A stretch of 64,000 nt of DNA from Rhizobium glycinendophyticum (GTDB lineage: Bacteria; Pseudomonadota; Alphaproteobacteria; Rhizobiales; Rhizobiaceae): contig NZ_VFYP01000004.1 in NCBI RefSeq assembly GCF_006443685.1, positions 186,001 to 250,000 on the forward strand, in the 5' to 3' direction. The position numbers and the translations under genes are program-made. Of the stretch, positions 1-64,000 are shown piece by piece (position 1 is the stretch's first letter; each line of letters begins with the position of its first letter). The notes beneath the pieces were generated by a model. It searched no databases, was not told the DNA's origin, and saw only the letters and a program-made list of their open reading frames with translations.

Positions 1-728
1 ATCGCCCGATCGTTTCAGGCGAACTGCCAATCGGGGGGCACCGCTTTGAAGGACTACTCCCTCCCGTCGTTTCAGGCCCGTCTTTCACCATCCGCCGTCG
101 AGCGTCGCGCCTCATACCGCTCGACGACTATGTGTCCAGTAATGTGATGACCGCAAAGCATGCCGACGTCATTCGAAGTGCAATTGCTTCGAAGCTCAAT
201 ATCCTGGTTGCCGGCGGCACGGGATCGGGCAAGACCACGCTGACAAACGCCATCATCGCCGAGATCGTTGCGAGTTCCCCCGATGACCGTTTGGTCATTT
301 TGGAAGACACCGCTGAGATTCAATGCGCCGCGCACAACGCAGTAAGCCTGCACACCAGCGACGCCGTCGACATGTCGCGTCTCTTGAAAAGCACGATGCG
401 CTTGAGACCAGATCGGATCATCGTCGGCGAGGTTCGCGACGGCGCAGCACTGACTATGCTCAAGGCCTGGAACACGGGACACCCCGGCGGGGTCGCAACA
501 ATCCATGCAAACAGCGCACGATCGGCGTTGCAGCGCTTAGAACAGCTAACAGCCGAGGCCAGTCATCAACCGATGCAGGCAGTCATCGGAGATGCGGTCG
601 ATCTTATCATTTCTATCGAACGAACGGCCAAAGGACGCCAGGTCAATGAGATCCGTCATGTGACCCGCTTTGCCGGGGGGCAGTACCTAACTGAAGCTTA
701 TGCCGAGGACAGCCGCGATGCAGCTTGA
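1..728 (+). CDS. trbB: Conjugal transfer ATPase TrbB (5' end outside window)
   Basis: VirB11-type hexameric ATPase that powers the Trb mating-pair apparatus at the inner membrane. The frame is open from base 3, so the real start lies left of the window; about 241 of the usual ~320 residues are visible. The Walker A motif GGTGSGKTT is coded near 210-236, followed by the Asp box ([10 protein letters not shown]), the [14 protein letters not shown]alker B segment and the [12 protein letters not shown]is box, all in the VirB11 order. Internal GTG and ATG codons at 132-150 are not starts because the upstream frame continues the same family sequence. The stop overlaps trbC, so the genes are translationally linked. 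Identity is firm; only the N terminus is missing. Confidence 0.97.
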
Positions 729-1095
729 GAAGTCAGCCCTAACCATTGCGGCTATTGCTATCGCAGCGATCGCCGTTGCATCACCAACTTTTGCCAGTTC
801 AGGCGGAAGCCTTCCCTGGGAAGGACCACTTGAGCAGATCCAGGAGTCCATCACTGGTCCGGTTGCGGGCTATATCGCACTTGCCGCAGTCGCCATTGCC
901 GGAGGCATGCTCATCTTCGGTGGTGAGCTCAACGACTTCGCTCGCAGACTGGTCTACGTAGTGCTGGTCGCCGGCATTTTACTTGGCGCAACAACGATTG
1001 TCGGTCTCTTCGGCGCGACAGGCGCCTCGATTGGCGTCACGGCCGAGCAGATTATTGGGCCTGATCAGAGCAGAGAACGGGAGGGGGCGCTATGA
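718..1095 (+). CDS. trbC: Conjugal transfer pilin TrbC
   Basis: Pilin precursor of the Trb system (VirB2/TrbC family), the subunit of the conjugative pilus. 125 residues with a long cleavable signal region (hydrophobic block, then a Ser/Gly-rich cleavage zone ending in TFASSGG) and two further hydrophobic helices ([18 protein letters not shown] and a [19 protein letters not shown] stretch). The start is taken at ATG 718 because a GAGGAC ribosome site lies 9 nt upstream; another in-frame ATG lies at 700. The start overlaps the end of trbB and the stop overlaps the start of trbD. In RP4 the TrbC pilin is cyclised by TraF; a TraF homologue is present at 14169-14735. Confidence 0.93.
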
Positions 1096-1376
1096 GCCTT
1101 CACCGCAATCGTATCCATCGTGCGCTGTCCCGACCGAACCTCTTGATGGGTGCCGACCGTGAGCTGGTGTTGATCACTGCGCTTGCGGCCGTGATCCTGA
1201 TCTTCGTGGTGCTGACGGTCTATTCGGCGCTCTTTGGCGTGGCCGTCTGGATCGTCATCCTTGGTCTGCTTCGCATGATGGCCAAATCCGACCCGCTAAT
1301 GCGGCAGGTCTATGCCCGTCACATTTCCTACAAATCCCACTACCGGCCGACGGCCGCACCGTGGCGCAAGTACTAG
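1092..1376 (+). CDS. trbD: Conjugal transfer protein TrbD
   Basis: Small inner-membrane component of the type IV secretion apparatus (VirB3 family), which works with the TrbE ATPase. 94 residues: a basic N terminus ([20 protein letters not shown]), two adjacent hydrophobic segments at about residues 28-62, and a polar basic tail, which is the VirB3 layout. The ATG overlaps the trbC stop by 4 nt (ATGA), and trbE follows after 9 nt. Length and order agree with rhizobial trb operons. Confidence 0.93.
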
Positions 1377-1385
1377 AGCTGTCCA

Positions 1386-3842
1386 ATGGCTGCCCTCAAA
1401 CGTTTCCGCGCGACCGGTCCATCTTTCGCTGATCTTGTTCCCTATGCCGGCCTTGTAGACAACGGCGTACTACTCCTGAAGGACGGCAGCCTCATGGCTG
1501 GCTGGTATTTTGCCGGTCCTGACTCCGAAAGCGCCACCGACCTCGAACGCAACGAGCTGTCCCGACAGATCAATGCAATCCTGTCGCGTCTGGGGACGGG
1601 CTGGATGATCCAGGTCGAAGCCATCCGGGTGCCGACGGTTGAGTATCCCACGCCATATCAGTGCCATTTCCCTGACCCGGTCACACGCGCGATCGATGCC
1701 GAGCGCCGGACCCATTTCAGGCGTGAGCAGGGGCATTTCGAGAGCAAGCATGCGATCATTCTTACCTACCGGCCGCTTGACTCGAAGAAGACCGCGTTCA
1801 CCAAATACATCTACTCGGACGGAGAAAGCCGGAAGAAATCCTATGCGGACACAGTGCTATCAGTGTTTCGAAACGCGATCCGGGAAATTGAACAGTATCT
1901 GGCCAACACCCTCTCGATCACCCGCATGCTGACCCGCGAGGTCCGTGAAAGCGGAGGAGCGCGTCTCGCACGCTACGACGACCTCCTGCAGTTCGTCCGC
2001 TTTTGCATCACCGGTGAGAGCCATCCAGTCCGCTTGCCCGAGGTGCCGATGTATCTCGACTGGCTCGCGACGGCGGAGCTGGAGCATGGCCTGACGCCGA
2101 AGGTTGAGAACCGGTTCCTCGCGGTTGTCGCCATCGATGGCCTGCCGGCCGAGAGCTGGCCCGGCATCCTCAATAATCTCGACTTGATGCCGCTGACCTA
2201 CCGGTGGTCATCGCGGTTCATTTTCCTTGATGCGGAAGAGGCGCGGCAGAAGCTTGAACGCACGCGAAAGAAATGGCAGCAGAAAGTGCGGCCTTTCTTC
2301 GACCAGCTCTTCCAGACGCAGAGCAGATCGCTCGATCAAGATGCCATGACCATGGTTGCCGAGACCGAGGACGCCATCGCTCAGGCGTCGTCCCAGCTTG
2401 TCGCTTACGGCTATTACACTCCGGTCGTGATCCTGTTCGATGAGGACCGCGACGCCCTGCAGGAGAAGGCGGAGGCCATCCGTCGGCTGGTCCAAGCAGA
2501 GGGGTTTGGAGCACGCGTCGAGACCCTGAACGCGACGGATGCGTTTCTCGGCAGCCTGCCGGGAAACTGGTACGCCAATATCCGTGAGCCGCTGATCAAC
2601 ACCAGGAACCTGGCGGATCTCGTCCCGCTGAACTCGGTATGGTCGGGCAATCCCGTGGCGCCGTGCCCATTCTATCCCCCGAACTCGCCGCCGTTGATGC
2701 AGGTTGCGTCGGGATCGACGCCGTTTCGCCTGAACCTGCATGTCGATGATGTCGGACATACCCTGATTTTCGGACCAACGGGCTCGGGCAAGTCGACCCT
2801 CCTCGCGCTGATCGCAGCACAATTCCGTCGTTACGAATTTGCCCAGATCTTTGCGTTCGACAAGGGTAACTCGCTCCTCCCCCTGACGCTTGCTGCCGGT
2901 GGCGATCACTACGAGATCGGCAACGACCAAAACGGGGAGGGGAGAGCACTGGCGTTCTGCCCTTTGTTCGATCTTTCGACCGATGGCGACCGGGCCTGGG
3001 CGACCGAGTGGATTGAAATGCTCGTCGCGCTGCAGGGCGTCACCATCAGACCTGATCACCGAAATGCGATATCCCGCCAGATCGAGCTGATGGCGACGGC
3101 ACCTGGAAAGTCGCTGTCGGACTTTGTCAGCGGCGTGCAACTGCGCGAGATCAAGGATGCGCTCCATCACTATACCGTCGATGGCCCGATGGGTCAGCTT
3201 CTCGACGCGGAAGTGGACGGTGTGACGCTCCGGGCGTTTCAGTGCTTCGAGATCGAGCAGCTCATGAACATGGGCGAGCGTAATCTGGTGCCCGTCCTCA
3301 CCTATCTCTTCCACCGGATCGAGAAGCGGCTGGACGGCTCGCCTAGTCTAATCCTCCTCGACGAAGCCTGGCTGATGCTCGGGCATCCGGTGTTTCGCGA
3401 GAAGATCCGGGAGTGGCTGAAGGTGCTGCGCAAAGCCAATTGCGCCGTCGTTCTGGCGACGCAATCCATGTCCGACGCTGAGCGCTCCGGCATCATCGAC
3501 GTGCTGAAGGAATCCTGCCCAACCAAGATCTGCTTGCCGAATGGCGCTGCGCGCGAGCCGGGCACGCGGGAATTCTACGAGCGGATCGGGTTCAATGAGC
3601 GCCAGATCGAGATCGTCTCAAGCGCCATCCCCAAGCGCGAATATTACGTCGCCACGCCAGACGGACGGCGGCTCTTCGATATGTCACTCGGGCCGGTGGC
3701 ACTGAGCTTTGTCGGCGCATCCGGAAAGGAAGACCTGAAGCGGATCCGCGCGCTGAAGGCGGAACACGGTCAGGACTGGCCGACCCATTGGCTTCAATCG
3801 AGAGGAGTTCACGATGACACGTCGCACCTCAATCTCCAGTAA
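1386..3842 (+). CDS. trbE: Conjugal transfer ATPase TrbE
   Basis: VirB4-family ATPase, the largest energising subunit of the Trb secretion channel, on the cytoplasmic face. 818 residues, the usual size. The N-terminal CagE/TrbE/VirB domain covers roughly residues 1-400. The C-terminal ATPase domain has Walker A GPTGSGKST at about residue 460 and Walker B LILLDEAWLM near residue 655, with the ATQS motif shortly after. It has a fused N terminus without an added VirB3 domain, in agreement with the separate trbD just upstream. The 3' end overlaps the start of trbJ by 29 nt. Confidence 0.97.
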   Translation: MAALKRFRATGPSFADLVPYAGLVDNGVLLLKDGSLMAGWYFAGPDSESATDLERNELSRQINAILSRLGTGWMIQVEAIRVPTVEYPTPYQCHFPDPVTRAIDAERRTHFRREQGHFESKHAIILTYRPLDSKKTAFTKYIYSDGESRKKSYADTVLSVFRNAIREIEQYLANTLSITRMLTREVRESGGARLARYDDLLQFVRFCITGESHPVRLPEVPMYLDWLATAELEHGLTPKVENRFLAVVAIDGLPAESWPGILNNLDLMPLTYRWSSRFIFLDAEEARQKLERTRKKWQQKVRPFFDQLFQTQSRSLDQDAMTMVAETEDAIAQASSQLVAYGYYTPVVILFDEDRDALQEKAEAIRRLVQAEGFGARVETLNATDAFLGSLPGNWYANIREPLINTRNLADLVPLNSVWSGNPVAPCPFYPPNSPPLMQVASGSTPFRLNLHVDDVGHTLIFGPTGSGKSTLLALIAAQFRRYEFAQIFAFDKGNSLLPLTLAAGGDHYEIGNDQNGEGRALAFCPLFDLSTDGDRAWATEWIEMLVALQGVTIRPDHRNAISRQIELMATAPGKSLSDFVSGVQLREIKDALHHYTVDGPMGQLLDAEVDGVTLRAFQCFEIEQLMNMGERNLVPVLTYLFHRIEKRLDGSPSLILLDEAWLMLGHPVFREKIREWLKVLRKANCAVVLATQSMSDAERSGIIDVLKESCPTKICLPNGAAREPGTREFYERIGFNERQIEIVSSAIPKREYYVATPDGRRLFDMSLGPVALSFVGASGKEDLKRIRALKAEHGQDWPTHWLQSRGVHDDTSHLNLQ

Positions 3843-4617
3843 CTGGATCGTCGCAACGATGACCGCGGTAATCGCGCTTTACCCAGTTGCATCAGCCCAT
3901 GCGGGATCTGCAACGGGCGCTGCCACTGAGTGGACGCAGCTTGCCAACAATGCGCAGCTCATCGACATTCTTAAGAGCTCGGGCCTGCAGGTCGACAACC
4001 AGCTGACGCAGATCACCCAGCTCACGGAACAGATCCAAAACCAGCTCAAGATCTATGAGAACATGCTGCAGAACACAGCGCAGCTCCCTGATCATATCTG
4101 GGGTCAGGTCGAAAGCGACCTCAACCGACTGCGCAGCATTGTCGATCAGGGGCAAAGCATCTCGTTTTCGATGGGCAATGCCGATGACGTCCTCCAGCAG
4201 CGGTTCAAGAGCTATGCGGATCTGAAAACCAATCTGCCGAACGCTGAATCCTTCTCGAGCACCTACCAATCCTGGTCGGACACAAACCGGGACACGATCG
4301 GCAGCACACTGAAGGCGGCGAGCCTGACCGCGGATCAGTTCGATACAGAGGAGGGCACGATGAGTTCGCTGCGATCCATATCGGAGTCGGCTGACGGCCA
4401 ATTGAAGGCCCTCCAGGTCGGACACCAGATCGCCGCTCAGCAGGTTTCCCAGATGCAGAAACTGCGCGGCCTGGTTTCCCAGCAGATGACGATGATGGGG
4501 ACGTGGCTGCAGACCGAGCAGACGGACAAGGACCTCGCGCAGGCGCGCCGTGAGGAATTCTTCAAGTCAACCGCGCCCTCCACATCAGGCGGTGAGAAGA
4601 TGAAGGTGGAATGGTGA
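3814..4617 (+). CDS. trbJ: Conjugal transfer protein TrbJ
   Basis: VirB5-like periplasmic or pilus-tip protein of the Trb apparatus. 267 residues, with an N-terminal signal peptide (hydrophobic MTAVIALYPVASAHA, likely cleaved after AHA) and then a Gln-rich, mostly helical body with coiled-coil character (for example QIQNQLKIYENMLQNT). The start overlaps the end of trbE, and the AGAGGAG ribosome site sits inside trbE. An odd feature is the C-terminal tail TSGGEKMKVEW, which is almost the same as the tail of the next gene product, TrbK. That suggests a local duplication (see findings). Confidence 0.95.
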   Translation: MTRRTSISSNWIVATMTAVIALYPVASAHAGSATGAATEWTQLANNAQLIDILKSSGLQVDNQLTQITQLTEQIQNQLKIYENMLQNTAQLPDHIWGQVESDLNRLRSIVDQGQSISFSMGNADDVLQQRFKSYADLKTNLPNAESFSSTYQSWSDTNRDTIGSTLKAASLTADQFDTEEGTMSSLRSISESADGQLKALQVGHQIAAQQVSQMQKLRGLVSQQMTMMGTWLQTEQTDKDLAQARREEFFKSTAPSTSGGEKMKVEW

Positions 4618-4787
4618 GAACAAAACTGATCCTTGCCATGGTCGTCGCAATCATCGCTCTCGGAGCAACGGGCCTCTGGTTCACGCTATCGGAGCGGCAG
4701 GAAGCGCAGCAGCGGCGCGAAAAGTTCTTCGGGTCGACGAAGGAGTATCCGACGTCGGGCGGCGAGAAGATGAAGATCGAGTGGTGA
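4611..4787 (+). CDS. trbK: Small membrane protein TrbK (entry exclusion type)
   Basis: 58-residue protein in the trbK slot between trbJ and trbL. In this family TrbK blocks redundant mating (entry exclusion). It begins at an ATG overlapping the last codons of trbJ and has one N-terminal membrane helix (LILAMVVAIIALGATGLWF) followed by a charged tail. Unlike RP4 TrbK it has no cysteine, so it is not a lipoprotein; it fits the rhizobial alternative type. Its C-terminal TSGGEKMKIEW repeats the TrbJ tail with one Val-to-Ile change. Function is assigned from position and layout. Confidence 0.8.
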   Translation: MVRTKLILAMVVAIIALGATGLWFTLSERQEAQQRREKFFGSTKEYPTSGGEKMKIEW

Positions 4788-4791
4788 TAGC

Positions 4792-5970
4792 ATGCCCTTT
4801 GAGCTCAAAAAGATCAGGGGCATTGCGGTAATCGTCGCATCGATCCTCGTGTCATTCCAACCCGCGTTTGCGCAAGAGGGGTCGGTCCTGACAGCCCTTC
4901 AGAACGAAATCACCACCGCCGCCAAGGGTTGGGAGACCACCGTGATGGATGCGGCGAGATCCCTGTTCTGGATCCTTGCCGGGATCGAGATCGGCATTGC
5001 TGCCGTCTGGCTGGCACTTCAGGCCGCGTCGCTGGACAGCTGGTTCGCTGAACTGGTTCGACGCGTCATGTTTGTGGGCTTCTTCGCGTTTGTGCTCGCC
5101 CAGGGTCCGACCTTCGCGAAGGCGGTCGTCGATAGCCTGTTTCAGATCGGCGCTGGTGGAGGCACCGCTTCGCCAGCGGATGTCTTCAATGCGGGCTTGG
5201 CCGTTGCGACCAAGATGTCAGAGAAAGTGCAATTCGGGCTGTTCGAGGACAACGCGCTCGCAATCTCGGCGGCATTCGCGATGGTGGTGACGGTGATGGC
5301 ATTCTCGCTTGTTGCCGCGATCTTCGTGTCCGTGATGGTCGAGATGTATCTCGGCCTACTCGCAGGCATGATCATGCTTGGCCTAGGAGGCTCATCCTTC
5401 ACCAAGGATTTTGCCGTCCGTTATCTGGTCTATGCGTTCTCAGTTGGCATGAAGCTGATGGCACTGGTGATGATCTCGCGGATTGGATCTGAGGTTCTTA
5501 TTGGTCTCGCGAACCAACCTGATATCGGGGATCAGTTCCAAACAGCTCTCGCGATCGCCGGCATCGCATTCGTCGTCTTTATCATCGCTATGTATGTCCC
5601 GAACATCATCCAAGGTGTCGTTCAAGGCGCGTCTGTCTCTGGCGGCATGGAAGCCATCCGGCATGGCGGGCAGGCCGCATCATTTGCGCTTGGCGCGGCA
5701 TCTCTAGCCGCCGGCGCAGTCGGAGCCGGAGCCGCTGCAGCCCAATCCGCCCGAGCCGCGGGCTCCTCTGTGGCGGGCGCAGCACTGCGCGGTATGGGCG
5801 CCGGGATCGGATCAGCCGGGAAGGCGGCCGGCTCGGCCGCCAAGGAAAAGGCGATCGGTTCGCCCGGCGCCTATGCCGGTTCGATCATGGGGCTTGCCAA
5901 CGCCAAGCTAGACCAGAGCCGCACCGGTCAAGCCGGCCCAAAGACGCCACCCGAACGAAACGACAAATAA
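4792..5970 (+). CDS. trbL: Conjugal transfer membrane protein TrbL
   Basis: Polytopic inner-membrane channel subunit (VirB6/TrbL family). 392 residues: a signal-like N terminus ending in FAQEG, then about six hydrophobic segments between residues 50 and 290, and a long Ala/Gly-rich soluble C-terminal tail (roughly 290-392) ending in polar residues, which is typical of TrbL. It follows trbK after 4 nt and precedes trbF by 21 nt, so it is cotranscribed with the rest of the operon. Confidence 0.95.
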   Translation: MPFELKKIRGIAVIVASILVSFQPAFAQEGSVLTALQNEITTAAKGWETTVMDAARSLFWILAGIEIGIAAVWLALQAASLDSWFAELVRRVMFVGFFAFVLAQGPTFAKAVVDSLFQIGAGGGTASPADVFNAGLAVATKMSEKVQFGLFEDNALAISAAFAMVVTVMAFSLVAAIFVSVMVEMYLGLLAGMIMLGLGGSSFTKDFAVRYLVYAFSVGMKLMALVMISRIGSEVLIGLANQPDIGDQFQTALAIAGIAFVVFIIAMYVPNIIQGVVQGASVSGGMEAIRHGGQAASFALGAASLAAGAVGAGAAAAQSARAAGSSVAGAALRGMGAGIGSAGKAAGSAAKEKAIGSPGAYAGSIMGLANAKLDQSRTGQAGPKTPPERNDK

Positions 5971-5991
5971 TCATCAGGAAGGCAAAAAGCG

Positions 5992-6654
5992 ATGTCAGCA
6001 AACCGGCCACCCGACAGCCCTTACCTTGCCGCACGGCAGGAATGGACGGAACGATATGGATCTTATGTCCAGGCGGCGCGCGCATGGCGGATCGTCGGCA
6101 TTCTCGGACTATCGATGGCCGTGATCGGCTTTACCTATGCCATGTATCTCAGCACGCAGGTCAAGCTGGTGCCCTACATCGTCGAGGTCGACAAGCTCGG
6201 CACCTCGGTCACGGCAGGCTTCCCCCAACAGATCGAGTATGCCGATGCGCGGGTCGTCCGCGCGACACTTGGCAACTTCATCACTAGCTTGAAGTCGATC
6301 ACGCCGGATGCCGTGGTGCAAAAGCAATATATCGACCGGACCTATGCGCTTCTCAGGACATCCGATCCTTCGACCCAGAAGATCAATGCCTGGTTCCGCG
6401 GCAACTCGCCGTTCGAAAAGGCCAAGACATCGACCGTCGCCATCGAGGTCAACAATATCGTGGCGCTCTCCAACCAGACGTACCAGATCGACTGGACCGA
6501 ATATGAGCGCGACCGCAAAGGCAAGGAGACCGGTACGCGCCGGTTTCGCGGGATCGCGACCGTCGCGCTAACCGCGCCACAGGACGAGGCGATCATCCGC
6601 CTCAACCCGATCGGTCTTTATGTCCAGGACTTCGACTGGACCGCACAGCTTTAA
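5992..6654 (+). CDS. trbF: Conjugal transfer protein TrbF
   Basis: VirB8-family bitopic inner-membrane protein that nucleates the secretion channel. 220 residues: cytoplasmic N terminus, one membrane helix at about residues 32-50 ([20 protein letters not shown]), and a periplasmic NTF2-like domain. A clear ribosome site AGGAAGG lies upstream of the ATG. Size and order are standard; it is followed by trbG after a short gap. Confidence 0.95.
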
Positions 6655-6670
6655 GGGCAGGGGAATTCAC

Positions 6671-7483
6671 ATGCACAGAACTGGATTGATCGCGGCCGTC
6701 GGCTGCATAGCCGGGCTCGTCCTCGCGGACTGCGCGATGGCGCAAAGCATGACGTCGAACGAGGTGAAGGGGACCAACATCTCGCGGAAATGGCGGGGGA
6801 CGCCCGGTCTGGTGACGACCGGACCCGATGGTAAGGTTATCTTCCTCTTCGGCGAAACCCAGCCCTCTGTCGTCTGCTCACCGCTTCAGGTTTGCGACAT
6901 CGAGCTGCAGGGCGGCGAAATCGTCCGCGACGTGCTCGTCGGTGACACAGTCCGCTGGAAGGTCGAGCCGGCGACGTCAGGGGCGACCGGCGGGCAGGCA
7001 ATCCACCTGATCGTCAAGCCGTCCGAGGCCGGCTTGGTAACGTCGATGGTCGTCACGACGTCTCGGCGGACCTATCATATCCAGCTCAAATCCCATCCCA
7101 GCCAGTACATGGCCCGGATCGGTTTCGAGTATCCAGAAGATGTGTCGACCAAACTCGCCGACATCAATGCCCGGCTTGAGACCGGCGGAGCCCCGGGGAC
7201 CGCTCCCGAAAGGCTGAACTTCTCCTACTCGGTCAGTGGCGGCGCCTCATGGCGGCCGAAGCGCGTCTATTCCGACGGCACCAAGACCTACATTCAATTC
7301 CCCCGGTCGATCTCCGGGCAGGACGCTCCGGTGCTGTTCGTCGTCAGCGGCGGTCAGAACCGTATCGTCAACTACCGCATGAAGAACGACATGATGATTG
7401 TCGACTATGCCGTAGACAAGGCTGTGCTCGTCTCCGGTGTTGGGTGGCGCCAGCAGAAAATCACCATCCGGCGGAGAGGCTGA
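6671..7483 (+). CDS. trbG: Conjugal transfer protein TrbG
   Basis: VirB9-family periplasmic/outer-membrane core-complex protein. 270 residues with a signal peptide (hydrophobic [18 protein letters not shown], cleavage expected near AMAQ). The body has the family features: an N-terminal beta domain, the [22 protein letters not shown] block, and the C-terminal domain with [12 protein letters not shown] and PVLFVV segments. ATG 6671 is chosen because the GCAGGGGA ribosome site lies 8-10 nt upstream and the signal peptide starts here; an upstream in-frame start at 6620 would lie within trbF. Confidence 0.95.
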
Positions 7484-7486
7484 CCG

Positions 7487-7924
7487 ATGAAGAAGACAAT
7501 CGCCACCATCATCATCGCCTCAGTTCTTTCCGGTTGCCAGACTGCGGATGAAACCCTGACCACGAATTCCACCCCGATCGCCGTCACCGGCGCTACCGCA
7601 AGCGCGATCGCCGGCGACATGGCAAGCCGCCTCGCCGAACAGGTCGGGCCAGCCGGCACCACCACCCTGAAAATGGACAACGACAGTTCTGAATACGCCG
7701 CCGCTCTTGAGGCCGCGCTGAAGGGTTGGGGATACACGGTCATCGCCGAAGGGAAAGTTGGCAAGGATCAGAAGCCGGTCGAGGTTGCTTGGTCGATCGA
7801 CAGTTTCGATGGACAGGTTCTGGCATGGGTCAGCACACCGGCCATCGCGCTTGGCCGAGCCTATACAGCGACGTCAGTGGGTGCGACGCCCGCCAGTCCG
7901 CTTTCGATCATGCAGCGAAACTGA
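7487..7924 (+). CDS. trbH: Conjugal transfer lipoprotein TrbH
   Basis: Lipoprotein of the Trb system (VirB7-like role). 145 residues, with a type II signal peptide MKKTIATIIIASVLSGCQ: the lipobox LSGC predicts lipid attachment at Cys17. The rest is a small soluble periplasmic domain. It starts 3 nt after the trbG stop, and trbI follows 14 nt after its own stop. Sequence and position both support TrbH. Confidence 0.92.
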   Translation: MKKTIATIIIASVLSGCQTADETLTTNSTPIAVTGATASAIAGDMASRLAEQVGPAGTTTLKMDNDSSEYAAALEAALKGWGYTVIAEGKVGKDQKPVEVAWSIDSFDGQVLAWVSTPAIALGRAYTATSVGATPASPLSIMQRN

Positions 7925-7938
7925 GGGGAGGGGAGAGC

Positions 7939-9237
7939 ATGGTTCAATCGCTCCAGCTCGGCACGGCGGGAAATGCTGACGATCAACAAAGCATGCGACG
8001 CCTCAATCGCCTGCCGATCATCGTCGCGATCGTCATCATCGTTCTGTTTTTCGGCGTCGTGATCATCGGCTTGTCCTGGCGCGGTCTCTCCTTCAACCGG
8101 GGAAACGAACTCGATGGCACCTCCGCTTCTCCGGCAACCACGTTTGGCGATCAGCTGAAGCGCGGGGTGTCGGACGGGATCATCGGTGAACCGGAGCAAC
8201 GCGAGGTATTTCAGCCGACGCCTGTCGTTGTTGAGCGGGAGCCGGTGAGAGAGGCCGCCGCGGAGCGGCAGAACGAGGTCCGGACGGAACGGCGATCGCA
8301 ACTCGAGCCGGAATCCGAGTGGAAAGCTCGGCTGAAGCGGGAACAGGACGAACAGATCCTTCGGGAGGCGCAGCGGCAGAGGATGGCCAGCCTGCAGGCG
8401 CGGGCAACCGCGCTTGATTCGCCGCTGAAGGTGGATGTGTCCGACATTCAAAAGGATACGGCCGGCAGCAGAAACGACGCCCGCCAACCGCTCAATTCCA
8501 CGACGAACAGTGCATCCGACCTCTACAGCGCAGCGATGCAGTCCGGGTTGCTCGGACAGAACGGCGATCAAAACGGTCAGACCTCGAAGGAAGACTTTTT
8601 CAATCAGGACATCAAGGATCTCGGCTATCTGCCGAACCAGGTGGTCCCGCAACTCTCCCCCTACGAATTGAAGCGTGGATCGGTCATCCCGGCCACGATG
8701 AACACCGGCTTGGATTCGGATCTTCCCGGGCGGATCAGCGCACAAGTTAGCCAGAATGTGTATGACAGCGCCACTGGCTACCGCCTGCTTATCCCGCAGG
8801 GAGCAAAGCTGTTTGGTCGCTACGATTCCAAGGTCTCTTTTGGGCAGGAGCGCGTGCTTGTCGTGTGGACCGACCTGATCTTCCCCAACGGCTCCACACT
8901 TCAGATCGGCGGCATGTCCGGCACGGATGCCGAGGGGTACGGCGGCTTCAAGGACAAGGTTGATCGTCACCTCTGGCGCACGTTCGGCTCTGCCGCGCTC
9001 GTCGCCATCATTGGCACGGGAATCGATATGTCGATGCCGGAGAGCTCGACACTCGCTACACAAGATACGGCGTCGGAAGCAGCCCGACGGAACTTTGCCG
9101 AAAGCTTCGGCCGAGTGGCCGATCAAAGCATATCAAAAAATCTGAATGTCCAGCCGACGGTCAGGATACGGCCGGGCTACAAATTCAACGTGTTGGTAGA
9201 TCAGGACATCGTCTTTCCAGCCGCTTATCGCGACTAG
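7939..9237 (+). CDS. trbI: Conjugal transfer protein TrbI
   Basis: VirB10-family protein that spans from the inner membrane to the outer-membrane core complex. 432 residues: cytoplasmic N terminus, one membrane helix at about residues 22-45 (PIIVAIVIIVLFFGVVIIGL), a charged Pro/Glu/Arg-rich periplasmic linker, and the conserved C-terminal TrbI domain (LIPQGAKLFGRYDSKVSFGQ; FGSAALVAIIGTG). The start is ATG 7939, behind a very strong GGGGAGGGGAG ribosome site; the frame is open further 5' but only inside trbH. It is the last gene of the trb operon. Confidence 0.96.
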   Translation: MVQSLQLGTAGNADDQQSMRRLNRLPIIVAIVIIVLFFGVVIIGLSWRGLSFNRGNELDGTSASPATTFGDQLKRGVSDGIIGEPEQREVFQPTPVVVEREPVREAAAERQNEVRTERRSQLEPESEWKARLKREQDEQILREAQRQRMASLQARATALDSPLKVDVSDIQKDTAGSRNDARQPLNSTTNSASDLYSAAMQSGLLGQNGDQNGQTSKEDFFNQDIKDLGYLPNQVVPQLSPYELKRGSVIPATMNTGLDSDLPGRISAQVSQNVYDSATGYRLLIPQGAKLFGRYDSKVSFGQERVLVVWTDLIFPNGSTLQIGGMSGTDAEGYGGFKDKVDRHLWRTFGSAALVAIIGTGIDMSMPESSTLATQDTASEAARRNFAESFGRVADQSISKNLNVQPTVRIRPGYKFNVLVDQDIVFPAAYRD

Positions 9238-9288
9238 CCGACCAGTCCTGCCCCGCAAATGCCACAGACAGATTGAATCGTCATGGGC

Positions 9289-9306
9289 CAATGCAATCTT
9301 GCATGG
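9289..9306. promoter_or_regulatory. Candidate tra box (TraR operator)
   Basis: An 18-bp partly palindromic site with core TGCA-ATCT-TGCA (9292-9303) and outer symmetry ATGCAA/TTGCAT. Known tra boxes in Ti and pSym plasmids have the core TGCA-GATC-TGCA with the same spacing of the two TGCA half sites. The site lies 147 nt upstream of traR, so it could allow TraR autoregulation. Assignment rests on pattern only; no second copy was found in the traA-traC intergenic region. Confidence 0.45.
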
Positions 9307-9402
9307 CTAAAAACTTTCATTAATGGTCAAATTCAAAGCCGCATGCTCCTGTGCGGCGACTTGTCTCGGAGCTATCGCGCCCTCAGCCAAGGGCATCCCT
9401 AC

Positions 9403-9427
9403 ATGACTGCAACTGTGCTGCAGTCAT
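9403..9427. promoter_or_regulatory. Perfect inverted repeat in the traR leader
   Basis: Arms ATGACTGCA (9403-9411) and TGCAGTCAT (9419-9427), perfectly complementary, with a 7-nt spacer. It lies 25 nt upstream of the traR start codon and 13 nt upstream of its AAGGAGG ribosome site. It may be an operator for a repressor or an RNA hairpin acting on traR translation. The half-site spacing differs from a tra box, so it is not a normal TraR site. Confidence 0.5.
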
Positions 9428-9452
9428 ACCCTCAGTCGAAGGAGGCTGTGAA

Positions 9453-10154
9453 TTGAATCAATGGTTCGAGCGTTTGACTGAGCAGGTTGCCCTGGCTCAT
9501 GACGAGGCCGCAGTAAGGGCCACCCTGGAAAAACTCAGTCAGGAGGCAGGTTTTGGCGCCTTTGCGTATCTGAGCCTTCAGGCAGAAACCCACACGGCAA
9601 TCTCAAACTATGACATGGAGTGGCAGCAGCGATATCTCGAAAGAGCATACGCATCGATCGATCCAGTCGTGCGAAACGCGCGCGACAAGCTTGAGGCCTA
9701 CGCGTGGTCCAATGAAGCATCAATGCGAATGAGCAAGGAGCACAGGACCTTCTACGGAGAGGCCGGTGAGTTCGGAATCCGCTCAGGGATCACCATTCCG
9801 ATCAAGGCGGGCTTCGGGCGTATGGCGATGCTCACACTTGCCTCTGCAGATGCGGACTTCGCCCAAGGACAACAGCTGAACCCGGTCCTTGCGGCTTCGG
9901 CAGTCGCGCAACTGCATGCGAGGCTCGAAGACTTGGGAGCGAAGCCAACATTTCGAACACCAATTCGATTGAAGTCGGATGAGTTGACTTGCTTGCGCTG
10001 GTCGGCCGAGGGGAAATCGATGCGTGCGATCGCGATCATCGAGAACACAACCTATGCCAACGTCGCGTTCTTCATTCGCAATGCCAAGGCTGCATTGGGT
10101 GTGACGACCTTGCCGCAGGCGACAGCCATGGCCACGAAATTCGGCCTTATTTAA
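9453..10154 (+). CDS. traR: Quorum-sensing transcriptional activator TraR
   Basis: LuxR-family activator that binds an N-acyl-homoserine lactone and turns on tra and trb genes. The start is TTG 9453, chosen because AAGGAGG lies 7 nt upstream and the resulting 233 residues match TraR length; the nearby ATG at 9461 is out of frame. With this start the acyl-homoserine lactone pocket residues of Ti TraR fall at exactly the same numbers: Trp57, Tyr61, Asp70 and Trp85, and FGIRSGITIPI is present. The C-terminal HTH (about 170-233) is recognisable (TCLRWSAEGKS) but its recognition helix is atypical (TTYANVAFFIRNA), so DNA specificity may differ. TraM is encoded convergently 1 nt beyond the stop. Confidence 0.92.
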   Translation: MNQWFERLTEQVALAHDEAAVRATLEKLSQEAGFGAFAYLSLQAETHTAISNYDMEWQQRYLERAYASIDPVVRNARDKLEAYAWSNEASMRMSKEHRTFYGEAGEFGIRSGITIPIKAGFGRMAMLTLASADADFAQGQQLNPVLAASAVAQLHARLEDLGAKPTFRTPIRLKSDELTCLRWSAEGKSMRAIAIIENTTYANVAFFIRNAKAALGVTTLPQATAMATKFGLI

Positions 10155-10155
10155 G

Positions 10156-10449
10156 TTAGTGTCCCTTTGCTCTCGGCATGTCCGGAATGTAGCCTAGAAT
10201 GTCGAGAAGCGTGGACACGACCGTCTGCTGGGCATGCACCGCAATCATCGCCTGTATGTAATCTTGGCTCGCCTCTCGCACCGACTCCGGGTCGGCTGCG
10301 GCATCGATTTTAGCTTCGAGCATGACTGCGTCGTTGCGCAAGCGGCGATGTTTCTCGATCTCCCGCACAACATGGCGTTCGATCTCCTCAGGCGGTTGAT
10401 CACTCATCAAACCGATGAGTGGACGCAATATGAGTTTGTTGTCAGACAC
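10156..10449 (-). CDS. traM: TraR antiactivator TraM
   Basis: Small helical protein that binds TraR and blocks it until the signal threshold is reached. 97 residues from GTG 10449; family blocks are RPLIGL near the N terminus, the central HRRL, and the C-terminal MIAVHAQQTVVSTLLDILGYIP, which forms the TraR-binding helix. The frame stays open upstream to 10581, but that extension has an unrelated AT-rich sequence, and GTG 10449 gives the family length. It is encoded convergently with traR, with their ends 1 nt apart. Confidence 0.85.
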   Translation of the reverse strand: MSDNKLILRPLIGLMSDQPPEEIERHVVREIEKHRRLRNDAVMLEAKIDAAADPESVREASQDYIQAMIAVHAQQTVVSTLLDILGYIPDMPRAKGH

Positions 10450-10582
10450 TGGCCCGGCTGCACTTGTTTTTAAAATGATCGATCCAGTTACTGCCCATAT
10501 GCGGTCGGTGTAAACCGTCTTAAAAATCTGAAACGCGGCGGGGTAAGCCGATATAAAAATCGACGATGTACTATAGTTCATA

Positions 10583-10627
10583 AACTCAAAGTATGTAAAT
10601 GGCGTTCTTCAACTCAAAGTATGTAAA
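10583..10627. repeat. Two 17-bp direct repeats, 28-bp period
   Basis: The sequence AACTCAAAGTATGTAAA occurs at 10583-10599 and again at 10611-10627 without a change. The pair lies 17 nt upstream of the Xre regulator pseudogene and in the AT-rich stretch behind traM. Such a pair is a likely binding site for a dimeric repressor, possibly the Xre protein itself. Confidence 0.6.
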
Positions 10628-10643
10628 CGGTTCTCTGCCGCGC

Positions 10644-10861
10644 ATGGATATGCGCAAGCTGGTCGGCCGAAATTTCGCCCGCCTCCGTCGTGGAAAAGGC
10701 CTGACGCAGGGGGACGTCGAAGCGCGCTCGGGCTTCAGCCAGCAGTATCCGGGCGGTCTCGAACGGGGGAAGCGAACCCGTCCATCGTCACGCTTCATGA
10801 AATCGCCCAGGCGCTTGGAGTGAGCCATGTTGAACTGGTCAAGCCCGACAAAACAGACTGA
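10644..10861 (+). pseudogene. Xre-family HTH regulator, frameshifted
   Basis: The first 45 or so codons encode a Cro/CI-type HTH (LVGRNFARLRRGKGLTQGDVEARSG, then SQQY and GLERGKR). At about 10774 the frame is lost: the next frame continues the same family as NPSIVTLHEIAQALGVSHVELV and stops at 10859-10861. One base is missing where a complete CGC codon is expected after GLERGK. The intact protein would have about 72 residues. This could be a real mutation or a single sequencing error. Confidence 0.75.
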
Positions 10862-10981
10862 TTGAGCAAGGCTCTCTTCGCTGGTCAGTCTATGAAGTAT
10901 TCTGCGATCGTACGGACTACCGAGGTCCCACTTCACAATGCGCAGTGAAGTCGATATATGCTCTCCCAAAGGAGAATAATT

Positions 10982-11605
10982 ATGGCTCAGACGTCGCGTG
11001 CCTACACACCCGCAGAAGCAGCTGCCGTCAGCGAAATCGCCGTGAAATCGGTACACAACGCTATCGACAAGCGGATCATCGCACGACGGCGTTCCGAAGA
11101 GGAGGGTAGGGCACTCTCTGACGATGACTTGCTGCGTCTCAAGCTGTGGTACGGGGTCGGCTCGATCTTGTCCGCCGAGCGCCGCCAGCGGCTTTTCGAC
11201 ACGATTGACCAGAATCCCGACGCCGATACTGTGCGGGCAGATGACTATCTAATCGTCGATGTTGCCCGCGCCCGCGAGCAGCTTGCTGCGCGTGCGGAGG
11301 CACTCCGGGAAGCTGAGCGGGCGATTGAATCCCTGAAGGGTGTCCTTGGCGGCGAACCTGTTTTCAACAAGACCCGCGTCCCTGTCAGGACGATTGCCGC
11401 AATGAAGGCCCAGGGTGCGAGCACCGACGAGATCCTCGAGGGGTATCCGGCGGTTACCGCACGGATGGTTGAACTCGCGGAGATCTGGACGGCCGCTAAC
11501 CCTGCAAGGGGTCGGCCTCGCAAGCTTTCCGACCTTGGCGCCACCGTAAAGTCGTCAAGGCGGCTCCCACTTTCGAAGGCTGCCAACAGGCCATCAGGCA
11601 GCTGA
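10982..11605 (+). CDS. DUF433-type antitoxin
   Basis: 207 residues. The N-terminal half looks like a MerR/HTH-type DNA-binding region (YTPAEAAAVSEIAVKSVHNAIDKRII), and the C-terminal half has the DUF433 signature (GEPVFNKTRVPVRTIAAMKAQGAS, then EILEGYP). Such proteins pair as antitoxins with DUF5615 PIN-like toxins. The start at ATG 10982 follows an AAAGGAG ribosome site; an upstream ATG at 10958 lacks one. The gene is intact, whereas its partner 4 nt downstream is broken. Confidence 0.8.
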   Translation: MAQTSRAYTPAEAAAVSEIAVKSVHNAIDKRIIARRRSEEEGRALSDDDLLRLKLWYGVGSILSAERRQRLFDTIDQNPDADTVRADDYLIVDVARAREQLAARAEALREAERAIESLKGVLGGEPVFNKTRVPVRTIAAMKAQGASTDEILEGYPAVTARMVELAEIWTAANPARGRPRKLSDLGATVKSSRRLPLSKAANRPSGS

Positions 11606-11609
11606 GACC

Positions 11610-11986
11610 GTGAAGTTCCTGATTGATGAGCGCCTGCACACTTCGCTGGTGGCCGTCGCTAACGAGAATGGCCACGACGGCTACCACGTAAATTGACTTG
11701 GCCTGAGCGGCGAAAAAGAATGGGATCTCATGCCGCGCATCGTTGCGGAGGATTAAACCTTCGTCACCAACAACGCGCGCGATTTCAGAAAACTCTATGC
11801 CAATGAAGAAATCCATGCTGGTTGGTCATCATCGTGCCTCAGGTTGTTCCGGCTTTGCAGCGCGAACTATTCACGCCACTCCTCGAGGAAGTGGCCGGCG
11901 GCGAAGAACTTTTAAACGAAGTGATTGAGGTCAGCATCGAAGGCGACGAAGCCGTTTTCACCCGTTGTTCTCTTCCGACAAACTGA
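11610..11986 (+). pseudogene. DUF5615 PIN-like toxin, disrupted
   Basis: Starts at GTG 11610 with the family N terminus KFLIDERLHTSLVAVANENG. The frame has an in-frame TGA where a Trp is expected (HVN-stop-LGLSGE, about 11694) and a TAA after VAED (about 11755). The NARDFRKLYANEEIH core follows, then a one-base deletion near 11820, after which the next frame continues VIIVPQVVPALQRELFTPLLEE to a stop at 11984-11986. Three lesions make it clearly non-functional. It belongs with the antitoxin gene immediately upstream. Confidence 0.8.
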
Positions 11987-12383
11987 GAAATGAGACGATA
12001 CCCCTCGAGCGGGCCGGTTCATCGTCTGTTTACAGGCACGCACCCTTTACCGATCAAATTGGGTCTCATCGGTAACCGCCTACCTGTTCCGCCATATCCA
12101 CAATAAGATCGGTTCCGGCGGCACTTAGACTACCCGAACGGGCCAATGTTAGGCGTAACTGATGTTTTGTCGCAAACACGCGAGCAGTCGTTCAGTCCTA
12201 ACCTGGATAGTTAGACCGAATGGCTAACTGCCGAGGCTACCCTAGAAGAGGCAGCCCTCTCCGAGCGACAAATGGCTGCGAATTTAAACGCAAGCAACCG
12301 GCCGTTCTTAACCGAAGCTCCGTCCAATCTTAAGCCGAAGTCCGTCTGATCTAAATCCGATAGACCTCTAACATAAAGCAGCA
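11987..12383. other. Intergenic region without a recognised gene
   Basis: About 400 bp between the broken toxin and traH. It has no coding frame that I can support. Two imperfect copies of a 20-22 bp unit (beginning CTTAACCGAAG and CTTAAGCCGAAG) lie at about 12307-12350. The traH transcript probably ends here, but no strong hairpin with a T run was seen. Confidence 0.4.
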
Positions 12384-13013
12384 TCACTTCTGGCCCCCAA
12401 TCCGTGTAAGATCGATCCGGATACCCGCGTCGTTAGGTTTGGCGTGCGCTTGATCCGGGACCTCGACGATTTCGTCTTCCTCTTTATGGATAGCAGCGTC
12501 CCTCTCGAACACGGACAACTGTTGCAAGACTGCTCCACCCGGATCCTCAGCCTGAAACACGCTCTCCCCTTCGAACTTGCCGGTTCGCCAGGCGTGGATC
12601 GCATCGTCGAACAGCTGCGGGAACACCTCTTCGCTCGTTGGATTTCCGTACCACTTGGCAACGATGCGCAGGATCTTGGCGAACATCGCTGTGCCCATAC
12701 GCAGATTGGCGCACGGGTCGACAAGATCGACCTTCAGCTCCGACGCGTCCTTCAACCCAATCCCTGCAGGGATCTGGTTGAGACCCACGCGGACGACGGA
12801 GCCGCCGGTGTTGTCACGGACAATATCGATCGCTTCTTCAGGCGTCTTCGCTTTGGGAACGAGGATGAGACGGCTGCCGGACTTCACCACGACGGCAAGC
12901 GGATCATCAGAGCCGACTGCCTGGACGAACTGCTCGACAATTGCCGGCTTCAACGATGGGTCGGCACATTCCTTGATCAGCGCAGCATCCAGCATGCGAG
13001 CTCCATGTTTCAA
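12384..13013 (-). CDS. traH: Conjugal transfer protein TraH
   Basis: Last gene of the traAFBH operon. 209 residues from ATG 13013, or 203 from the internal ATG at 12995 (MLDAALIKECADP), which is the common family start. The N-terminal half has the DAALIKECADPSLKPAIVEQFV and GLNQIPAGIGL blocks of the lytic-transglycosylase-like VirB1/TraH family, which would open peptidoglycan for the channel. The start overlaps the traB stop by 4 nt. No signal peptide is evident, which is odd for a periplasmic enzyme. Confidence 0.87.
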   Translation of the reverse strand: MKHGARMLDAALIKECADPSLKPAIVEQFVQAVGSDDPLAVVVKSGSRLILVPKAKTPEEAIDIVRDNTGGSVVRVGLNQIPAGIGLKDASELKVDLVDPCANLRMGTAMFAKILRIVAKWYGNPTSEEVFPQLFDDAIHAWRTGKFEGESVFQAEDPGGAVLQQLSVFERDAAIHKEEDEIVEVPDQAHAKPNDAGIRIDLTRIGGQK

Positions 13014-14179
13014 GTGTTGAATGAGATGACGAGAGGAAGATCAAACAGGCGGGCCCAGGCCTCGCTGCTCGCTCGTTGAATGTCGATGATCGATGTCCCT
13101 AAGGTCCACCATCCGTTTCCAACTGCAATAATGGCGTCAGGGCGGTGGAACGCCGATTGCAAAACCGGCCACACGAGGAGCTGCTCGTAGCAGACCAGCG
13201 GCGCGACTTTTGCAGTGCCGACCTCGACGACGGAGTTGGCGAAGAAATGTGCCCGCGCGCCAGCTACATCATCACCACCACCAATCAAGCGTCTCCAAGG
13301 CTGCCACATCGATCCAGGCACCGGCATCCTCTCCCGGTAAAGAATCTCCGTCCTCTGAGAGGATATCGTCACGAGCACGTTGTCATAGCCGCGACCATCG
13401 ATAAGCGCCGCTCCAGCGATGACCGTCAGTTCCGTCCCGGTGAGCCCCATATGCCAAAAGCGAGCCAGAGTCGGCGTCCAGAAACCAAGAGCGCTTTCCG
13501 GGAACACGACCGTCGTGCCCGGCGGGTGACGGCGAACAATGTCGATCAGATCTTGTTGCCGCTGGAGGGCCGCGTCGCGGCCAAGAGATGCACCCATTTC
13601 CAGATCGACAGCGGTCCACGACGTCGGTAGGATCGGCGGCGTCCACTCAGCGGCGGACCAGAGCCAGAAGCCTGCCACGGCCAAGGCTGCAGCAGGCCGA
13701 TACCGCGTCGTCATGACGATTAGGCCGGCTGCCATCGCTCCCAGACCCCACCATCCCCAGCCGGGAAACAGAACGCCTGCGGCGGTGATCGGATGTGCCC
13801 ATCCCAGGATGCCGAAGGGTGGAACCGCCATGGCGACGCATGCAGCCAGGTAGCGAAGCGGCTTTTGCCATCCCTTGCGATCGGCCCAGAGCACCGCATG
13901 GACCGCCACGAAGGCGGAGGAGGCGACCAGCCATAGCAAGAGACCCGGCCAGATATCCGAGGAGTAGAAGTTCGCCGCACCCTGCGGCAGACCACGCGAT
14001 GCCGCGAGGAAATAGACAGCGGAAATGACGGACGCCTGGAGACGCGTCACCGCCAAGGACCAAAGCATCGGGAATGCCCCAGTGACGGGCAAGAGAAGCG
14101 CGTCACCGCTCCAGCCGATCCAGCCGGCGCTGATCGATAGTGTGACGAGCAGACCCGTTCGGACGAGCTCACGGCGCAT
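13010..14179 (-). CDS. traB: Conjugal transfer protein TraB
   Basis: 389 residues; a polytopic membrane protein whose second half is a carbon-nitrogen-hydrolase (apolipoprotein N-acyltransferase-like) domain. About five membrane helices cover residues 5-180. In the hydrolase part the Glu (VVFPESALG) and Cys (PLVCYEQ) positions of the nitrilase triad are present, but the segment that normally carries the catalytic Lys reads YRERMPVPG, without lysine. Ti-plasmid TraB raises conjugation efficiency, mechanism unknown. The start at ATG 14179 overlaps the end of traF by 11 nt; longer frames upstream lie inside traF. Confidence 0.9.
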   Translation of the reverse strand: MRRELVRTGLLVTLSISAGWIGWSGDALLLPVTGAFPMLWSLAVTRLQASVISAVYFLAASRGLPQGAANFYSSDIWPGLLLWLVASSAFVAVHAVLWADRKGWQKPLRYLAACVAMAVPPFGILGWAHPITAAGVLFPGWGWWGLGAMAAGLIVMTTRYRPAAALAVAGFWLWSAAEWTPPILPTSWTAVDLEMGASLGRDAALQRQQDLIDIVRRHPPGTTVVFPESALGFWTPTLARFWHMGLTGTELTVIAGAALIDGRGYDNVLVTISSQRTEILYRERMPVPGSMWQPWRRLIGGGDDVAGARAHFFANSVVEVGTAKVAPLVCYEQLLVWPVLQSAFHRPDAIIAVGNGWWTLGTSIIDIQRASSEAWARLFDLPLVISFNT

Positions 14180-14735
14180 AGGTCCAGACCTCTCGCGCCA
14201 GTCCGAGGATTCCATCCATCGACAAAGGACCGGAGTACCGGCTGTCGAATGATCCCGGAAACTCGGAATGCAGGAAGACTGCGCCGGGCGGTACGACTCC
14301 GCCATCGTAGTGCACCATCTCTCGACCCTGACCGTCTATCCGTGCAACGCGAGAGTGAGGGAGTGGCCGACCGTCGATGCGGACATCGTCATGGATCTCG
14401 ATCACCTGTCCGGACGTCGCTACGACCGTCTTGATCAGAGGCGCAACGCGGCCCGCGCAGAGGCCGAAGCGCAGATATCCACGCGCACGCGCCTCGCGCA
14501 TCGTGTCGGTGTTCGGTGGGCAAATGAAGACCAGATCGCCGACCAGGATCGGCCGATCGGGTTTGACGATCCGCCACAGGCCCAAGGGCTCGCTTGGTGT
14601 GAGATTGACCCTAAAACCCTGACCTCCGAGCAGTACAATGAGGCCAAGCGCAAACAGGCTGACGCTGCTGATCCGATAGAACCAGACGAGCCGTTTCATG
14701 CGCCGTAGCACTCTATGTCGATGACGCATCTTCAT
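14169..14735 (-). CDS. traF: Conjugative transfer signal peptidase TraF
   Basis: S26-type serine peptidase of the TraF family; in RP4 TraF matures and cyclises the TrbC pilin. 188 residues: basic N terminus, one membrane helix at about residues 22-40, then the catalytic Ser in NLTPSEPLGLW and the catalytic Lys in PLIKTVVA, both in the expected order. The ATG overlaps the traA stop codon (ATGA), and the stop lies inside the start region of traB, so the operon is translationally coupled. Confidence 0.93.
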   Translation of the reverse strand: MKMRHRHRVLRRMKRLVWFYRISSVSLFALGLIVLLGGQGFRVNLTPSEPLGLWRIVKPDRPILVGDLVFICPPNTDTMREARARGYLRFGLCAGRVAPLIKTVVATSGQVIEIHDDVRIDGRPLPHSRVARIDGQGREMVHYDGGVVPPGAVFLHSEFPGSFDSRYSGPLSMDGILGLAREVWTYAP

Positions 14736-17700
14736 TTTAGAGTAAGCCCCTGAGCCCTTGTCTGCCGCAGCGCTTCAGTCTGTTTGAGTGCCGTCACGCT
14801 GCGCTTGTGGGCAGACAGTTGCTGCACGGTCCGCATCGTGTTCCAGGCCTCTTGCACCTCGCTTTTCTGGGCGGCGTTCATACCTGACGTCACCCGATGG
14901 AAAGCCTCGCCGGTGGTGTCCTTCGCGGCGAGGGGCAGGAAGGTTCTTTCCCCGAAGCGTTCGGTAACCGCCTTGGCGAAACCTTCGAGTTCAGCCTTCA
15001 CCATTTTATCGGCGAGCGCATATTCGAGACCCGAGGGAAGGTCGTTGCGGTCGATGGCGTCACGCACCCGCTCCAGCACGCCTTTCGCATTTGACGAGAG
15101 AGCCGGGATCTCCAGCGCAACCTGACGACGCACCGCCAGTTCTTCGGCGTGATTTCGACGCTCGGCATCGCCACGCTGGCGGAGATAATCGCTGATGCTG
15201 TCGGCGAGCGGCGTCACATTCTTGAGCGCCCGGTCCCGGTCCGATTTGTCAGCGCGGCTGGCGAGGATACCCGTCTTGCCCTTGAGGGCACCGAAGGTTT
15301 CAGGCTCGCTGGCGATCCTGGCGATGGTCTTTTCCGCAGCTGCCTGGTCGCGCAACATCGCATCGAGGTCGACGGCTTTGAAGGCGCTTTCCGGCTGCGC
15401 GTAGACGTGATGGAAGCGCATCGAGACTTCTTCCCATTGCTTCTTGAGCGCCGGGTCTGCAGCGAGCTTGTCCTCGACCGCCTGGTCGATCGATTTCGGG
15501 AAGGTGGTGATACCGGCCACCATGGGCTTGGCCTCCTTTGCTGCAGTGGGAACTGTTCTGGCCGTCGATGTTGCAAAGCCGAGTTTGGCACCGATGGCCG
15601 CAAGCTTGCCGGCGAGATCGACGAGCTTTTGCCTCTGCCGGACCGTCCATTCGAGACGGTCGCGCGCGACGGTTCTGGCGACGTTGACGATGTGAAGGCC
15701 GCGCGCCTCGGCAAAGCGGAGGGCCTGCCGGTAGATGCTGCCGCCGGCGTAATCGAGTGTCGTATCTTTGGAATTCCTGCGCGACAGGATCTCGACCAGA
15801 CCGCCGGCTTTGGCGAAGGATCGGCGGCCGTAATAGACGCCGAGATCTTCACGGTGGCGGGTCATCGCCACATAGGTAAGGTGACGATCCAGCGAAAGGG
15901 GCGCCAGCACCTTGACCCGGTCTACGGTCGCGCCCTGGCTCTTGTGCACCGTAGTCGCATAGCCGTGATCGATATTGTTGTAGAAGCGCTGTTCGACCGT
16001 AACCTGGGCGCGATGTTCGCCATCGCCAATCACGGCCACGAGGCGACCCGGTGTGGCTTCCAGCACCTTGCCCAGCATGCCGTTCTTGACGCCAAGCGAA
16101 CTCTCGTTTTTCAGGAAGACAATCTGGTCGCCGGCAGCAAAGCTTCTGACACCGTCATCCGTCTTGAACGGCGAACCGTGCTCGATAATGCCGCGCTCGA
16201 TCAGTTTCGTGCGCGCCAGCTCATTCAGCATGCGGACGTCACGGCGCAGGTGCGCAAGGATCAATGTGGACTTGGCAGGATCGTATTCGCGGTTCCAGTC
16301 CGAGATGAGGTTGGTCACCGCATCGGCCTTCAGCTCTGAGCCAATCATCTTGCCATTAGATTGATAGGCTACGAGGGCTTTGCCGACATGGCTGCGCGCG
16401 AGATCGAGCGATGCGTCGCGCATCCATTGCTCTCGCTGGCGATAGATTTTTTCAAGTTCTGCATAGCCGATACGATCGGCAATAGCGCGGAAGGCAGCAC
16501 CCGCCTGGATCGGCTGAAGCTGCTCAGGATCGCCGACAAGCACGAGCTTGGCGCCAGCTCTGGTGACGGCTTTGACGAATGTCGCCATCTGCCGCGACGA
16601 CACCATGCCGGCCTCGTCCAGAACAAAGATACTCTTGTCGTCGAGCTGGTCGCGACCCTGGTTCCATCGGAGTTCCCAAGACGATAGGGTACGGGAGAAA
16701 ATGCCCGCTTCCCTCTCCAGACCTTCAGCCGCCTTGCCGGCAAGCGCACCACCGACGACACGATAGCCGGCAGCCTCCCATGCCTCGCGCGCAGCCCTCA
16801 TCATCGTGGTCTTGCCGGCGCCGGCGCGGCCGATCACGGCGGCAACCCGTTCAAAACCAGCGACATGTTCGATGGCGACTTTCTGCTCATCGGAAAGACG
16901 TGCATGGCGCGCGAGGGTCGCCTCGAGCACCGGTTTCCGGACGCCATGCGAAGACCGCTGCGAGAGCCAGATCGCGCGCTTGGCCATCTCAGCCTCGAGG
17001 CGGATCAGCTCGCGTGTCGTGTATTTTGCCGGCGCACAGATCCCGGTCACGAAGTCCAGGCGTTCGCGATCGAGCCGGAGGGTTTCCGGGCTCTGCAGGA
17101 TGCGCGCCATCAGGCTTTGGAAGAGGCCTGCATCATCGATATAGCGATGCAGGATCTTCGCGACATCGCGCTCGTCGAAGACGCTCTTCTCCCGCGTAAT
17201 CATGTCGAGCACGATCTGCGGATTGCGTAGGATGCGGCGGGCGTTCTCAGCCCGACGTTCCTCTTGAAGCTCCAGCCGTTCGAGCGCAGCTTTCTCCTCC
17301 GCAGCTTCCGCTTTCCGCTCGATCGCCTTCGTGCCGACGCCGAGATGGATCGTCGGGGTCAGCTCAATGCCCTGCTTCTCGAAGGACCGACCATCGATCC
17401 TGATATCGAGACCGGCAAGTGCCAGGTGCCTGTTCTGGCAGGCGAACCATCCGTCGCGAAACGCGTTGAAATCATCAAGCCCACCGGCCCAAAGCTCATA
17501 GACGATTTTGCCGCTGTCATTGCGCAGCGCCTTGCCGTCCGGTCCCACGGCGGCCACCTTCTTCGGCCCGAACCCGTCCTCGGTCAACGGCCGCAACGTC
17601 GTCATCAGATGGATGTGCGGATTGCCAGGCGCGTTGTGGAATACCCAGTCTGCCACCATGCCCTGAGCTGTGATGTGCCGCGCCACAAAGTCCCTGACGA

Positions 17701-18040
17701 GCTCGATGTTCTGCTCGGCCGAGAGTTCAATCGGCAAGGCGATGGTCACGTCCTTTGCAAGCTGCGCATCAGACCGTTTCTCGAACTCCTCGACCTTGTT
17801 CCAGAACGCTTCCGAAGCTCCCGAGACAACCCGATCGGCAATCATCGATTGCAGCCATTCAGGCGCATCGGCGGGGATGATAAACTCCTCATGAAGCAGA
17901 CCCCGCTTGCGGGTGTAGTCGGTCGTCCGGGCTTCCCGCTCATAGTCCATCTTGGCGCAATGGCGATACGCCGCCGACAGCACCGCGCTGCGGCCGGAGC
18001 CGCGGGCGACGATGCTGACTGAGAAATGCGGGACCGCCAT
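14732..18040 (-). CDS. traA: Relaxase-helicase TraA
   Basis: Large bifunctional DNA-processing protein: it nicks oriT and unwinds the transferred strand. 1102 residues from ATG 18040 (MAVPHFSVSIVARGSGRSAV, the usual family start; an upstream ATG at 18064 adds 8 residues). The MobA/MobL relaxase domain occupies residues 1 to about 240, with the metal-binding HIH in GNPHIHLMTTLRP at 142-144. A RecD/TraI-type helicase follows, with Walker A GRAGAGKTT at about 404-412, FVLDEAGMV as motif II, and HKSQGATVDRV late in the domain. It is divergent from traC, with oriT between them. Confidence 0.97.
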   Translation of the reverse strand: MAVPHFSVSIVARGSGRSAVLSAAYRHCAKMDYEREARTTDYTRKRGLLHEEFIIPADAPEWLQSMIADRVVSGASEAFWNKVEEFEKRSDAQLAKDVTIALPIELSAEQNIELVRDFVARHITAQGMVADWVFHNAPGNPHIHLMTTLRPLTEDGFGPKKVAAVGPDGKALRNDSGKIVYELWAGGLDDFNAFRDGWFACQNRHLALAGLDIRIDGRSFEKQGIELTPTIHLGVGTKAIERKAEAAEEKAALERLELQEERRAENARRILRNPQIVLDMITREKSVFDERDVAKILHRYIDDAGLFQSLMARILQSPETLRLDRERLDFVTGICAPAKYTTRELIRLEAEMAKRAIWLSQRSSHGVRKPVLEATLARHARLSDEQKVAIEHVAGFERVAAVIGRAGAGKTTMMRAAREAWEAAGYRVVGGALAGKAAEGLEREAGIFSRTLSSWELRWNQGRDQLDDKSIFVLDEAGMVSSRQMATFVKAVTRAGAKLVLVGDPEQLQPIQAGAAFRAIADRIGYAELEKIYRQREQWMRDASLDLARSHVGKALVAYQSNGKMIGSELKADAVTNLISDWNREYDPAKSTLILAHLRRDVRMLNELARTKLIERGIIEHGSPFKTDDGVRSFAAGDQIVFLKNESSLGVKNGMLGKVLEATPGRLVAVIGDGEHRAQVTVEQRFYNNIDHGYATTVHKSQGATVDRVKVLAPLSLDRHLTYVAMTRHREDLGVYYGRRSFAKAGGLVEILSRRNSKDTTLDYAGGSIYRQALRFAEARGLHIVNVARTVARDRLEWTVRQRQKLVDLAGKLAAIGAKLGFATSTARTVPTAAKEAKPMVAGITTFPKSIDQAVEDKLAADPALKKQWEEVSMRFHHVYAQPESAFKAVDLDAMLRDQAAAEKTIARIASEPETFGALKGKTGILASRADKSDRDRALKNVTPLADSISDYLRQRGDAERRNHAEELAVRRQVALEIPALSSNAKGVLERVRDAIDRNDLPSGLEYALADKMVKAELEGFAKAVTERFGERTFLPLAAKDTTGEAFHRVTSGMNAAQKSEVQEAWNTMRTVQQLSAHKRSVTALKQTEALRQTRAQGLTLK

Positions 18041-18095
18041 GAAGAGACAAGCTCCTTCGATCAAATAAAATCATTGCGTTGGACAGGAGCTGGTG

Positions 18096-18175
18096 GCCCC
18101 GCCAAGGGGCAGAAGCAGAGCGTCGCATCAGCGACGTATAATTGCGCCCTTCGGATCCGTTCCTGCGAACGGACG
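18096..18175 (+). other. oriT: Origin of transfer (oriT), Q-type
   Basis: Between the divergent traA and traC operons. A hairpin CGTCGC-ATCA-GCGACG (18121-18136) is followed directly by TATAATTGCGCCCTT (18137-18151). The core ATTGCGCCCT matches the nick region of RSF1010/Ti-type oriT, in which an inverted repeat lies just 5' of TAAGTGCGCCCT and the cut falls after the CCCT. By analogy the nick is on the plus strand at about 18150/18151, and DNA rightwards of it (traC, traD, traG and beyond) leads into the recipient. Further inverted repeats are GCCCC/GGGGC at about 18096 and TCCGTTC/GAACGGA at 18156-18173. Confidence 0.88.
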
Positions 18176-18186
18176 GGATGATGCTC

Positions 18187-18240
18187 AAATGCGTAGGCTT
18201 CGCCTACTCGCATTTCTGTTAGTAGATCGGCACGCCGATC
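18187..18240. repeat. Inverted repeats next to oriT
   Basis: Two perfect or near-perfect palindromes follow the nick: a double-stem AAATGCG...CGCATTT (18187-18215) enclosing GTAGGC-TTC-GCCTAC (18193-18207), and GATCGGC-AC-GCCGATC (18225-18240). They may bind TraC/TraD accessory proteins, or act as operators for the divergent tra promoters. Confidence 0.65.
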
Positions 18241-18295
18241 TGAACGACTCTGGCCGCGTGATCCATGTCATGCAGCAACAGAGGACAATCCAGAG

Positions 18296-18592
18296 ATGAA
18301 GAAGCCATCCTCCAAGATCCGCGAAGAAATCGCCAAACTCCAGGAGCAGCTCAAGCACGCGGAAACGAGAGAGGCAGAGCGCATCGGTCGCATCGCGCTT
18401 CGGGCAGGGCTTGGCGAGATCGAAATCGAGGAGACCAACCTTCAGGCGGCGTTCGAGGAATTGGCGAAGCGCTTTCGCGGAGGCAAACCCGGCACGAGCG
18501 GACGGAAAGGGGCAGGCGACAGCAGCACGGGCGGCGGGCAATCCGAGGCGCTCGCGTCTAGCAAGGCTTCGAGCGGCGCTGGCGAGGCTTGA
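18296..18592 (+). CDS. traC: Relaxosome accessory protein TraC
   Basis: 98 residues; very charged, with a helical N-terminal half ([24 protein letters not shown]) and a Gly/Ser-rich tail. TraC helps TraA act at oriT in Ti plasmids. The ATG at 18296 lies about 145 nt beyond the nick site. traD starts 4 nt after its stop, making a traC-traD-traG operon. Confidence 0.9.
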
Positions 18593-18596
18593 GCGG

Positions 18597-18812
18597 ATGA
18601 GCAGGAACGCAACGTCCGACGCCCGAAAGAAGGACACGCGCGACAAGATCGAGCTTGGCGGCCTGATCGTCAAAGCCGGTCTCCGCTACGAGAAGCGGGC
18701 GCTTCTGCTCGGCGCTTTGCTGGATCTGCAGCGTCGGCTGAAGTCCGACGACAGTGAGCGAGCACGATTGATCGCGATGGGAGCGGAGGCGTTCGGCAAT
18801 GAAGGCGAATAA
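18597..18812 (+). CDS. traD: Conjugal transfer protein TraD
   Basis: 71 residues from ATG 18597 ([20 protein letters not shown]); the same frame is open further upstream but only inside traC. The conserved [25 protein letters not shown] segment matches rhizobial TraD, a small protein that works with TraC and the coupling protein. The last codons overlap the traG start by 14 nt. Confidence 0.9.
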
Positions 18813-20733
18813 GATCGCTCTCGTCATTCTACCTGGGGTCATGATTGGCGCAGCGATGTTTGCGCTCACCGGCATTGAGACGTGGCTTGCCGGGTTCGGA
18901 AAGACCGAGGCGGCAAAGCTCGCGCTTGGACGGGCAGGGGTCGCGGCGCCATACTTGGCGGCTGCCGCCCTTGGCTTGATTTTCCTGTTCGTAACAGCCG
19001 GATCAGCCAGCATCCGTGCCGCGGGCATTGGTGCCACAATCGCAAACGCCGCAGTTATCCTGACAGCGTGCGTGCGGGAGGGAGTGCGGCTTGCAACACT
19101 TTCCTCGCAGGTACCGGCGGAGAAACCCGCACTGTCCTATCTAGATCCGTCGACCATGATCGGCGCGGCTGCAGCACTGATGTCTGGCTGTTTCGCAATG
19201 CGCGTAACGCTGGTTGGTAACGCCGCCTTCGCGCGGGCAGCACCGAAGCGCGTTACTGGCAGACGTGCCTTGCACGGCGAGGCTGACTGGATGACAATAG
19301 TCGAAGCCGCCAAGCTCTTCTCGGCCAGTGGCGGCATCGTAGTCGGCGAGCGGTACCGGGTCGACCGCGACGGTGTCGCCGGCGTTTCGTTCCGTGCCGA
19401 TAACAGCGAGACTTGGGGCGCCGGCGGCAAGTCCCCGCTGCTCTGCTTCGACGGATCGTTCGGTTCCTCGCATGGCATCGTCTTCGCCGGATCGGGTGGT
19501 TACAAGACGACCTCCGTTACGGTCCCGACAGCGCTCAAGTGGAGTGGCTCGCTCATCCTGCTCGATCCCTCGAACGAGGTCGCTCCCATGGTCTCGAGGC
19601 ATCGGGAAGAGGCTGGCCGTCGTGTACGGATCCTCGATCCGCGCAAACCCGCGACCGGCTTCAACGCCCTCGACTGGGTAGGTCAATTCGGCGGCACGAA
19701 GGAGGAGGACATCGCCTCGGTCGCATCGTGGATCATGAGTGATATCGGTCGCGCGAGCGGGGTCCGTGACGACTTCTTCCGTGCCTCAGGCCTGCAGCTC
19801 CTGACCGCGATCATCGCCGATGTTTGCCTCTCCGGGCATACGCCGAAGGAAAAGCAGACGCTCCGCCAGGTCCGAGCCAATCTTGCAGAGCCTGAGCCAC
19901 AGTTGCGCAAGCGCTTGCAGGAAATATACGACAATTCCGGCTCGGACTTCGTGAAGGAAAACGTCGCCGCCTTCGTCAACATGACGCCGGAAACCTTCTC
20001 CGGCGTCTATGCCAATGCCATCAAGGAGACGCATTGGCTCTCATACCAAAACTATGCAGCGCTCGTTTCAGGGTCGACATTCCGGACCGAAGACATTGCG
20101 TCGGGCAAAACGGACGTGTTCATCAATATCGACCTGAAGACGTTGGAGACCCACAGCGGAGTGGCACGCGTCGTGATCGGCTCGTTTCTGAACGCGATCT
20201 ACAACCGCGACAGCGCAATGGAAGGCCGCGCCCTCTTCCTCCTCGATGAGGTCGCCCGTCTCGGTTACTTGCGCATTTTGGAGACCGCCCGTGACGCCGG
20301 TCGCAAGTACGGCATCACGCTGACGATGATCTATCAGTCGATCGGCCAGCTGCGCGAAATCTATGGCGGGCGAGACGCATCGAGCAAATGGTTCGAGAGC
20401 GCGAGCTGGATCAGTTTTGCCGCCATCAACGATCCGGAAACCGCAGACTACATCTCTCGCCGCTGCGGCATGACGACGGTCGAGATCGATCAGGTCAGTC
20501 GCAGCTTCCAGTCGCGCGGGTCATCGCGGACAAGGTCGAAGCAACTGGCTGCTCGGCCACTCATCCAGCCACATGAAGTGCTGCGCATGAGGGCGGATGA
20601 GCAGATCGTGTTCACCGCGGGCAATGCGCCACTTAGATGCGGGCGCGCCATCTGGTTTCGGCGGAAGGATATGACAGCATGCGTTGAGCAGAGCAGGTTT
20701 TGGCGGCGCGAAGCGCCTGCAGACCAACAATGA
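18799..20733 (+). CDS. traG: Type IV coupling protein TraG
   Basis: VirD4/TraG-type ATPase that links the relaxosome to the secretion channel. 644 residues: two to three N-terminal membrane helices (about residues 5-25, 50-75, 110-135), Walker A SGGYKTTS at about residue 230, and Walker [13 protein letters not shown] at about residue 478, followed by a [14 protein letters not shown] motif. Length and order agree with Ti and pSym traG. Nothing coding is clearly linked behind it. Confidence 0.96.
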
Positions 20734-20902
20734 AGAGTATCGGAGAAATCAGCATAGCGACGACCGCCAGGGCGTGATTTCGGGAATTCTCGTCATGCTT
20801 CGGTCGGATAACGGGCAGCCGCGGGAGGCTCAGCATAGCGCCGCGCTAGCGGAAGCCGGGACCGACTGCCCCCGTCCGAGGCATTCTTCTTGAGAAGGTC
20901 GT

Positions 20903-21157
20903 CTACTCGTCGGAGACCCCTTCGGTCAGTCCGTTGAAAACCTCTATCATCGCGTTGGTGAAGGCTTGGCCGGGAGCGTTTCCCGCCAAGCGGACGTCTT
21001 CCTCGCAGCCACCGCTAGCAGCACGAGCAAGTTCATATCCCTGATCTGCGACGATCTGCTTGGCCACTTCGATCGTCCAAAGTCCGAAGTCTCCGCGGCT
21101 GTCGATCTGGATGGCGTCTTCCGTCTGCGTCTCCCGTGATGGTTCGTCGTCTTCTTT
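20903..21157 (-). pseudogene. Uncharacterised open frame lacking a normal start
   Basis: An 84-codon open frame ending at TAG 20903-20905, with protein-like composition (EDAIQIDSRGDFGLWTIEVA; ARAASGGCEEDVRLAGNAPG). It opens right after a TGA and has no ATG near its 5' end. An ATG in the neighbouring frame (at about 21161) would join it after a one-base shift (MKR then EDDEPSRE). I therefore read it as a small gene broken by a frameshift. Family unknown. Confidence 0.35.
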
Positions 21158-21310
21158 TCATGGGCGTTGCGCAACGACAAGCGTGAGACAACGATGTGGT
21201 GAGGCAACGGCCGACCTTAAGGGACCCAACGACCGTGCGCATCTACGCCAAGCCCGACGATAGTGCTCATCACCGATTGCGGCGGTCCGCTGTCGGCCCA
21301 AACCGGTCAC

Positions 21311-22044
21311 TCAGACGCTAACATGACTGCTGATCAATCCATCGGCGGCGAACCGATGAACGATAATCATGGGCGGATCGTTCACGGCAGGAACGCTAGG
21401 GCCTCCGAACCAAAGTGGGTTCGCGGGGCAGATCGAGCCGCAAATGTGAGTAGGAATCGCCGCCAGGGTCGCGCTCATAGGTCGGTGTACGTGACCGGAC
21501 GAGATTGCCAGTGGTCTAACGGAGCGCTGGTTCAAAAGTGCACTTAGCTTCTCTCGTCCCTGCGCGATGACCGCGTCAATCGGTGGAATTCCGCATGGAA
21601 CGACGTGGTGGTGCGTGAAAATGAATGTTGACTGTGCTCCCGGCAGATCCAGAGTTTGTTTCAGCCAGTCCAGATGTTGAGCTACGTCTCCGGCCGCCGA
21701 TCCATATAGGGTAGTGTCCAACCCTACCAACCGAATTCCGCCGAACTCGGCTCTGAAATGAATAGCTTCCCTGCTATCGACCTGACCGTAACGATTCGTA
21801 AATGCCGAGCTAAGCGCACGCCGATTGTCTGAATTTCCTGGAACCACCAAAATGGGACAATTTAGCTCGTTAAGGCGCCCCCCTATTTCAGGATATCCCT
21901 CGGTCCACCCTTATCGATGAGGTCTCAAGATACCACAACTGCATCAGGCTTGATTTCCGCCAGCCATGACACTGCACGAGTGAGACGCGACAAATTTTCG
22001 TTGCCCGGCGCAGCGTGGATATCGGAAATTTGCGCAACAATCAT
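21311..22044 (-). pseudogene. Icc-like metallophosphoesterase, disrupted
   Basis: Calcineurin-type phosphoesterase related to cyclic-nucleotide phosphodiesterases. Pieces in order: MIVAQISDIHAAPGNEN (D-x-H motif, start 22044), KPDAVVVS, then a TGA where the Gly of the GD motif belongs, DLIDKGG, a frameshift near 21890, EGYPEIGGRLNELNCPILVV, PGNSDN, FTHHHVVPCG and SGHVHRP. All metal-binding motifs are recognisable, so decay is recent. The C terminus (SSHVSV, stop at 21311) is intact. Non-functional unless both lesions are sequencing errors. Confidence 0.75.
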
Positions 22045-22380
22045 CTTGCACCTCGTAAACTCGCTGTCCCACCGTAGGGCCGAATACCTGTCGGCGGAAG
22101 ATGCCGTCGAGCCGAGCGATAATTCTCTATCGGATTGAGACAAGTCAGCTTATGACCGCATTTGGCGCGAAGCCGCCGGACTTTTAGCCTGCGGGAGGAT
22201 CGTGACCCGAATGGGCGAAGACCGAACGCGGGCTTCGTTCGCGCGATCGAATAGAGCCGTGCGCCGGAGGCGGACCGCCAAAACACGATTGCGTTGCCAG
22301 ATCACGATCATGAATCGATGGCACCGGAACGATTCAAAACTCTCGTTGGACGGCACTTTCCAGAAACACGATCATGTCAG

Positions 22381-22608
22381 CATGATCAACCGCCCTATTA
22401 CCTTTATGTCGAGCGGACAGACCTGACGCAAAACATGGCCCGCTTCTATGCGATGTTCATGGAGCCAAACCTGTTCGGGGAGGCTTGCCTGATGTGATGT
22501 TCGGGTCGTATCGGAACGAGCGGGCAACGATGAGCCCATTTTGAAACCGAGCGTGAAGCCGTCGGTCTGTTTCTCAAACTCCTCCGACAGAAAAAGCGCC
22601 GCGGCTAA
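22381..22608 (+). pseudogene. WGR-domain protein remnant
   Basis: The first piece reads HDQPPYYLYVERTDLTQNMA, then FYAMFMEPNLFGEACL in one frame and stops at about 22495. In another frame, from about 22504, it continues GRIGTSGQR-stop-AHFETEREAVGLFLKLLRQKKRRG and ends at 22608. These are the two halves of a WGR domain with the central WG lost, one frameshift and one nonsense codon. WGR proteins of this size are common on rhizobial plasmids. No intact start was found; the frame is open back to 22294. Confidence 0.7.
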
Positions 22609-22673
22609 TCAGCCGTGGCCCGAAAAACGCGCGCCGGCAACTGATTTGAGACTCGTGAACTTGAAGGATAGGA

Positions 22674-23165
22674 ATGAAGACGAGATCAGAAGTGGGTGCT
22701 GATAGGCGAGTGTCGAGATCGATAGGATTAACCTTGCTCGCGCTAGTCGCAGCTTTTCCAGCCTTCAACGCGTCAATTAGGAATTCAGCTTACGCGAGCG
22801 ACAACAGATCCAAGGTAAGCCTGCAATTCCATAAATGCGCAACAGGCTCGCGCGACGCGTGCGTCGTCGACGGAGACACGATCTGGTTCAAGGGCCAGAA
22901 GATCCGTATCGCCGATATCGACACACCGGAGGTGAGTGAACCGAAGTGCTCATCGGAGCTGGCACTTGGCAACCGCGCCACAGACAGGATGCTCGAGCTG
23001 ATAAACGAGGGTCCATTCGAGATCAAAGCGTGGCCCGGCCGTGATACCGACCGATATGGCCGGAAGCTTCGCGTCCTGATCAGAGACGGCCGCAGCCTTG
23101 GCGATATTCTCGTGTCGGAAGGCCTCGCCAGGACCTGGGGCGGCCGACGAGAGCCATGGTGCTGA
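22674..23165 (+). CDS. Secreted thermonuclease-like (SNc) protein
   Basis: 163 residues; staphylococcal-nuclease-homology domain preceded by an N-terminal hydrophobic segment (IGLTLLALVAAFPAFNA), so probably exported. Family motifs are CVVDGDTIWFKGQKIRIADI, DTPEV, and the DRYGRKLRVL plus SLGDILVSEGLAR block. The Asp and Arg residues of the Ca-dependent active site (DGDT, RIADIDTPE, DRYGR) are present. It is on the plus strand, alone, in the leading region of the plasmid. A nuclease role is likely but not certain. Confidence 0.85.
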   Translation: MKTRSEVGADRRVSRSIGLTLLALVAAFPAFNASIRNSAYASDNRSKVSLQFHKCATGSRDACVVDGDTIWFKGQKIRIADIDTPEVSEPKCSSELALGNRATDRMLELINEGPFEIKAWPGRDTDRYGRKLRVLIRDGRSLGDILVSEGLARTWGGRREPWC

Positions 23166-23174
23166 GGCAGGAAA

Positions 23175-23198
23175 ACCGGCCCGGCGTGCCGGGCCGGT
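23175..23198 (-). terminator. Rho-independent terminator
   Basis: Perfect 11-bp stem ACCGGCCCGGC/GCCGGGCCGGT with a 2-nt loop, followed by TTTT on the minus strand. It sits 7 nt behind the minus-strand small pseudogene and 10 nt behind the thermonuclease-like gene, so it can serve both converging units. Confidence 0.8.
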
Positions 23199-23204
23199 AG
23201 AGCG

Positions 23205-23378
23205 TTAGCGCCGTCGGTTCCAGTCGGTCTCGAAATTCACCTCGATCTCGACGAAGAACGGGATCTTGATCGCGATCTCCAAACCGACTTTGTATTTGCG
23301 GAGAAAATGACAGGTCACCTTGGCGAGGGTGCCAAGCCGGCGGCCGGTGGCAGTCAAGAAGTCGGTTAGCTGTTACAT
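23205..23378 (-). pseudogene. Small conserved-looking gene with stop at codon 2
   Basis: A CGGAGAAATC ribosome site precedes ATG 23378, but the next codon is TAA. After it, 55 codons remain open in the same frame (QLTDFLTATGRRLGTLAKVT, then KYKVGLEIAIKIPFFVEIEV, then NFETDWNRRR). A CAA or GAA to TAA change would explain it. Unless a downstream TTG is used, the gene is dead. Family unknown; it is followed by a strong terminator. Confidence 0.5.
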
Positions 23379-23642
23379 ATGATTTCTCCGGTCGATTGCG
23401 TTTCGTCGCGGGGTGAAATGCGGATCGGGAAGGAGTGCCGCACCGAGCACGGCCGAAGCGCAGCGGAGGACCTGAGGTTGGCTGAATTTTGCTGCGCGAG
23501 GAGCCAAAGGCTAAGGAAACTTCTGCCGGCATCAGGTTGCGGCGGGACGCACGATCCGCATCATTCCCAATGTCGATGAAATGGGATCGACAGGAGAATT
23601 GCGGCAGCTCGACTTCGAAGACGACGGACGATGGAAACCGCC

Positions 23643-23813
23643 TCAGAAAGGCGGTTCGCTTTCTGCAAGGCCGTCCAGCTCTGCGCCCGCGACAATCAGC
23701 TCTGCCTGAGCCATTTCGAGCTCGGCCTCGATCTGGCGGCGCTCGACGCTATCGACAGCGTTGCGCAGCTCGGCCCGCAGTTCTTCGATCTGGATTTCGA
23801 GTTCGTAGGTCAT
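23643..23813 (-). CDS. 56-aa coiled-coil protein
   Basis: A short gene, MTYELEIQIEELRAELRNAV..., running to LDGLAESEPPF, almost wholly one heptad-patterned acidic helix. ATG 23813 has a CAGGAGACG ribosome site 5-9 nt upstream. No family recognised; it is likely a dimeric or partner-binding peptide. It lies on the minus strand with the other leading-region genes, downstream of DUF736. Confidence 0.6.
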   Translation of the reverse strand: MTYELEIQIEELRAELRNAVDSVERRQIEAELEMAQAELIVAGAELDGLAESEPPF

Positions 23814-24044
23814 CTTCGTCTCCTGACGTTTGTGAACGATGACCGTCGGGTCCGAGAGGCGATGGCGGGGTCAGGGATCGCGCCAGCGACCGGCAGAGCC
23901 GGGAGTGGGGGAGCCGATTTGCGGAAGCTGCCCTCGAGGGCAGGTGAAGCAAATTGGGGGAACCGCTCATCCTTGAGGCCGGTGTCGCCGCTTGGCACAA
24001 TCATGCATTCTGAGCAGCTTCCCCGTTCACCATATGCCACCAAA

Positions 24045-24079
24045 AAAGCCGGACCTGGCTCGATGCCAGATCCGGCTTT
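24045..24079 (-). terminator. Rho-independent terminator behind DUF736
   Basis: A 15-bp stem (AAAGCCGGACCTGGC / GCCAGATCCGGCTTT, one mismatch) with a 5-nt loop, then six T on the minus strand. It lies 54 nt beyond the DUF736 stop. Confidence 0.85.
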
Positions 24080-24132
24080 GACTTATCGGCAGGAAAGAAG
24101 GCCCCGCCGATGGCGGAGCCTCGAGATCCTGA

Positions 24133-24441
24133 TCAGTCGCGGTTCGGGCGGGACCAGATGAGCTGGAGGCCTTCCTCGCCTTCGACCTCGGCGAGCGTTG
24201 CGTAGATCGGAGCCGGGAAGCTCGGATCGTCGAGCTTGACCGAGAGGTAGTCGCGGCCCTGCTCGGAGGTCTTCTGCCAGGCGGCGCCGAGTTCGACGCT
24301 CCCGGCATAGACGCGGAACTGCGGGCCTTTGTCGGAGGGGTTCTCGACCCGGGCGATGCGTGCCTTGACGTTGAGGGCGAGCGTGCGAATGGAGCCGGTG
24401 AAGCCGTTTTCGGTGGAGGTGAAGGTGCCGATGGTAGCCAT
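24133..24441 (-). CDS. DUF736 family protein
   Basis: 102 residues from ATG 24441: [20 protein letters not shown], then the family [13 protein letters not shown] and [20 protein letters not shown] blocks. DUF736 proteins are small single-domain proteins very common on rhizobial plasmids and ICEs; function unknown. The N-terminal position and length match the family, and the frame upstream to 24558 is non-homologous. It has its own terminator, and its leader lies in a very long imperfect palindrome (24482-24683). Confidence 0.9.
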
Positions 24442-24481
24442 TGTCGTATTCCTTTTCTCAAGTTCGGGCCGCGCCCATCGC

Positions 24482-24683
24482 GGCCTCGATGGCAGTCGAC
24501 AAGACCGGAGACGATCGGGCCGCACCTGATAAGGCCGCAATGCAATGGAGGGCGGCAAGTCGCAGATTTGTTAGTGGGCGAGGAGGGGACCACAGGTCGC
24601 CGGGGTAAGAAATCTGAGCCTTGTCGTTGCGGGAAGACGATCGAGGCGCAGCCGGTCTCCGGTCAGACATGCCCCATCGAGCC
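24482..24683. promoter_or_regulatory. Extended nested palindrome upstream of DUF736
   Basis: Five pairs of arms share one centre near 24585: GGCCTCGATGGCA/TGCCCCATCGAGCC (24482/24670), GACCGGAGAC/GTCTCCGGTC (24503/24655), CCGCAA/TTGCGG (24535/24627), CAAG/CTTG (24556/24620) and CAGATTT/AAATCTG (24563/24610). A single strand of this DNA could fold into an interrupted 200-nt stem. I propose a promoter active in single-stranded form, or a protein-binding structure. Confidence 0.5.
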
Positions 24684-24900
24684 CGCAGATGGGCTGCCGG
24701 AAACTCTGTCGTGAAGGGATATGGCAATGGCGCTCACCGCCTTTGCTCATGGGAAGAGTGGCAACCCGGCTTATGCTCCGCCCGTACAGGCGTCGGAGTC
24801 CGCCTCGGTTGGGGAATGGGTCCCGTGCGAACGTCGTCCGACTTGCCTGCCATGCCCGGTGCGATATCGTCGCGCTCGCGAATCGCAGCCTGGAGGATCA

Positions 24901-25074
24901 ATGCGTCAGCAGACCAAGCCGTTCATCATTGAGCGCAAACCTTCCCGCAAACCGAAGCCAGACACTCAAAAACCGTCGATCTGGGGACGGCTGGATGCAG
25001 ACATCGCACAGGGTCTCCAAGATCAGCGTGATATGGAACAAGCGGCCGCCACCGGTGGTGACGACCACGCCTGA
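24901..25074 (+). CDS. 57-aa hypothetical protein
   Basis: MRQQTKPFIIERKPSRKPKP..., with KPSIWGRLDADIAQGLQDQ in the middle and an acidic end. ATG 24901 follows a GGAGG site 4-8 nt upstream. The basic N terminus and short acidic tail suggest a nucleic-acid- or protein-binding peptide; no family recognised. It converges with the ArdC-like gene, the two stop codons being 3 nt apart. Confidence 0.6.
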   Translation: MRQQTKPFIIERKPSRKPKPDTQKPSIWGRLDADIAQGLQDQRDMEQAAATGGDDHA

Positions 25075-25077
25075 CCT

Positions 25078-26001
25078 TCAGGCCGCAGCCTTCAGATCCG
25101 CCTCTGGCTGCAGGGAATGCAGGAAGCTCACCGCGCGCTGCGCGTGAGCCGCCGCCTGGAAGATGGCCCGCTTGTCGTTGGCAAGGACCGATAGCCAGGA
25201 CTGCAGGTAGGACGCGTGATCGGGCCGTGGCTCAAGCTCCGGAGCGATGCCAAGGTCGGCGCAAAGGAAGCAACTGCCGAGCTCGGCGATGAGCTCTTCA
25301 CGGGCTCGTTCTGTCCGATCCTTTGCATAGCGCGACAGGTCACGGCCGACGCGGCCCTCGGCTGCTGTCCAGTGCGTCGCCTCATGGCTGAGGACGGCCG
25401 CGTATCCAGCAGCATCGCGAAACGCCTCGAAGGGCGGCATCTGGATGTAGTCCATGACGGGTGAGTAGTAGGCCTGACTGCCGCCGTGCCGGATGACTGC
25501 GCCCGTCGCGTTAATAAAGCGATCGGCGCTCTCAATACGCCCGACAGGATCCCGCATCGTGGCCGGCGGGGTATAATAGATGTCTGGCAGGCCATCGATC
25601 TGCTCTATATTGAACACCGAATACGCCTTCAGGAACGGGATTTCCCGGTCGACATCGTTGCCATTCCCGTCAGCCACCGCCTTGGTGAACCGACTGGCGA
25701 AGACCACCGTCGAGCCCGTTTCGCCCTTTCGCACCGCTCCGCCCAGTTCGAGAGCCTGCTTGAATGTCATCCACATCGAGGAGGAGAAGCCGCGCGACAG
25801 CTGCGCCGACCACAACAAGAGCACGTTCATGCCGGAGTAGGGCAGGCCGTTATGGCGCACCGGCCGGGTAATCCGGTCACTGGTGTTGGCGGCGCTCCAC
25901 GGCTTCATCCAGGGGCGCACGCCCTGTCCGAGATCCTCGACGATCCGGTCGGTGATCCGCGTGTAGATGTCGATGCGATCCGCTTCCGTTTTCCTGGTCA
26001 T
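25078..26001 (-). CDS. ardC: ArdC-like antirestriction protein (zincin fold)
   Basis: 307 residues. The N-terminal ssDNA-binding domain (about 1-130: RPWMKPW, RHNGLPYSGMNVLLLWSAQ, FASRFTK) is followed by a zinc-peptidase domain with HEATH (the HExxH motif, about residue 210) and a downstream Glu (REELIAELGSCFL). In the IncW plasmid pSa, ArdC protects incoming single-stranded DNA from restriction. On this plasmid it lies in the leading region, on the strand whose template would be the incoming DNA, and behind a long palindrome. The symbol is given by family; exact orthology is not proven. Confidence 0.88.
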   Translation of the reverse strand: MTRKTEADRIDIYTRITDRIVEDLGQGVRPWMKPWSAANTSDRITRPVRHNGLPYSGMNVLLLWSAQLSRGFSSSMWMTFKQALELGGAVRKGETGSTVVFASRFTKAVADGNGNDVDREIPFLKAYSVFNIEQIDGLPDIYYTPPATMRDPVGRIESADRFINATGAVIRHGGSQAYYSPVMDYIQMPPFEAFRDAAGYAAVLSHEATHWTAAEGRVGRDLSRYAKDRTERAREELIAELGSCFLCADLGIAPELEPRPDHASYLQSWLSVLANDKRAIFQAAAHAQRAVSFLHSLQPEADLKAAA

Positions 26002-26040
26002 GGCTTCTTCTCCTTATCTCAAGACCGCGCCTGTCGCGGT

Positions 26041-26166
26041 CCGTCACGGAGGTCCGAAGCCAGGAGCCGATGGTGCGCCCATGCACCGGAACGGCCGCAA
26101 CAGCGTGGAGGACGGCAAAGCCGTTGCATGGGCGCCCGGCTCCTGCAGGACCGCCGAGCGGGACGG
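26041..26166. promoter_or_regulatory. Extended nested palindrome upstream of ardC
   Basis: Arms with a common centre near 26104: CCGTC/GACGG (26041/26162), GGTCC/GGACC (26051/26148), CAGGAGCCG/CGGCTCCTG (26061/26137), GCGCCCATGCA/TGCATGGGCGC (26075/26125) and ACGGC/GCCGT (26091/26120). The 5' end lies 40 nt upstream of the ATG. A candidate ssDNA promoter, as for DUF736. Confidence 0.55.
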
Positions 26167-26252
26167 GCCACGATAGCGCACGTCTTCAGCCTTCATTTTC
26201 GACACAAGAAAAGGCCGGCGCTGCAGGCGCTGGCCTCGGGGGGAAGAATGAG

Positions 26253-26271
26253 GGCGGGGCGTTGCCCCGCC
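26253..26271 (-). terminator. Hairpin behind the 195-aa gene
   Basis: Perfect stem GGCGGGGC-GTT-GCCCCGCC, 8 nt beyond the stop of the minus-strand gene. A second, less regular hairpin (AGGCC...GGCCT) lies 15-30 nt further downstream. The T run is weak. Confidence 0.6.
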
Positions 26272-26278
26272 GATGGTG

Positions 26279-26866
26279 TCATCCGAGAGCAGTCATCTGA
26301 GCTTCGGCCGCCTTGCGGTCGAGCGATGCGCCGGGGTTCTCGACCGGGCGGTCGAACGGCTTCCAGCTCTCACCGACAACCTGTTCGTAGGCGGCCACAG
26401 CCCCTTCGGCCGCCATTCGCAGCGCGTGGGACTGGACACCCATGTCGGCGGCGAATTCGCGCTTGCGCTGGGCGGCGCTGCCATAGCCTACCGGACCGTC
26501 GAGGTCTTCGTCGCGGGCGTCATTCGATGCCTTGGCGGTAGCGTCACGCGCCTCTGTGACGGCGCGGGAGTAGAATTGCCCGGCGCCATGCGCGGATCCG
26601 ACGAAGGCCCCGACAATGCGCTGGAGATGGATCTGCATCGCCTTGTCGCCGAGGCCTTCGGACAGGCTTTCGGCGGTCTCGACGATCAGCCGCTCATGCA
26701 GGCTGCGGATGCCATCGCTGTCGATGACTGCCGTGCCGAAGCTTGTCGCAATCTTGGACGCTTGGGTGGCGTCGGGGCAGGAGAGGCGGACCATTTCGAG
26801 GGTGGTAGAACGGCGAGATTGCGAGACCCGTGCGTTTGAGCGATTTGGGGTAGAGGCCTTGGCCAT
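26279..26866 (-). CDS. Conserved hypothetical plasmid protein (195 aa)
   Basis: From ATG 26866 (MAKASTPNRSNARVSQSRRS). The basic N terminus is followed by a mainly helical protein (LVIVETAESLSEGL-type stretches, QMHLQRIVGAFVGSAHGAG). No domain recognised. The start is preferred over an upstream ATG at 26932 because that part is low-complexity and lacks a ribosome site; GGAAGGAAC lies just before 26866. It has a private leader palindrome and terminator, so it is probably monocistronic. Confidence 0.7.
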   Translation of the reverse strand: MAKASTPNRSNARVSQSRRSTTLEMVRLSCPDATQASKIATSFGTAVIDSDGIRSLHERLIVETAESLSEGLGDKAMQIHLQRIVGAFVGSAHGAGQFYSRAVTEARDATAKASNDARDEDLDGPVGYGSAAQRKREFAADMGVQSHALRMAAEGAVAAYEQVVGESWKPFDRPVENPGASLDRKAAEAQMTALG

Positions 26867-26936
26867 GTCTGTTCCTTCCTTGGCTTCCGAAGCGGTTCCG
26901 GCCCGTGCCGGTCTGCCCTTCGATGCGGGCACTCAA

Positions 26937-27111
26937 GAACCGGCAAGGGACGGACGGCTTCACAGGTTCGATCCGACCGAGCCAGCAGGGCAGGTTTGCG
27001 GGGCCAGCAGGTCTTGACCTGAGCAGGCCCGCAAGCCTGCCCTCGCGCAAAGAGGTTGGATCGGCCGCGCCGCGGCGCGCTAGCGGCCTTGAAACGACCG
27101 GCCGCCGGTTC
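26937..27111. promoter_or_regulatory. Extended nested palindrome upstream of the 195-aa gene
   Basis: Centre near 27015. Arms: GAACCGGC/GCCGGTTC (26937/27104), CGATCC/GGATCG (26969/27058), AGGGCAGG/CCTGCCCT (26987/27036), TTGCGGG/CCCGCAA (26996/27028) and the inner CAGGTC-TT-GACCTG (27008-27021). The inner 57 nt alone form an almost unbroken stem. Same architecture as the ardC and DUF736 leaders. Confidence 0.55.
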
Positions 27112-27265
27112 AGACCGCAACGAAAAAGAAGGGCAGTCCGGCACGGATCAGTTTTCAGATGCATACCAACGAGGGACCATATGGGCCGAGCCCGCCACCC
27201 AGGGAGATGCCGTGGCCGCAAGCTGACTAGATGCCACCCAACGCACATTCCCGTTAGAGGTCCGC

Positions 27266-27576
27266 CTATCCCGCCACCGGCGAGTTGGACGCATTACCGC
27301 AATGCTCGAGCGCGTCGATGATCTGGTCTTGAACCGCCAGCCTCAATGCGAGCGTGTCGAGTTCGCCCCACCGTTCGAAAGCCAGGTGATCGGCCAGCTC
27401 CGATAGTAGAGCCGGGGACTGAAGCGGCGGCGCGCCCGGCTCCGGACCTTCACGGGGATCGCCTGCCGCCCGGCGCGCGCTGCAATCTGCCGGGCCAGGC
27501 AATCGAGATGCCGCTGGGTCTCACGTCGGGTGCCGATTGCCTTGTCCAGCGGTTTCGGAGCGCGAACGTCTATCAT
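27266..27576 (-). pseudogene. Small gene with probable frameshift
   Basis: Begins at ATG 27576, overlapping the preceding gene's stop by 4 nt (ATGA), so it was translationally coupled. The first frame reads MIDVRAPKPLDKAIGTRRET, then RHLDCLARQIAARAGRQAIP and LYYRSW, and degenerates; the neighbouring frame then reads ADHLAFERWGELDTLALRLA, VQDQIIDALEHCGNASNSPV and ends at 27266. Joined, they make a plausible ~103-residue protein. A one-base deletion near 27390 would explain it. Family unknown. Confidence 0.45.
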
Positions 27577-28466
27577 GAGCCATCCCCCCGACCTCGCCAG
27601 CCGATGAAGGAGGACGGCCCATGATATTCGGCGTGACGGTCGGGATCCATGACAAAGCCAAACCGGTCGCGCCCAGCATACTCGTCGCTCGGCACCAGGA
27701 AGCGACGCTCATCGTCGTCAGATCTCCGGTCACCACCGACGACAGCCACGACCTCGGTCATGCCGGGGTGTTGAACGGAGAGGATTGCCGAAGTGACGAT
27801 ATAGTCTGCCGCATGACGCTGATCGAACGCCCGTCGATCCCTCGCCCAGCTTTCTCCCTCGGCCAGCTTGGCGCCGTGGATCGCCTCCCAGGCATCCGGC
27901 CAGGTATTGCGGATGGTCTTTTCGGCCGCGGCTCGCTCATATCCAGTGAACAGGTCCGGAAAGGTGATTGCCACGATCGCCCATTCGCAATCTTCCTCGT
28001 ACCATGGCGTGTCCTTCCGCAGCAGCGGATGGATTTTGGCATTTCGGTCGGCAGATAGGTGAAAACCACCGTGGCCGGCCGTGCTATGAGCGACGACGCC
28101 CTCGGTATAGATGACCGCCATCTGCGAGCCACCCCAGGGCGTGCTCATAGACATGCGCGTCCGCGCGCGGTTCAGTTCCGCCAGATCGCGCTTGTGACCG
28201 GCGATCTCGGCAACGCGCGCTCGAAACTCATCCTCGTCGGCCACCCGCCCGTCGTGTCCGATGAAATCGGCGCGGGTCAGCTCAGCGAGCGGCCGGCGCA
28301 CGAAGACGGCACTCGCTAGGAATACGAAGCCGCTGGGCGACGTGACCATGGCAAGGACGGTGTCATCAATGCGAGCGACGGGCATGCCGTCCGCGCTTGT
28401 CGCAAACTCCACCCCCGAAAGATCGGGGGTGGGTGTTGCCGAGCTTGACTTCAGGGCGCCGGTCAT
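27573..28466 (-). CDS. Conserved plasmid protein, DUF7007-like
   Basis: 297 residues; soluble, with no clear catalytic motif. It resembles a family of rhizobial plasmid proteins that follow the ParB-like gene (blocks TPWGGSQMAVIYTEGVVAHS, TAGHGGFHLSADRN, and PWYEEDCEWAIVAITFPDLF). The Trp/His/Asp-rich centre could be an active site, but this is only a guess. The start overlaps the ParB-like stop by 4 nt (ATGA) and the next gene overlaps its stop in the same way, so the three form one operon. Confidence 0.75.
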   Translation of the reverse strand: MTGALKSSSATPTPDLSGVEFATSADGMPVARIDDTVLAMVTSPSGFVFLASAVFVRRPLAELTRADFIGHDGRVADEDEFRARVAEIAGHKRDLAELNRARTRMSMSTPWGGSQMAVIYTEGVVAHSTAGHGGFHLSADRNAKIHPLLRKDTPWYEEDCEWAIVAITFPDLFTGYERAAAEKTIRNTWPDAWEAIHGAKLAEGESWARDRRAFDQRHAADYIVTSAILSVQHPGMTEVVAVVGGDRRSDDDERRFLVPSDEYAGRDRFGFVMDPDRHAEYHGPSSFIGWRGRGDGS

Positions 28467-30208
28467 GCGGCCGCCCTCTGATCGAAATCCTGGTCGTGGC
28501 CATCGTCGACCTCGGCGTCGTGCAGATCATCCTGACCCGCCTCCTCTTCGACCGGCCCCTCATGCTCTTCAGTGGTGCCGCCAGTATCACCGTCTTCGTC
28601 ATCCTGGGAGCCCGTGCCGATGACGTCAGCGGCAGCACCCGCGCGGATCCAGTCGAGTAGTTCGTCGGCCGGCGGCGCGAAGCGGCCGGAAGGATGGACG
28701 AAGTGTTCGGTCGCAAAATGCTCGACGAGCGCTGCGCGGGTTTCCCGCACCTTCTGCCGTGGCTGAACCGATGCCTCGGCGCAAGATGCTTCCAACGCCT
28801 GGCGCGACAGGCACAACAGGAAATCTTCCGAACCCATGTTCGGCAGGAATTCATCAGCGCCGATCGCCTCGCCGGCGATGCGCGCGACCATGCCGCTATT
28901 CGACATGCCGCGACGGCACGAGAGCACATCGATCAGCACAGAGCGAACGGCGACTCGAAGCGCATCTTGATTAAAGGCGAGCTTGCCATGCTCGTCGAAC
29001 AACCCGACGGCGTGGCGCGAGAAGCGCTTGCCGCCATAGAAGGTCCCATCCGCGCCGGAGTCGATGCGGGCGTTCTGGCCGGCAAAGGCCAGCACCATCA
29101 GCGCCATCAGCATATCGTCCTCGATCGGCGCGCGGCCTAGTGCGTCGTGCAGCGCATCAGTGCGGAAATCGCCGATCATGTCATGACCCTTCTGGGTCAC
29201 ATCCGGTCGGGCCTTATGCGTGGCGATTGCGTCGTCGTCGCCACCGACAGAGCCGTTACCAGCAGTGCCCTTCGGCTTCGCGGTCTCGGGCATGCGATAA
29301 TGAACAGTTTGCACCTTGCCGTCGCGATCGAGATAAAGTGCCGTGTGGTCCGACTTGGACGGCTTGCCGTAGACTTGAGACGCCTTCTTCGGCAGCTCCG
29401 GCTGGCCCCAGCTGTTGACATCGACGATCGCACCCTTCTTCGGCAGATTGTTCGTCATCCATTCATGCTGGGCACCGAGAAATCCCTCGACATTGGTGGT
29501 GTAGCGGCCGTCCTGATCAGCCGGCGCGAAGAGATCCTCGACCCATTCGATCCCGTAGGCCTGAGCAAGATCGTCGCCAAAGCTCGCATCCTTGGCGTAC
29601 ATGCGCTTCTTGGTCAGCGCGTTGGCGATCTGCCACCAGGGCGCGGTGTCACCCTGCTTCGGTTTGTGGGCTTTCCAGACCTCCTTCTGGTCGACCTGGC
29701 CGGCAGCCGCGATGACGCGCAACTGCTGCTCGGACGGCATGTCACCCAGGGCCATCTGTTCGAGCATGGCCGGCAGGACGTTGGCGAGCAGGCGCAGCTT
29801 GCGGATCTGGCGGACGGGGAGGGCAAGAGCAACCGCGATCGCTTCCTCGGTCCAGCCGAGAGCAACCAGCCGTTCGATACCGCGCCACTGGTCAACCGGG
29901 TTAAGAGCCTCGCGAACGCTGTTCTCGACCATGGACCGCATCGCCCCGTTATCGTTGGCAGCGTCTGCGACGGGGATCTCGATTTCTTCGAGACCGGCGG
30001 CGATAGCGAGCCGGACGCGACGATGGCCGGCGTCGATGATATAGCCGTTTCCGCCATCCATTTCGGGTGCAACCACTGGCGGCTGGACGATGCCGACGGC
30101 CTTGATCGTCGCCAGCATTAGCGCATCTGCCTGCGGTGACGACTTCGACTGGCGCATCCGGTCGGGGTTTTCCTTCAGAGCGCGCGGGTCAACCTTCATG
30201 ATCTGCAT
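28463..30208 (-). CDS. ParB/RepB/Spo0J-like nuclease-domain protein
   Basis: 581 residues from ATG 30208, which has an AAGGAACC ribosome site; an open extension to 30526 is not homologous. The N-terminal ParB domain (about 1-100) includes IKAVGIVQPPVVAP, the AGHRRVRLA box and NDNGAMRSMVENSVREALNP. Then comes a KorB-type HTH (GWTEEAIAVALALPVRQIRK), a long middle region, and an acidic Asp/Glu-rich tail. No ParA gene is nearby, so a classical partition role is doubtful; such proteins are common in plasmid leading regions. First gene of a three-gene operon. Confidence 0.87.
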   Translation of the reverse strand: MQIMKVDPRALKENPDRMRQSKSSPQADALMLATIKAVGIVQPPVVAPEMDGGNGYIIDAGHRRVRLAIAAGLEEIEIPVADAANDNGAMRSMVENSVREALNPVDQWRGIERLVALGWTEEAIAVALALPVRQIRKLRLLANVLPAMLEQMALGDMPSEQQLRVIAAAGQVDQKEVWKAHKPKQGDTAPWWQIANALTKKRMYAKDASFGDDLAQAYGIEWVEDLFAPADQDGRYTTNVEGFLGAQHEWMTNNLPKKGAIVDVNSWGQPELPKKASQVYGKPSKSDHTALYLDRDGKVQTVHYRMPETAKPKGTAGNGSVGGDDDAIATHKARPDVTQKGHDMIGDFRTDALHDALGRAPIEDDMLMALMVLAFAGQNARIDSGADGTFYGGKRFSRHAVGLFDEHGKLAFNQDALRVAVRSVLIDVLSCRRGMSNSGMVARIAGEAIGADEFLPNMGSEDFLLCLSRQALEASCAEASVQPRQKVRETRAALVEHFATEHFVHPSGRFAPPADELLDWIRAGAAADVIGTGSQDDEDGDTGGTTEEHEGPVEEEAGQDDLHDAEVDDGHDQDFDQRAAA

Positions 30209-30288
30209 GGGACGGTTCCTTTCAGGAGAGTTCCGGACCGGCGCCTTGCCAGTCCTTCCTGTCTTCATTTTCTTTTCGAAGACACCTC

Positions 30289-30443
30289 CCGGACCGCCGA
30301 TCAGCCGGACTGCCGCAACTGCGGCGGAGCATCCCTGCTGCGTAGAGCGAGCGGGGCTAACAGTCTTGCGAAGGACAAGCAGCCGGGATGACGCAGGCGG
30401 CGGTTGAGCGAAAGCGGCGGCAGGAGCACCGATCTGCGACCGG
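30289..30443. promoter_or_regulatory. Extended nested palindrome upstream of the ParB-like gene
   Basis: Centre near 30361. Arms: CCGGACC...GATC/GATC...GACCGG (30289/30431, imperfect), CTGCCGC/GCGGCAG (30310/30417), CTGCG/CGCAG (30319/30392), CATCCC/GGGATG (30330/30385) and GCTGC/GCAGC (30337/30379). Less perfect than the ardC leader but with the same design and placement, about 80 nt before the start codon. Confidence 0.42.
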
Positions 30444-30534
30444 TTCACCTTCCAGCTTTTCTTCTCCTCACTTTCAATTCGAATCGACGCTCGAAGACGA
30501 TAGAATGGTGAGGGCTCGACCTTCAAAGACGAGA

Positions 30535-30852
30535 CTACGTTCGGCGCCCAAGAAGAGCCAGACCATCGGCGAGCATACGCTTCAGGATCAGCTTTTTACT
30601 TTCCGTTGCGGGAGGACCGGCTTCGGAGGTAGCAACAGCAGCAGGCGGTGGATCGGCGGCGTCGGATAGCGAGACCGGCAGAGGCTCTTCGGCCACTGCG
30701 GCGACCACAACGTGCGTGATCGTTATTTCATCCGATTTGACCGCGACGGTGACCTGTCCTCCGGAGCGGAGGCGGTCGACGCCCTTTTGAGCGGCCTCCT
30801 GCTCACCTAGAGCCTCGACCAGCGATGCCTGCGTCACGAGAAAAAATGGCAT
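30535..30852 (-). CDS. 105-aa hypothetical plasmid protein
   Basis: MPFFLVTQASLVEALGEQEA... with AAQKGVDRLRSGGQVTVAVK and DEITITHVVVAA following, then a Pro/Ala-rich linker and a helical C terminus (SKKLILKRMLADGLALLG). The N-terminal part looks like a small alpha/beta domain and is common in rhizobial plasmids near the ParB-like gene. Function unknown. It is upstream of the ParB-like operon. Confidence 0.65.
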   Translation of the reverse strand: MPFFLVTQASLVEALGEQEAAQKGVDRLRSGGQVTVAVKSDEITITHVVVAAVAEEPLPVSLSDAADPPPAAVATSEAGPPATESKKLILKRMLADGLALLGRRT

Positions 30853-30944
30853 GTATTCCCACAGAGTGTTTCGGTGAAGATCTCAATCGCAAAGGTGGCG
30901 TGGTCAAGTGCAGCATCGCATTTGCAGCCACATCGGACACAAAA

Positions 30945-30974
30945 AAGGCGCTCAACCCGTGAGGGGAGCGCCTT
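30945..30974. terminator. Bidirectional terminator-like hairpin
   Basis: Stem AAGGCGCTC (30945-30953) / GAGCGCCTT (30966-30974) with a 12-nt loop, flanked by six A on the left and CTTCT on the right. No minus-strand gene stops within 170 nt, so it may end antisense or readthrough transcription into the 105-aa gene. Confidence 0.55.
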
Positions 30975-31142
30975 CTTCTGTATCCCGGGACAATATCAAA
31001 CGCCTCAGCAATTGCAGCGAGCACGACATCGTCTCATCAGGAAGTGATGCTCAGATATTGTTGACGAAAGGCATTTTCAAGTCGTAATTCAACTTGCCGC
31101 CAGATAGGGCTCGCCGCTTATCAGAATGCCAGGTGAAACAAC

Positions 31143-31403
31143 ATGGGCACAGATCCCGAGGCCCGCAGAGCGATCGCACAACGCGCCATTGATCGCGCGA
31201 AAGGGCGTGGGACGGCGATCGACACGGATCCTGCCTTCCTTGCCTTACTGGAGGAATGGATCGGGGGAGAAATCGACATGAAGGCCATGCGCTTACGATA
31301 CCTTGAAATGACCGCTCTACAAGTTGCCGAGCGGCGGGGCTCGCGCAATAGCCTCTCCGGCATAAACCCTTCGGAATCATCGTACGAGGTGACCAAAGAA
31401 TAA
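31143..31403 (+). CDS. 86-aa hypothetical protein
   Basis: MGTDPEARRAIAQRAIDRAK, then a DPAFLALLEEWIGGEIDMKA segment and a basic C terminus. Helical, charged, no membrane segment. It resembles small plasmid proteins of rhizobia; function unknown. ATG at 31143; the upstream ribosome site is weak (AGGTGAAAC). It converges with the methylase-helicase gene, with a shared terminator between them. Confidence 0.6.
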   Translation: MGTDPEARRAIAQRAIDRAKGRGTAIDTDPAFLALLEEWIGGEIDMKAMRLRYLEMTALQVAERRGSRNSLSGINPSESSYEVTKE

Positions 31404-31407
31404 AAAA

Positions 31408-31434
31408 ATGGGCCTGCGGAAAACCGCGGCCCAT
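31408..31434 (-). terminator. Terminator behind the methylase-helicase operon
   Basis: Stem ATGGGCC-T-GCGG / CCGC-GGCCCAT with an AAAA loop and one bulged base, followed on the minus strand by seven T. It lies 135 nt beyond the methylase-helicase stop and 5 nt beyond the convergent 86-aa gene. Confidence 0.8.
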
Positions 31435-31568
31435 GAAGTGTGGAGATCTAAAACCTCCAGAGGGGAACAGCTGCTGCGACGGAATTGGGAGGTGACCGTC
31501 ATGCGCATCAGCTGAAGGCACTTTGCCCGAGTTTTGACCAGCTGGATAACATTTATTGTGCAACGCAG

Positions 31569-34500
31569 CTATGCAGCTGCCGCGGCGGTCACGTTGTCCA
31601 GACCTTCCGCCAGCTGTGCGTCGATTGACCTCAACTTCAACCGCGTTTCCTTGAGGTCGTCTGCGAACGCAAAAGTGCCTCCGTCTCGGGACCGGTAGGA
31701 CACTAATCGCCGCTTGGCCTCTTCGAGCTGCCGGCGATACTGGTTCTGTTCCACATCGAAGCCCCTGAGAGCGTGTTCCAGGCGTGATATGGCTCCGAGC
31801 GGTGTGACCGTCACCGCCAGATCGATCTCGTAGTCGGCCCCGGTGCGCTGTAGCAGCGTCTCATAACGATAACCATCGCCTTTGCCGAAGCGCTCACCCT
31901 CATAGACAAGATCGAAGCCACCGATCGTCCCCAGATGCACCTCGCCCTCTTGCCGCAACTGCAGAAGCGTGAGGATCTCTTTCATCAGCGCGCGACCGGC
32001 CTCCTTTCGCTCGGTATATTCTTGCCCGAGCACCGTCATGGTGAAGGCATCGCCGCCGGTCGGCTTAAGCCGGGCGGTGTCCTGTTCGATTTCGCCGATA
32101 CGGCGGTTCGCCGTTTCGATCTCACGCTCTGCATCACGCATCTGTCGGCGGACGGCATACTGATCGTCTTCGTGCGCGGCCCGTAGCCGTTCGAGCCTGG
32201 CAATATCGGCTTCGAGGCCAGCCTTCTGCATCAGCCGCGCATCGCCGGAGGCGATAGCCTTTGCCATGGCGAATTGGCTGGCGGCACCTTCGCCGATGTC
32301 TTCGAGCCGGCGGATTGAGGTATCTCCCGACAAGGCGGCGGCGATGAAACGGGCCTTGCGCTCATTGTTCTGCCACATGCTGGCGTCGAGCGAACCCTCC
32401 GTGGCATAGGCGAAGATGTCGACCTCGTCATGCTGGTTGCCCTGTCGCACGATCCGACCCTCGCGCTGCTCAATCTGCGACGGCAGCCATGGAACGTCGA
32501 GATGGTGGAGGGCCTTAAGCCGCAGTTGGGCATTGACCCCTGTGCCCATCGTCTCGGAAGAGCCGATGAGAAACCGGACCTTGCCGGCGCGAACGTCGCC
32601 GAACAGCCGCTGCTTGGCCTCGGTTTTCTTGTAATCCTGCATGAACGCGATCTGCGCGGCGGGCACGCCAAGCCGGATTAGTTCATCGCGGATGAACCGA
32701 TAGGCGGAGAAGCCGCGGGACTTTTCGACATTGATCGTGCCGAGATCGGAAAAGATCATCTGTGCGGCGCCGGGGAGATCAAAGTCCTTGCCGTCAGGGC
32801 GGCGATAGATGGCCTCGCCGGTCTCTATCCAGATCCGGTGGGCATTGCGGACCAGCAGATTGAGCTTATTGTCCGCCTCATTGCCGGCTGCCGGCATGAC
32901 GAAGCGCAGGTCGATCGCGGCATGGCGTCCGTCAGTGATAACGGAGAGCAGAATGTCATCGCCGGGCTTGGCCGGACCTTCGCGTTTCTCGATCGCCTTG
33001 ATCCTGGTATCGAGCATCTGCTGGTAGGTCTTGAACAGCGCCGTCGGCTTGGCCGTGAGGATCTGCCGGCGGCCGGTAGAGAGGTTGGGCACCTTCACAT
33101 ATTGCCTTAGATCGTCCGGCAAGACGACGTCGGCAAAGGTTCGGAACATGGCAATCAGTTCGGGCACGTTGACGAAGGAGGCGAAGCGGCTGACCGGCTT
33201 GTATTTGCCGGACGGCTGGATTTCGAGTTCGGTCGTCGTATCGCCGAAGCAGGATGCCCACGCATCGAACTCGTGAAGCCCGCGCTCAGCAAGTGCCGCG
33301 TGGCCAAGCAGCCGTTGGATGGAGAACATCTCGCCAAGCGTGTTGGTGATCGGCGTGCCGGAGGCCAGGACCAATGCGCGGCCCGGGTTTTTCGTCTCGA
33401 TATAGCGTGATTTGACATAGAGATCCCAGGCGCGCTGCGAGCCGTTCGGGTCGATACCCTTTAGCGTCGACATATTAGTCGCGAAGGAAAGCTTCCGGAA
33501 TTCCTGCGCCTCGTCGACGACGATCTGGTCGATGCCGATTTCCGAGATCGTCAGCAGGTCGTCCTTGCGAGTGGCAAGACCTTCGAGCCGCTCCTGCAGT
33601 CCTTCCTTCAGCCGCTCGAGGCGCTTGCGCGAGACGCGATCCTCGCTGTCGACTTTGGTCAGCAGATCCTCATAGAGCTTCAACTCATCCTGGATCATCG
33701 CCTGCTCAAAGGTGGAGGGAACCGCGATGAAGCGGAAGGCTGAGTGGGTGATGATGATCGCATCCCAGGTCGCGGTCGCCGCTCGGCTGAGGAACCGTGC
33801 GCGCTTGTCCTTCGTAAAATTGGTCTCGTCGGCGACGAAAATACGGGCATTCGGATAGAGACCTAAGAATTCGCGGGCGGCCTGAGCCAGGCAATGGCCG
33901 GGCACGACCAACATCGCCTTAGCAATCAGGCCGAGCCGGCGCTGTTCCATGATGGCGGCCGCCATGGTCATCGTCTTGCCGGCGCCGACGGCATGGGCGA
34001 GATAGGTGGAACCATCGGCGATGATCCGCCAAATTCCGCGTTTCTGGTGCCCATAAAGAACGAAGGCGCCAGAGGCGCCGGGGAGTTTGAGATGGGACCC
34101 GTCGAATTTGCGCGGCGCGATATTGTTGAAGCGGTCGTTGTACTCCCGCGCCAACCGATCAGTGCGGTCGGGATCGGTCCAGACCCAGTCCTGAAAGGAC
34201 AGTTTGATCCTCTGCAGCTTGTCGCGCGCGGCCTCGGTATCGACGACGTTGAGGACCCGGCGCTCGCCGTCGACATCCTTGATCACGTCGAAGATCTGTG
34301 GGACCCGGCTGTTCAAGGCATCGGCGAGCAGATCGCCGGCATGCCGGCGGCTAGTGCCCCATTCGGATGTGCCGGCGGCGCTGTAGCCGAGTTGGCGAGC
34401 TTCGACGGTCCACGACCCGAGCTCCGGCATATGGTGGATGCGGATATCGACTTCCATCGTTTCTTTGACGAAAGCCACGACATCGGCAGCCGGGATCCAT

Positions 34501-36659
34501 GGGGCGCCGAGACGAACCGTGATGTCGGAGGGGCGAAGATCGGCCGGCTGAACATCGGTCAGGGCGCAGACATTGCGCTCATAGATCGGATCGAGCTCGG
34601 TCGCCGCTTGCGCGGCAGACAGCTTGGTGCGCACAGCCCCGGAGAGGTACCCATCGGCTGTCTGCCACGATCCATCGGCCGGGTCACGGAAGATAGCCTC
34701 TCCCAGCTCGTCGATCACATCAGCTGGATCGCTATGGAGCAGCTCGGCGATATGGTCGATATCGACATGGCCGCGTTCGTTCAGCACGACGGCGAGCGCA
34801 TCTGCCGGCGATGTGATGCTCGGCGGCGCCGGCGGAGCAATCACCCGTTCGGAGAAGATCGGACCGGGCTTTGCCGTGTCTGTCTCGAGATCGTAGTCCT
34901 CGATCGAGGCGACCAGCCAGCAATCCGGGTCATCCCGGAAGGGGGCAAGGTTCGGTTGGCGGTGGGTCTCCTTGACCTCGCCTGTTTCGGCGTCTTCCTG
35001 AATGGAAACGGTCGTCTTGTTGACCGGCCCGAAATCCCGCACGAAGCTCGACCAGGCGATACGCAGCCGCACCTGAAGATCACGCCAGGGGCGATCGCTT
35101 TCCTGTGCCTTCAACACCTCGCGCACGGCATCGCGGATCGGGATCAGCTTGCTGATGATCCGGATATGCTTTTCCGAAATCCCGTCGCCGGTGCGGCCTT
35201 TGCGGACGGTAATCGGCGCAGCCGATCCGTCGAGCATCTGCATCAGGCCCTTGGAGCGGTCGAGGAAGAAGCTGCCCTCGCGAACAGGCACGCCCTTCGG
35301 TTGCAGATCGACAATCTCCCCGAGTTCATCTTCCAGATCGAGATCGATGGGCGTGGGCTCGCCGTCGTAGAGGTTCGCCGGCAGAAGATCGACAGCAGCG
35401 GCGAGCGCCGCTTCAAGATCTTCGCCATCATGGGAACGGCACGTATAGGTCTCGCCGAACGGCCCCGAGGTCAGGGTGTGGGTACCGAGTACGAAATCAG
35501 GATGGTGGGCAAACCACCTGTTGACACGGATCGCACCTTCATCGTTGGTGGCCGGCCTGATCTCATCGACATCGAGCCACAGCTGATTGCCTTCAGCCTC
35601 ACCGGCCTTGCGTTTGCGGAAGAACAGGATGTCGACAACGACGTCAGTGCCGGCGTCCAGGCGAAAACTGCCTTCGGGCAGACGAATGGCCGCAATCAAG
35701 TCTGCGGACTTGGCGATATGCTCCCGCGCTGTCGTGTCCGCCTTGTCCATCGTGCCATGTGAGGTGGCAAAGGCGGCGAGCGCGCCGGGCTTCAGAAGAT
35801 CGATCGACCGGGCGATGAAATAGTCGTGGAGACGAAGGCCGAGTCCGCGATAGGTGCGGTCCGAGCGGACAGTACGATCGGAAAAGGGCGGGTTGCCGAT
35901 GGCAAGATCGTAGATCGGCGCCAGATCGGTGCGGGCGAAGTCGCCATTGATAATCCGGGCCTTCGGCTGCAGCAGGCCGACGATGCGGGCCGTGACCGCA
36001 TCAAGCTCGATCCCGGTGAGATAGGTGGCATCGCGAAAGCGCTCCGGCATTAGGGCCGGGAACAGACCTGTGCCGATGCCCGGCTCCAGCACCCGGCCGC
36101 CGCGCCACCCGAGTTTTGCTATCCCAGCCCAGATCAACCGGATGATAAATTCTGGCGTGAAGTGGGCGTATTGGGTGCAGCGGGCGAGGGACGCATAATC
36201 TGCCTCGGAGACGGCGCTTTCGAGCGAGGAACCGAGATCGTCCCAGCCTTGCCGGAAATCGACCTCGCCCGGCCGGCGGAACATGCCGTTGGCGAGCTCG
36301 TCGGCGCCAAAGCCGGTGAAGCGGATCAGCTGCGTCTGTTCTTCACACGTTGCCGGCCGGTCCTGCTTGGCAATTGCGTCGGTGATGAGGATCGCCGCAA
36401 CATTCGCGCGGGCGCGATCCTTCCAGGAGGCGCCCAACTCGCGGTCACCATCAAGATAGAAGTTTGCTGGAGACACTGCTCGCCGAACAGGCGCGGCAGT
36501 GACGGGGAGGGCAGGGGCCGATGCCGGCGGAGTGGGATCTGGATCATCGTCATTGGCGGGATCGGGAGAGAAACCGCCAAACGCGGTCACACCAAACCCG
36601 AGCCCGGAGGACAGGGCAGAGCTGCCGAACATGTCGAAGGTAAAGGGATCATTGCTCAT
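31569..36659 (-). CDS. Giant DNA methylase-SNF2 helicase
   Basis: 1696 residues. The N-terminal part is an N6-adenine methyltransferase: SAM-binding LEPGIGTGLF at 191-200 and the catalytic NPPF at 256-259. The central part is a SNF2/DEAD-like helicase with Walker A HAVGAGKT at about 888, DEAQ (VVDEAQEFRK) near 1048, and SGTPITNT. The helicase C-terminal domain has ETMGTGVNAQ and QREGRIVRQGNQ near 1400. A coiled-coil C-terminal region follows (residues 1470 to the end). Such fusions are found on many plasmids and phages, where they probably modify or protect incoming DNA. It lies upstream of no other gene on its strand until the terminator at 31434. Confidence 0.93.
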   Translation of the reverse strand: MSNDPFTFDMFGSSALSSGLGFGVTAFGGFSPDPANDDDPDPTPPASAPALPVTAAPVRRAVSPANFYLDGDRELGASWKDRARANVAAILITDAIAKQDRPATCEEQTQLIRFTGFGADELANGMFRRPGEVDFRQGWDDLGSSLESAVSEADYASLARCTQYAHFTPEFIIRLIWAGIAKLGWRGGRVLEPGIGTGLFPALMPERFRDATYLTGIELDAVTARIVGLLQPKARIINGDFARTDLAPIYDLAIGNPPFSDRTVRSDRTYRGLGLRLHDYFIARSIDLLKPGALAAFATSHGTMDKADTTAREHIAKSADLIAAIRLPEGSFRLDAGTDVVVDILFFRKRKAGEAEGNQLWLDVDEIRPATNDEGAIRVNRWFAHHPDFVLGTHTLTSGPFGETYTCRSHDGEDLEAALAAAVDLLPANLYDGEPTPIDLDLEDELGEIVDLQPKGVPVREGSFFLDRSKGLMQMLDGSAAPITVRKGRTGDGISEKHIRIISKLIPIRDAVREVLKAQESDRPWRDLQVRLRIAWSSFVRDFGPVNKTTVSIQEDAETGEVKETHRQPNLAPFRDDPDCWLVASIEDYDLETDTAKPGPIFSERVIAPPAPPSITSPADALAVVLNERGHVDIDHIAELLHSDPADVIDELGEAIFRDPADGSWQTADGYLSGAVRTKLSAAQAATELDPIYERNVCALTDVQPADLRPSDITVRLGAPWIPAADVVAFVKETMEVDIRIHHMPELGSWTVEARQLGYSAAGTSEWGTSRRHAGDLLADALNSRVPQIFDVIKDVDGERRVLNVVDTEAARDKLQRIKLSFQDWVWTDPDRTDRLAREYNDRFNNIAPRKFDGSHLKLPGASGAFVLYGHQKRGIWRIIADGSTYLAHAVGAGKTMTMAAAIMEQRRLGLIAKAMLVVPGHCLAQAAREFLGLYPNARIFVADETNFTKDKRARFLSRAATATWDAIIITHSAFRFIAVPSTFEQAMIQDELKLYEDLLTKVDSEDRVSRKRLERLKEGLQERLEGLATRKDDLLTISEIGIDQIVVDEAQEFRKLSFATNMSTLKGIDPNGSQRAWDLYVKSRYIETKNPGRALVLASGTPITNTLGEMFSIQRLLGHAALAERGLHEFDAWASCFGDTTTELEIQPSGKYKPVSRFASFVNVPELIAMFRTFADVVLPDDLRQYVKVPNLSTGRRQILTAKPTALFKTYQQMLDTRIKAIEKREGPAKPGDDILLSVITDGRHAAIDLRFVMPAAGNEADNKLNLLVRNAHRIWIETGEAIYRRPDGKDFDLPGAAQMIFSDLGTINVEKSRGFSAYRFIRDELIRLGVPAAQIAFMQDYKKTEAKQRLFGDVRAGKVRFLIGSSETMGTGVNAQLRLKALHHLDVPWLPSQIEQREGRIVRQGNQHDEVDIFAYATEGSLDASMWQNNERKARFIAAALSGDTSIRRLEDIGEGAASQFAMAKAIASGDARLMQKAGLEADIARLERLRAAHEDDQYAVRRQMRDAEREIETANRRIGEIEQDTARLKPTGGDAFTMTVLGQEYTERKEAGRALMKEILTLLQLRQEGEVHLGTIGGFDLVYEGERFGKGDGYRYETLLQRTGADYEIDLAVTVTPLGAISRLEHALRGFDVEQNQYRRQLEEAKRRLVSYRSRDGGTFAFADDLKETRLKLRSIDAQLAEGLDNVTAAAAA

Positions 36660-36749
36660 GAAAAGCTCCTTTGGAAAGCGGGCGTGCGAAATCGACCGGT
36701 CGAGAGTTCGACGAGTTGCAGCGCTCGGATTGTGGGGACTGTTTCTGGC

Positions 36750-37355
36750 TTAGGCTGCCAGGACCGCGGGGAGATGGCGCAGATGCACCGGCAGCTTGGC
36801 GGCGATTTCGTCGTCGGTCAGCGTGTCGAGCAGCTTCAGGAAGGTACCTTCCTTGCCACCATAGAGCAGCACCGTGCGATGGCCCTGCACTGGCTTCGGC
36901 CAGCGGGGACCGGCATAACCGCGATAATCGTCCGCGGTGGTACTCCAGATATGCTCGAGCCGTTCTTCGCGACTCATTGCCCCGGCCAGTCGGGTTTCGC
37001 GATCAAGGATCGCAGAGCGCATGGCCTCGACCGAGTTTGGATCAGAGAGATCGCAGTAGGTGTGGAAATAGCGGACGGCGTCATCGATGCGGATCGCGTA
37101 GAAGACGGAGGTTACGGAACCGGTCATAAACTCGCGCATCGCAAAGATCGGTCCACGCATCCATAGCGGCGGCAGAATGTCGAGCATATAGGAGTAGGAG
37201 GTCTCATCGATTTCGAACCATTCGCCGGCATAGGTGTCGGACTGATCACCGCCAAAACGATGTGGGCGCTTGGCGTGCCGGTCGAACATGCGGAACATGT
37301 CGGCGCGCTTGGCCACACCCTGAAACACTTTGCGGGGGAGGGATATCGAAGTCAT
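36750..37355 (-). CDS. DUF1419 domain protein
   Basis: 201 residues, MTSISLPRKVFQGVAKRADM..., with the DUF1419-type blocks YAGEWFEIDETSYSYMLDIL, PPLWMRGPIFAMREFMTGSV and FYAIRIDDAVRYFHTYCDL. Function unknown; the family is almost restricted to rhizobial and related plasmids. It precedes the methylase-helicase by 90 nt in the same direction, so it is probably cotranscribed. Confidence 0.85.
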   Translation of the reverse strand: MTSISLPRKVFQGVAKRADMFRMFDRHAKRPHRFGGDQSDTYAGEWFEIDETSYSYMLDILPPLWMRGPIFAMREFMTGSVTSVFYAIRIDDAVRYFHTYCDLSDPNSVEAMRSAILDRETRLAGAMSREERLEHIWSTTADDYRGYAGPRWPKPVQGHRTVLLYGGKEGTFLKLLDTLTDDEIAAKLPVHLRHLPAVLAA

Positions 37356-37429
37356 CGGCCTGGTCCTTCCGGAGTTTTGAGGACCGAAGTCGGCAATGTC
37401 GTTTCGACCTCACCATCCTCTTCAGTCCT

Positions 37430-38458
37430 TCATGACCCCTCCCGAGCGGCCGGCCTCGCGTCCGGGCGGGTCAAGGGCCAGCCTTGGCCGGGCAAAGCCT
37501 CCCTTGATGCGACCGGCGCGCATGCGGCAGGCCTCATCTTCTTCTCCATTTTCCTTTCCCATCTCTCCTTCTCTCTGTTCTTCAAGACCTCGTTCCAATC
37601 ATCCGCCGAAGGTCGAAGGCGCTGCCAATTGCAGCCGGACACCTCGGCGAGCGCACGCAAACGCGCTGCGTAGATGTCTCCTTGGGAATTGCCATCTGTC
37701 GCGGCCACCAGTGTCAGCCCCGGCCGGAGGGCGAGTTCGCAGAGCGCTGCATCTGTCGCCGGTGACCACCCGCCGCCTGTACTGAGATAGAGCGTGCCCT
37801 CGCGTGAACCCTCGAGCGCTGCGAGGCTCATCGCGTCGATCGCGGCCTCGGTGACGCAAATGCGGTTGGCATCACTCGGACCCAATCGGAACAGAAGCTT
37901 CGATCCCCTGGTCGAAAATCCGCGCCATTCGGGTCCGCGTTCTTCCCAGCCGACCACTCGGCCATGGCCATCAACATGCGCCGCCCACATGCTGCCGAAA
38001 GGTCCTTCCCGCAGGATGTCTACCCGAATGGCCTGCCGGATTATGGCAGACGGGATCAAGCGCTGCCAAGATAGATAGCGCCACGCGCCCGATCCGGGCG
38101 AAGGCGAGCGCCGGCATCGCCAACGGTCAGCAATGGCCTCGTCTGACACTGCAGACCGCGACGGACGCCATTCCGGCCGGGTAAGCTGAAACCCGACCAG
38201 CGCTGCGACAGCGTCCGCGGCGGCCGGGAACGTCGTCTTTTCCAGAAACATCGCGAGGCCGAAGACGTCACCCTTCTCGTCACTCAGCGGATCGAACCAG
38301 CCTCGTCCGTCATGGGTCACGATAATGATGCTGCCACCATGCCGGTATTTGACGGCGCGACGCGTGCTTTCTCTCAGATCGAGTTCGTATCCGGCTTTCT
38401 CCAACAGGGCTTCACAACTGACCCTGGCGCGCAGCGCCTCTAATTTTTCTCGTTTCAT
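37430..38458 (-). CDS. Toprim-domain protein (DUF3991 type)
   Basis: 342 residues from ATG 38458. The N-terminal DUF3991/zinc-ribbon-like region (LEALRARVSCEALLEKAGYE; SDEKGDVFGLAMFLE) is followed by a toprim fold with the acidic Glu in CVTEAAIDAMSLAAL and DxD-type TDGNSQGD. It resembles a mobile-element primase-like or DNA-binding toprim protein. The C terminus is basic and Pro-rich. The start is taken here because GAAAG precedes it and the longer frame to 38644 is low-complexity. It opens the DUF1419-helicase gene series. Confidence 0.82.
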   Translation of the reverse strand: MKREKLEALRARVSCEALLEKAGYELDLRESTRRAVKYRHGGSIIIVTHDGRGWFDPLSDEKGDVFGLAMFLEKTTFPAAADAVAALVGFQLTRPEWRPSRSAVSDEAIADRWRCRRSPSPGSGAWRYLSWQRLIPSAIIRQAIRVDILREGPFGSMWAAHVDGHGRVVGWEERGPEWRGFSTRGSKLLFRLGPSDANRICVTEAAIDAMSLAALEGSREGTLYLSTGGGWSPATDAALCELALRPGLTLVAATDGNSQGDIYAARLRALAEVSGCNWQRLRPSADDWNEVLKNREKERWERKMEKKMRPAACAPVASREALPGQGWPLTRPDARPAAREGS

Positions 38459-38495
38459 ATTTCTTTCGGCCGTGTAGCGGACGCTCCTTCTTTGT

Positions 38496-38627
38496 TGCCG
38501 CAATCTGCGGGTCACCTCTGTCCCGCCGCGAAGAGCGGAGGGGGCAAGGGCGCAGTGCGCAACTGACAAAAGTTGCAGCAAGCGCTGCGGTGAAGCTTCC
38601 CTTGCGGCCGACAGGTCGCCAGCGGCA
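38496..38627. promoter_or_regulatory. Extended palindrome upstream of the toprim gene
   Basis: Centre near 38569. Arms: TGCCGC/GCGGCA (38496/38622), GCAAGGG/CCCTTGC (38544/38599), CGCAG/CTGCG (38551/38585) and GCAACT/AGTTGC (38559/38571). A further small hairpin CCGC...GCGG is contained in the left half. Same placement as the other leader palindromes. Confidence 0.4.
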
Positions 38628-38632
38628 GGACA

Positions 38633-38655
38633 TGCGGGTCTCAATGAGACCCGCA
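38633..38655 (-). terminator. Hairpin at the end of the 58-aa gene
   Basis: Perfect 10-bp stem TGCGGGTCTC-AAT-GAGACCCGCA. It overlaps the stop codon (38641-38643) of the small minus-strand gene. It could end that transcript or separate it from the toprim leader. No T run. Confidence 0.6.
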
Positions 38656-38817
38656 GGGGAGATACTCATGAACGATCTCAAGATCGTCTTCGTCATCGAG
38701 TTCGTCGGACGGAAGCACGCCGAATTCGTCGCCGGATTTGAACAGGGTGATCGGGACCATGAGGATGCGCGTAAGAGAAAATGCGTGGGCTTGTGCGAGT
38801 GCAAGATCCTGTGCCAT
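38641..38817 (-). CDS. 58-aa hypothetical protein
   Basis: MAQDLALAQAHAFSLTRILM, then VPITLFKSGDEFGVLPSDEL and an acidic C terminus. ATG 38817 has a GGAGG site 9 nt upstream. The frame is open further 5' but has no ribosome site there. It is a small, acidic, single-domain protein of a kind common beside toprim/DUF1419 genes in rhizobial plasmids. Function unknown. Confidence 0.65.
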   Translation of the reverse strand: MAQDLALAQAHAFSLTRILMVPITLFKSGDEFGVLPSDELDDEDDLEIVHEYLPCGSH

Positions 38818-39574
38818 TTGGGAAACCTCCGTCCGGAGCGGGCCGATCCCGCTCGATGGCTCCTCGAAAGGACCAGGACAGATCGCGATCACCGCGCAGG
38901 CGAAGACAAGCGGCGGCAGCTTGCTAGCCGACCCCGATAGTGGGTTGATCGACGGAGATCCGGACTTGGTCCAGGACGCCATCCATAAAGAGCGGGATTG
39001 ATCTGCTTCGGCCGGAATTGAGGTATCCGGCACAGATCAGTTACGGAAGCCAGTTCAGCATTTGTTGCCGAGCACCTCTCTTGCCAACCCACCAGTCAGC
39101 CGCGGCCAGCATTGTCCTGATCGGACTAGGCTTGGAGGACAGCGAAATCCGTCTCAGCTCGTGGCTCTACCAGGGCTACTTCGCTGGCGATTTTTTGACC
39201 CGTGCCAGAACTCGTCGAGATCATCATCGGCCCGGCTACGGAACGCATGGCGTTGCGCTTTATAATAGGATCCCAGTAGATCTAAAGCTGCTACAAGCCT
39301 GGCATCTATCTGACATCGCTGCCTGTTGCACGGCAATGTATGATCCATCGTGTGAGGAAGCGGATTATCTTTCTCCCGAGAACGGTTGTGACGCAGGCGA
39401 CACACCACATATCACGAAAGGAGATGCAATATACAGTAACGTTTTCACTAGCTTATCAAAAATCGCATAATGTGAATTATGGAACGTATCGTCAGGCGGA
39501 CGAACAACCTTGTGAAAAGCAGTCGAAAATTTCCCAAAGCGTATGGAAGCTTCCGCAACGGTAACGCGGAAATT
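38818..39574. other. Intergenic stretch, no gene supported
   Basis: About 760 bp between the 58-aa gene and the IS3 remnant. A plus-strand frame of 150 codons (39018-39470) has no ribosome site and odd composition. Nothing recognisable on the other strand. Probably decayed DNA at the boundary between the plasmid core and accessory genes. Confidence 0.4.
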
Positions 39575-39928
39575 TCCCAACTGTCGTCGTGTGACATGTT
39601 TGCCTTTCGCGTGGTAGAACATCTCGATGTTATCAAACACGTCCTGGCGAGCCTCTTAGCGCGAACGATGGACCTTGCGGCGTACCCGCTCCCGCCTGGA
39701 GAAGATTGCAGAATCTTTCAGCCACCGCATTGTCATGGCAGTTACCGCGCCGAACTCATCCCTTGCCGGCAGGCAAAACAAGATATCGCCGAGAGGGGAA
39801 TGAACTCGATTGTAGTGCTTGAGCAACGATGCATAGTCCATGCTGGTGAACTGCGAGCCTTAATCCGAGTGGACCAATACCTGATCCTTCGGCTTACACA
39901 TCGTCCGCACCAAAAACCGCAGGCGAGG
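39575..39928 (-). pseudogene. IS3-family transposase (orfB) remnant
   Basis: Pieces of an rve-type DDE transposase: RLRFLVRTMCKPKDQVLVHS, D-stop-GSQFTSMDYASLLKHYNR (TAA at 39860-39862 in place of the usual Gln), NCHDNAVAERFCNLL in a second frame, RRERVRRKVHRSR, a second TAA, and EARQDVFDNIEMFYHAKGKH. The DNAVAE-type motif carries the catalytic Glu of IS3 elements. Multiple lesions and no terminal repeats seen; a dead fragment. Confidence 0.75.
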
Positions 39929-40196
39929 AAGGACAATGAATACCGACTTCCCTTAGCTTCCCTGGCGAGTTACGCGGCCGCTCTTTTTCAGAATATCGCG
40001 CTTATCGGGAACGCGAGCTAGGTCTGCCGCCCTCCCCGCGCCTGCATTTTGCACGGCGGCGTAAAGCGGAGGACAGATAGCTGCTAGCCGATACATTCTT
40101 TAGTGGCGAAGATGCCATACCTCCGTATGATTGAATGATCTGGGCAGGCGTGATCACTGTTCAATTTCAACCTCCCAATGAACTCTGGGACCTTGT

Positions 40197-41036
40197 ATGC
40201 GTATCCACCATCTCAACTGCGGCTCACATTGCCCCCTCGGTGGGTTCCTTTTCGACGGATCGAGCAGAGGCCTACTGGCAAACATCTGCACTCACTGTCT
40301 ACTTGTTGAGACTCCGAAATGTTTAGTTTTGATCGATACAGGTTACGGACTGAAAGACATCTTGCGAGCATCGGCGCGCAGACTCCCCGTTACCTGGCCG
40401 CTTTTTCTCAATACACGCCTTCGCGAACAAGACACCGCGATACGTCAGATCGAGGCCCTGGGCTTTTCGTCGCGTGATGTGCGCCACATCGTCCTCACGC
40501 ATCTGGATTTCGATCACGCCGGCGGAATCGCCGATTTTCCAGAGGCTGCAGTCCACGTGATGTCAGGTGAGCGACAGGCGGCAGAGAACGCGCGAAGCTT
40601 CGTTTCCAGGCAACGTTACAGACCGGCCATGTGGAGAGATGTCACTGATTGGCAAATGTACGAGCCTGACGGTGAGGCATGGTTTGGCCTGAGTTCGGTC
40701 CGAGACCTTCGAGGACTACCTCCGGAGATACTCTTTGTTCCGTTGCCAGGTCACACGCTGGGTCATGCGGGGGTCGCGATCAAGTCGGAAGGTCACTGGA
40801 TTTTGAACGCTGGAGACAGCTTTATGCACAATGGGCAGCTTGATCTGGCGCACCCCTATTGTCCTGTCGGAATCAAAGCCTATCAGGCAATCATGAGCAG
40901 CAATCGGCGTGCCCGAATTGACAACATCGAGAGGCTTCGCAAACTCAAACAGGAGCACGGTAACGAGGTCTCAATTTTCGCCTCCCATGACACCGGTCAA
41001 CTGGCCTCCATGCGTTATGGTAACGTCTCCGGCTAG
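40197..41036 (+). CDS. Metallo-beta-lactamase-fold hydrolase
   Basis: 279 residues, no signal peptide. The metal site is HLDFDH at residues 102-107 (H-x-D variant of HxHxDH), followed by PLPGHTLGHAG, LNAGDSF and FASHDTGQ, which supply the remaining ligands. The sequence is close to lactonase-like and other small-molecule MBL proteins; substrate unknown. It could be tied to acyl-homoserine lactone turnover because of the TraR system, but nothing in the sequence shows that. ATG at 40197; upstream gene context is an IS remnant. Confidence 0.85.
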   Translation: MRIHHLNCGSHCPLGGFLFDGSSRGLLANICTHCLLVETPKCLVLIDTGYGLKDILRASARRLPVTWPLFLNTRLREQDTAIRQIEALGFSSRDVRHIVLTHLDFDHAGGIADFPEAAVHVMSGERQAAENARSFVSRQRYRPAMWRDVTDWQMYEPDGEAWFGLSSVRDLRGLPPEILFVPLPGHTLGHAGVAIKSEGHWILNAGDSFMHNGQLDLAHPYCPVGIKAYQAIMSSNRRARIDNIERLRKLKQEHGNEVSIFASHDTGQLASMRYGNVSG

Positions 41037-41099
41037 GGTCAGAAGATGCATCGCCTCCAGTTTCAACTTGGAAAATGACGTGGAACAGGTCGGTCGATC

Positions 41100-41744
41100 T
41101 CAGACCTCCAACCGTTCATCGGCCATCATGCGTGTTCCTCTGACGATTTCGGCCATGCGCACGAGGTCCGGGAGCGTCCTCGCGCCCATCTTGCGCATTG
41201 CGGAGCCGCGATGAATTTTTACGGATATTTCGCTCAGTCCCAGCTGTCCGGCCACCTGCTTGTTCAGCAGTCCCGATGTCACCAACGTCATGACCTGTCG
41301 CTCTCTCAGGGACATAGCCTGGAACATCTGAACGACACCCGAAACGGTGGACGAGTTCCGCCTTGCTGCGCAGTCTTTTTCGATCGCGATTCCGACCGCG
41401 TCAAGAAGTTCCTGATCCCCGAACGGCTTGGGTAGAAAGTCTACAGCCCCCGCCTTCATCGCACGTACCGACATGGGAACGTCGGCATGCCCTGTCATCA
41501 TCACAACCGGGAGGTTGATACCGTACTCGCCGAGTTTTGACTGAAATTCGAGGCCGTTGATTCCCGGCAGCCTCACGTCCAAGACGAGGCAGCCTGGCTC
41601 AGGGCCAATTTCCGCGGCCAGGAAATCCTCCACGTCGGAATACGTCTGACAGCTCAATCCAGCGGATTCAAAGAGAAGACACAATGCCTGAGATAAGGAA
41701 GTATCATCGTCAATTACGTAAACGGTTGAAGCGTTCGTCGACAT
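41100..41744 (-). CDS. FixJ/NarL-type response regulator
   Basis: 214 residues: an N-terminal receiver domain with the Asp pair DDD (VYVIDDDTSLS), the phosphoacceptor Asp in CLVLDVRLPG, the conserved Thr (VVMMTGHAD) and Lys (DFLPKPF). A C-terminal LuxR-type HTH follows (MSLRERQVMTLVTSGLLNKQVAGQLGLSEISVKIHRG). It is encoded 183 nt downstream of the PAS histidine kinase on the same strand, so the two are a likely pair. Confidence 0.92.
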   Translation of the reverse strand: MSTNASTVYVIDDDTSLSQALCLLFESAGLSCQTYSDVEDFLAAEIGPEPGCLVLDVRLPGINGLEFQSKLGEYGINLPVVMMTGHADVPMSVRAMKAGAVDFLPKPFGDQELLDAVGIAIEKDCAARRNSSTVSGVVQMFQAMSLRERQVMTLVTSGLLNKQVAGQLGLSEISVKIHRGSAMRKMGARTLPDLVRMAEIVRGTRMMADERLEV

Positions 41745-41927
41745 TGCCGGTCCCCATCTTGATCCGACGCCCGCGTGAGGGCTGTTTTTGACGAATGGAA
41801 GTATTTCATACCGTCGATAATGAGGCGAATTAAAAGTTGTAAATGCCTAGCCGACGGATGCGCCATTTTCTCTGTGCAATAGCTCTGGAAGTGTTATCAG
41901 GCAGAGAGCGGATTTTTTCGGGTCGCC

Positions 41928-44006
41928 TCAAGGTACACGAGGCAGAGTCGTCTCAAATAGGGCCCCGGAGCCCGTGTTCGTTGCAATCAACTTGCCGCCG
42001 TGCGCTTCGACAATCTGCTTACAGATGGCCAAGCCCATCCCGAGGCCGGCTGTCTTGGTGGTAAAGAAAGTTTCGAATAGACGAGAAAGGTTCTCTGGCT
42101 GAATGCCGAGACCTCGATCTTCGACCGCGATCACGACGCCGTCTCCTTTGGTGCCAGTCCGCACCTGAAGCAGGCGTTTGCAATGGGGAACCTTCTGCAT
42201 TTCCTGGATCGCATTGATCGCGAGATTGACGATCACCTGTTGCAACTGGACTGGGTCAACTGCCACTCTTCCACCTTCGTCGGCGAAAATCTTCTCGATA
42301 GTCACGGAGTTGCTCTTGAGTTCGTGGTCGACAAATCTCAGGGCTTCCTCAACGAGCGTTACGACCTGAACTGCCACCTTGTCGGCGTCTTTCCCAGTAG
42401 CCATTCTCCGTGTCCGAGTTATGACGTCGGCTGCTCGTCTGGCATCGGCAACAATGTTGTCATGAATGAACAGGAGCTTTTCAGTGTCGACGACGGCGCG
42501 CTCAAGAAGTCGCCTCCCCGCGGCACTATAGGTCATGATCGCGCTGAGTGGCTGGTTGATTTCATGCGATATCGACGCTGTCATTTCGCCGAGAAGCGCG
42601 AGCCTGGTGTGATGGGCAAACGACTTCTTCAGCTCGGAGAGCGAAGCTTCAGCGGCTACTCGTTCGCTAATATCTATCAGGCCGACGAGGAGCCGCCCTT
42701 GAGCCCGAAGCGCCGGAGAAGGATTGAATGACAAATGGACGGCCATCGTGGTGCCGTCCAATCGTAGCTGCTCTGTTTCTTCCTCGAAGCCCGGAAGCAG
42801 GTAGTACCCAGACTCAAGGGCGCGGATGAAAGTCTTCATACCCTTGGGTGTCCAAAGACTTTTCACCGTCTTGCCGACAAGATCATTCGCAGAAGCCGCG
42901 CGGTAGAGCGCCATAGCCGCAACATTCACCTCTGCAACGACAGTTGCCTCCATCGCTTCCTGCAAGAGATGCGGATACGACTCGAGATGGGCCCTGAGAT
43001 CGGCGACGCCCTCTTGTTTGAGCCGGTTGAATATTTGCCAGAGCCGTCGCGTATCCAAATGTAGTAGGCCCATGCTCATGGCCTGGAAGAGCTCCCTGTA
43101 ACGAGCTTCGCTGGCAATGAGCTCGGCCTCCGAGCGCTTCCTATCGGAGATATCGATGACACCCACGAGCACCGATCCCTTTCCTTCATGCCCAGGAGGC
43201 CAGCATACGGTAAAGAGAGCATTGAACGGAGTACCATCCAGACGGGTGAGAACCGTTTCTGCGGAAAGGCGTGGCTCCCGCCTTATTGCACAGAGCAATG
43301 CATCGGCGAACAGGTGTCTGCTTTGCTTTGGCCATGCAGCCTCAACATGACCACCAATCATCGCTTCCCGGCTCTCAGCGCCGAACATCTCCACCGTCTT
43401 CTCATTCACATCGAGCACGATCGTGTTGCGCAGCGCTTCCTCGATCCATGCATCATCGGTGTGGAAGTGGCTTGCGAGGTCACTGATGCCAGCCTGCATC
43501 AACTCGCCGATCATCCGCCGAACACCGGAGAAGTCGAGTTCCCAAAAGGAGGCGGCCATAGCTTGAAAGATATTCTCATAGCGATGAGAGGCGATGCGAA
43601 ACTGTACCGCTATCTCGTCAACGCGCGTCAAGTCTCGACTCCGCTCAACGACGAAGGAAGGTGTCCCCTGATCATCGCGCGCCAGCGTCCAATCTAGACC
43701 AATCTTCAGTTCCATTCCCATTGCCGACCGCCGAAAGCACTCGCCTGACCACTCCCCGGTGTCGAGAAGCAAGCGTTTCATTTCGTCCAGACCATGGGGA
43801 TGTCGCATCGCAAGGAAGTCATTGATGTTGCGACCCTGCGCCGCGTTGACGGGATGGCCGTAGAGGGCTTCTGCCGCCTTGTTGGCGAATAGAATAACAT
43901 CATCCATGCCAAAGATGACAACCGACTCAGGGATTACATCCAGAGCAGACGCCAAGGCTACTACGTTCGGCAATCGCCTTGCAGGCAAGACCGAGTCGAC
44001 CGACAT
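41928..44006 (-). CDS. PAS-domain sensor histidine kinase
   Basis: 692 residues from ATG 44006, which has a GGAGG site 8 nt upstream; the frame is open further 5' into the next gene. Three PAS-like regions: about 15-135, 170-300 and 330-470. The last two are followed by the PAC-type SGLVxxxDIS signatures (VLVGVIDISDRKRSE; LLVGLIDISERVAAE). The kinase core has the H box SISHEINQPLSAI (His at about 481), NLAINAIQEM (N box), DRGLGIQ and the MGLAICKQIV G box. No membrane helix, so it is a soluble sensor. Probably acts on one or both neighbouring regulators. Confidence 0.92.
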   Translation of the reverse strand: MSVDSVLPARRLPNVVALASALDVIPESVVIFGMDDVILFANKAAEALYGHPVNAAQGRNINDFLAMRHPHGLDEMKRLLLDTGEWSGECFRRSAMGMELKIGLDWTLARDDQGTPSFVVERSRDLTRVDEIAVQFRIASHRYENIFQAMAASFWELDFSGVRRMIGELMQAGISDLASHFHTDDAWIEEALRNTIVLDVNEKTVEMFGAESREAMIGGHVEAAWPKQSRHLFADALLCAIRREPRLSAETVLTRLDGTPFNALFTVCWPPGHEGKGSVLVGVIDISDRKRSEAELIASEARYRELFQAMSMGLLHLDTRRLWQIFNRLKQEGVADLRAHLESYPHLLQEAMEATVVAEVNVAAMALYRAASANDLVGKTVKSLWTPKGMKTFIRALESGYYLLPGFEEETEQLRLDGTTMAVHLSFNPSPALRAQGRLLVGLIDISERVAAEASLSELKKSFAHHTRLALLGEMTASISHEINQPLSAIMTYSAAGRRLLERAVVDTEKLLFIHDNIVADARRAADVITRTRRMATGKDADKVAVQVVTLVEEALRFVDHELKSNSVTIEKIFADEGGRVAVDPVQLQQVIVNLAINAIQEMQKVPHCKRLLQVRTGTKGDGVVIAVEDRGLGIQPENLSRLFETFFTTKTAGLGMGLAICKQIVEAHGGKLIATNTGSGALFETTLPRVP

Positions 44007-44028
44007 AGTTCCAACCTCCAGCGTCAGC

Positions 44029-44439
44029 CTACCAGAAAATACGGTACAGACATTCGAGCAATAATTCACTGTCGAACGGCTTTTCCAGCAAGAATATCTG
44101 CTCCGATTCCATAGCTTCTTCAAGAACTGCCTTATCCTTCAGGGCCGTGATCATGATAACTGGCAAATAACTACGTCGGTTAAGCATGATTTTTTTGAGT
44201 TTAATTCCGCTCATTCCGGGCATATTAACGTCCGTTATGAGGCAGTTTACTGCCTCAGCCTCCGCGGAATCAAGGAAAGATTCGGCCGATTCGAAACCTG
44301 TCGCGGAATAGTCCGAAACCTGAAGGAGACCGACCAAGGCATTTCGTAGCGACTTATCGTCATCGACGACGGCAACCGAGATTTCACTCACGAAGATATC
44401 CAATCCACTGGCCTGATAAATGACAGCTTTAGCGATCAT
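44029..44439 (-). CDS. Single-domain response regulator
   Basis: Receiver domain without an output domain: acidic VVDDDKSLRNAL, phosphoacceptor Asp in CLITDVNMPGMSG, and conserved Lys in LLEKPFDSEL. ATG 44439 is chosen, 136 residues; a GTG at 44391 would give a shorter form starting at VSEISVAVVDDD. It lies directly upstream of the histidine kinase with a 22-nt gap, suggesting one operon. Such short regulators often relay or sequester phosphate. Confidence 0.85.
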   Translation of the reverse strand: MIAKAVIYQASGLDIFVSEISVAVVDDDKSLRNALVGLLQVSDYSATGFESAESFLDSAEAEAVNCLITDVNMPGMSGIKLKKIMLNRRSYLPVIMITALKDKAVLEEAMESEQIFLLEKPFDSELLLECLYRIFW

Positions 44440-44643
44440 GAGACACCTGTGAATTATACGATGGTTTGGGCTGCCTTTGGCTTCCGGTGCCAAGCAGCGC
44501 ACACTGCCACCGCCCGTTAACTGCCTAACGCGCCAACGCGGATGATGACATCCCCTCGTAGAAAACCACCTTCGGCTGGCGACCTCCTGCCCTAGCAGGC
44601 CAGCTCGCTTTGGCGTTGCGATCGATCACCGATAACGACAGTC

Positions 44644-45243
44644 TCAACCGAACATCTTCACGGCAACCCGGGCAACATGCGCACCTTGATACCGCGCGCC
44701 ATCCAGTTCCACGGCCGACGGCTGGCGGGCACCGTCGGTTCCCGCGATGGTGCTGGCACCATACGGCGACCCTCCTTTAACTTCCTCAGTTCCAGACTGG
44801 CCCGCAAATGCGTAAGGTAAGCCTACGACTACCATGCCGTGATGCAGGAGCGTCGGGATGAAGCCCAGGATCGTAGACTCTTGACCACCATGCTGAGTCG
44901 CCGACGATGTAAAGACGGAGCCAATCTTGCCGACCAGTTTACCTTGTGCCCATAGGCCCCCGGTCTGATCGATAAAGTTTCGCATCTGGGCGGTTACCGT
45001 GCCAAAGCGCGTTCCAGAACCAAAGATAATAGCGTCGTACTGATCGAGCTCCGATACCAATGCCACCGGCGCGGATTGGTCCATTTTGTATCCACGCGCC
45101 GCACAAACTTCTCCCGATAAGAGCTCGGGAACGCGCTTTACGTCCACCTCAGCCCCCACTGAGCGAACGCCTTCGGCAATCGCCTGCGCCATTGTCTCGA
45201 TGTGACCGTATGCGGAATAGTACAGGATCAGAACTTTGGCCAT
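44644..45243 (-). CDS. wrbA: NAD(P)H:quinone oxidoreductase, WrbA family
   Basis: 200 residues; FMN-binding flavodoxin-like enzyme that reduces quinones by two electrons without making semiquinone radicals. Motifs: [20 protein letters not shown] (phosphate loop) and [56 protein letters not shown] 45243 is preferred because the AGAGGG site lies 9 nt upstream of it and only 3 nt upstream of the ATG at 45249. Cytoplasmic; first member in a minus-strand series of redox and hydrolase genes. Confidence 0.93.
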
Positions 45244-45349
45244 TGTCATTTCCCTCTGTCAACGTTTTGCGTGTTTTCTAAATTCCGACGATGACCTTTT
45301 CCCGGTCACCGTCCGTTCGACGGACGATAGGTGCGATCTGTCGGCGGCG

Positions 45350-46252
45350 TCAGAGCTCCGCTTTCAGGAAAGCGTGAATATAATCTGCCGAAAGCTGCGG
45401 AAACTGGTGATGCGGTCCGTGTCCGGTACGAGGCATGATCAGAAGTTGAGCACGTGGTATCTTGCGGACGAGCGGGAACCAGTTGTCGGCAGGCGTGCCG
45501 GGGTCGTTGTCGCCGCAGATTATCAACATGGGCACATCAGACTTGGTCAGTCCCTTACGAATACCTTCCTTGTCTTCGTGGAATTTCTCGGCGGCTGCAA
45601 AGTAGAGCTTGAACACGTTCATGCTGGACGGGATATGCTCGGTTACTCCAGCGCGAGCGTAGATGCGATCATGCGAAGCCTTGGCGGCAGCGAGACTCTC
45701 TTCGTACGCGGGTTCGAAGAATAGAGTTTCCTCGTCCTTCAGGTCGTTGACCGGCTTCACCGCGAGCTCAAACCAGTCGTCGCGCATGGCGTGCTCAACC
45801 TTGCCCGCAGGGTTGGTGCCCATGAGGATCGCTCGATTGACCATCTCAGGGTGTTTGACGAGGAAGGTCTGGCCCAGCGCTCCTCCCCACGACCAGCTTA
45901 CCAAATTGAACTTGCCAATGCCGAGCACTTTGGCGAACTTCGCCATCGTATCGGCGACGGCGACCATGTCGGGGGGAAGCTGGCCTTCGGAGTAGCCGAC
46001 GCCAGGATAGTCGACCATGATGACACGGTAGTTGGCCGCCAGCGCGTTGATGAAGGCCGGGTCCCAGGTGTCGATGGTTCCACGCAACCGGGTAAACATG
46101 ATGATGGGGTCTCCGGACCCCAGTTCGCGGTAGGCGAGCTTCACGCCATCAACCTGTACGAAATTCCTTTCAGCGCTGCCGGCAGACGCGTTCGCGAAGA
46201 CCTGGAACGGTAGCGAGGCACAAAACATGAACAATGCGATGACAGACTTCAT
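45350..46252 (-). CDS. Exported alpha/beta hydrolase
   Basis: 300 residues from ATG 46252, with a signal peptide (IALFMFCASLPFQVFA, cleavage near NASA). The nucleophile elbow reads SWSWGGAL, in place of the common G-x-S-x-G; the acid (ICGDNDPGTP) and His (MPRTGHGPHHQ) follow in order. Substrate unknown. The upstream in-frame extension to 46594 runs into the SDR gene and is not used. The gene lies 164 nt from the SDR, same strand. Confidence 0.85.
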   Translation of the reverse strand: MKSVIALFMFCASLPFQVFANASAGSAERNFVQVDGVKLAYRELGSGDPIIMFTRLRGTIDTWDPAFINALAANYRVIMVDYPGVGYSEGQLPPDMVAVADTMAKFAKVLGIGKFNLVSWSWGGALGQTFLVKHPEMVNRAILMGTNPAGKVEHAMRDDWFELAVKPVNDLKDEETLFFEPAYEESLAAAKASHDRIYARAGVTEHIPSSMNVFKLYFAAAEKFHEDKEGIRKGLTKSDVPMLIICGDNDPGTPADNWFPLVRKIPRAQLLIMPRTGHGPHHQFPQLSADYIHAFLKAEL

Positions 46253-46415
46253 TGACGTGATCCTTGTGGGGGCGAGTTTGAATTGGTACAGCCTCCTTCG
46301 TTCGCCAGACAGGGAGGTAGCGATGCGTCCCGCGAGAGGAGCGGAACGCATCGGAGCGCGCCGTCGCAAGTGGCGGCACATGCAAGACCAACGCTCGGGA
46401 ATGCAGGGCTCGGTT

Positions 46416-47213
46416 CTATTGGGGAACCGTGCCGAGGTACCGTGGGGCGGGCCTGTCGAGCGAGAGATGCGGCCCCAACTCGTGGCGGGCGGCATCGAAC
46501 GCCTTCCAAAGGTTTTCGTTGCGGAGCGACGGGATGGTGACGAGTTCGCCCGCATCAAACCCGGCAAGCGCTGCGTCAACCATATCGCCCGCATCCATCA
46601 TCATCCCGGACGGGATCACTGTTGTGTCCAAACCCGCTCGCTCAAAGATTTCGGTTCTGGTGAAACCGGGAAGGACCGCCTGGACTCGGACGCCCTTCTG
46701 CCGGAGTTCGACGTCCAGAGCCTGGGTCAGGGACAGCACGAACGCCTTTCCCGCAGAGTAGCTTCCATTGAAACGTTCCGGCATCAAAGCGACGACGGAC
46801 GCGATGTTGATGATCGCTCCCGAGCCCTTCTGGCTAAAGGCTTTCGCGGCTGCGACGCTCAACGCATGCAGGACACTGACATTGAGATGGAGCATGCGTT
46901 CGAGTACCTCATCGTCGGAATCCAAGACACCGCCACTCGGCCCAACGCCAGCGCTATTAACGAGAAGTTCGATTTCTTTGTCTTCCCGGATACGCTTCAG
47001 CAAGAGCTCGAGATCGGCACGGATACTTAGATCGAGCGGTAAAGGGGTGGTGGAGGTTGCGTAAGTCCCAGTCAACAGATTGGCCGCAGAACGCAATCTC
47101 GCCATGTCTCGGCCGATAAGAATGAGGTCATAGCCACGTGCGGCCAGCCTCTCAGCGTAGATAGCGCCAATACCGGAGGACGCTCCAGTGACGATAGCAG
47201 TGGGTCTGGGCAT
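46416..47213 (-). CDS. Short-chain dehydrogenase/reductase
   Basis: 265 residues; classical SDR with TGASSGIG cofactor loop at about residues 11-18, LVNSAGVG, the catalytic Ser in INIASVVAL, and YSAGK (Tyr-x-x-x-Lys). NADP preference is suggested by the Arg after GRD (LIGRDMARL). Substrate unknown; in this cluster a carbonyl or quinone compound is reasonable. ATG 47213 chosen; it follows the GGGAGACA site. Confidence 0.9.
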   Translation of the reverse strand: MPRPTAIVTGASSGIGAIYAERLAARGYDLILIGRDMARLRSAANLLTGTYATSTTPLPLDLSIRADLELLLKRIREDKEIELLVNSAGVGPSGGVLDSDDEVLERMLHLNVSVLHALSVAAAKAFSQKGSGAIINIASVVALMPERFNGSYSAGKAFVLSLTQALDVELRQKGVRVQAVLPGFTRTEIFERAGLDTTVIPSGMMMDAGDMVDAALAGFDAGELVTIPSLRNENLWKAFDAARHELGPHLSLDRPAPRYLGTVPQ

Positions 47214-47289
47214 GGTTGTCTCCCTGTCGAGCCGATATGCGACGTTTGGTGCTGACGTGCGGAGCCGTTGCGACCCCACACGCACTTGT

Positions 47290-48111
47290 TTAAGCGGCGT
47301 AGTGGACGCCGAGACTCGTGACATTCGACCCGCCGGCGCGCGCATTGCGCATCGCCCAATCGAGTGCATAATCGGCGACCTCTTCCCAGCCTGGTTCGAT
47401 GCAGGTGAAATGGGAACGGTCCTCAAAAATTTTGAGCGCCGTTTTGGAGGGTGCGCGCTTCTGCCTTTCGTAGATTGCCCTGGTCATGCTTGCGTCGGCG
47501 ATCAGGTCGAGACCGCCCCCGATGAGAAGCAATGGAGCCCTGTCAGGATTGTCCCACCGAACCTTGCCGATCGACGTCAGGATGCCGTCCCAGTAGACCT
47601 TGCCCGCCGTCGGCACGATGTAGCGGTCGTAGTACTCGTCGATCTGGTTTTTCGGGAGGGCGTTGGCAAAGCGATTGCCGAAAAAATCGCGTGACATGTG
47701 CATGGTACGCTTCCAGCTACCCCACGACCCCAGGACGGGTAATGCGGATACGATCGAATGTATTCCGAGCCGGACCCCAGTCGTCGGAGCAGGATCGATT
47801 GCAACACCTGCGACGCCGAAGCCACGGTCGAGCAGTATCTGGGTCCAGACCCCCCCGGCCGAGTGACCCATCAAGATAGGTGCCTCAGATAGCTTTCGGA
47901 TTTCCGCCTCGAGATGGTCGATGATGCCGTGGACACCGACAGCTTTAAGCATCGGATGCGGGTTGGCGCGGAGTTCGGCCGGCTCGCGGTCGTCGTAGGG
48001 CCAGTTCGGCGTCACCACCGTGTAACCCTTGGCTTCGTAGTGGGCCCGGAAGCCTTCCCAGCTCTTGGCGTTGAGCCAGGCACCATGAATGAGCATGATG
48101 GTCTTTGTCAT
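47290..48111 (-). CDS. Alpha/beta hydrolase (cytoplasmic)
   Basis: 273 residues. The oxyanion region HGAWLNAKSWEGF, nucleophile in LMGHSAGGVW, and late Asp/His (GGGLDLIADAS; EDRSHFTCIEPGW) are all present. No signal peptide. Related to esterase-type hydrolases of unknown substrate; the whole frame is used from ATG 48111. The next gene upstream lies 35 nt away on the same strand. Confidence 0.88.
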   Translation of the reverse strand: MTKTIMLIHGAWLNAKSWEGFRAHYEAKGYTVVTPNWPYDDREPAELRANPHPMLKAVGVHGIIDHLEAEIRKLSEAPILMGHSAGGVWTQILLDRGFGVAGVAIDPAPTTGVRLGIHSIVSALPVLGSWGSWKRTMHMSRDFFGNRFANALPKNQIDEYYDRYIVPTAGKVYWDGILTSIGKVRWDNPDRAPLLLIGGGLDLIADASMTRAIYERQKRAPSKTALKIFEDRSHFTCIEPGWEEVADYALDWAMRNARAGGSNVTSLGVHYAA

Positions 48112-48145
48112 CGTGATTATCCCTGTTCAAGCGCCTCGGCAAAGT

Positions 48146-49132
48146 TCAAGACGAACCCTTGAAGAAGGCTAGGAGATCGGCGTTGATCACGTCCGGATGG
48201 GTGGTACACATGCCGTGCGGAAGGCCGGGATATGTCTTCAGCGTGCCCTTCTTCAGCAACTTTGCTGACAGAGGCGCGGAGTCGGCATATGGCACGATCT
48301 GATCGTCGTCGCCGTGCATCACGAGAACCGGAAGCTCGATCTTCTTGAGGTCTTCGGTGAAGTCTGTCTCCGAGAAGGCCTTGATGCAGTCGTAATGGGC
48401 CTTCGCTCCGCCCATCATCCCCTGCCGCCACCAATTCTGGATCACGCCCTCAGAGACTTCGGCACCGGCACGGTTGAAGCCGTAGAATGGGCCGGCCGGA
48501 ACGTCCCGGAAAAACTGGGCGCGGTTGGCGATCAGCGCTGCGCGGAAGCCATCGAACACTTCGATCGGCAGGCCGCCGGGATTGTTTTCGGATTTCACCA
48601 TGATCGGCGGTACGGCACCGATGATGACGGCTTTCGACACACGGCCAGGCTTGGAGCGTGCAACATAGTGCACGACTTCACCGCCGCCGGTGGAATGGCC
48701 GACATGGATGGCGTTCTTCAGGTCCAGCTTCTCGGCGAGTTCCGCGACATCCGCCGCATAGGTGTCCATCTCGTTACCCGTGTCCGTTTGGGTCGAGCGT
48801 CCATGACCGCGCCGGTCATGTGCGATGACGCGGAAACCCTGGCCGAGGAAAAACATCATCTGGTTGTCCCAGTCGTCGGCGGACAGCGGCCAGCCATGAT
48901 GGAAGACGATCGCCTGGGCGTCCTTCGGACCCCAATCCTTGTAGAAAATTTCGGTGCCGTCTTTCGTGGTGATGTAGGACATGATGAGGTTCCCTTGTTC
49001 GTTTGCGGTTGATTTTGTGGCGGCCAGTGCCACCCTTGGAAGAGCTGCGGCGGCGAGCGCTACGCCGCCGCCGACAAGCAGATCGCGCCGGGTCGTGGTG
49101 ATCGAATTCTGTGCGATTGTGGTGGCGTTCAT
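48146..49132 (-). CDS. Tat-exported alpha/beta hydrolase (chloroperoxidase-like)
   Basis: 328 residues with a twin-arginine signal ([20 protein letters not shown], then a cleavable ALAA). The body is close to non-haem chloroperoxidase/esterases: [11 protein letters not shown], nucleophile in [24 protein letters not shown] and [10 protein letters not shown]. Cofactor-free. ATG 49132 chosen; an AAGGAGACGAAA site precedes it. One of three alpha/beta hydrolases in a row, but the only one with a Tat leader. Confidence 0.9.
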
Positions 49133-49264
49133 TTTCGTCTCCTTGGCCGCGTGAATGCCTCTGTTCGACGAGATGAAGCTTGGCGGACTAGGACCTGTAA
49201 CGCGAGTAAACGGTCGTAAATCGGTGATAATCGAAATTGCGGCTACGCGACCGTCACGAACAAT

Positions 49265-49290
49265 GGGACCGGCCGCTCTTGGCCGGTCCC
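49265..49290 (-). terminator. Hairpin behind the Tat-exported MBL gene
   Basis: Perfect 10-bp stem GGGACCGGCC/GGCCGGTCCC with a 6-nt loop, 21 nt beyond the stop of the minus-strand MBL gene. On the minus strand it is followed by ATTGTTCG, a weak T run. Confidence 0.7.
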
Positions 49291-49310
49291 GAGAACCATG
49301 GTCGCTACGG

Positions 49311-50246
49311 TCAAGCGGCCACAAACCGGTAAGCGCCTCCCGCCCGGTCAGCGTAGCCGACGCCTGGATAAGTCCAGTGATAACCAAGAAGCTTCAGCTT
49401 CTCGCTTGCGGCTCGATCTAGGAGCGCGCGGCGGTTCCTCAGCGCAAGCTCACCGTCGGTGTCGAAACCAAAATGCCAGTCGGGATGCTCGAAGAAGATC
49501 ACGTCGTTGGTACAGGCATCCCCTGTGATCAGGAGGTTGTCGCGGCCGGCGAGCTCGAGGGAGATGTGACCTGGTGTATGCCCCGGCGTGTCGATAACCG
49601 ACATTCCTGGCACGATCTCGTCTCCGTTCCTCAACAATGTCGTTCGACCCTCGACGGCAAACAGATCGCGCTGGGCACCCTTGGCGAATCCGTGCAGCGC
49701 CTTAGGTCTCCGCGTTTCAAAGTTCTTGTCTGTCCAAAAATCCCACTCGTTCCGGCCGATATAGTACCGGGCGTTGGGATAGAGCACTTTGCCGTCACTT
49801 GTCGTCGTCGCGCCGGAATGATCCGGATGTGCATGAGTAAATACGACCTTAGTAATCGAAGATGGATCGACGCCCGCTGACCTGAGGTTCCCTTCAAGTC
49901 TTCCGGTGCTGGGCTGGAAATTTCCTCCTGCACCGTTGTCGATCAAGATTAGGTCATCGCCATAGCGGATGAGCGGAATGTTCGCCTGAACACGTGCACC
50001 GGTTATGTCGCCGCCCAAAGATGTGAGAATTGGAAGCCGGACTTCGGGGGCGGCGTCAGGGAGCAAGATGTCTGCGGAAAGGGTCAGAAAGCCGTCACTC
50101 AGAACGGAAATGTCGAAATCGCCATGGATGAAACGATGGGCCACCGCGGCGTTTGCAGGCATACCTGGCGAGCCCGCCAGCGCAGCACCTGCGGCGAGCG
50201 ATAGGAATTGCCTTCGGCTTGTAGAGTAAGGTGGTAAACGGGTCAT
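49311..50246 (-). CDS. Tat-exported MBL-fold hydrolase
   Basis: 311 residues. Twin-arginine leader [18 protein letters not shown], then the MBL domain with [10 protein letters not shown] (full HxHxDH), [20 protein letters not shown] and [13 protein letters not shown] 50246 is chosen because AAGGAG lies 8 nt upstream; the ATG at 50252 is only 2 nt from it. Periplasmic hydrolase of unknown substrate, perhaps a lactonase or aryl-ester hydrolase. Own terminator follows. Confidence 0.88.
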
Positions 50247-50349
50247 CGACATGTCTCCTTTGATTGGAAGAGTCATGTCGAGTTTGGAGGGGTCGCCGGT
50301 CAGGTACGAGTGAATGGTTGTAAATGGCTGCAAAGGAGCAAGAGGATGG

Positions 50350-50826
50350 TCACAGCAGTAGCTGAGCGATCCATCTGATGTCGGTCTCGCCGCTCAGGAC
50401 AATGCACCCTTTTCGTGAAGGCTCCGTCGCGGGTGTGCGACTTGTAAGCACCACTAATCTACCTCGTGAAAGAAATCCTTCCTTCAGGGTCGAGACGCCT
50501 TCCGAATTGATCGGATCAACTACGAAGAAGGCAGCCCCATCGAAATCGTCGACTACTATCTGTTCTAAGGATAACGCATCGGCGATGTCGTCGCGGGCGA
50601 TGTGATCCTGCAAAAACATTCCAACGACCGGGTCTTGCGAAAAGCGCCGCATGTGTCCTGCCACATGTGGAAATCCGCCCCCGTCACATGCAAAGACGGC
50701 TTCTCCTCCCAGACGCCTCACCTCGGAATATGCCATCGCAACACCGCGAGCGAGTTCCCAATCGGGCTCGACCATGGCGTGCTCGCCGTCCAAGACGAAC
50801 AGAATTCTGCGTTGAGTCTTCACCAT
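50350..50826 (-). CDS. Unrecognised 158-aa protein, possibly DJ-1/PfpI-like fold
   Basis: MVKTQRRILFVLDGEHAMVE... with a Rossmann-like series: RRILFVLDGE, GGEAVFACDGGG, DDFDGAAFFVVD and RLVVLTSRTP. The pattern resembles the DJ-1/PfpI fold but the nucleophile Cys elbow is not visible, so this is only a fold guess. It lies between the MBL and the STAND regulator genes, on their strand, 88 nt from the regulator. Confidence 0.55.
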   Translation of the reverse strand: MVKTQRRILFVLDGEHAMVEPDWELARGVAMAYSEVRRLGGEAVFACDGGGFPHVAGHMRRFSQDPVVGMFLQDHIARDDIADALSLEQIVVDDFDGAAFFVVDPINSEGVSTLKEGFLSRGRLVVLTSRTPATEPSRKGCIVLSGETDIRWIAQLLL

Positions 50827-50914
50827 GCCCTTGCCTCGGTTATGAAAAACCTATTCGGGCGTGGCGGAAGGAACCAGTGAGGAGTTGTGAATCGCTGTAA
50901 ACGTGGGCAGCCGG

Positions 50915-53689
50915 TCACTGGAAAGAACGGTTCTGCGGCCGGTCGCGCTTATTTTCTACTCCCTTGATCACTCCAGCTTCAGCTCCAAACTGGTCATCCG
51001 GCCGAGACAAAGATCGGTAGGCGTCTATCCTACTCTGCCATGCTGCAGCTGATTGAGATTTTGCCTCGGCTTCGGCCGCCTCGAACCATTTATCGACCAC
51101 TGCTGAGGGCGGGTTTGCCAACCCCTGATAGAGCAGCTGGCCTTTTATGCGCAGGAGTTCCGGTTTACACCACCTTTCTCCCGAGGACTCGCAGTGGGTG
51201 AGCGCGCTGTCGATAACCTGGTTCGCTTCGGCAAACTTTGTTAGCGCGGCGAGCGCGCGGACCTCAACCGACTGGAAATAGGTTCGGAATAAGTTGAATC
51301 CCGCGTGGTCGAGAACGGACATGCTCCTCCTCAATTCGACAAGGCAATCTTCTGGCTTTCCTTCCTCAAGCAGAATCTCTGCCTCGTAGCACCGCGCATA
51401 ACAATTCCACACATCCAGGGATAGGGACTTGGTATGGTCTTTGAGAAGCGCAATGTATTTCTTCGCAAGGTCAAAGCGGCCCTCTAGGAGAGCGAGAGGG
51501 CACGCGGCCTCTGCAAGAACATTCGACAACGAAAGCTCATGTCCAATTGAGATCGCATACTCGACACTGGACTGGGCCTCGACCAAGGCGCGATCACCCT
51601 CGCCAAGCACCCAGAGGTCTCGAGCCAAGATGATCTTTGCTGTGATACGCTGGTCGAATTGAAACCGCGTCGTCTGGCCGGTGGGCAATGCATCGTATTC
51701 GACGATCATCTCCTCTAGCAAGGCGCGGGATTGACTGTGGCGGCCAAGCCAATGAAGCGTCGCTCCCATAATGCGCTTGGCCACCACCTTGTCGACAGGA
51801 TCATTCGATTCCGCCGCCACTGTCGCAAAATCGTGGGCGAACTGTAGCCCCAGCTGAGGTTCGGCTCGATTGATCGCGTCGACCCATATCGCCCAAATGG
51901 CGCGCAACTGGTAGTCGACGTCACCGAGACGCTCGGCGATCCTCAATGCCGCCGTCCAGGCGGCGACCCCCTTTTCGGGCACCTCCGTCGACCGCATCTG
52001 TGGCCATCCCAGCGCCGCATACAATTTCATCCGTCGTTGCTCGTCGAGATCGGGATGGGCGTCGAGATAGGCGATCGCTTTCGTTACCCAATCAAAGCAT
52101 TCGTCGAGAAGCGATAGCCGGAATAGCAGCGGTAACGACGCCACCGTCAGCCGCACCCCTAAAATCTGGTCTCCGCCTAGCTCGAACGCCCAGTCCAGCG
52201 CAAGCCGCAGACTGGAAACATGCTGCTCAAAGTCTAGGGACCAGTCTTCAGTGGACGCAGAGTATAGTTCCTGCTCGCTTATCTCGAAGAGCTCCGAGAG
52301 GTATTCGGCGAGACGTGACATCACAGAGGAATAATGACCGCTCTCAACCAGCTTTTCGACAGCGTAGAACCGGGTGGTGTCCAGCAAGCGGTACCTGGTG
52401 GTGTCGGACAGCGCCTCAGCAACCATGAGCGATTTCGACACGAGGCTTTCAACGACCTCATCGGGGTCATCAAGAACTGCCGAAGCAGCATCGGGCAAGA
52501 ACCAACCGCGAAAAATCGAGAGCCGCTGGATTGCTCTCTGTTCTTCCGGCGTCAGGACGAAATAACTCCAATCGAGAGTAGCGCGAAGTGTCTGGTGGCG
52601 GAGCAATGCGGTGCGCCGCCCCCTGCTGAGTAGCCGAAAACTGTCCTTGAGGGATGTCGACAGCGCCTTGGCCGACATCGTGTCCATTCGCGCTGCGGCC
52701 AGCTCGATCGCGAGAGCGATGCCATCGACCTGTTGGCAGAGCTCCACTACATGGGACAAGTCCTCATCGCTCAGCTTGTACCCGCCGCGACATGCTGCGG
52801 CCCGGTTCACAAAGAGTTGCACGGCTGGAGATTCCATTGCCTCGGCAACCGAACTTCCTGTCTCAGGGAGGTCGAGCGGGCTGAGGCGGTGAACCCATTC
52901 TCCCGCCGACCTCAAGGGCTCTCGGCTGGTTGCAAGGAACCGCGGTGATTCCGTCCGACTTAGAATGGACTCTACGAAAACCGCAGCCTCATCCACGACA
53001 TGCTCGCAACTGTCGAGCACGATGACGATGTCACGCCCCTCCAGCACCTCGGCAATCGCGGCATCGATGTCATCGTTACGCGGCGGAATATCGAGTTTGG
53101 AAGCCACCTCCGTCGATATAAGTTCGCCTGAGCTGAGTTCAGCCAGATCGACCCAGATAACTTCGGCAAACGATCGACCAAGCACCGCACGCGCGACAGT
53201 GGATTTCCCAATACCGCCTGGCCCTACAATTGTTAGAAGTCGCGCGCCTAACAATTGTTCAGATAGTCTCTCGAGGACAGCCGCACGTCCAAAGAGCGTT
53301 GCATTCGCACGACGTTCTGTCGGAGGAACCTGGTTTGGGCCGGGTAATGCCACTTCAGACGCACCCCGTGCCTTCCGTCTGACTTCGGCGAGGAAGGTAT
53401 AGCCGCGACCCGGCACATTAGTAACGTAGACGGACTCTCTTTTTGTATCACCAAGGGCACGACGAATGGCAGATATGTGCACCCGCAGATTGGTCTCATC
53501 CACGAAGGTATCTGGCCAAGCGTGCCGGATGATTTCCGCGTTGGTAAGAAGCCTCCCAGCATTCGAGGTCAAGCAGACAAGAATATCCATCGCCCGGCTT
53601 CCAAGAGCCACCGGACTACCGTCTCGCGTGAGTGTTCGCTTTCCCGCCTTCAGAGTGAAGGGGCCGAATTCGACCTCATCGTCCACCAT
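50915..53689 (-). CDS. Winged-helix/STAND ATPase/TPR transcriptional regulator
   Basis: About 924 residues from ATG 53689 (MVDDEVEFGPF, the same position as the paralogue start; ATGs at 53716 and 53704 are alternatives). The OmpR-type winged helix is at about 5-100 (SRAMDILVCL, NLRVHISAIRRALGDTK, NVPGRGYTF). The NB-ARC-like ATPase follows, with GPGGIGKSTVARAV and IVLDSCEH, then the TSREPL and VDGIALAIELAAAR blocks. TPR-like helices fill the C-terminal third. Such proteins bind a signal through the TPR part and activate a nearby operon; the adjacent hydrolase and redox genes are the likely target. Confidence 0.88.
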   Translation of the reverse strand: MVDDEVEFGPFTLKAGKRTLTRDGSPVALGSRAMDILVCLTSNAGRLLTNAEIIRHAWPDTFVDETNLRVHISAIRRALGDTKRESVYVTNVPGRGYTFLAEVRRKARGASEVALPGPNQVPPTERRANATLFGRAAVLERLSEQLLGARLLTIVGPGGIGKSTVARAVLGRSFAEVIWVDLAELSSGELISTEVASKLDIPPRNDDIDAAIAEVLEGRDIVIVLDSCEHVVDEAAVFVESILSRTESPRFLATSREPLRSAGEWVHRLSPLDLPETGSSVAEAMESPAVQLFVNRAAACRGGYKLSDEDLSHVVELCQQVDGIALAIELAAARMDTMSAKALSTSLKDSFRLLSRGRRTALLRHQTLRATLDWSYFVLTPEEQRAIQRLSIFRGWFLPDAASAVLDDPDEVVESLVSKSLMVAEALSDTTRYRLLDTTRFYAVEKLVESGHYSSVMSRLAEYLSELFEISEQELYSASTEDWSLDFEQHVSSLRLALDWAFELGGDQILGVRLTVASLPLLFRLSLLDECFDWVTKAIAYLDAHPDLDEQRRMKLYAALGWPQMRSTEVPEKGVAAWTAALRIAERLGDVDYQLRAIWAIWVDAINRAEPQLGLQFAHDFATVAAESNDPVDKVVAKRIMGATLHWLGRHSQSRALLEEMIVEYDALPTGQTTRFQFDQRITAKIILARDLWVLGEGDRALVEAQSSVEYAISIGHELSLSNVLAEAACPLALLEGRFDLAKKYIALLKDHTKSLSLDVWNCYARCYEAEILLEEGKPEDCLVELRRSMSVLDHAGFNLFRTYFQSVEVRALAALTKFAEANQVIDSALTHCESSGERWCKPELLRIKGQLLYQGLANPPSAVVDKWFEAAEAEAKSQSAAAWQSRIDAYRSLSRPDDQFGAEAGVIKGVENKRDRPQNRSFQ

Positions 53690-53838
53690 CGGGTTCCCAA
53701 CCATCCGGCCTGCCATGCGTCAGTTGATCCGCTAGCTCCTTCGAAATTTGACAATAGCTAGGTTCGCTTCGCAAGCAAAGAGGGTATAGGCGGAGCTTTC
53801 GACACGCGCCTCTGGGTAGCTCAATCCGCGATCACGAA

Positions 53839-53872
53839 CCTCTTCGGCACACGCGCCTCTTCGGCACACGCG
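53839..53872. repeat. Perfect 17-bp tandem repeat
   Basis: CCTCTTCGGCACACGCG occurs twice head to tail (53839-53855 and 53856-53872), 15 nt beyond the stop of the DUF599 gene. Probably replication slippage or a small binding site. Confidence 0.7.
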
Positions 53873-53887
53873 GATTGTGGCGCGGCT

Positions 53888-54598
53888 TCAGGCTTTCGGA
53901 CCGCAACTGTCGAGGAGTTTTCTGATAGTCGTGACCCCCTTGGCTGTGTCCGACCAAGTCTGTCGCCAGATGAGAAGGCCAACCGAACACGTTGTCGCCA
54001 CTATGAGAGGAATGGGTCCCAGAAACCAGAATGCGGCGGCCACAGTGAAATAGTAGGATCGCACCCCGACGCTGAAAGACCTGAGCGCAGGATTGAGCAC
54101 GAGGGTCAGGGCGTTGGTCCACGCGGTGATGTCCCTGTCCTCCTCGCGCGAAGGGCTGGCTCCGATCGCAGCCAGACAATAGTTGATTTGTCTAACCGCC
54201 CATATGAAGTCGGATAGCCCACGTAACAGGGTAGCGATTATCAACAACACCTTACATTGAAAAAACCACAGCGGGTCCTGCGCGGTGAATCTGGCGATGA
54301 GACCAGAATCCAACCCGTAGTTAGGTTCCATGAACAAGGCGCTGCTCATGCCTACAATGACGATTAGGTTCGCCGATCCGAAAAACGACGCCGAGTTGAT
54401 CGTGTGACCGAGGATGGCAGCGTCCCCAATGAAGTTGTTGTCTCGGGTCAGCACTTCCCGCATCCAAGCGGCGCGGATACGCACCATGTCGATCAAGAGA
54501 CTGTCGTGCGGTCTTGGCCAACCAATCGCCATCAGTGGTTCGATCGCTATCCAGACCACCACGAAATAAGAGATCGCCGCAATGTTCAAAATGTCCAT
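53888..54598 (-). CDS. DUF599 family membrane protein
   Basis: 236 residues, four membrane segments: about 2-24, 70-90, 112-132 and 190-216. Family blocks are GDAAILGHTINSASFFGSAN, LLRGLSDFIWAVRQINYCLA and LNPALRSFSVGVRSYYFTVA. Inner-membrane protein of unknown function. ATG 54598; the next gene upstream (AraC) is 30 nt away on the same strand. Confidence 0.85.
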   Translation of the reverse strand: MDILNIAAISYFVVVWIAIEPLMAIGWPRPHDSLLIDMVRIRAAWMREVLTRDNNFIGDAAILGHTINSASFFGSANLIVIVGMSSALFMEPNYGLDSGLIARFTAQDPLWFFQCKVLLIIATLLRGLSDFIWAVRQINYCLAAIGASPSREEDRDITAWTNALTLVLNPALRSFSVGVRSYYFTVAAAFWFLGPIPLIVATTCSVGLLIWRQTWSDTAKGVTTIRKLLDSCGPKA

Positions 54599-54628
54599 GA
54601 CGCCCCCGGCGTAACCCCGCTGTAGTTG

Positions 54629-55558
54629 TTACCTCACAGCGCTGATCGCTCTGGGCGCAAAGAAAGATTCCTTCCGGTACTCGCCAGGCGAACGGCCAAG
54701 CTGCCGTCGGAATGCCCTCGCGAATGCGGACTGAGAGGAGAAGCGGCAGGCGAAAGCAATTTCGGCAAGCGGCATGTCCGATGTGGAGAGCCAGGACAAG
54801 GCTCGATTGATCCTGCACACTCCGATGTAACCGTTTGGGCTTTGACCTGTGGCAGCCTTGAATGCCCTTGCAAAATGATGTCGACTAAGGCACGCAACCG
54901 CCGCGATTTCCGCCACAGTCAAATCGGTTTCCAGGTTGTCCTGTATGTACTCCAGGACCCTTTTCAACCGTCGTTGGTCCAGGGCACCCACCGGACCGCC
55001 GATCCGGCTCGCGGCGGCGTGGTGCTCGGTGTATCGCCCGCATATATGGGTCAAGAGTACGCTGGCGAGATGTTCCATCAACGTTTCACCGCCCGCAGTT
55101 TCTTCCCGGATTTCGGCAAGGATGCGGAGACAAATCTGGCGGACGAACTCGTCCTCAAGACCCGCGCGGTAAAGGCTCGCGTCAAAAGCTACAGGCCGCG
55201 ACGCCATCGCGGACAGCGTGTCGATCTGCTCGTCTGATATGTAGACGTGCAGAACTTCGGGGATAGCCTCGGTTATACTGATCTCGTCTTCTTCCACACC
55301 CTTCGGGCAGAGCCAGATCGTTCCCGACCGACTTGGAGTAACCTGCAGATTGCCGTTTCCCCTCCGTACGACCGTGCCATCGCGGGTTCCCCGAACCGCA
55401 AACGTTATCTCCGTTTTCGACGAGCAAATATCAGGGATTTTACCAGATGGATGTGCTCGCAACTCGGCTGCCAAGCCCGACCAACCTCGACCACGGGAGG
55501 ATACGAGCAGTCCAGCATCGGGGAACTTCTGAAATCCATGCTCATGCAACGAGTTCAT
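54629..55558 (-). CDS. AraC-family transcriptional regulator
   Basis: 309 residues from ATG 55558, whose GGAGG site lies 8 nt upstream; the frame to 55684 has no such site. The C-terminal HTH pair is clear: LTVAEIAAVACLSRHHFARAF, KAATGQSPNGYI and MPLAEIAFACRFSSQSAFAR, AFRRQLGRSPGEYR. The N-terminal half is a cupin-like sensor domain with no recognisable ligand. It probably controls the divergent STAND gene, the DUF599 gene, or itself. Confidence 0.88.
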   Translation of the reverse strand: MNSLHEHGFQKFPDAGLLVSSRGRGWSGLAAELRAHPSGKIPDICSSKTEITFAVRGTRDGTVVRRGNGNLQVTPSRSGTIWLCPKGVEEDEISITEAIPEVLHVYISDEQIDTLSAMASRPVAFDASLYRAGLEDEFVRQICLRILAEIREETAGGETLMEHLASVLLTHICGRYTEHHAAASRIGGPVGALDQRRLKRVLEYIQDNLETDLTVAEIAAVACLSRHHFARAFKAATGQSPNGYIGVCRINRALSWLSTSDMPLAEIAFACRFSSQSAFARAFRRQLGRSPGEYRKESFFAPRAISAVR

Positions 55559-55894
55559 CACGGCCACCTCCGGGAAATTTCGCCCCTGTAGCGTTTGTAA
55601 AGCCTCGCACAGCCCGAAATCAAGCGGAACAGCACGCAAGGTCAAAACCACGGCACGCCGGGGCAAGGCGCGGGTCATCACCAATTATACTATTGAGCTT
55701 AGCAGCTAAGTCGCTTCGTGGCCTGGCGAGTCCAATTGATGGACCGACTATCCGCATTTCTTTGAATACATGGTTTTTGCAGGCTAAACGGCCCGAGCGG
55801 TGACCTTGGTTTATCGGGTCTCTGAGGGCTGCAGGCAAGGTTGGCCAAAAGTCAGAACACGCTGGTGAATAGATAGTATCGCTGGAGTTCGAGG
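55559..55894. other. Divergent regulatory gap (araC-type / STAND)
   Basis: About 336 bp between divergent regulators, AT-richer than its surroundings (for example 55680-55765). No ORF is supported. It must hold both promoters, but no clear operator pattern was seen. Confidence 0.4.
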
Positions 55895-57694
55895 TTGGAA
55901 GAGGAATTTTATTTCGGGAGGTTTTGCTTGGTCCCTGCGAGGCGAACCCTCCTGCAGGGAGAGACCATTGTTCCGATCGGCAGTAGAGCGATGGATATAC
56001 TTCTATTCCTCACTGCCCATCCCGGGAGCCTCAAGACCAACCAAGAGATCGTGAAGCACGTATGGCCGGAAACCTTTGTAGGCGACGCTAATCTTCGGGT
56101 TCACGTCTCCGCATTGAGAAAGGCGCTTGGCGATACGAAAGCCGAGCCTCATTTTATCGCCAACGTTCCAGGTCGCGGGTATGTGTTTGTCGCGCCCGTG
56201 GAGCGCCGCCCCTCAAAGGCCGCCCCCCTCCCCCTAAAGCGACAGGTTTATCGCGGTATCGAGCGCTCGAAGATTTACGGTCGCGACCAAAGCATAAAAG
56301 CGGTGTTGGCGCAGCTCGTTCAAAGTCGTCTTGTCACCATAACGGGACCGCGCGGCATCGGAAAGTCGACCGTGGCGACCGCGATTGCGGCGATATTGTC
56401 GCGTCGGCTGGACGTCCATCGGGTCGAACTTTCAGATGTGGCTTCAGGTGAGCTTCTATCCACTGTAATCTCAACAGCGCTTGGCCTCCGGTCCCGTGCC
56501 GGTGATATGGTAGGTACAATTTCGAGCGCTCTTGACGTCAAACCTGCGCTGGTCGTGTTGGACGGATGTGAGCATCTGATAGACGATACTACCAGGTTCG
56601 TTGAAGCGGTGCTGAACCGCACGACCTCGGTTTGTTTCTTGGTTACGAGCCGCGAGCCGCTTGGGGTAGTAGGTGAACGTGTGCACCGTTTGTTGCCCCT
56701 GAATGTTCCAGAAGCTGACGCCAGCCTTGAGGAGGCCCTGAAGTCGCCCTCAGTCCAACTTTTCGTGGAGAGAGCAGATGCATATCTCGGCGGATACGAG
56801 TTTCGCCCAGAAGATGTTCCCGTAATCATCGACATATGCGCACGGGTTGACGGGATCGCGCTGGCCATTGAACTCGCGGCCGGTCGCCTCAAACCGATGG
56901 GCTTTGCATCCCTTAGCAAATCGCTCGCCGAGTGTTTCAATGTTCTCAGCCACGGGCGGCGCACGGCCCTACCAAGGCACCAAACACTACGGGCGGCCCT
57001 GGAGTGGAGCTACATGTTGTTAACGCCAGCCGAGCAAGTCGGACTTGCCGAACTGTCCGTCATCAGAGGTTGGTTCACCATGAGCGCGGCGGAGTCGGTG
57101 ATGACCAGTAACGCCGATGATCTCCTAACGACTCTTGTCGCCAAATCGCTGGTCGTCATCTCTCAGAATGCGAATGATCACGTATATCGGTTGCATGATA
57201 CCACGCGCATCTACGCAGGCGAAAAACTTGCGGAGCGCGGAGAATTCGACGCCACGATGGGGAGGCTCGCAGATTTTCTGTGTAAACTACTCGACAGCTC
57301 CGCCTTGACGACGGACCCGCATACCATGGCTGACGACGCGAGCGACTTCGGGTATGTTGTCCCCAGCCTCAGGGCCTGCCTCGATTGGGCTTTGACCGGA
57401 CCAGGTGACAGGCTGCTCGGGGCGCGGCTTACCGCCGCGGCTCTGCCATTGTTCTTCAAGCTATCTCTCTTCGACGAATTGATTGCTGCAGTTTCCGCAT
57501 CGATCGCCTTCCTTGACGTCAACCCAGAGGTCGATGAGGCCTGCAGAACGAAACTGTACGCGGCGCTCGTATGGCCACAGCTCATGGCCGCCGATGCTCC
57601 GGAAGGAGACGTCGAGGCATGGACCTCGTCGAGCCGCATTAGCCAGAAACTTGGGGATGTGGGTCATCACCTTCGATCTGGGGACTATGGATAG
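55895..57694 (+). pseudogene. Second winged-helix/STAND regulator, truncated by frameshift
   Basis: Paralogue of the 50915-53689 regulator: MEEEFYFGRFCLVPARRTLL start, SRAMDILLFL, NLRVHVSALRKALGDTK, NVPGRGYVF, GPRGIGKSTVATAI, VVLDGCEH, TSREPLG, VDGIALAIELAAGR, HDTTRIYAGEKL. It stops after HHLRSGDYG, at residue 599, against about 924 in the paralogue. In the neighbouring frame the lost region continues WGLWIDA, matching the paralogue's IWVDA, so a small deletion near 57680 truncates it. The winged helix and ATPase are intact, so it may retain some DNA binding; the TPR part is gone. Confidence 0.75.
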
Positions 57695-58411
57695 ACGCAG
57701 ATGAAGGGAAGCGATGTATCGCCTGGCACCGTCACCCTCAGACGTATCGCGCTAGCCTATTTTCGGTTCGGAGACAGGGAGCCCAGGTCGTTCTCGCCAC
57801 TGCAGCGGGCGGTCATGCCAATTTGCCCAACTTCAGAGAGCCTTACCCGCTGAGGACGAGCGCCCGTCCTTTTTCTCCTCGACAAAGGGGCGAGACGACC
57901 TCGCCAACACACTGCCCCCGGGCAAATGATACTTCCGGATTTCGACGCATCTCAAAGTTCAATATGCTGGCATGATAGCTAACGACAGAAGCCACGCCAT
58001 GGCCTCCGCCTCAGATTGACGTGAATTGCGGGAAGCCGGTCGCGATAGTTCCTGGAAAGACCTCCGAAGTTCCCCCGTATCCAACTGGCGGACGCCTTCT
58101 GACTTTAGAGCAGCCCAACTCAGCGGCTCTCCTCGCGGCACATGCCTTTCATATAAGCGGAATGGAAGGCCGTAGACGCATCGTCTGGCCATTGAAGAAT
58201 CGTTCGCCGTTCGCACCGATTTACGACGCTTAACTCGCCAGCGAAACCTCGCTCAGGCACCGTGATCTTGTCAGAAGCCGACGAGGGAAGATGACACGAA
58301 CGAATAAGCGGACACCCTCGCATGGCGCTTACCGGCGAAGACACAAAGCGAGGGGGCCACGGAAGCAAAACCGAATATCGGCTGAGTTAAACCAAAACGG
58401 GGTACAGGTTG
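57695..58411. other. Region of decayed sequence
   Basis: About 720 bp downstream of the truncated regulator. It should contain the lost TPR region, but I could not recognise it beyond the first codons. Short frames on either strand (for example minus 57959-58216) have no ribosome site and no family. Confidence 0.4.
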
Positions 58412-58870
58412 ATGATCTTTCTCGCGCTACTCATCGGTGGCATTTCAGGCTTGCGGGCGATGACGGCTCCAGCCGCGGTCGCTTGGGCTGCGAACCTTGG
58501 TTGGTTCGACATTTCGCAAACACCGCTGGCGTTCGTTGGCTATAGGTGGTCTCCTTGGATTTTGACAGCTCTGGCGGTTTGCGAGCTTATTGCCGACCAA
58601 CTCCCGAGCACTCCTTCGCGGAAAGTGCCGATCCAACTCACCACACGCATTGTCATGGGCGGTTTATCTGGTGCGGCAATCGGTGCGGCAGGAGGATCGT
58701 TCGCCGGCGGGTCGGCCGCAGGGATCATAGGCGCTGTCCTCGGCACCTACTGCGGCGCAGCTGTCCGCAGCAAACTCGCGGCATCCTTCGGAAGCGACCT
58801 TCCCGCAGCCCTCATTGAGGACGTAGCCGCTGTTGGGGGTGCACTACTTATCGTTTGGTCTGTGTCATGA
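58412..58870 (+). CDS. DUF4126 family membrane protein
   Basis: 152 residues from ATG 58412. Three to four membrane helices with the family features: LLIGGISGLRAMTAPAAVAW near the N terminus, AVCELIADQLP and a Gly/Ala-rich AIGAAGGSFAGGSAAGIIGA segment. Function unknown; inner membrane. Its stop overlaps the next start by 4 nt (ATGA), so it is coupled to the disulfide oxidoreductase. Confidence 0.85.
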   Translation: MIFLALLIGGISGLRAMTAPAAVAWAANLGWFDISQTPLAFVGYRWSPWILTALAVCELIADQLPSTPSRKVPIQLTTRIVMGGLSGAAIGAAGGSFAGGSAAGIIGAVLGTYCGAAVRSKLAASFGSDLPAALIEDVAAVGGALLIVWSVS

Positions 58871-60231
58871 GGACTTTCGACGCCATTTTCATCGGCGCAG
58901 GCCAAGCGGGGCCCTTTCTGGCGGCTCGAATGGCCTCCTCAGGGCGCAAGGTCGCGCTGATCGAGCGTAGGTATCTAGGCGGCACCTGTGTCAACGCCGG
59001 ATGCATGCCGACAAAGACGCTCGTCGCGAGTGCCAGGACCGCGCATGTTATTCGCCGTGCTTCCGAATATGGGGTTTCGATTGTTGGTAAGATCGAAATC
59101 GATATGAAAGCCGTGCATGACCGGGCGGAAAAAGTAACGCTTGACGCTCGCCGTGGGCTGGAGGTTTGGTTCGACGGGCTCAAGAGCCTGTCGTTGATAT
59201 ATGGACACGCCCGGTTTGCAGACCCCGCCACTATCGAGATCAACGGGGAGCGCATCACCGCCCCGCAAATCTTCATTAATGTCGGTGCACGTCCGTCTAT
59301 TCCCGATTACCCTGGCCTCACCGCAGTGCCGTACCTGACCAGCTCCTCCATACTACAGCTGACCATAGTTCCTCGCCATTTGGTCGTGCTTGGCGGGAGT
59401 TATATCGGATTGGAATTCGCGCAGATGTACCGCCGCTTCGGCGCAAAGGTCACCATTATCGAACGGGGCGGCCATCTAGCTTCCAGGGAAGACGAGGATA
59501 TCTCCGATGCCATCGCTGCGATTGTGCGTGCGGAGGGCATCACCGTTCATACGGAGGCAGTCGGACTTTCTTTTCGCGAGACCTCGGATGAAATCGAGGT
59601 GACGATGGACAGCGGAACCATCAGAGCGAGCCATGTCCTTGTCGCCACGGGCAGACGGCCAAACACCGATGATCTCGGACTAGATTTGGCGGGTGTCGAG
59701 ATCAACGATAGGGGATACATCCTCGTCGACGATAAACTCTCCACGAACGTTCCGGGCATATGGGCCCTTGGCGACTGCAACGGCCACGGCGCGTTTACGC
59801 ACACCTCTTACAACGACTTCGAGATCGTGGCAGCGAATCTCTTCGACGGAGCGGACCGACGGCTTACCGATCGAATTCCTGCCTACGCTTTGTATATCGA
59901 CCCCCCGCTCGGGAGGGTCGGCATGACGGAGCGCGAAGCCAGGGCGTCGGGCCGACCGATCCTAGTTTCGAAGAGACCAATGAGCCGTGTCGGCCGCGCT
60001 GTAGAGCGAGGAGAGACGCACGGTTTCATGAAACTCATTGCGGATGCGGAGACGCGACAAATACTCGGGGCCGCCATTCTCGGCATTGAGGGTGACGAGG
60101 CGATACATGGCATCATAGACGCGATGAACGCACGTACGCCTTACCCGACCTTGAAATGGTCGGTACCCATCCATCCAACGGTTTCAGAACTCCTGCCTAC
60201 GCTTGTAGGAGACCTCCAGTCAGTTCCTTGA
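58867..60231 (+). CDS. FAD-dependent pyridine nucleotide-disulfide oxidoreductase
   Basis: 454 residues, like mercuric reductase and dihydrolipoamide dehydrogenase. FAD loop GAGQAG at 10-15, redox-active Cys41 and Cys46 in GGTCVNAGCMPTK, NAD loop VVLGGSYIGLEFAQ, ALGDCNGHGAFTH and the C-terminal interface HPTVSELLPTL. No N-terminal HMA domain and no C-terminal vicinal Cys pair, so a true mercuric reductase is unlikely. Substrate unknown; a stress-related disulfide is a fair guess. It starts within the DUF4126 stop codon. Confidence 0.87.
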   Translation: MRTFDAIFIGAGQAGPFLAARMASSGRKVALIERRYLGGTCVNAGCMPTKTLVASARTAHVIRRASEYGVSIVGKIEIDMKAVHDRAEKVTLDARRGLEVWFDGLKSLSLIYGHARFADPATIEINGERITAPQIFINVGARPSIPDYPGLTAVPYLTSSSILQLTIVPRHLVVLGGSYIGLEFAQMYRRFGAKVTIIERGGHLASREDEDISDAIAAIVRAEGITVHTEAVGLSFRETSDEIEVTMDSGTIRASHVLVATGRRPNTDDLGLDLAGVEINDRGYILVDDKLSTNVPGIWALGDCNGHGAFTHTSYNDFEIVAANLFDGADRRLTDRIPAYALYIDPPLGRVGMTEREARASGRPILVSKRPMSRVGRAVERGETHGFMKLIADAETRQILGAAILGIEGDEAIHGIIDAMNARTPYPTLKWSVPIHPTVSELLPTLVGDLQSVP

Positions 60232-60386
60232 GCTCTGCCTGGAAAGCGAAGTGCATACCCTGCAGGCTCGATTTTGCGGTGCAGGCCACTGGTGGGGAAG
60301 GATAATCTTCCTGTCTCAAATCTCTTAACAGCTCCACGCCCGGCATCCGTCGGGCGAACGGTGGCGCTTTGAAAAGGATACATATC

Positions 60387-60950
60387 ATGAGCAAGAAAGC
60401 ATTGATCGTCGTCGACATTCAAAACGACTATTTCCCCGGGGGCAGATGGACCCTGTCCGGCGTGGAGGCGGCCGCCCGCAATGCGGCTCGGCTGATCGCG
60501 GACGCGAGGTCGGCAGGCGATCTCGTCGTGCATATCCGACACGAATTTCCCACTGCCGACGCGCCGTTCTTCCATCCGGGATCGGAGGGAGCAGCGCTCC
60601 ATCCAAGCGTAATGAACCTCGATAACGAACACGTTGTGCTCAAGCATCAGATCAATTCCTATCGCGACACTGACCTGAAGCAGCACCTCGACAAAAACGG
60701 CGTCGAGGAAGTCGTTGTCTGCGGCAACATGAGCCACATGTGCGTTGACGCCATCACTCGCGCTTCGGCCGACTACGGCTATCCCGTCACCGTGATCCAT
60801 GATGCCTGCGCCTCACGCGATCTCGAATTCAATGGAGTGACCGTGCCCGCACATCTGGTTCACGCGGCCTTCATGTCTGCACTGGGCTTCGCCTATGCAC
60901 GTATGCAGTCGACAGAAGATTATCTCGGCTCAACCGCCAAGGCAGCGTGA
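60387..60950 (+). CDS. Cysteine hydrolase, isochorismatase family
   Basis: 187 residues. Catalytic triad: Asp10 (VVDIQNDYFPGG), Lys86 (VVLKHQINSY) and Cys119 (NMSHMCVDAITRA). ATG 60387 starts the conserved MSKKALIVVD; the ATG at 60369 upstream is not preferred. Intact and normal length. Likely an amidase of a small molecule. Followed by a strong hairpin and then the catalase gene. Confidence 0.9.
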   Translation: MSKKALIVVDIQNDYFPGGRWTLSGVEAAARNAARLIADARSAGDLVVHIRHEFPTADAPFFHPGSEGAALHPSVMNLDNEHVVLKHQINSYRDTDLKQHLDKNGVEEVVVCGNMSHMCVDAITRASADYGYPVTVIHDACASRDLEFNGVTVPAHLVHAAFMSALGFAYARMQSTEDYLGSTAKAA

Positions 60951-60955
60951 TTTTC

Positions 60956-60978
60956 CCGGACGGCATTCTGCCGTCCGG
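60956..60978 (+). terminator. Hairpin between the cysteine hydrolase and the catalase
   Basis: Perfect 10-bp stem CCGGACGGCA-TTC-TGCCGTCCGG, starting 6 nt after the stop. It has no T run, so it may partly terminate or stabilise the upstream mRNA 3' end; the catalase starts 32 nt further on. Confidence 0.6.
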
Positions 60979-61009
60979 TCCCACACGACAAACAAGATAG
61001 GGGAACGCA

Positions 61010-62461
61010 ATGAAACCTACGCTCACCCATGCCAACGGTGCGCCCGTCGTCGACAACCTGAATATACAGACGGCGGGCCCGCGCGGACCCGCACTACTTC
61101 AGGATATCTGGCTTATCGAGAAGCTCGCCCATTTCGATCGTGAAGTCATACCCGAGCGGCGCATGCACGCCAAAGGTTCGGGAGCCTATGGCACGTTCAC
61201 CGTCACTGGTGACATCACCCGATTTACGAAGGCGAAGCTCTTCGACTCGGTCGGTAAGCAGACACCCGCATTCGTTCGCTTCTCCACGGTCGCCGGAGAA
61301 AGAGGGGCTGCCGATGCAGAACGTGACATCCGGGGGTTCGCAGTCAAATTTTATACCGAGGAAGGGAATTGGGACATCGTTGGCAACAATACGCCCGTCT
61401 TCTTCTTCCGTGATCCCCTGCGCTTTCCCGATCTTAACCACGCCGTCAAGCGTGACCCCCGCACTGGCATGCGGAGCGCGAGCAACAACTGGGATTTCTG
61501 GACCTTACTTCCCGAAGCGCTGCATCAGGTCACCATCGTCATGAGCGATCGTGGCACGCCGAAGTCTTACCGGACGATGCATGGCTTCGGGTCGCATACC
61601 TTCAGCTTCACCAACGCCGCTAACGAACGTGTGTGGGTCAAATTTCATTTTCGCTGCCAGCAGGGTATCCACAATCTTACCGATGAGGAGGCGGCAGCGG
61701 TCATCGGCAATGACCGTGAAAGCCATCAACGCGATCTCTACGAGGCTATCGAGACCGGAGACTTCCCCCGATGGACCTTATGCGTGCAGGTAATGACAGA
61801 AGAACAGGCAGCCGGCCACAGGCACAATCCATTCGACCTCACCAAGGTCTGGCCACATGGCGACTATCCGCTGATCGAAGTCGGGGTCCTCGAGCTGAAC
61901 AGAAATCCGGCCAATGTCTTCGCCGAGGTTGAGCAGGCAGCGTTCAGTCCGGCTAACATCGTTCCGGGGATCGGGTTCTCACCGGATCGGATGTTGCAAG
62001 CGCGGCTATTTTCCTATGGCGACGCCCAGCGATACCGCCTCGGTGTCAACTTCAACCATATCCCGGTCAACGCGCCGAAATGCCCATTCCATTCCTTCCA
62101 TCGTGACGGTGCAATGCGAACCGACGGTAACGGCGGGTCGACGCTCCACTACTATCCGAATTCCGAGGCGGAATGGGAGACCAGACCCGACATGGCAGAG
62201 CCGCCGCTGCCGACAGGTGCCTATGCAGCACATTTCGATCACCGGGTTGATGAGGATCACTTTGAACAGCCCGGTGACCTTTTCAGACTGATGTCACCGG
62301 AACAGCGGCAGCAGCTTTTCGACAACACCGCGCGGAGCATTTGCGGAGCCGGTAGGCACATCAAGGAGCGCCACATCGCGAACTGCACGAGGGCGGACCC
62401 CAGGTACGGTGCTGGGGTTGCGACTGCTTTGGCTATAGTCTCGTCTCAGGCGGCTGAGTGA
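61010..62461 (+). CDS. katA: Catalase (small-subunit, haem)
   Basis: 483 residues, the size of clade 3 catalases. Distal His53 in [11 protein letters not shown], Asn126 in [11 protein letters not shown], haem-tyrosine in [14 protein letters not shown] near residue 336, and the [14 protein letters not shown] block are all present. Breaks down hydrogen peroxide in the cytoplasm. ATG 61010 behind a TAGGGGAACGC site. The membrane protein follows after 7 nt, making an operon. Confidence 0.95.
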
Positions 62462-62468
62462 GGGATTT

Positions 62469-63605
62469 ATGATGAGGCGATTGTCTCTAAGCGCGGGTTT
62501 CTTTGGGTGCGCGATAGCGATGCCTTTGACGGCGCAAGCTCATGTCAAATGGTTTGCGCCTTACATCGTCGGCGCACCGCCGCAGCCGATCTCTAAAGTG
62601 CTGACCGACCTCTGGTTCTGGGTCGGAATTGGTTTGGTGGTCGTCTTTTTCGTGCTGACCCGCCTTGTCGAAATCAGCGAGTTTGGAGCACGCATTCACG
62701 ACGGCCTAGACCGCGTCACAGGACCGTTGTGGAACCGTCTCGACGACTACGTGCGTGCGACCGTTGGCGCGTTCTTCGTCGCGATCTTCTCGGTCGGCGG
62801 CGTTTACCTCACGCCTGATCTCAAAACCCCAGCTGAATGGGTATCCTGGCTTCAGTTATTGATCGCCGCGTGTATCTTCTCGCGTAGTACAATGCCGCTG
62901 GCGGGAGTCGGCATTCTGGCGCTGTGGTTTCTCGCCATCCGAGATTACGACCTGTTCCATTTGTTCGATTATTTGGCTTTGGGTTCGGGTGTCGCCGCCT
63001 ATCTCATATTGGAACCCTTGAAGAACGACGGATGGAGATCGCATCGCTTCGAAGCTCTTCGCTGGGGGCTCGCCATCGCGCTGATGTGGTCCAGTCTCGA
63101 AAAGTTCGCCTATCCGGACTGGTTCTATCCGCTCGTCGTCGAAAAGCCGTTCCTCACCTTTGGCATGCCACAGGACGTATTCATTCCAATGGCCGGCGTC
63201 GCCGAATTCACCATGGGCTTCGGTCTTTTATGGACACCCTTGATCCGACGTCTGTCTGCAATCGCATTGATCCTCATCTTCAGCGCTGCCGTTTGGCCGT
63301 TCGGGCGTGTTGATCTCATTGGTCATGGTTTGATTATGGCAATCCTGGTGGCAGTCGCCTGCGATCAGTGCCGGGTCACGCGGTTCCTGCCATCGCTCAA
63401 GGTTCACCTGACGGCCATACCTGGCGGGATCGCCGGTGCTTTGGTGGTGTTCGCCGCCTCTTATTGGGGCTTGCACCTCGCATTCTACGGAACCGACGGG
63501 TTCACAGGTCCCGCAACCACTGAGCGGACAACACATTCCCACAATGCCGAGCAACCACATGGACCAACTTCGGATACAGGTATCGGGGCTCCGCCGACCA
63601 AATGA
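62469..63605 (+). CDS. DoxX-like multi-pass membrane protein
   Basis: 378 residues (or 377 from the second ATG at 62472). Signal-like N terminus, then about eight hydrophobic segments, the last near residue 330, and a polar His-rich tail (THSHNAEQPHGPTSDT). The middle part resembles the DoxX fold (WGLAIALMWSSLEKFAYPDW; GVAEFTMGFGLLWTPLIR). DoxX-like proteins work with redox enzymes at the membrane; function here unknown. Linked with the catalase, it may serve in respiratory or oxidative stress. Confidence 0.78.
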   Translation: MMRRLSLSAGFFGCAIAMPLTAQAHVKWFAPYIVGAPPQPISKVLTDLWFWVGIGLVVVFFVLTRLVEISEFGARIHDGLDRVTGPLWNRLDDYVRATVGAFFVAIFSVGGVYLTPDLKTPAEWVSWLQLLIAACIFSRSTMPLAGVGILALWFLAIRDYDLFHLFDYLALGSGVAAYLILEPLKNDGWRSHRFEALRWGLAIALMWSSLEKFAYPDWFYPLVVEKPFLTFGMPQDVFIPMAGVAEFTMGFGLLWTPLIRRLSAIALILIFSAAVWPFGRVDLIGHGLIMAILVAVACDQCRVTRFLPSLKVHLTAIPGGIAGALVVFAASYWGLHLAFYGTDGFTGPATTERTTHSHNAEQPHGPTSDTGIGAPPTK

Positions 63606-63632
63606 AAATTCGATGCACGTATTGTGGATATC

Positions 63633-63645
63633 ATAGGACTCCTAT
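63633..63645. promoter_or_regulatory. Palindromic operator candidate for the MarR gene
   Basis: Perfect inverted repeat ATAGGA-C-TCCTAT, 11 nt upstream of the MarR ATG (63657) and among TATATATA bases. The spacing and position fit autoregulation by the MarR protein. It would also be close to the end of the DoxX-like gene. Confidence 0.5.
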
Positions 63646-63656
63646 ATATAAGCACT

Positions 63657-64000
63657 ATGGAAACGCCAAAGAACCCAACGTCTGTCAACCACCGCATCCG
63701 AGAAGGTCTTTCTCGCATTGCCATCGCCATGCGAATGGACGACTGGAGCCGCGCCAAGGTCAGCGGAGTTAACCCGACCCAGCTTGCCATTCTGGAACTG
63801 CTGGAGGGCCGAAAGGACGGACTGGTGGTCAAGGATATCGCTGCCAACCTCGGTGTCTCCCAGCCGACGGCGACAGACTCTATCTTGGCACTCGAACGCA
63901 AGAGGTTGGTAGCAAAGCGTAACACAGGAACTGGCAAGCGCGGCGTTAATGTCGGCATTACGCTGGAAGGACTCTCGGCGCTCAAGGTCGATAACTCGGC
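63657..64000 (+). CDS. MarR-type winged-helix regulator (3' end outside window)
   Basis: The frame from ATG 63657 reads METPKNPTSVNHRIREGLSR, then QLAILELLEGRKDGLVVKDI, AANLGVSQPTATDSILALER, KRLVAKRNTGTGKRG and runs to the right edge without a stop. The winged helix is clear (DIAANLGVSQPTATDSILAL as HTH). No SD is strong (AGCACTATGG). Following the catalase/DoxX pair, it may sense an oxidant or a phenolic compound and regulate that operon. About 114 residues are visible. Confidence 0.75.
   Translation, partial: METPKNPTSVNHRIREGLSRIAIAMRMDDWSRAKVSGVNPTQLAILELLEGRKDGLVVKDIAANLGVSQPTATDSILALERKRLVAKRNTGTGKRGVNVGITLEGLSALKVDNS

Follow-up and report, generated by a model that had tools for sequence, protein, structure and literature searches.

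What are the long nested palindromes that stand in front of a series of leading-region genes in this rhizobial plasmid DNA, and on which molecule do they fold? We analyzed a 64,000-nt stretch of Rhizobium glycinendophyticum contig NZ_VFYP01000004.1 (positions 186,001 to 250,000), hereafter the window, in which a sequence-only reading had singled out five such leaders and likened them to the Frpo promoter of plasmid F. A nested, covarying leader family precedes leading-region transcription units, with the T-strand as template. The nick-like site (Table 1) fits the RSF1010/pTi nick consensus and would make the plus strand the T-strand. The TraA relaxase of the window is of the Ti type.

Table 1. 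Features of the window, numbered from its first letter
Feature	Position	Strand	Basis or remark
oriT nick-like site TAATTGCG/CCCT	18139..18150	+	pattern match; between traA (-) and traC/D/G (+)
DUF736 gene, start 24441	24136..24441	-	PF05284; start read from sequence
Proximal hairpin GGCCGCGATGGGCGCGGCC, DUF736 leader; possibly mRNA 5'UTR	24467..24485	-	mismatch events, recurrence
DUF736 leader, nested region	24498..24671	-	ends placed by eye; fold; covariation
Core motif CYYCAYNNCRTTNCGGC, exact, in DUF736 leader	24534..24550	-	motif scan
ardC (ArdcN + MPTase-PolyVal)	25081..26001	-	PF08401, PF18818
ardC leader: four nested arm pairs and apical hairpin	26023..26174	-	model R1, 139 bits; z -4.5
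Core motif in ardC leader, 1 mismatch	26094..26110	-	motif scan
Apical hairpin ACGGC-AAA-GCCGT, ardC leader, on T-strand	26112..26124	+	sequence
195-aa gene	26282..26866	-	Pfam and NCBIfam: no match
195-aa gene leader	26903..27146	-	outermost 19-nt arms 26903-26921/27128-27146 around nested arms
ParB-like gene, plasmid partitioning protein	28466..30208	-	NF010406
ParB-like gene leader	30289..30443	-	weak fold here (z -0.7); arms covary in homologs
toprim gene leader	38496..38627	-	fold-level evidence only (z -2.3)

Folding and compensatory change in the nested arms

We folded the T-strand (+) of each window leader with DNA parameters, using the boundaries drawn in the sequence-only reading, and compared each with 300 dinucleotide shuffles. 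Three of the five leaders fell below all of their shuffles (0/300 as low), namely DUF736 (z -2.9), ardC (z -4.5), and the 195-aa gene (z -5.2, or -7.8 for 26900-27160). For the toprim leader (z -2.3), 3 of 300 shuffles were as low, and for the ParB leader (z -0.7) 65 of 300 were, a fold no better than chance. The expectation that the leaders would outfold shuffled sequence was borne out for four of the five, and these four have the stable stem-loop on the transferred strand that is looked for in an Frpo-type element; the window ParB leader fails to show one. For the controls, 28 upstream regions from the window, z averaged -0.26 (sd 1.45), the lowest values being -3.7 (traA side), -3.1, -2.7, and -2.5. 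One of these controls, the 160-nt region upstream of the DUF1419 unit, was outside the six best-folding; a similar leader was judged by eye at this unit in four sequences. In the homologs, of which the first 36 leaders of each family were folded, mean z was -2.7 for ArdC, -1.8 for DUF736, -1.9 for the 195-aa family, and -2.4 for ParB, and the fraction with z < -2 was 0.67, 0.42, 0.39, and 0.53, respectively.

Compensatory change was found in the nested arms of the ArdC, DUF736, 195-aa, and ParB families and, together with the folding, shows that the palindromes first described from the window are real. The first ArdC set was reduced from 57 to 40 leaders by removing 16 loci with unrelated upstream regions (by eye) and 1 duplicate. 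RNAalifold on raw MAFFT alignments was rejected, since insertions in those alignments led to poor structures; consensus helices were therefore taken from alignment columns that were at least 60% Watson-Crick. For 14 ArdC sequences, the nested arms had a covariation score of 0.245 (shuffled 0.108, sd 0.013; reached in 0/500 shuffles), and the best slid version scored 0.081. The helices of the other three families were fixed beforehand and scored in loci fetched later, with 200 shuffles each, and 0/200 shuffles reached the observed value in DUF736 (0.196 vs 0.036; 35 leaders), the 195-aa family (0.150 vs 0.040), or ParB (0.100 vs 0.022). A ParB search across the order returned mostly general ParB domains. 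The DUF736 family consensus comprises TGTC/GACA, GACCG/CGGTC, CGATCG/CGATCG, CCGCA/TGCGG, CGGCC/GGCCG, and CAACTTT/AAAG.. helices. Covariation support for the proximal helices was weak or none, which we count against a single-stranded DNA (ssDNA) promoter: that of the DUF736 proximal hairpin was not significant (28/200 shuffles as high), and the 195-aa proximal helix had no support (184/200). At the gathering score, Rfam gave no leader matches, its only hits in the window, ar15 and Atu_Ti1, lying outside the leaders.

Shared elements, orientation, and spread

The leaders had been described as differing in sequence, which is only partly the case: those of ArdC and DUF736 share a core motif and a proximal GGCCGCGATSGGCGCGGCC hairpin. 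A looser form of the core occurs in 52/91 ArdC and 63/79 DUF736 leaders, and the hairpin, with up to three mismatches, in 76/91 and 68/79. With a loose pattern, 52/91 ArdC leaders also have a hairpin that pairs with the Shine-Dalgarno sequence. The window holds two core matches at up to one mismatch, as do 7/100 shuffles; for a 22-kb stretch of F, 1/100 shuffles reached its matches. The 17-nt core is found exactly at 58295 and 63684 and nowhere else in F, sites that we presume, from their position and PMC9849209, to be Frpo2 and Frpo1. Spotted by looking, and with a profile E-value of 0.48 there, the putative core in F is a lead only. A sigma-70 -35/-10 pair was mostly not above shuffles in the leaders, in a scan that equally misses F's own Frpo; the exception is a weak TTGAAR-N16-CAGACC in 43/79 195-aa leaders.

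The leader set recurs across rhizobial plasmids, among them pTiC58, in which the genes plus an ardC leader are present. Wherever an ArdC-type leader match (model R1) shared a contig with traA, it was on the traA strand (23/23), and nearly always 5' of traA (22/23); the incoming T-strand is therefore the template, on an assignment that uses the nick consensus named above. This is the Frpo-type arrangement of a leading region with the T-strand as gene template, and the strand geometry proposed for the window thus extends beyond it. In two of seven further matches examined, the gene downstream of the leader was not ardC, which we count for an ssDNA promoter.

Strand asymmetry of mismatches and loops

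The contrast between G.T and A.C mismatches offers a way to ask whether a conserved fold lives on RNA or on transferred DNA. A strand contrast was first suggested when G.T pairs were disallowed in the folding. In three of four families, mismatches in the nested arms favor sense A.C (G.T on the T-strand), and helices nearer the start codon favor the opposite, sense G.T. Counted as cluster events, the first loci gave GT 30/AC 77 in nested arms vs GT 32/AC 14 in proximal helices, and the later loci GT 44/AC 99 vs GT 39/AC 20 (Fisher 4.5e-6), where each of three families also agreed in direction. Column permutation of the nested vs proximal contrast gave p 0.00085; column sign tests alone were not significant (p 0.17 and 0.12). 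From base composition alone, a GT fraction of about 0.43-0.44 is expected, and the later loci showed 0.31 in nested arms (p 0.002) and 0.66 in proximal helices (p 0.0006); the A.C excess in nested arms is explained in part by base composition. A riboregulator is expected to show G.U above A.C in its sense helices. The proximal helices agree (GT fraction 0.68), including the DUF736 hairpin (G.T over A.C, 11 vs 6 events), the nested arms of three families reverse this pattern, and those of ArdC are neutral by events (GT 85/AC 78), with raw cells leaning to sense G.T (156 vs 112). The RNA control of terminator stems, from all sources then collected, was itself weak (27 vs 15, p 0.09); the control of other stems covered 60 of the sources. 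An Frpo mismatch control was dropped, the twelve Frpo-type sequences being too alike (GT 18, AC 13).

GNA triloops are enriched on the T-strand in three of four families (T-strand vs sense: ArdC 61/6, DUF736 46/2, ParB 22/4). In the 195-aa family the bias is reversed, with 25 sense loops to 1 on the T-strand, which we count against T-strand folding. GNA is the commonest class of ardC apical loop among homologs; the window copy has AAA. PMC4686876 describes an extraordinary stability of DNA GNA mini-hairpins, and in PMC4496689 a template-strand hairpin of phage N4 with a sheared G:A loop persists with EcoSSB. By mismatch chemistry, and again by loop chemistry, three of four families favor a fold on the T-strand, and the exceptions differ by test, with ArdC neutral for mismatches and the 195-aa family reversed for loops.

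We consider the chances evenly balanced that the nested arms fold on the T-strand and work as a candidate Frpo-like ssDNA promoter. The folding of four leaders, compensatory change in four families, and the geometry agree with this part of the sequence-only reading, the window ParB fold does not, and promoter activity itself we infer. The whole structure may instead be an mRNA leader that governs translation or decay and is made from an ordinary double-stranded promoter. Nested arms of three families reverse the RNA signature, however, and the enriched T-strand loops are a known DNA specialty, their sense forms corresponding to no special RNA loop that we know of. The RNA-like G.T excess of proximal helices, the Shine-Dalgarno-pairing hairpin, and the raw-cell lean of ArdC nested arms fit an mRNA leader, as do the R388 ardC promoter, ordinary-looking by eye, and the ardC burst after R388 transfer, explained by repressor feedback in PMC3937220; we regard this explanation as unlikely but deserving of serious attention.

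A T-strand fold might also recruit primase, primosome, or RNA polymerase for the complementary strand, gene proximity being secondary. Such initiation sites would share the T-strand folding signal, and a toprim gene lies within the region, but the leaders stand directly before genes and are gene-oriented in the loci read, and we think them improbable. An antisense RNA from the + strand, folding via the nested arms to regulate the genes, would likewise yield + strand G.T pairs; we give it very little weight, as no consistent + strand terminator was seen by eye after the arms and GNA triloops are a DNA specialty. Cruciforms or dyad operators on double-stranded DNA would account for palindromes and for the well-conserved proximal hairpin of ArdC and DUF736 leaders, and yet seem scarcely credible for arms that are interrupted, span up to about 240 nt, and have strand-asymmetric mismatches and loops.

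Proposed mechanism and known systems

If the nested arms are ssDNA promoters, the single-stranded T-strand would fold them after conjugation. GNA triloop mini-hairpins, which are very stable and could withstand SSB, would often be part of this fold. RNA polymerase would find in the stem a double-stranded entry site, and RNA would be copied off the T-strand, heading to the gene. The hairpin nearest the start codon would become part of the mRNA and, for many ArdC leaders, would adjoin the Shine-Dalgarno-pairing hairpin, and second-strand synthesis would then remove the fold and turn the promoter off. With a GC-rich and largely unrelated sequence, the leaders would be Frpo-like in action, and a further role may be to prime synthesis of the second strand. 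To our knowledge, experimental proof of ssDNA promoters is limited to a few enterobacterial plasmids. If true, a conserved alphaproteobacterial set would point to a way in which ardC and other entry genes switch on before the second strand is made; the host plasmids of such leaders spread symbiosis and tumor genes, and the pTiC58 genes and leader make the idea testable in a standard laboratory system.

Frpo1 and Frpo2 of F, like the rhizobial leaders, are interrupted nested T-strand stems before leading genes, with equal gene orientation. The pre-ssb region of F has a fold of the same design, interrupted and nested, and the F leading region, as here, carries an antirestriction gene as well as one of the ParB family. 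Apical arms, in contrast, are A/T-rich in F and GC-rich in rhizobia. Sequence homology to Frpo was not found: with E up to 10 allowed, model R1 matched neither F nor ColIb-P9, and the combined core profile reached no better than E 0.48 at either F site. The Frpo stem rebuilds, according to PMC9849209, -10/-35 boxes, which were not seen in rhizobial leaders by the scan that misses Frpo too. Samuel et al. 2024 (PMC11541004) likewise predict Frpo-like leading-region promoters upstream of anti-defense and related genes, but by BLAST and a -35/-10 consensus; the main text contains none of the strings "rhizob", "agrobacter", "alphaproteo", and "ardC" (0 occurrences of any). In the early promoters of phage N4 (PMC4496689), a hairpin of the template strand, closed by a stable loop of three bases, likewise persists with SSB, but this hairpin is single and short and is read by a phage polymerase.

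An element of R388 (IncW; 25404-25541) before a leading-region gene matches model R1 at 41 bits and the core profile at E 1.5e-11. Its core is on the T-strand itself, opposite to rhizobia and F, as assigned from the R388 nick sequence, and we count this against an ssDNA promoter. ArdC of R388 is required in the recipient, not the donor (PMC7213743), which we count in favor of one. Because of the composition effect, the weak terminator control, and the little proximal covariation, we hold the promoter reading at even confidence and the existence of a wider class more tentatively still. Rhizobial plasmids, including Ti, might possess a distinct GC-rich class of ssDNA promoter, often with GNA mini-hairpins, that shares a short core with F Frpo and the R388 element; this would hint at an ancient signal, common to these plasmids, by which plasmid DNA is read as it comes in.

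Folding and covariation of the leaders

The sequence-only reading had proposed that the leaders, the nested-palindrome regions before the DUF736, ardC, 195-aa, ParB-like and toprim genes, form interrupted stems on the single plus strand. Plus-strand folding of each leader as originally delimited, with 300 shuffles each, bore this out for DUF736 (z −2.9), ardC (−4.5) and 195-aa (−5.2), all three below 300/300 shuffles, and for toprim (−2.3; lower than 297/300), but not for the ParB leader (−0.7, no better than chance). The mean z of 28 control upstream regions was −0.26, yet some of these fold well (traA side, −3.7; 6620, −3.1), and folding energy is therefore insufficient as sole support. In a scan of the whole window (639 tiles), the toprim, 195-aa, ardC and DUF736 leaders ranked 2, 7, 17 and 33, respectively; rank 1 was a tile covering an sRNA, and the ParB leader was absent from the best 40.

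In a sample of 199 genomes from the family, 95 contain an ArdC homolog, and a larger sample of 394 genomes has such homologs in 199; many of these homologs are distant. We took 120 stretches around homologs for comparison, and the same elements of the ArdC, DUF736, 195-aa and ParB leaders were recognisable across genera. In an alignment of 14 ArdC leaders, covariation of the nested structure scored 0.245 versus 0.108 when shuffled (0/500 shuffles as high), and at most 0.081 with slid partners. With DUF736, 195-aa and ParB, the first loci sampled served to pick the helices, and the test used later loci that shared <95% identity with every one of the first. Nested arms again covaried (DUF736, 0.196 versus 0.036 shuffled; 195-aa, 0.150 versus 0.040; ParB, 0.100 versus 0.022; 0/200 shuffles as high for each). 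This arm covariation in related plasmids, which the sequence-only reading had left to be checked, is strong evidence that pairing of the nested arms is under selection. Proximal helices, between the nested arms and the start codon, are worse supported by the same test, with shuffles as high in 3/200 (ParB), 28/200 (DUF736) and 184/200 (195-aa).

Searched with a covariance model built on the ArdC leader, 35 of the 199 genomes yielded 45 matches. BLAST (E up to 0.01) found similar DNA in 568 plasmid records, and in 266 of these the similarity covers most of the query. No Rfam family reached gathering score for the leaders. ArdC-type leaders also precede a gene for a 207-aa protein without a Pfam match (L169:3955-4102) and a SLOG-family (YAcAr) protein gene (L173:7548-7691), as if the leader were a module that moves. 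A palindromic unit, CACCCC..GCGC..GGGGACCCCGG, forms an insertion within loops of different leaders at four loci (L063, L064, L081 and L118), as if loops tolerated a small mobile repeat. By eye, many ParB and DUF1419 homologs have a sense-strand purine-rich tract 5′ of the structure, pyrimidine-rich on the T-strand. A 56-aa hypothetical gene of pTiC58 occupies a place similar to that of the further leader-like element in the table.

Which strand folds

When a G-C pair mutates, the intermediate is either G.T or A.C. The former is tolerated in sense RNA, whereas a folded T-strand tolerates the mismatch that reads A.C in sense. Background stems were even (200 versus 202), and terminator stems favored G.T over A.C (27 versus 15; p 0.09 only). 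In the ParB, 195-aa and DUF736 families together, nested arms favored A.C over G.T (77 versus 30 cluster-level events in first loci, 99 versus 44 in later loci), whereas proximal helices favored G.T (32 versus 14 and 39 versus 20; Fisher p 4.5e-6 for the contrast in later loci). Given the base composition of these families, the GT fraction should be about 0.43-0.44, which accounts for part of the A.C excess; relative to this expectation, later loci still gave p 0.002 (nested) and 0.0006 (proximal). Stricter whole-column resampling gave GT fractions of 0.31 (0.22-0.42) for nested and 0.68 (0.52-0.81) for proximal (permutation p 0.00085), and simple per-column sign tests did not reach significance (p 0.17 and 0.12). 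A similar A.C excess could arise from mutation bias on exposed T-strand DNA, but such a bias should reach the proximal helices too. ArdC nested arms were neutral by events (GT 85, AC 78) and leaned to G.T by raw cells (156 versus 112), near ArdC composition; the T-strand signal is present in three of the four families.

Loop counts were drawn from related sequences. GNA accounted for 61/147 (ArdC), 46/108 (DUF736) and 22/82 (ParB) C-G-closed T-strand triloops, versus 6, 2 and 4 read on the sense strand and 591/6678 in background. The 195-aa family is reversed (1 on the T-strand versus 25 on sense, of 128), and the loop of the window's own ardC leader is AAA. DNA mini-hairpins with a GNA loop are described as unusually stable (PMC4686876), and in phage N4 a template-strand hairpin with a GNA-type loop is described as surviving SSB, whereas the other strand's hairpin is melted (PMC4496689).

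Read most simply, the nested arms would work as transferred-strand DNA and the proximal hairpin as RNA, the appearance expected of a single-stranded DNA promoter like Frpo of plasmid F. Transcription would then start between the two. A scan found no −35/−10 boxes in the leaders in general; since it misses Frpo of F too, this is no refutation. The best box candidate is TTGAAR-N16-CAGACC, on the T-strand of 43/79 195-aa leaders.

Placement in the transfer region

Transfer-region and neighboring features of the window
Feature	Position	Strand	Basis or remark
Atu_Ti1 sRNA	13641-13732	+	Rfam
traA, Ti-type relaxase with C-terminal BID domain, Bartonella effector type	14732-18064	-	
Nick-like sequence TAATTGCG|CCCT	18139	+	pattern match; between traA and traC/D/G side
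TraG coupling gene		+	
Further leader-like element	23380-23620	-	17-nt core motif of ArdC and DUF736 leaders with 2 mismatches at 23468; tile 23401-23600, z −3.5
ar15 sRNA	31404-31513	-	Rfam

By the nick consensus, the nick-like sequence is a candidate nick site. If cut there, the plus strand would be the T-strand, and the window right of about 18.1 kb would enter first. The leading genes (DUF736, ardC, 195-aa, ParB-like with DUF7007, DUF1419 with a 1696-aa helicase-like protein, and toprim) are all on the minus strand, so the incoming strand would be their template; given this cut, the claimed orientation of the five leader genes stands. TraA is encoded on the same contig as 23 of the 45 model matches, and every one of these 23 is on the traA strand. 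Because the arrangements share descent, this shows consistency and does not amount to 23 independent tests. All but one (22/23) lie 5′ of traA, at 4.9-38 kb; the remaining one would fit a contig that cuts through a circular plasmid, its distance then being about 9 kb.

Comparison with known systems

The sequence-only reading knew of no such elements in rhizobial plasmids, and we likewise found no report for rhizobial or Agrobacterium plasmids in the open literature searched. The main text of Samuel et al. (PMC11541004) leaves rhizobia, Agrobacterium, alphaproteobacteria and ardC unmentioned. For ColIb-P9, Frpo homologs are reported (PMC9849209), and the core motif has no exact match. In R388, a clear relative (25404-25541) stands before a leading-region gene; the core of this relative is on the T-strand itself, the orientation opposite to that of the rhizobial leaders. 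In F, the core motif CYYCAYNNCRTTNCGGC occurs exactly at 58295 and 63684, in both Frpo-type regions and nowhere else, although a profile search gives these sites an E of only 0.48. By our own folding, the pre-ssb region of F folds like the rhizobial leaders, and its deletion is reported to stop early ssb expression (PMC9849209).
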